Origin: an uncultured Candidatus Competibacteraceae bacterium
GTDB lineage: Bacteria; Pseudomonadota; Gammaproteobacteria; Competibacterales; Competibacteraceae
DNA length: 11,195 bases
Reading direction: 5' to 3'
Assembly (NCBI GenBank): GCA_937872125.1
Contig: CALMNY010000488.1
Location: forward strand, 1-11,195
In this document: positions 1-11,195 of the stretch, piece after piece
How the letters are laid out: every line of letters begins with the position of its first letter
How positions within the stretch are numbered: the stretch's first letter is position 1
Notes under the pieces: generated by a model
What the model saw: only the letters and a program-made list of their open reading frames with translations
What the model was told of the DNA's origin: nothing
The model's database searches: none
Made by a program: the position numbers and the translations under genes

Positions 1-108
1 TCGCCGGTTCTTCCTGGAAGGGAGCGGGTTGTGCGGTCGCCGGTTCTTCCTGGAAGGGAGCGGGTTGTGCGGTCGCCGGTTCTTCCTGGAACTGGATCGG
101 TTGTCTGG
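1..108 (-). repeat. 36-bp in-frame tandem repeat in the kinase tail
   Basis: Two identical 36-bp units lie at 1-36 and 37-72, and a diverged third copy at 73-108 keeps the first 19 bases. Read on the minus strand each unit encodes 12 residues, TAQPAPFQEEPA. The array reaches the window edge, so total copy number is unknown. Because 36 is a multiple of three, copy-number change would only lengthen or shorten the kinase tail. Confidence 0.9.
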
Positions 109-1666
109 CCTGATGAACGGGTTCCACTGGCGCCGGAGATTCGCCAGCCGGTAGTGGCGTTTCAGGTCGGGTTGTCGGCGCCGGTTCGTGCGCTGTGGTT
201 TCCACCGCGGCCGGCAGTGCGCCACCCGTGGGGGATGCCGCCGGCGCCGCCGGCAAGGTTTCGGCGGCGGGTGGCGGCGGAGGGGCAGTGGTGGCGGACG
301 GTTCGGTTGTTGGGGGCGCAGGATGAGCGATGGATGAGGGTGGCCCGCGCTGATCCAGGGCAGGCGCTGGCGGCGGCGCGGTGGGTCCCCACCACAGCCA
401 CGCGCCCAGGGCTACTGCCCCGACTACCCCAGCGGCGCCGGCCAGGATAGCCACCGGGACCCGGCGCGAAGGAGGATTAACGGGCGCTGGCGGTGTCGCC
501 AACACCTCCCGTCGTCCGGCGGGAGGTTGGGGGGATTCAATCTCAGGGTGGGACGGGGCGACTGCGGGCTGGACGGTTTCAGGCCACTCTGCGTCGGTCT
601 CGCCTTTCACGGTTAACTCGGGTGGCTGCTGCCGGGTGACCGTCCGCACCGGGGTTTCCTGAACCGCTTTGCCGGTTTTGGGCGCCGGCGCCATGATTAC
701 GGTCTCGTCGCTTTCCTCGTCCCGGGAACCGGCGAGCGCCGCCTGCATTTCCGTAACATCACGAAAGCGCATTTCCGGCCGCACCGCCAGCACCCGGTCA
801 ATGGCGTGCAGCAGATTGGTGCTGTAGCGGCCATGGCCCACCATTACTGCCGGTTCCAGGTGGTCATCCAGCAACCGGTCGGCGGCTTCCGCTGGCGTGT
901 GGCCGGTCACACAGCGATAGAGCACGGCGCCCAGAGCGTAGAGATCGGTCCAGGTGCCATAGCGGTCGTTGCGGGTGGTGTACTGCTCCGGCGGTGAATA
1001 ACCCGGCGTCACCAGGCTGGTCACGTTCTGACTGTGGCGACTGATCGCTGCCCGGGCTGCGCCGAAATCAATCAGCATGACCCGGTGATCGCGGGCGCGA
1101 ACGTATAAATTGGCGGGCTTGATGTCGCGGTGCAGGTAGCCTTGCTCGTGCACGGCCTGCAGCGCCGGCAGCACATCCTCCAGCAAACCGCGCACCTCTT
1201 CCTCGTGGAGCGTTCCGGTCTCGTCCAGAATCGTGCTCAGGGGTTCGCCTTCCTCGTATTCCATGACGATGTAGGCGGTGCCGTTGGCGCGGAAATAGCG
1301 TTTGACCCGCACCACGTAGGGGTGCTGAATCCGGGCCAGCACCCGCGCTTCGTCAAGGAAACGCTCCAGCCCCCATTCGTAGTCGGAGGTCTGCGCGCCG
1401 TTGATACTGGACAGCCCCTGGGTATTGGCGTGGACCGTCACGCCATCGGCATCGCGGAAGGACCATTCGACCGGAAAATACTCCTTGATGGCGACCCAGG
1501 CGTCCAGATGCGTGTCCAGCGCCTTGTAGGTGACGCCGAATCCACCGGCTCCCAGAATGGCGTCGATGCGGTATTCGTCCAGCACATAGCCCGATGGCAG
1601 GGCGTTGGTCCGGTGCGCGCCGCTCTTGTGTGGCTTAGACGGTTGCTGGGTAGTATTGGTGCTCAT
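1..1666 (-). CDS. Membrane-anchored eukaryote-like Ser/Thr protein kinase (C-terminus cut by window edge)
   Basis: The frame is open for 555 codons from ATG 1666 and leaves the window without a stop. The Hanks-type kinase domain spans roughly residues 30-310. Visible motifs are the glycine loop LGAGGFG (from residue 38), the ATP lysine in AIKEY (Lys61), HRDIKPAN with catalytic Asp181, DFG with Asp200, and GYSPPEQY in the activation segment. A hydrophobic segment at about 403-424 is probably a single membrane span, placing the kinase in the cytoplasm. What follows is a Pro/Ala/Thr-rich, probably periplasmic tail ending in tandem 12-residue repeats. The architecture suggests a sensor kinase phosphorylating Ser/Thr targets, but no substrate is evident. 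It starts 31 nt after the asnS remnant, probably in the same transcript. The ribosome binding site is weak. Kinase assignment is certain; function is unknown. Confidence 0.93.
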   Translation of the reverse strand, partial: MSTNTTQQPSKPHKSGAHRTNALPSGYVLDEYRIDAILGAGGFGVTYKALDTHLDAWVAIKEYFPVEWSFRDADGVTVHANTQGLSSINGAQTSDYEWGLERFLDEARVLARIQHPYVVRVKRYFRANGTAYIVMEYEEGEPLSTILDETGTLHEEEVRGLLEDVLPALQAVHEQGYLHRDIKPANLYVRARDHRVMLIDFGAARAAISRHSQNVTSLVTPGYSPPEQYTTRNDRYGTWTDLYALGAVLYRCVTGHTPAEAADRLLDDHLEPAVMVGHGRYSTNLLHAIDRVLAVRPEMRFRDVTEMQAALAGSRDEESDETVIMAPAPKTGKAVQETPVRTVTRQQPPELTVKGETDAEWPETVQPAVAPSHPEIESPQPPAGRREVLATPPAPVNPPSRRVPVAILAGAAGVVGAVALGAWLWWGPTAPPPAPALDQRGPPSSIAHPAPPTTEPSATTAPPPPPAAETLPAAPAASPTGGALPAAVETTAHEPAPTTRPETPLPAGESPAPVEPVHQARQPIQFQEEPATAQPAPFQEEPATAQPAPFQEEPA

Positions 1667-1697
1667 AACAGGGAACCGGGTGGCGTAAAACAGGCGG

Positions 1698-2069
1698 TTA
1701 GAAATCCGCGCTGCGAGGCGTGCGCGGGAACGGGATGACATCCCGGATGTTGGTCATGCCGGTCACATAACTGACTGTGCGCTCGAACCCCAGTCCGAAT
1801 CCGGCATGTGGCGCACTGCCATAGCGGCGCAGATCCCGGTACCAAGTATAAGCGGTTTTGTTCATGCCCAATTCATCCAGGCGCGCATCCAGCACCTCCA
1901 GCCGCTTCGCGCGGTCTACGCTCTGGTCCTTGCCCGGCGAAGGGTAGAGGGTGATAAACGACAGGCCGGCCTTGGAATCGCGGCGGGTGCGCACCCAGCC
2001 CTGCACCGTGACCTGGCGGCCTGGGGGGAGGGCGCCGCCCAGCATGGCGGCGATGGAGTGAACGGGCAT
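1698..2069 (-). pseudogene. asnS: Internally deleted asparaginyl-tRNA synthetase (asnS remnant)
   Basis: This open frame encodes 123 residues where a bacterial AsnRS has about 465. Residues 1-39 match the start of the anticodon-binding OB fold (QGWVRTRRDSKAGLSF). Residues about 53-123 match the extreme C-terminus, including class II motif 3 (GFGLGFER, 90-97) and the ending VIPFPRTPRSADF. Motifs 1 and 2 and most of the catalytic core are missing, so it cannot charge tRNA-Asn alone. Between the two ends, SPGKDQSV (44-51) resembles the SPGxGQ loop later in the OB fold, which would imply two separate deletions; that short match is tentative. The start at 2069 is set by the family N-terminus; a longer reading to 2201 would overlap the upstream gene. 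It begins 13 nt after that gene's stop. It could be a decayed gene, a repurposed small protein or an assembly error. Confidence 0.85.
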
Positions 2070-2082
2070 CGAAGGATCTGTC

Positions 2083-2877
2083 TTAAAGAGGTTGGCCGTA
2101 TTTTTGCGAGTAATGCGCCCTGGCCTGCCCCATCCAGTCTTCGCGGCGGATGCGGCCAGCAAACTTGATAACGGCTTCGATCCGTTCGATATCGGCGTCA
2201 CTTAGTGTGGCCAGATCCCGGAAACTGGCGATGCCGCAGGCATGCAGCTTCTTTTCCAGGGCTGGGCCAATCCCGTTGATCAGTTTGAGATCGTCGGGCG
2301 TTTCCGCACGAGGAGGCGGTTCAGGGGCGGGCGGCGGGGCAGGCGCAACTGCGGGCGGCGCCATTGTGACCGGTAGTTCTACGGCAACGGACGGTTCCGC
2401 CACGACGATTTCCACAGGTTCCATCGCCGCCGGGGGTTCGGTGGAGGTAGATGTGGCGGTGGGAGATTCTGCCGCCGCCACCGGGGCGGCCGCCGGGGCG
2501 GATTCTGCATTGGCCTGATCCGGCTGAGCAAACCCACCATGGCGCAGGACCGCAAAGTAATCGTTCCACCACTGATTCTGGGTTTGGATCCAGCGTTGCA
2601 ATACTTCTTCCATCTGCCGCACCCACGACGCCATCATTTCCGGGGTTCCCTTTTCCTGGGCGACTCGTCGCACCCATTCCTCCACCCAGGCCGCCTCCTG
2701 TTCCAGCGACCGCCGGACCGCCGCTTCCCAACTGGTCAAGTTTTTCAGATAGGTTTCCCGCCAGGCCTCGATGCCGGTTGGCGGCTGCAATGGTATGGCC
2801 GCACAGAGACTTTCCCACAAACGCTTCTGGGCGTCGGTCCAGGTTTTGAGAATTTCTTCATGAATCCACGGTTTCAT
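2083..2877 (-). CDS. Helical protein with C-terminal helix-hairpin-helix domain
   Basis: This protein has 264 residues in three parts. Residues 1-113 are helical and rich in Trp, Glu and Gln (e.g. WTDAQKRLW, QTQNQWW), reminiscent of phasins or the PhaE subunit of class III PHA synthase. Residues about 116-193 are a low-complexity Ala/Pro/Glu linker. Residues about 195-262 form a helix-hairpin-helix-like domain (DDLKLINGIGPALEKKL, then GIASFRDLATLSDADI and EDWMGQA), of the type appended to several bacterial proteins. Such domains usually bind DNA or mediate protein contacts. No signal peptide or membrane span is seen. It heads the minus-strand group with the asnS remnant and the kinase. An AGGG about 10 nt upstream is a modest ribosome binding site. 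The HHH domain is well supported; the phasin resemblance is inference. Confidence 0.82.
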   Translation of the reverse strand: MKPWIHEEILKTWTDAQKRLWESLCAAIPLQPPTGIEAWRETYLKNLTSWEAAVRRSLEQEAAWVEEWVRRVAQEKGTPEMMASWVRQMEEVLQRWIQTQNQWWNDYFAVLRHGGFAQPDQANAESAPAAAPVAAAESPTATSTSTEPPAAMEPVEIVVAEPSVAVELPVTMAPPAVAPAPPPAPEPPPRAETPDDLKLINGIGPALEKKLHACGIASFRDLATLSDADIERIEAVIKFAGRIRREDWMGQARAHYSQKYGQPL

Positions 2878-3060
2878 GGTTGGTTACCCTCACAATCAAT
2901 GATTCGGCCGCTGGCTCCGAGCCATTGCCCGAATCGCGCACGGCGCCACGTCTTGTCATTTTAGGCGATCTTGGGGCGGAGCGCCGGTTAAAACCAACCC
3001 GGTTGCGGGCGGGTTGCAATCCAGGGCAAGCCGCGCCGCCCCGATGCGCGCCCGCCGGCT

Positions 3061-3069
3061 TGCTATAAT
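3061..3069 (+). promoter_or_regulatory. Extended -10 promoter of cysE
   Basis: The sequence TGCTATAAT matches the extended -10 pattern TGnTATAAT exactly, with the perfect TATAAT at 3064-3069. No good -35 hexamer sits 16-18 bp upstream, which is tolerated at extended -10 promoters. Transcription would start near 3076, giving a leader of about 60 nt for cysE. Confidence 0.6.
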
Positions 3070-3080
3070 CCCCGGCCTTA

Positions 3081-3099
3081 CCACCGCTGCGTGCGGTGG
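3081..3099 (+). promoter_or_regulatory. Perfect hairpin in the cysE leader
   Basis: CCACCGC (3081-3087) and GCGGTGG (3093-3099) form a perfect 7-bp GC-rich stem with a 5-nt loop, starting a few bases after the predicted transcription start. No T-tract follows, so it is not a standard terminator. It may stabilise the 5' end or take part in leader regulation; it matches no riboswitch class I recognise. Confidence 0.4.
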
Positions 3100-3136
3100 G
3101 GTTTCCTCCATCAGCAACTGTCTGGACACATTCATC

Positions 3137-3964
3137 ATGGCGTTTTGGCAACGTCTGCGGGAAGACGTTTATTCCGTATTCGACCGCGATCCGGCGGCGC
3201 GCACGGTATTTGAGGTTCTCACCGCCTATCCGGGCATTCATGCGCTCCTGTTCCATCGGCTCAACCATGCGCTGTGGACTCTGGGCCTGAAATGGCTGGC
3301 GCGTTTTCTGTCGGCTATCGCCCGTTGGTTGACCGGGATCGAGATTCATCCGGGCGCTCGAATCGGCCGGCGGTTTTTCATTGATCATGGCATGGGCGTC
3401 GTGATCGGCGAAACCGCCGAGATCGGCGACGACTGCACCCTGTATCAGGGGGTCACCCTCGGCGGCACCAGTTGGAACAAGGGCAAGCGTCATCCTACCC
3501 TCGGTAACAACGTGGTGATCGGCGCTGGCGCGAAGGTGCTGGGGCCGTTCAAGGTGGGCGATAACGCGCGTATTGGTTCCAACTCGGTCGTGATCAAGGA
3601 AGTGCCGGCTAACGCGACGGTGGTTGGCGTGCCGGGGCGAGTGGTCGAAGCGGGCGGTGCGACTGATGACGTGCGCCGGGAGATCGCGCGCAAACTCGGG
3701 TTCGACGCTTACGGCGCTACTCCCGACCTGCCCGATCCCGAGGCCCACGCCATTAATCAGATGCTGGATCATATTCACGCTCTGGACCGCACGGTCCGCC
3801 AGCTTTGCCAGGCGTTGCGCGATGCGGGCCTTGAGCCGGGCGAACTGCGCCTGCCCGAATTGAACGGCTGCACGCTGCACTCGGCGGCCAGCCAGGAGGG
3901 CTGGTCCTCAGCCGGCGCTACGGATGCGGCTGAAAATCGCCCGCAGGCCGACGCTTCAACGTAG
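3137..3964 (+). CDS. cysE: Serine O-acetyltransferase
   Basis: CysE transfers acetyl from acetyl-CoA to L-serine, giving O-acetylserine, the committed precursor of cysteine. The protein has 275 residues and a short N-terminus ([37 protein letters not shown]), as in the compact bacterial CysE form. The left-handed beta-helix hexapeptide region spans about 69-180. His84 in [13 protein letters not shown] and His119 in KGKRHPTLG correspond to E. coli active-site His158 and His193. The C-terminus (about 190-275) is a longer, partly low-complexity extension. The start at 3137 is chosen because the family match begins there; an upstream in-frame ATG at 3014 precedes the predicted promoter. No clear Shine-Dalgarno is seen. 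It is followed after 5 nt by the IscU-like gene, so cysteine synthesis is coupled to Fe-S assembly, as in the Azotobacter nif cluster with its cysE. Confidence 0.93.
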
Positions 3965-3969
3965 CCGAT

Positions 3970-4425
3970 ATGCAACCCTTGAGCGCAGCGGCGCAGACGT
4001 ATTTTGAGCAACCGCGTCATGGCGGGGCGCTGGACACGGCGGCTCCCGACGTGGTGACGGTGCGGGTGGATGAACCGGTCAGCGGGGCGATTCTGCAAGT
4101 ACAGCTAAAGGTGGATGCGATGGGTTTGATTGTCGCCACCCGGTTCAAGGCGTATGGCTGCGGCTGGCTGATCGCCTGCGGCGCGTGGTTGACTGAGTGG
4201 CTCCAGGGCCGGACGCTGGCGGAAGTCGCACGCTTCCGCCATCACGAGCTGGTCGAAACTCTCGATGTACCGCCGGAGAAACTCTATTGCGCCGTACTGG
4301 CTGAAACGGCGCTCCAGGCGGCGCTGCGCGCGGAAGCTGCGAAACCAACCGCGCCCGCCGCTATCCAATCCGATCAATGCCAATCATCGTCATCAGGAGA
4401 TTCTTATGACCATCACTCTCACTGA
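3970..4425 (+). CDS. Atypical IscU/NifU-N-like Fe-S scaffold protein
   Basis: The 151 residues align along IscU: YFEQPRHGGALD matches the IscU N-terminus, then RFKAYGCGWLIA, LTEWLQGRTLAEV and PPEKLYCAVLAETAL. IscU builds [2Fe-2S] clusters from sulfide delivered by a cysteine desulfurase. Here only two of the usual five ligand or active-site positions (E. coli Cys37, Asp39, Cys63, His105, Cys106) are kept: Cys64 and Cys107. Cys37 is Ser38 (codon AGC), Asp39 is Ala40 and His105 is Tyr106; an extra Cys70 is present. The last ~25 residues are a Ser/His-rich tail whose codons overlap the start and Shine-Dalgarno of the downstream iscA-type gene. It lies between cysE and iscA with no iscS, hscBA or fdx in the window. 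It may be a divergent scaffold, an accessory carrier or a regulator. Confidence 0.85.
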   Translation: MQPLSAAAQTYFEQPRHGGALDTAAPDVVTVRVDEPVSGAILQVQLKVDAMGLIVATRFKAYGCGWLIACGAWLTEWLQGRTLAEVARFRHHELVETLDVPPEKLYCAVLAETALQAALRAEAAKPTAPAAIQSDQCQSSSSGDSYDHHSH

Positions 4426-4729
4426 AGCCGCCGCCGCCCGCGCCCACGCCTTTCTCGCCAGGAAGGAACAAGCGCAAGGATTGCGGCTGGGCGTGCGCAA
4501 CACGGGCTGTTCCGGCTATATGTACACCGTTGGACTGGCGGACGCCATCGCGCCCGACGATCAGGTGTTTGAATCGCAGGGTGTCAAGCTGGTGGTTAGC
4601 GCCAAAAACCTGCCCTATCTGGACGGCATGGAAGTGGATTACGCCAAGCAGGGGCTTAACGAAGGCTTTCGCTTTCGCAACCCCAACGTGAAGGACACCT
4701 GCGGCTGCGGGGAAAGCTTCAACGTCTGA
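4406..4729 (+). CDS. iscA: IscA/ErpA-family A-type Fe-S carrier
   Basis: The protein has 107 residues, the same length as E. coli IscA. It carries all three family cysteines at the same positions: Cys35 (NTGCSGYMY) and Cys99/Cys101 (DTCGCGESF). These bind iron or an Fe-S cluster, which A-type carriers pass to apo-targets in the cytoplasm. The start at 4406 has AGGAG at 4395-4399 with a 6-nt spacer. It overlaps the end of the IscU-like gene by 20 nt in another frame, implying translational coupling. Whether it is functionally IscA, ErpA or SufA cannot be settled by sequence alone; the neighbourhood favours IscA. Confidence 0.92.
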   Translation: MTITLTEAAAARAHAFLARKEQAQGLRLGVRNTGCSGYMYTVGLADAIAPDDQVFESQGVKLVVSAKNLPYLDGMEVDYAKQGLNEGFRFRNPNVKDTCGCGESFNV

Positions 4730-4753
4730 ACCGGGCGGGCGCTAATGCTTTAA

Positions 4754-4778
4754 CTGACTTGAGTTGACTTCAAGTTAG
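4754..4778. terminator. Possible hairpin between convergent iscA and murB
   Basis: CTGACTTGA (4754-4762) pairs with TCAAGTTAG (4770-4778) around a 7-nt loop; eight of nine pairs are Watson-Crick and one is G-U. It lies in the 57-bp gap between the two converging stops, where a bidirectional terminator would be expected. It is not GC-rich and lacks a clear T-tract, so support is weak. Confidence 0.3.
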
Positions 4779-4786
4779 ATGAGGTC

Positions 4787-5824
4787 CTATGCACCCAGAA
4801 TGACCGGTTCCGGCTCCAGTTCAACGCCAAAGGTTGCTCTCACCGACGCCTGAATCGCTCGCGCCAGCCGCAGCACATCCTCGCCCCGCGCGCCGCCGCG
4901 ATTGACCAGCACCAGCGCCTGGCGTTCGTAGACACCCACGGGACCGAGCGTCTTACCCTTCCAGCCGCAGCGTTCGATCAACCAGCCGGCGGCCAGCTTC
5001 ACGGTTCCGTCCGGTTGGGGATAGTGAGGCAGATCAGGATACCGGGCAACCAGGTTTTGGAACGCTTGCGCATCTATTCGCGGATTCTTGAAAAAACTGC
5101 CCGCATTGCCGATATGCGCCGGGTCGGGCAGCTTGCGCAAACGAAGGGCGATGACGGCATCGGCCACTTCCCGCGCGGTCGGCTGGATAATCCCCGGCGC
5201 TTCCAGTTCCCGCGCCACATCGGCGTAGCCGGTGATCGGTCGCCAGTGTTTGGGCAGTTGGAAGGTCACCGCGGTAATCAGAGAGCGCCCGGCTGCCTCG
5301 CGTTTGAACACGCTGTCCCGATAACCGAACTGGCAGGCGGCGCGGTCGAGAACCACCGTTTCCCCCGTTTCCAGGTCCACCGCTTCCAGTGTATGAAACC
5401 GCTCGGCCATTTCCAGCCCGTAAGCGCCGATATTCTGGACGGGAGCCGCGCCGACCGTACCGGGAATCAGCGCCAGGTTTTCCAGACCCGGCCAGCCGCA
5501 CTCCAGAGTCCAGGACACGAAGTCATGCCAGTTCTCCCCCGCGCCGGCACGCACGAACCAGGCATCGGCGTCTTCCGCAATGAGCGCCCGTCCGGTAAGG
5601 CGAACGTGTAGCACCAGCCCGTCGAAATCGCCGGCCAGCACCAGGTTGCTGCCACCCCCGAGCACGAAGCGTTGTAACCGCTTCAATTCGGGCCAGGCGA
5701 TCAGAGCGGCCAATTGCGCTGGCGTTTCGATGGCGGTGAACCAGGCGGCGCGCGCCGGCAGTCCAAAGGTGTTGAGAGCTTGCAACGAGGCGTCGCGGGT
5801 CAAAAGAGGAGTGGGCTGGCTCAT
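4787..5824 (-). CDS. murB: UDP-N-acetylenolpyruvoylglucosamine reductase
   Basis: MurB is the cytoplasmic FAD enzyme that reduces UDP-GlcNAc-enolpyruvate to UDP-MurNAc with NADPH, the second committed step of peptidoglycan synthesis. The 345-residue product is the E. coli length class (type I). FAD-binding signatures are GGGSN (56-60) and [16 protein letters not shown] (121-136). Catalytic elements are YRDSVFK (168-174), the proton-donor serine in NAGSFFKNP (Ser243) and the C-terminal LEPE (336-339). The start at 5824 gives MSQPTPLL, where family similarity begins; an in-frame ATG at 5926 would run through the rpoH terminator. The Shine-Dalgarno is weak. Because the terminator lies upstream, murB probably has its own promoter, but I see no convincing one. 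Confidence 0.95.
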
Positions 5825-5894
5825 GCGTGATGTACCGGGCGGGCGGAGCACCGCAAGCTTGCCCCATTCCCGCGTGGATGAAAATCCGGGCGAT

Positions 5895-5918
5895 AAAAAA
5901 CCCGCCACTTGGGCGGGT
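5895..5918 (-). terminator. Rho-independent terminator after rpoH
   Basis: On the minus strand CCCGCC and GGCGGG (pairing positions 5912-5917 with 5901-5906) form a 6-bp GC stem, extended by one A-T pair, with a 5-nt loop. A run of six T follows directly (5900 to 5895). It lies 20 nt after the rpoH stop codon, the classic intrinsic terminator arrangement. Confidence 0.88.
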
Positions 5919-5937
5919 CTTCGCAATTCGGTTGGAT

Positions 5938-6819
5938 TCAGGCCGCCGCTGGCAGCGCAGCGCGCAGCTTTTTCATGGCATTGCTTTCCAATTGCCGGAT
6001 GCGTTCGGCGGAGACCTGATATTCGGCGGCCAGGTCGTGCAGAGTCGGCTTATCGTCGCTCAGCCAGCGCCGCTGGACGATGGCGCGGCTGCGCGGGTCC
6101 AACCGCCCCAGCGCTTCGCTCAACTGACGGGTAGTGCGCACTTCCCAGTCTTCCCGCTCCAGCGCCGCCGCTGGATCGGCCTGATCGTCGCGCAGGTAGG
6201 CCGAGGGCGTGTAAGCTTCGGCTTCATCATCGCCGTCGGCATCGGGGAGCGGATCAAAGGAAACATCGTGACCGCTCAACCGCGATTCCATTTCCAGCAC
6301 ATGTTCGGGGCTGACACCCAGCTCGCGGGCGACCGTATTCACTTCCTCGCCGTTCAGCCAGCCCAGGCGTTTCTTGGCGCCGCGCAGTTTGAAGAACAGT
6401 TTGCGCTGGGCCTTGGTGGTGGCGACCTTGACGATCCGCCAGTTGCGCAAGATGAATTCATGAATCTCGGCGCGAATCCAGTGCACTGCAAACGACACCA
6501 GCCGCACGCCATGGGCCGGGTCGAAGCGTTTAACCGCCTTCATCAGGCCGACATTGCCTTCCTGGATCAGATCAGCCAGCGGCAAGCCATACCCGACATA
6601 ACCGCGAGCAATATGCGCCACGAAGCGCAGATGAGCCACGATCAGCCGCTGAGCTGCTTCCAAATCATTGCGCAGCCGCAGCCGCTGGGCCAGTTCCTGC
6701 TCTTCTTCGGCGCTCAGCATCGGCGCCTGGTTGATCGCCTGGAGATAACCGTCCAGACTGTCCACCGGCGCCGGCAGGTTCGGTAGGCGGGGAACCAGCG
6801 CAGTCGTCGTCATCGTCAT
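5938..6819 (-). CDS. rpoH: RNA polymerase heat-shock sigma factor sigma-32
   Basis: RpoH directs RNA polymerase to heat-shock promoters such as those of chaperones and proteases. The 293-residue product shows region 2 ([20 protein letters not shown], then [18 protein letters not shown] from residue 114). It has the diagnostic RpoH box QRKLFFKLR (138-146), which separates it from RpoD and RpoS, and a region 4.2 helix-turn-helix ([20 protein letters not shown]). ATG 6819 is preferred over ATG 6813 because GGGAGG sits 5 nt upstream. It follows ftsY by 98 nt, whereas in E. coli ftsE and ftsX lie between. It has its own promoter inside a CIRCE operator and its own terminator, so it is an independent, apparently HrcA-regulated unit. 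Confidence 0.96.
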
Positions 6820-6848
6820 TCACTCCTCCCTCAAGTTGGCATGGCCTG

Positions 6849-6878
6849 ATTTTAGCACTCGCGCGGTTTGAGTGCCAA
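6849..6878 (-). promoter_or_regulatory. Sigma-70 promoter of rpoH overlapping CIRCE
   Basis: On the minus strand TTGGCA (6878 to 6873, five of six to TTGACA) and TAAAAT (6854 to 6849, five of six to TATAAT) are separated by 18 bp. The -10 is preceded by TGC, an extended -10. Transcription would start near 6842, about 22 nt before ATG 6819. Both hexamers lie in or against the arms of the inverted repeat. Confidence 0.7.
6852..6878. promoter_or_regulatory. CIRCE element (HrcA operator) at rpoH
   Basis: The plus strand reads TTAGCACTC, nine bases, then GAGTGCCAA. The CIRCE consensus is TTAGCACTC-N9-GAGTGCTAA, so 17 of 18 arm positions match with the exact spacing. CIRCE is the operator of the heat-sensitive repressor HrcA, usually found at groESL or dnaK. 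Here it covers the -35 through -10 of rpoH, so HrcA binding would block the polymerase. hrcA itself is not in the window. Confidence 0.9.
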
Positions 6879-6917
6879 ATCCGGCCAGGAGTTCCATGAC
6901 CGCCGCACTACATGGGT

Positions 6918-7997
6918 TCAATCCGCCCCTTCTTCATCCAGCAGGGCGGCGACAAACTCGGCGGCGTCGAATGTGCGCAGGTCCTCAATGCCTTCACCGA
7001 CGCCGATGAAGCGGATCGGCAAGCCGAGCCGGCGGGCGATGGCGAACACGATGCCGCCCTTGGCGGTGCCATCGAGCTTGGTCAGAATCAGGCCGGTCAC
7101 GCCGACCGCTTCGTGGAATTGCACCGCCTGATTCAGCGCGTTCTGGCCGGTGCTGGCGTCCACCACCAGCAACACCTCGTGCGGGGCGCTGGCGTCCACC
7201 TTGCCCATCACCCGCTTGATCTTCCTGAGTTCCTCCATCAGATTCGCCTGGGTGTGCAACCGTCCGGCGGTATCGGCGATCACCACGTCTACCCGCCGGG
7301 CCTGGGCGGCCTGAATCGCGTCGTAGATTACCGAGGCGGCGTCGGCCCCGCTGCGCTGGGCGATGACCGGAATCCGGTTGCGCTCGCCCCAGACCTGCAA
7401 CTGTTCGACGGCGGCGGCGCGGAAGGTGTCGCCAGCCGCCAACAATACCGAATGCCCCGCGCCTTGCAGCCACTGGGCCAGTTTGCCGATGGTGGTGGTC
7501 TTGCCGACGCCGTTGACCCCGACCATCAGGATCACGTAGGGCCGGGAGTCGCTGGGCTGCCACGGTTGCTGGCAGGGTGCGAGGATGGCGAGCAATTCCT
7601 CATTCAGCGCCTGGAGCAGCGCCGGCACATCGTTCAACTGCTGGTGCGCCACCCGCTCGGTCAGCCGTTTCATCAGGTGCTGGGTCAGTTCCACACCGAC
7701 ATCGGCCAGCAGCAGGCGGCTTTCCAGTTCTTCCAGCGCCTCGTCGTCCAGCTTCTTGCCGGCGAACAGGCGGGACAGGCCGCTGACCAGGCCCTGGCGG
7801 GTGCGCCGCAGCCGGTCGCGCAAGCGAACCAACCGTTCGGGTTTGGGCGCGGCCGCTTCGGCGGTAGCCTCGGGCGCACGTTGCCGGCCAAACGGCAGGT
7901 GAATGGGGCGGTTCAGAATCTCGAACAGGCTGGGCTTCTTGCGCTCCGCTTCCGGGGTAGCCGGCGCGGGGGCAGAATCAGGCTTGGATTCGATCAT
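6918..7997 (-). CDS. ftsY: Signal recognition particle receptor FtsY
   Basis: FtsY is the SRP-GTPase receptor that docks SRP-ribosome complexes at the inner membrane for co-translational insertion. The 359-residue protein has a short Ala/Pro/Lys N-terminal region (about 1-55, shorter than the acidic A domain of E. coli). An N domain follows (about 60-140; [11 protein letters not shown]), then the G domain with P-loop GVNGVGKTT (160-168), DTAGR (242-246), TKLD (306-309) and GVGEGIEDL (332-340). Ala/Glu-rich residues occupy the start, and an arginine-rich helix ([16 protein letters not shown]) precedes the N domain, consistent with membrane targeting. Its ATG overlaps the upstream gene's stop (ATGA, 7994-7997), implying coupled translation. 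ftsE and ftsX, the usual downstream partners, are absent here. Confidence 0.96.
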
Positions 7998-8356
7998 GCG
8001 GCTCGATCCGTGGCCAACAACGCCCGGTCAATCCGGGTCACCCAAATCAGCGCCTCGTCCTGGGTCAGCAAGAAAATCTGGAGATTGTTACGGTAATCCT
8101 GCCAGGATTTTTCGACGCACTCGACCATGGCGTCCGCGTAACCCGCTATCCACCGCTCCGGTGGGTCAGTCGGCTGCGACTGCGCCAGATACTCCGCCCC
8201 ATGTTCCAGGCACACCAGATAGGTATCCAGCGCCTTGCGCACTGAACCAAGCACGCTAATGCCGATCAATCCGCCCAGCCGCATTGCACCCTGCCAGGCC
8301 AGCCAGTTGGCCGCCTGATTGCGCTCCATCATCCGGTCAAAAGTCATCATGACCAT
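7994..8356 (-). CDS. Small uncharacterised helical protein
   Basis: I do not recognise this 120-residue protein. It is mostly predicted helix, with an N-terminal Met-rich stretch, a Gly/Ile-rich segment (GGLIGISVLGSV), and a C-terminal helix (WQDYRNNLQIFLLTQDEALIWVTRI) whose pattern is loosely like phasin-type amphipathic helices. No signal peptide, catalytic motif or clear membrane span is seen. Its TGA overlaps the ftsY ATG by 4 bases, so the two are co-translated. ATG 8356 is preferred over ATG 8395 because a candidate promoter places transcription start near 8379; GAGA just upstream could serve as a weak ribosome binding site. Being coding is supported by the tight overlap and lack of a competing frame. 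Confidence 0.7.
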   Translation of the reverse strand: MVMMTFDRMMERNQAANWLAWQGAMRLGGLIGISVLGSVRKALDTYLVCLEHGAEYLAQSQPTDPPERWIAGYADAMVECVEKSWQDYRNNLQIFLLTQDEALIWVTRIDRALLATDRAA

Positions 8357-8385
8357 TATTCTCTCAGAACTCGTTGATTTGTTGC

Positions 8386-8414
8386 ATCGCAGCATATTTT
8401 GCGATGATCGTCAA
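8386..8414 (-). promoter_or_regulatory. Candidate promoter for the small gene and ftsY
   Basis: On the minus strand TTGACG (8414 to 8409) is a near-consensus -35, followed after 17 bp by TGCGAT (8391 to 8386), a poor -10 preceded by TGC. The start would be near 8379, about 23 nt before ATG 8356. The -35 is good and the -10 only matches half of the consensus. Confidence 0.4.
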
Positions 8415-8516
8415 GCGGATTTAACCCGGTTCAACTTTTAACAGCGCCACAGTCACCCTGGATTGCAAGCAATGGTCAAGATCAACCCGCTTCGCTCAAT
8501 AGAGGGCCGCTTTCCG

Positions 8517-9311
8517 TCACACCGCTACCGGCGCTTTGATGGCTGGATGCGCCTGATAGCCAATGATGGCAAAGTCCTCATAGCGGTAGTCAGCGAGGGT
8601 TTCCGGGCGGCGCTGAATCGCCAGGCGCGGCGGCGTGAACGGCTCGCGGCTCAGTTGCACACGCGCCTGTTCCAGATGATTCAGATACAGATGGCAGTCA
8701 CCGCCAGTCCAGATGAATTCGCCCACCTGCAGGTCAGCTTGCTGCGCGACCAAGTGAGTCAGCAGCGCGTAGCTGGCGATGTTGAACGGCACGCCGAGAA
8801 ACAAATCGGCGCTGCGCTGGTAGAGCTGGCAGGACAGTTCACCGTTGGCGACGTAAAACTGGAACAGCACATGACAGGGCAGCAAGCGCATCCGTTCCAG
8901 TTCGCCGACATTCCACGCCGACACTACGATCCGTCGTGAATCCGGGTCATGGCGCAGCAGGTCAATGGCGCGGGTGAGCTGGTCAATATGACGGCCATCC
9001 GCCGCTTCCCAGTCGCGCCACTGCTTGCCGTAGATCGGCCCCAGATCGCCGTCCGCATCGGCCCATTCGTCCCAGATCGTGACGCCGTGTTCATGCAGAT
9101 AATCCAGGCGGGTATCGCCCCGCAGAAACCACAGCAGTTCGTAAATAATTGAACGCAGGTGCAGTTTCTTGGTCGTCACCAGCGGAAAGCCGCGCCGCAG
9201 ATCAAAGCGCAGTTGCGCGCCGAATACGCTTAATGTCCCAACCCCGGTTCGATCCGGCTTGCCAACCCCCTCAGCCAGCACCCGCTGCAATAGTTCCAGA
9301 TAGATGTTCAT
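8517..9311 (-). CDS. thyA: Thymidylate synthase
   Basis: ThyA methylates dUMP to dTMP using methylenetetrahydrofolate, producing dihydrofolate, in the cytoplasm. The 264-residue length equals the E. coli enzyme. The nucleophile is Cys146 in [12 protein letters not shown]. Other signatures are DRTGVGTLS (20-28), the folate and phosphate region [59 protein letters not shown] and the C-terminal KAPVAV, which closes on the active site. ATG 9311 gives [12 protein letters not shown], aligned with the family start; an in-frame ATG at 9335 adds eight residues without family support. The Shine-Dalgarno is weak. It lies 160 bp upstream of the small gene before ftsY and is divergent from the iclR remnant. 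Confidence 0.97.
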
Positions 9312-9373
9312 TGCGGCGCAACCCTGGCGCCCCATGCCTCATCAAAAGGGTGGCATTTTATGCTGCAATGCAA

Positions 9374-9379
9374 TATAGT
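9374..9379 (+). promoter_or_regulatory. Possible -10 of the iclR-type gene
   Basis: TATAGT matches five of six bases of the -10 consensus and lies 50 nt before ATG 9430. No convincing -35 is present. The surrounding 118-bp thyA/iclR divergent gap is AT-richer than its neighbours, and holds no other recognisable element. Confidence 0.3.
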
Positions 9380-9429
9380 CACGCTAATTTCACAAAACAT
9401 GAACAGGTTACCGGGTTTTAGGAAACCGA

Positions 9430-9747
9430 ATGACTGCCAAAGCGACTTCCTCAATTCAAGTGATCGCCCGGCTCTCCCGGTTGCTGGACACCTTGGCCGC
9501 GCACGACGAACCCGTCAGCCTCAAAATCCTGGCCAGCGCCACCGGCCTGCATCCTTCCACTGCATTTCGCATCCTGGCGTCGCTGATCGAGCACGGGCTG
9601 GTCGAGCGCAGCGCCAACGGCCACTATCGGCTGGGGATCAAGCTGCTCCATCTGGGCTACCGCGTTCGCGGGCGGGGTGAATCAGGCCACACCGCCCGCC
9701 CGATCCTGGAACGGCCACGCGATCAGGCCGGCGAAAGCGACTGGTGA
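9430..9747 (+). pseudogene. 3'-truncated IclR-family transcriptional regulator
   Basis: The 105-residue product matches the N-terminal winged helix-turn-helix of IclR regulators. It shows SIQVIARLSRLLDTLAAHDE (8-27), VSLKILASATGLHPSTAFRILASLIEHGLVER (29-60), GHYRLGIKLLHLG (64-76) and the start of the linker helix, ARPILERPRDQAGES. A TGA then ends it; family members are about 250 residues, with a C-terminal effector-binding domain that is wholly absent. Only 9 nt separate this stop from the stop of the converging histidine kinase, consistent with a deletion that joined the 5' half of this gene to that region. AGGA at 9420-9423 is a good ribosome binding site, so a DNA-binding-only fragment could still be made. 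IclR fold identification is firm; target genes are unknown. Confidence 0.8.
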
Positions 9748-9756
9748 ACCCGCTGG

Positions 9757-10776
9757 TCATAGCTTGCCGGGCAGTTCTACGATGAAGGCAGCGCCTTGCC
9801 CGATCTCGCTTTCCACCCAGATACGACCGTTGTGGCGCTCGACGATTTTCTGGCTGATCGGCAAACCGAGCCCGGTTCCCATGGGTTTACCGGCACGGCT
9901 ATCGCTGACCTGGTGAAATTTCTCGAAGATCAGCTTGTGTTGATCCTCGGCGATGCCAGGGCCGTTATCAATCACTTCAATGCGCCAGCGGTTCGCCACC
10001 GGTCGTAACCGGATGGTGACCTCGCCGGTCTGTTCCGGGCAGAACTTTACCGCGTTGGACAACAGATTGATGATCACCTGGGTCAGTCGGTCATGATCGC
10101 CAGCGAGGATCACCGGTTGGTCGCCCAGTTCTTCGCGCAAAGTCGTTGCCTTGTCGCGGAATAACTGGCTGGTGGAATTGATGGCGTCCAGGATCAGCGC
10201 GCGCAGGTCAACATCCTCGATATGCCAATCAATCCGGCCCGAATCAATCTTGGCCATGTCCAGCACCTGATTGATCAACCGGGTCAGCCGCTCGCTTTCC
10301 TTAACGATAATGGTGAGAAATTTACTGCGCTGCTCCAGGTCCATGTCGGGATTGGCCAGCAGGATTTCCGAAAAGGCCCGGATCGAGGTGAGCGGCGTGC
10401 GCAATTCATGGGTGACGGTCGAGATGAACTCATCCTTGAGCCGGTCGAGTTCCCGCAGCCGGTTGTTGGCCTCGCGCAGTTCGGCGGAGGCGGCTTCCAG
10501 TTCCTGGGATTGTTGCTCCAGCCGGCGACTGTACTCGATCACCTGGGTGCTCTCGTCGAGAATGGTCATGACCTCCTCGATGCTGAGCACTTCGCCCATC
10601 ACGATGGAGGAAACCATCACCCGGGCTGAGGCGGCGCCAATCGCCCCCGCCAGCAATCGTTCCGTGTAGTGAATCAGTCGGGGATCGGCTTGCAGCGGAT
10701 AATCCTTGTTTTCCTCAACATAGCGGTCGAAGGCTTCAGTGGCGGGCTGGGGGCGGATATTCCGCGCCTGGAGTTC
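9757..10776 (-). CDS. Sensor histidine kinase, C-terminal part (STAC-like linker plus kinase) of a CbrA-like gene
   Basis: This is the cytoplasmic part of an SLC5-symporter/histidine kinase, cut off from its N-terminus by an in-frame TAA at 10777-10779. After the stop come a STAC-like segment (TERLLAGAIGAASARVMVSS, around 10610-10669) and a signalling coiled coil (QELEAASAELREANNRLREL). Then follow the dimerisation helix with phospho-accepting His in THELRTPLTS (codon 10408-10410), the N box (INLLSNAVKF), the G1 box (VIDNGPGIAEDQ) and the G2 box (GTGLGLPISQ). The C-terminal end (FIVELPGKL) is complete. A TTG at 10656 or a later ATG could restart translation, giving a soluble kinase without its membrane sensor. 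In homologs such as CbrA the symporter and kinase are one polypeptide. No response regulator is in the window. Confidence 0.88.
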   Translation of the reverse strand, partial: ELQARNIRPQPATEAFDRYVEENKDYPLQADPRLIHYTERLLAGAIGAASARVMVSSIVMGEVLSIEEVMTILDESTQVIEYSRRLEQQSQELEAASAELREANNRLRELDRLKDEFISTVTHELRTPLTSIRAFSEILLANPDMDLEQRSKFLTIIVKESERLTRLINQVLDMAKIDSGRIDWHIEDVDLRALILDAINSTSQLFRDKATTLREELGDQPVILAGDHDRLTQVIINLLSNAVKFCPEQTGEVTIRLRPVANRWRIEVIDNGPGIAEDQHKLIFEKFHQVSDSRAGKPMGTGLGLPISQKIVERHNGRIWVESEIGQGAAFIVELPGKL

Positions 10777-11195
10777 TTAGAGTTGGGCAGTGTCGACCAG
10801 GCCCCGCCATAACAGCGCATCGCCGTCGTGGCGCTCACGCTCGAAGACATTGACGAACTGACTGCCCTGCACCTGTTCGATGGCGTCCGGTTTGCTGAGG
10901 ATGGACCCGAACACCAGACCGCCAATATTGGCCAACATGCTCCAGAACACGCAATGCATGTAAGGATCCATGCCTTGCAGACCGAACAGGGCGTAGGGTC
11001 GGAGCAGTTCCAGCCCGAACAGGCCCTGCTCGACGAAACCGCTGCCGATCCAGCCGGAGCGGGCCATGGCCGGCAGCAGCAGAGTATAGGCCCAGACCAG
11101 GAAGCCGCCACTCAGGCCGATCAGCGCGCCGCGCCGGCTCGCCCGTTTCCAGTACAGGCCGATCAGGATCGGCGGCGCGAACTGAGCGGCGGCAG
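10777..11195 (-). CDS. SLC5 (sodium/solute symporter-type) sensor domain fragment ending in a premature TAA
   Basis: The frame enters from the right edge and continues in the same frame as the histidine kinase, ending at TAA 10777-10779. It shows the last transmembrane segments of an SLC5 fold: AQFAPPILIGLYWKRASRRG, then a hydrophobic helix (GALIGLSGGFLVWAYTLLLP), and after a loop (LRPYALFGLQGMDPYMHCVF) another helix (ANIGGLVFGSIL). These match the sensor half of CbrA-type proteins, in which an SLC5 transporter is fused to a histidine kinase. The TAA falls just after LVDTAQL, at the start of the STAC-like linker, and downstream codons continue the family pattern (ELQAR...ATEAF). A nonsense mutation in one gene is therefore the simplest reading. 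Confidence 0.8.
   Translation of the reverse strand, partial: AAAQFAPPILIGLYWKRASRRGALIGLSGGFLVWAYTLLLPAMARSGWIGSGFVEQGLFGLELLRPYALFGLQGMDPYMHCVFWSMLANIGGLVFGSILSKPDAIEQVQGSQFVNVFERERHDGDALLWRGLVDTAQL

Follow-up and report, generated by a model that had tools for sequence, protein, structure and literature searches.

The locus examined here raises the question of whether the heat-shock sigma factor sigma-32 can be placed under the control of the repressor HrcA, and through which rpoH promoter such control would be exerted. In an 11,195-nt stretch of DNA from an uncultured Candidatus Competibacteraceae bacterium (hereafter the window), a CIRCE operator lies in the short interval before rpoH. 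Comparison of this interval with related sequences leads us to propose, with a probability of about 0.78, that the HrcA operator overlaps two rpoH promoters, one of the sigma-E type and one of the sigma-70 type, wiring HrcA above sigma-32.

Results

Structure of the rpoH upstream region

The rpoH gene of the window was identified by profile match (two NCBIfam sigma-32 models above their cut-offs, TIGR02392 scoring 405 bits where 323 are required), and its product contains a QRKLFFKLR stretch, which we take to be the RpoH box. The genes and promoter-like elements around the operator are the following:

5938..6819, minus strand: rpoH, heat-shock sigma factor sigma-32, 293 aa (profile match)
6823..6830, minus strand: putative ribosome-binding site of rpoH, GGGAGGAG (by eye)
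6849..6854, minus strand: sigma-70-like -10, TAAAAT, its TAA lying in the gene-proximal arm and its AAT just after it
6852..6878, minus strand: CIRCE operator (predicted HrcA site), reading TTGGCACTC-AAACCGCGC-GAGTGCTAA on the rpoH strand, 1 mismatch in 18
6867..6871, minus strand: sigma-E-type -10, TCAAA, 17 nt after the -35
6873..6878, minus strand: sigma-70-like -35, TTGGCA, inside the gene-distal arm (from sequence)
6889..6895, minus strand: sigma-E-type -35, GGAACTC, consensus GGAACTT (from sequence and promoter scan)
6918..7997, minus strand: ftsY, the same-strand upstream neighbor of rpoH, separated from it by a 98-nt gap

Across this gap (6820-6917) ftsY is followed directly by rpoH; in E. 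coli K-12 it is ftsX that adjoins rpoH.

Read on the plus strand, the operator (6852-6878) is TTAGCACTC-GCGCGGTTT-GAGTGCCAA, which agrees with the CIRCE consensus TTAGCACTC-N9-GAGTGCTAA at 17 of the 18 arm positions and has the exact N9 spacing. No further CIRCE match was present in the window at up to three mismatches, and none occurred in 200 dinucleotide-preserving shuffles of it. Because the rpoH start codon is at 6819, the operator occupies positions -33 to -59. A preliminary description of this DNA had reported an inverted repeat one mismatch away from the CIRCE consensus, and this repeat is indeed present at 6852-6878 and absent from the shuffles. That description had extended the operator over 6849-6878, of which 6852-6878 holds and the remaining three bases are the end of the -10.

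On the rpoH strand the sigma-70-like hexamers form TTGGCA-N18-TAAAAT, with a TGC before the -10 that presumably makes it an extended -10. Each hexamer matches the sigma-70 consensus, taken for scoring from general knowledge, at five of six positions, and the 18-nt spacing falls inside the range of 16-18 nt. Both the -35 inside the repeat and the -10 overlapping it, as described earlier, were found on this strand; the promoter had been placed 22-60 nt upstream of rpoH, which is nearly right, the hexamers measuring -30 to -59 relative to the start codon. What the earlier account of a sigma-70 promoter under the operator missed is a second, overlapping promoter of the sigma-E type. The signal GGAACTC-N17-TCAAA scored 9.7 of a possible 11 and fits the pattern GGAACTT, 15-17 nt, TCNNA; its -35 matches at six of seven positions, and its spacing is 17 nt, while 16 nt is commoner. 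In the TCAAA element, TC is the end of the gene-distal CIRCE arm and AAA the opening three bases of the spacer. Since this sigma-E-type promoter also overlaps the operator, the operator probably closes two promoters and not one.

HrcA, sigma-E and chaperone genes in the source genome

The source assembly (3.49 Mb in 553 contigs, 81% complete) contains a single hrcA match (HrcA family, 230 bits), a 358-aa ORF that starts at 2027 of locus L001 and has its own CIRCE at 2044-2070, together with rpoE (TIGR02939, 316 bits against a cut-off of 236). At up to three mismatches the assembly holds three CIRCEs, located before groES (0 mismatches), hrcA (1) and rpoH (1), and the reversed-pattern control gave none. 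The grpE-dnaK-dnaJ genes, on another contig, have no CIRCE at this threshold; a sigma-32-like sequence, CTTGAAT-N13-CCCCAA, lies 91 nt before grpE (the best hit of a scan run without shuffle control). Upstream of groES, a sigma-32-like CTTGAAA-N13-CCCCAC (likewise without shuffle control) is followed by TTGACA-N16-TATGAT running into the CIRCE. Within this incomplete assembly, these sequences would place groESL, rpoH and hrcA itself under HrcA, and the dnaK operon under sigma-32.

The searches for hrcA and for further CIRCE sites, both suggested in the preliminary description, thus returned one hrcA and, at up to three mismatches, operators before groES and hrcA only. The circuit inferred there, with HrcA and sigma-32 acting in series, fits this genome, in which the dnaK operon has a sigma-32-like sequence and no CIRCE and groES has both. 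In L001, hrcA and a NAD-kinase-like gene (951-2027 and 2173-3072) are divergent, and hrcA faces a catalase-like ORF (by eye); hrcA stands apart from grpE-dnaK-dnaJ in this genome.

Conservation within the family

The family search covered 39 genomes, 35 of which had an rpoH match, and 30 loci were read, the window's included. A CIRCE with at most two mismatches precedes rpoH in 29 of these 30 loci (two with no mismatch, 24 with one and three with two), so that the conservation of the arms in close relatives, which had been named as a check, was confirmed. GAAC stands 10-12 nt before the operator in 25 of the 30 loci and is absent from five. Directly after the operator, AAT was found in 24 of 30 loci and a T at the third base in 29 of 30. 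Among the matches listed, the nearest named rpoH came from Plasticicumulans acidivorans (71%), and family locus L294 has an operator region with the same reading as this locus.

Searching the 39 family genomes for hrcA gave 36 with the gene. Three loci keep the operator in genomes in which hrcA was not found: L287 (G752), L290 (G747) and L292 (G728), whose genomes are 96%, 62% and 98% complete, respectively. A 1.2-Mb family member (locus L291, genome G739) shows the reverse arrangement, its rpoH operator being degraded to six mismatches while its genome keeps hrcA; on this account the idea that operator and hrcA are always lost together was rejected as an absolute rule.

Operator, hrcA and sigma-E signal in wider relatives

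A wider set of rpoH loci was picked by protein similarity alone; at least 568 were confirmed, and the best 80 of these were kept. When up to four mismatches and a distance of at most 200 nt from the rpoH match were allowed, 36 of these best 80 loci had a CIRCE. Among the same best 80, hrcA was found in 33 of the 36 genomes with an rpoH CIRCE versus 4 of the 44 without one (Fisher 1e-14, uncorrected for relatedness or incomplete assemblies). The four genomes with hrcA and no rpoH operator are those of L003, L005, L038 and L042; the operator is present and hrcA was not found for L017 and L039, and also for L025, a four-mismatch site. A missing hrcA counts as weak evidence, because many of the genomes are metagenome assemblies.

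In most CIRCE loci of this set, GGAACTT or a close form stands at a nearly fixed distance before the CIRCE, and TCNNA is found at the end of the first arm. The region was scanned for GGAACTT-N15..17-TCNNA within 200 nt, a further point being given when the base preceding the final A was A or G. A score of at least 9.7 was reached by 20 of 37 CIRCE loci (window included) versus 0.65% of shuffles, and by 30 of 44 loci without CIRCE versus 0.68% of shuffles, these shuffles keeping single-base composition only. In 32 of the 37 CIRCE loci the top-scoring -35 starts 16 or 17 nt upstream of the operator, which brings the sigma-E -10 onto the operator. In the other five (L009, L018, L025, L039 and L078) the best -35 is off this place, L039 beginning too near its contig end to include it, but the sigma-70-like -10 retains its T in each of the five. 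A sigma-E signal scoring at least 9 was present in 37 of the 44 loci that lack CIRCE, and none of these 37 has TANNNT at the corresponding offset. From this distribution, the sigma-70-like box goes with the operator and the sigma-E signal is independent of it.

Operators of rpoH compared with operators of groES

The CIRCE before groESL is the same operator as that before rpoH, and in the source genome it has no mismatch. It follows TTGACA-N16-TATGAT, whereas the rpoH CIRCE contains or overlaps promoter hexamers. This difference was examined by comparing rpoH CIRCEs with 37 groES CIRCEs from the same class; the Fisher values of the comparison treat related sequences as independent and are indicative only. 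The rpoH information profile was built from 130 sequences with enough flank, 128 after removal of near-duplicates, many of which had been selected for GAAC. It peaks at GGAACTT, both arms, spacer positions 1-3 and the AAT after the second arm, with almost no information elsewhere. The groES profile (37 CIRCEs) has TTGAC and TATNA ahead of the operator. By these profiles, groES and rpoH operators are built differently.

The first alternative to two promoters is that HrcA controls a sigma-70 rpoH promoter only, GGAACTC and TCAAA being functionless in this organism. The TTGGCA-N18-TAAAAT reading with its preceding TGC agrees with this explanation, as does the conservation of the -10 T, which persists even in all five CIRCE loci with a displaced sigma-E -35. 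We nevertheless consider it unlikely, given the features that accompany the operator specifically at rpoH. In an unselected set of 35 rpoH loci with a CIRCE of at most three mismatches, GAAC stands 10-12 nt before the operator in 29 of the 34 loci in which it could be scored (one had too short an upstream region) versus 1 of 37 groES sites, and A occupies spacer position 3 in 28 of 35 versus 4 of 37. The recurrence of GAAC in most of the family and the presence of rpoE in the genome also speak against functionless sigma-E elements.

The converse alternative, to which we give the same low standing, is that only the sigma-E promoter is used and TAAAAT is something else, for example an extended HrcA contact or part of the start region. 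In its favor, it is the sigma-E signal that persists where CIRCE is missing, and also in E. coli. Against it stands the sixth base of the -10, which is T in 32 of the 35 unselected rpoH CIRCEs versus 3 of 37 groES sites. This T is not a symmetric extension of the operator, since it is conserved on the rpoH side only, the mirror position upstream being A in only 6 of the 35 loci. In the genome set of 98 rpoH loci, mostly selected for GAAC, the spacer A was present in 84 and the T in 90. The two-promoter reading has its own exceptions. The three unselected loci without the -10 T count against it, as do the five family loci without GAAC at 10-12 nt, the five CIRCE loci with a displaced -35, the imperfect -35 and 17-nt spacing of the window, the genomes in which only one of operator and hrcA was found, and the many genomes of the samples below that lack the combined pattern.

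It is considerably less probable that the operator is a relict, or the target of a factor other than HrcA. A few genomes with the site in which hrcA was not found would agree with a relict, but in the best 80 loci the site co-occurs with hrcA, and the arms carry near full information in the 128 loci, which were themselves chosen as CIRCE matches. Moreover, the loci without CIRCE are mostly in genomes in which hrcA was not found, yet they mostly keep the sigma-E signal. Least probable of all is that the repeat acts in mRNA, as a stem-loop affecting stability or translation: its arms could pair in read-through transcripts from ftsY, but transcripts from either promoter are predicted to start within or beyond the repeat and so would not hold both arms, spacer conservation stops at positions 1-3, and the folding of 6640-6846, from which the repeat is excluded, is not unusual either (z -1.21). 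The same folding value led us to reject an RNA thermometer in the rpoH leader and the beginning of the coding sequence.

The single mismatch of the window's operator, in TTGGCACTC, was also considered as an adaptation for the -35 and not retained. It occurs in the gene-distal arm of 34 of 128 rpoH loci versus 1 of 128 in the other arm. The groES sites are biased in the same way (4 versus 0 of 37), which makes the arm mismatch weak evidence for such an adaptation, and the comparison of rpoH against groES gave p values of 0.04 and 0.51 in two rpoH sets. The G in the gene-distal arm is accordingly not special to rpoH, being shared by those four groES sites.

Distribution of the combined pattern

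A strict sigma-E-plus-CIRCE pattern, GAAC-N10..12-TTRGCACTC-N9-GAGTGCTA, was carried by 134 of the 369 class genomes searched and missing from 235, and its reversed-pattern control matched none of the 369. Ninety of the 134 loci were read (30 plus 60). In the first 30, the window's included, rpoH adjoins in every case. After L144 and L147 were left out as duplicates, the 88 distinct records comprised 86 rpoH loci, one groES locus (L152) and one clpB-like locus (L167, by eye), and the latter two contradict any use of the strict pattern as an rpoH-only signature. The clpB-like case (G152:C8, operator at 870-896) places GAAC plus CIRCE upstream of a clpB-like gene in a gammaproteobacterial genome.

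In a phylum-wide sample the strict pattern was found in 5 of 299 genomes, all five of them Gammaproteobacteria; the genomes from other classes, about 212 by an eye count, were all without it. Three of the five had already been counted, namely the window's genome, G166 with the groES locus and G152 with the clpB-like one, so that only G447 and G624 add to the count. This sample was drawn differently from the 369-genome class sample and includes many genomes of the class without a match; the two frequencies (134/369 and 5/299) indicate that the frequency of the pattern depends strongly on lineage sampling. As judged from these pattern matches, the operator layout is not peculiar to this organism and is common to many genomes of the class.

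Discussion

Relation to known systems

Upstream of rpoH in E. coli K-12 we read TGAACTT-N16-TCTGA, which we take to be rpoH P3. This region has no CIRCE, its best CIRCE-like stretch having eight mismatches, and an HrcA profile search of the E. coli control genome gave no match. The E. coli P3 region resembles the window in having sigma-E-type -35 and -10 elements before rpoH, and RpoE is present in both. In the available portions of two reviews, an RpoE-dependent promoter P3 is described before E. coli rpoH (PMC8103513, PMC8745692), and one of them relates that RpoE was discovered through rpoH P3 and gives GGAACTT as the RpoE -35 target (PMC8103513). RpoE binding at the rpoH promoter is described for Vibrio alginolyticus in the accessible part of PMC4890791.

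The presence of a CIRCE at rpoH has a precedent, one having been predicted before rpoH of Geobacter sulfurreducens, at position -51 and with no mismatch, in the available text of Rodionov et al. 2004 (PMC545781). According to the same text, G. sulfurreducens resembles the window's genome in having the same operator consensus at rpoH, groESL and hrcA; it differs in belonging to the delta class, in that the site is a prediction, and in that an overlapping sigma-E promoter is undescribed there. In the available portions of PMC10696704, PMC13171946 and PMC3989490 a CIRCE before rpoH is not reported, and those of PMC1978210 and PMC10490939 contain nothing bearing on it. Within the partly accessible literature searched, neither the fusion of a sigma-E promoter with CIRCE at rpoH nor its spread through the class was found in print. 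For Campylobacter jejuni, the accessible text of PMC8533110 describes HrcA whose DNA binding falls at 42 C and rises with GroE. This system would supply the heat- and GroE-sensing step proposed for the window's organism; it differs in that HrcA is paired with HspR at chaperone genes and rpoH is not concerned.

A proposed circuit

The two-promoter reading starts from what was observed: the sequence elements are present and conserved, they co-occur with hrcA, and the genome has the gene set described above. From these we infer promoter use, HrcA binding, the sensing of heat and GroEL, and kinetics. At normal temperature, with GroEL free, HrcA would occupy the operator and exclude either holoenzyme by a steric block, covering the sigma-E -10 and most of both sigma-70 hexamers. 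Heat or chaperonin overload would inactivate HrcA, upon which rpoH would be transcribed by sigma-70 and, under envelope stress, also by sigma-E. Sigma-32 would then drive grpE-dnaK-dnaJ and, together with the release of HrcA, groESL. The additional GroEL would re-arm HrcA and close rpoH in a negative feedback, the input to sigma-32 being open only when HrcA is off. Because HrcA would shut both entries to rpoH, sigma-32 synthesis would be gated by chaperonin status.

A broader proposal, which we hold at even odds, is that HrcA is the gatekeeper of sigma-32 in much of the Gammaproteobacteria through a single operator fused into both rpoH promoters, that envelope stress can therefore raise sigma-32 only under chaperonin overload, and that E. 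coli P3 is a remnant left after loss of hrcA and the operator. If this is correct, many gammaproteobacteria run a circuit unlike the textbook heat shock of E. coli, whose arrangement could have arisen by loss. A chaperonin-sensing repressor above sigma-32 could then veto the envelope-stress input, and the HrcA, sigma-E and sigma-32 systems would meet at about 45 bases with AND-NOT logic.

Other features of the window

Two further features were noted by eye. At positions 1-120, a tandem-like repeat coding EEPATAQPAPFQ lies in the truncated end of a Ser/Thr-kinase-like ORF, and at 3014-4729 on the plus strand cysE-like, IscU-like and IscA-like ORFs follow one another in a run.
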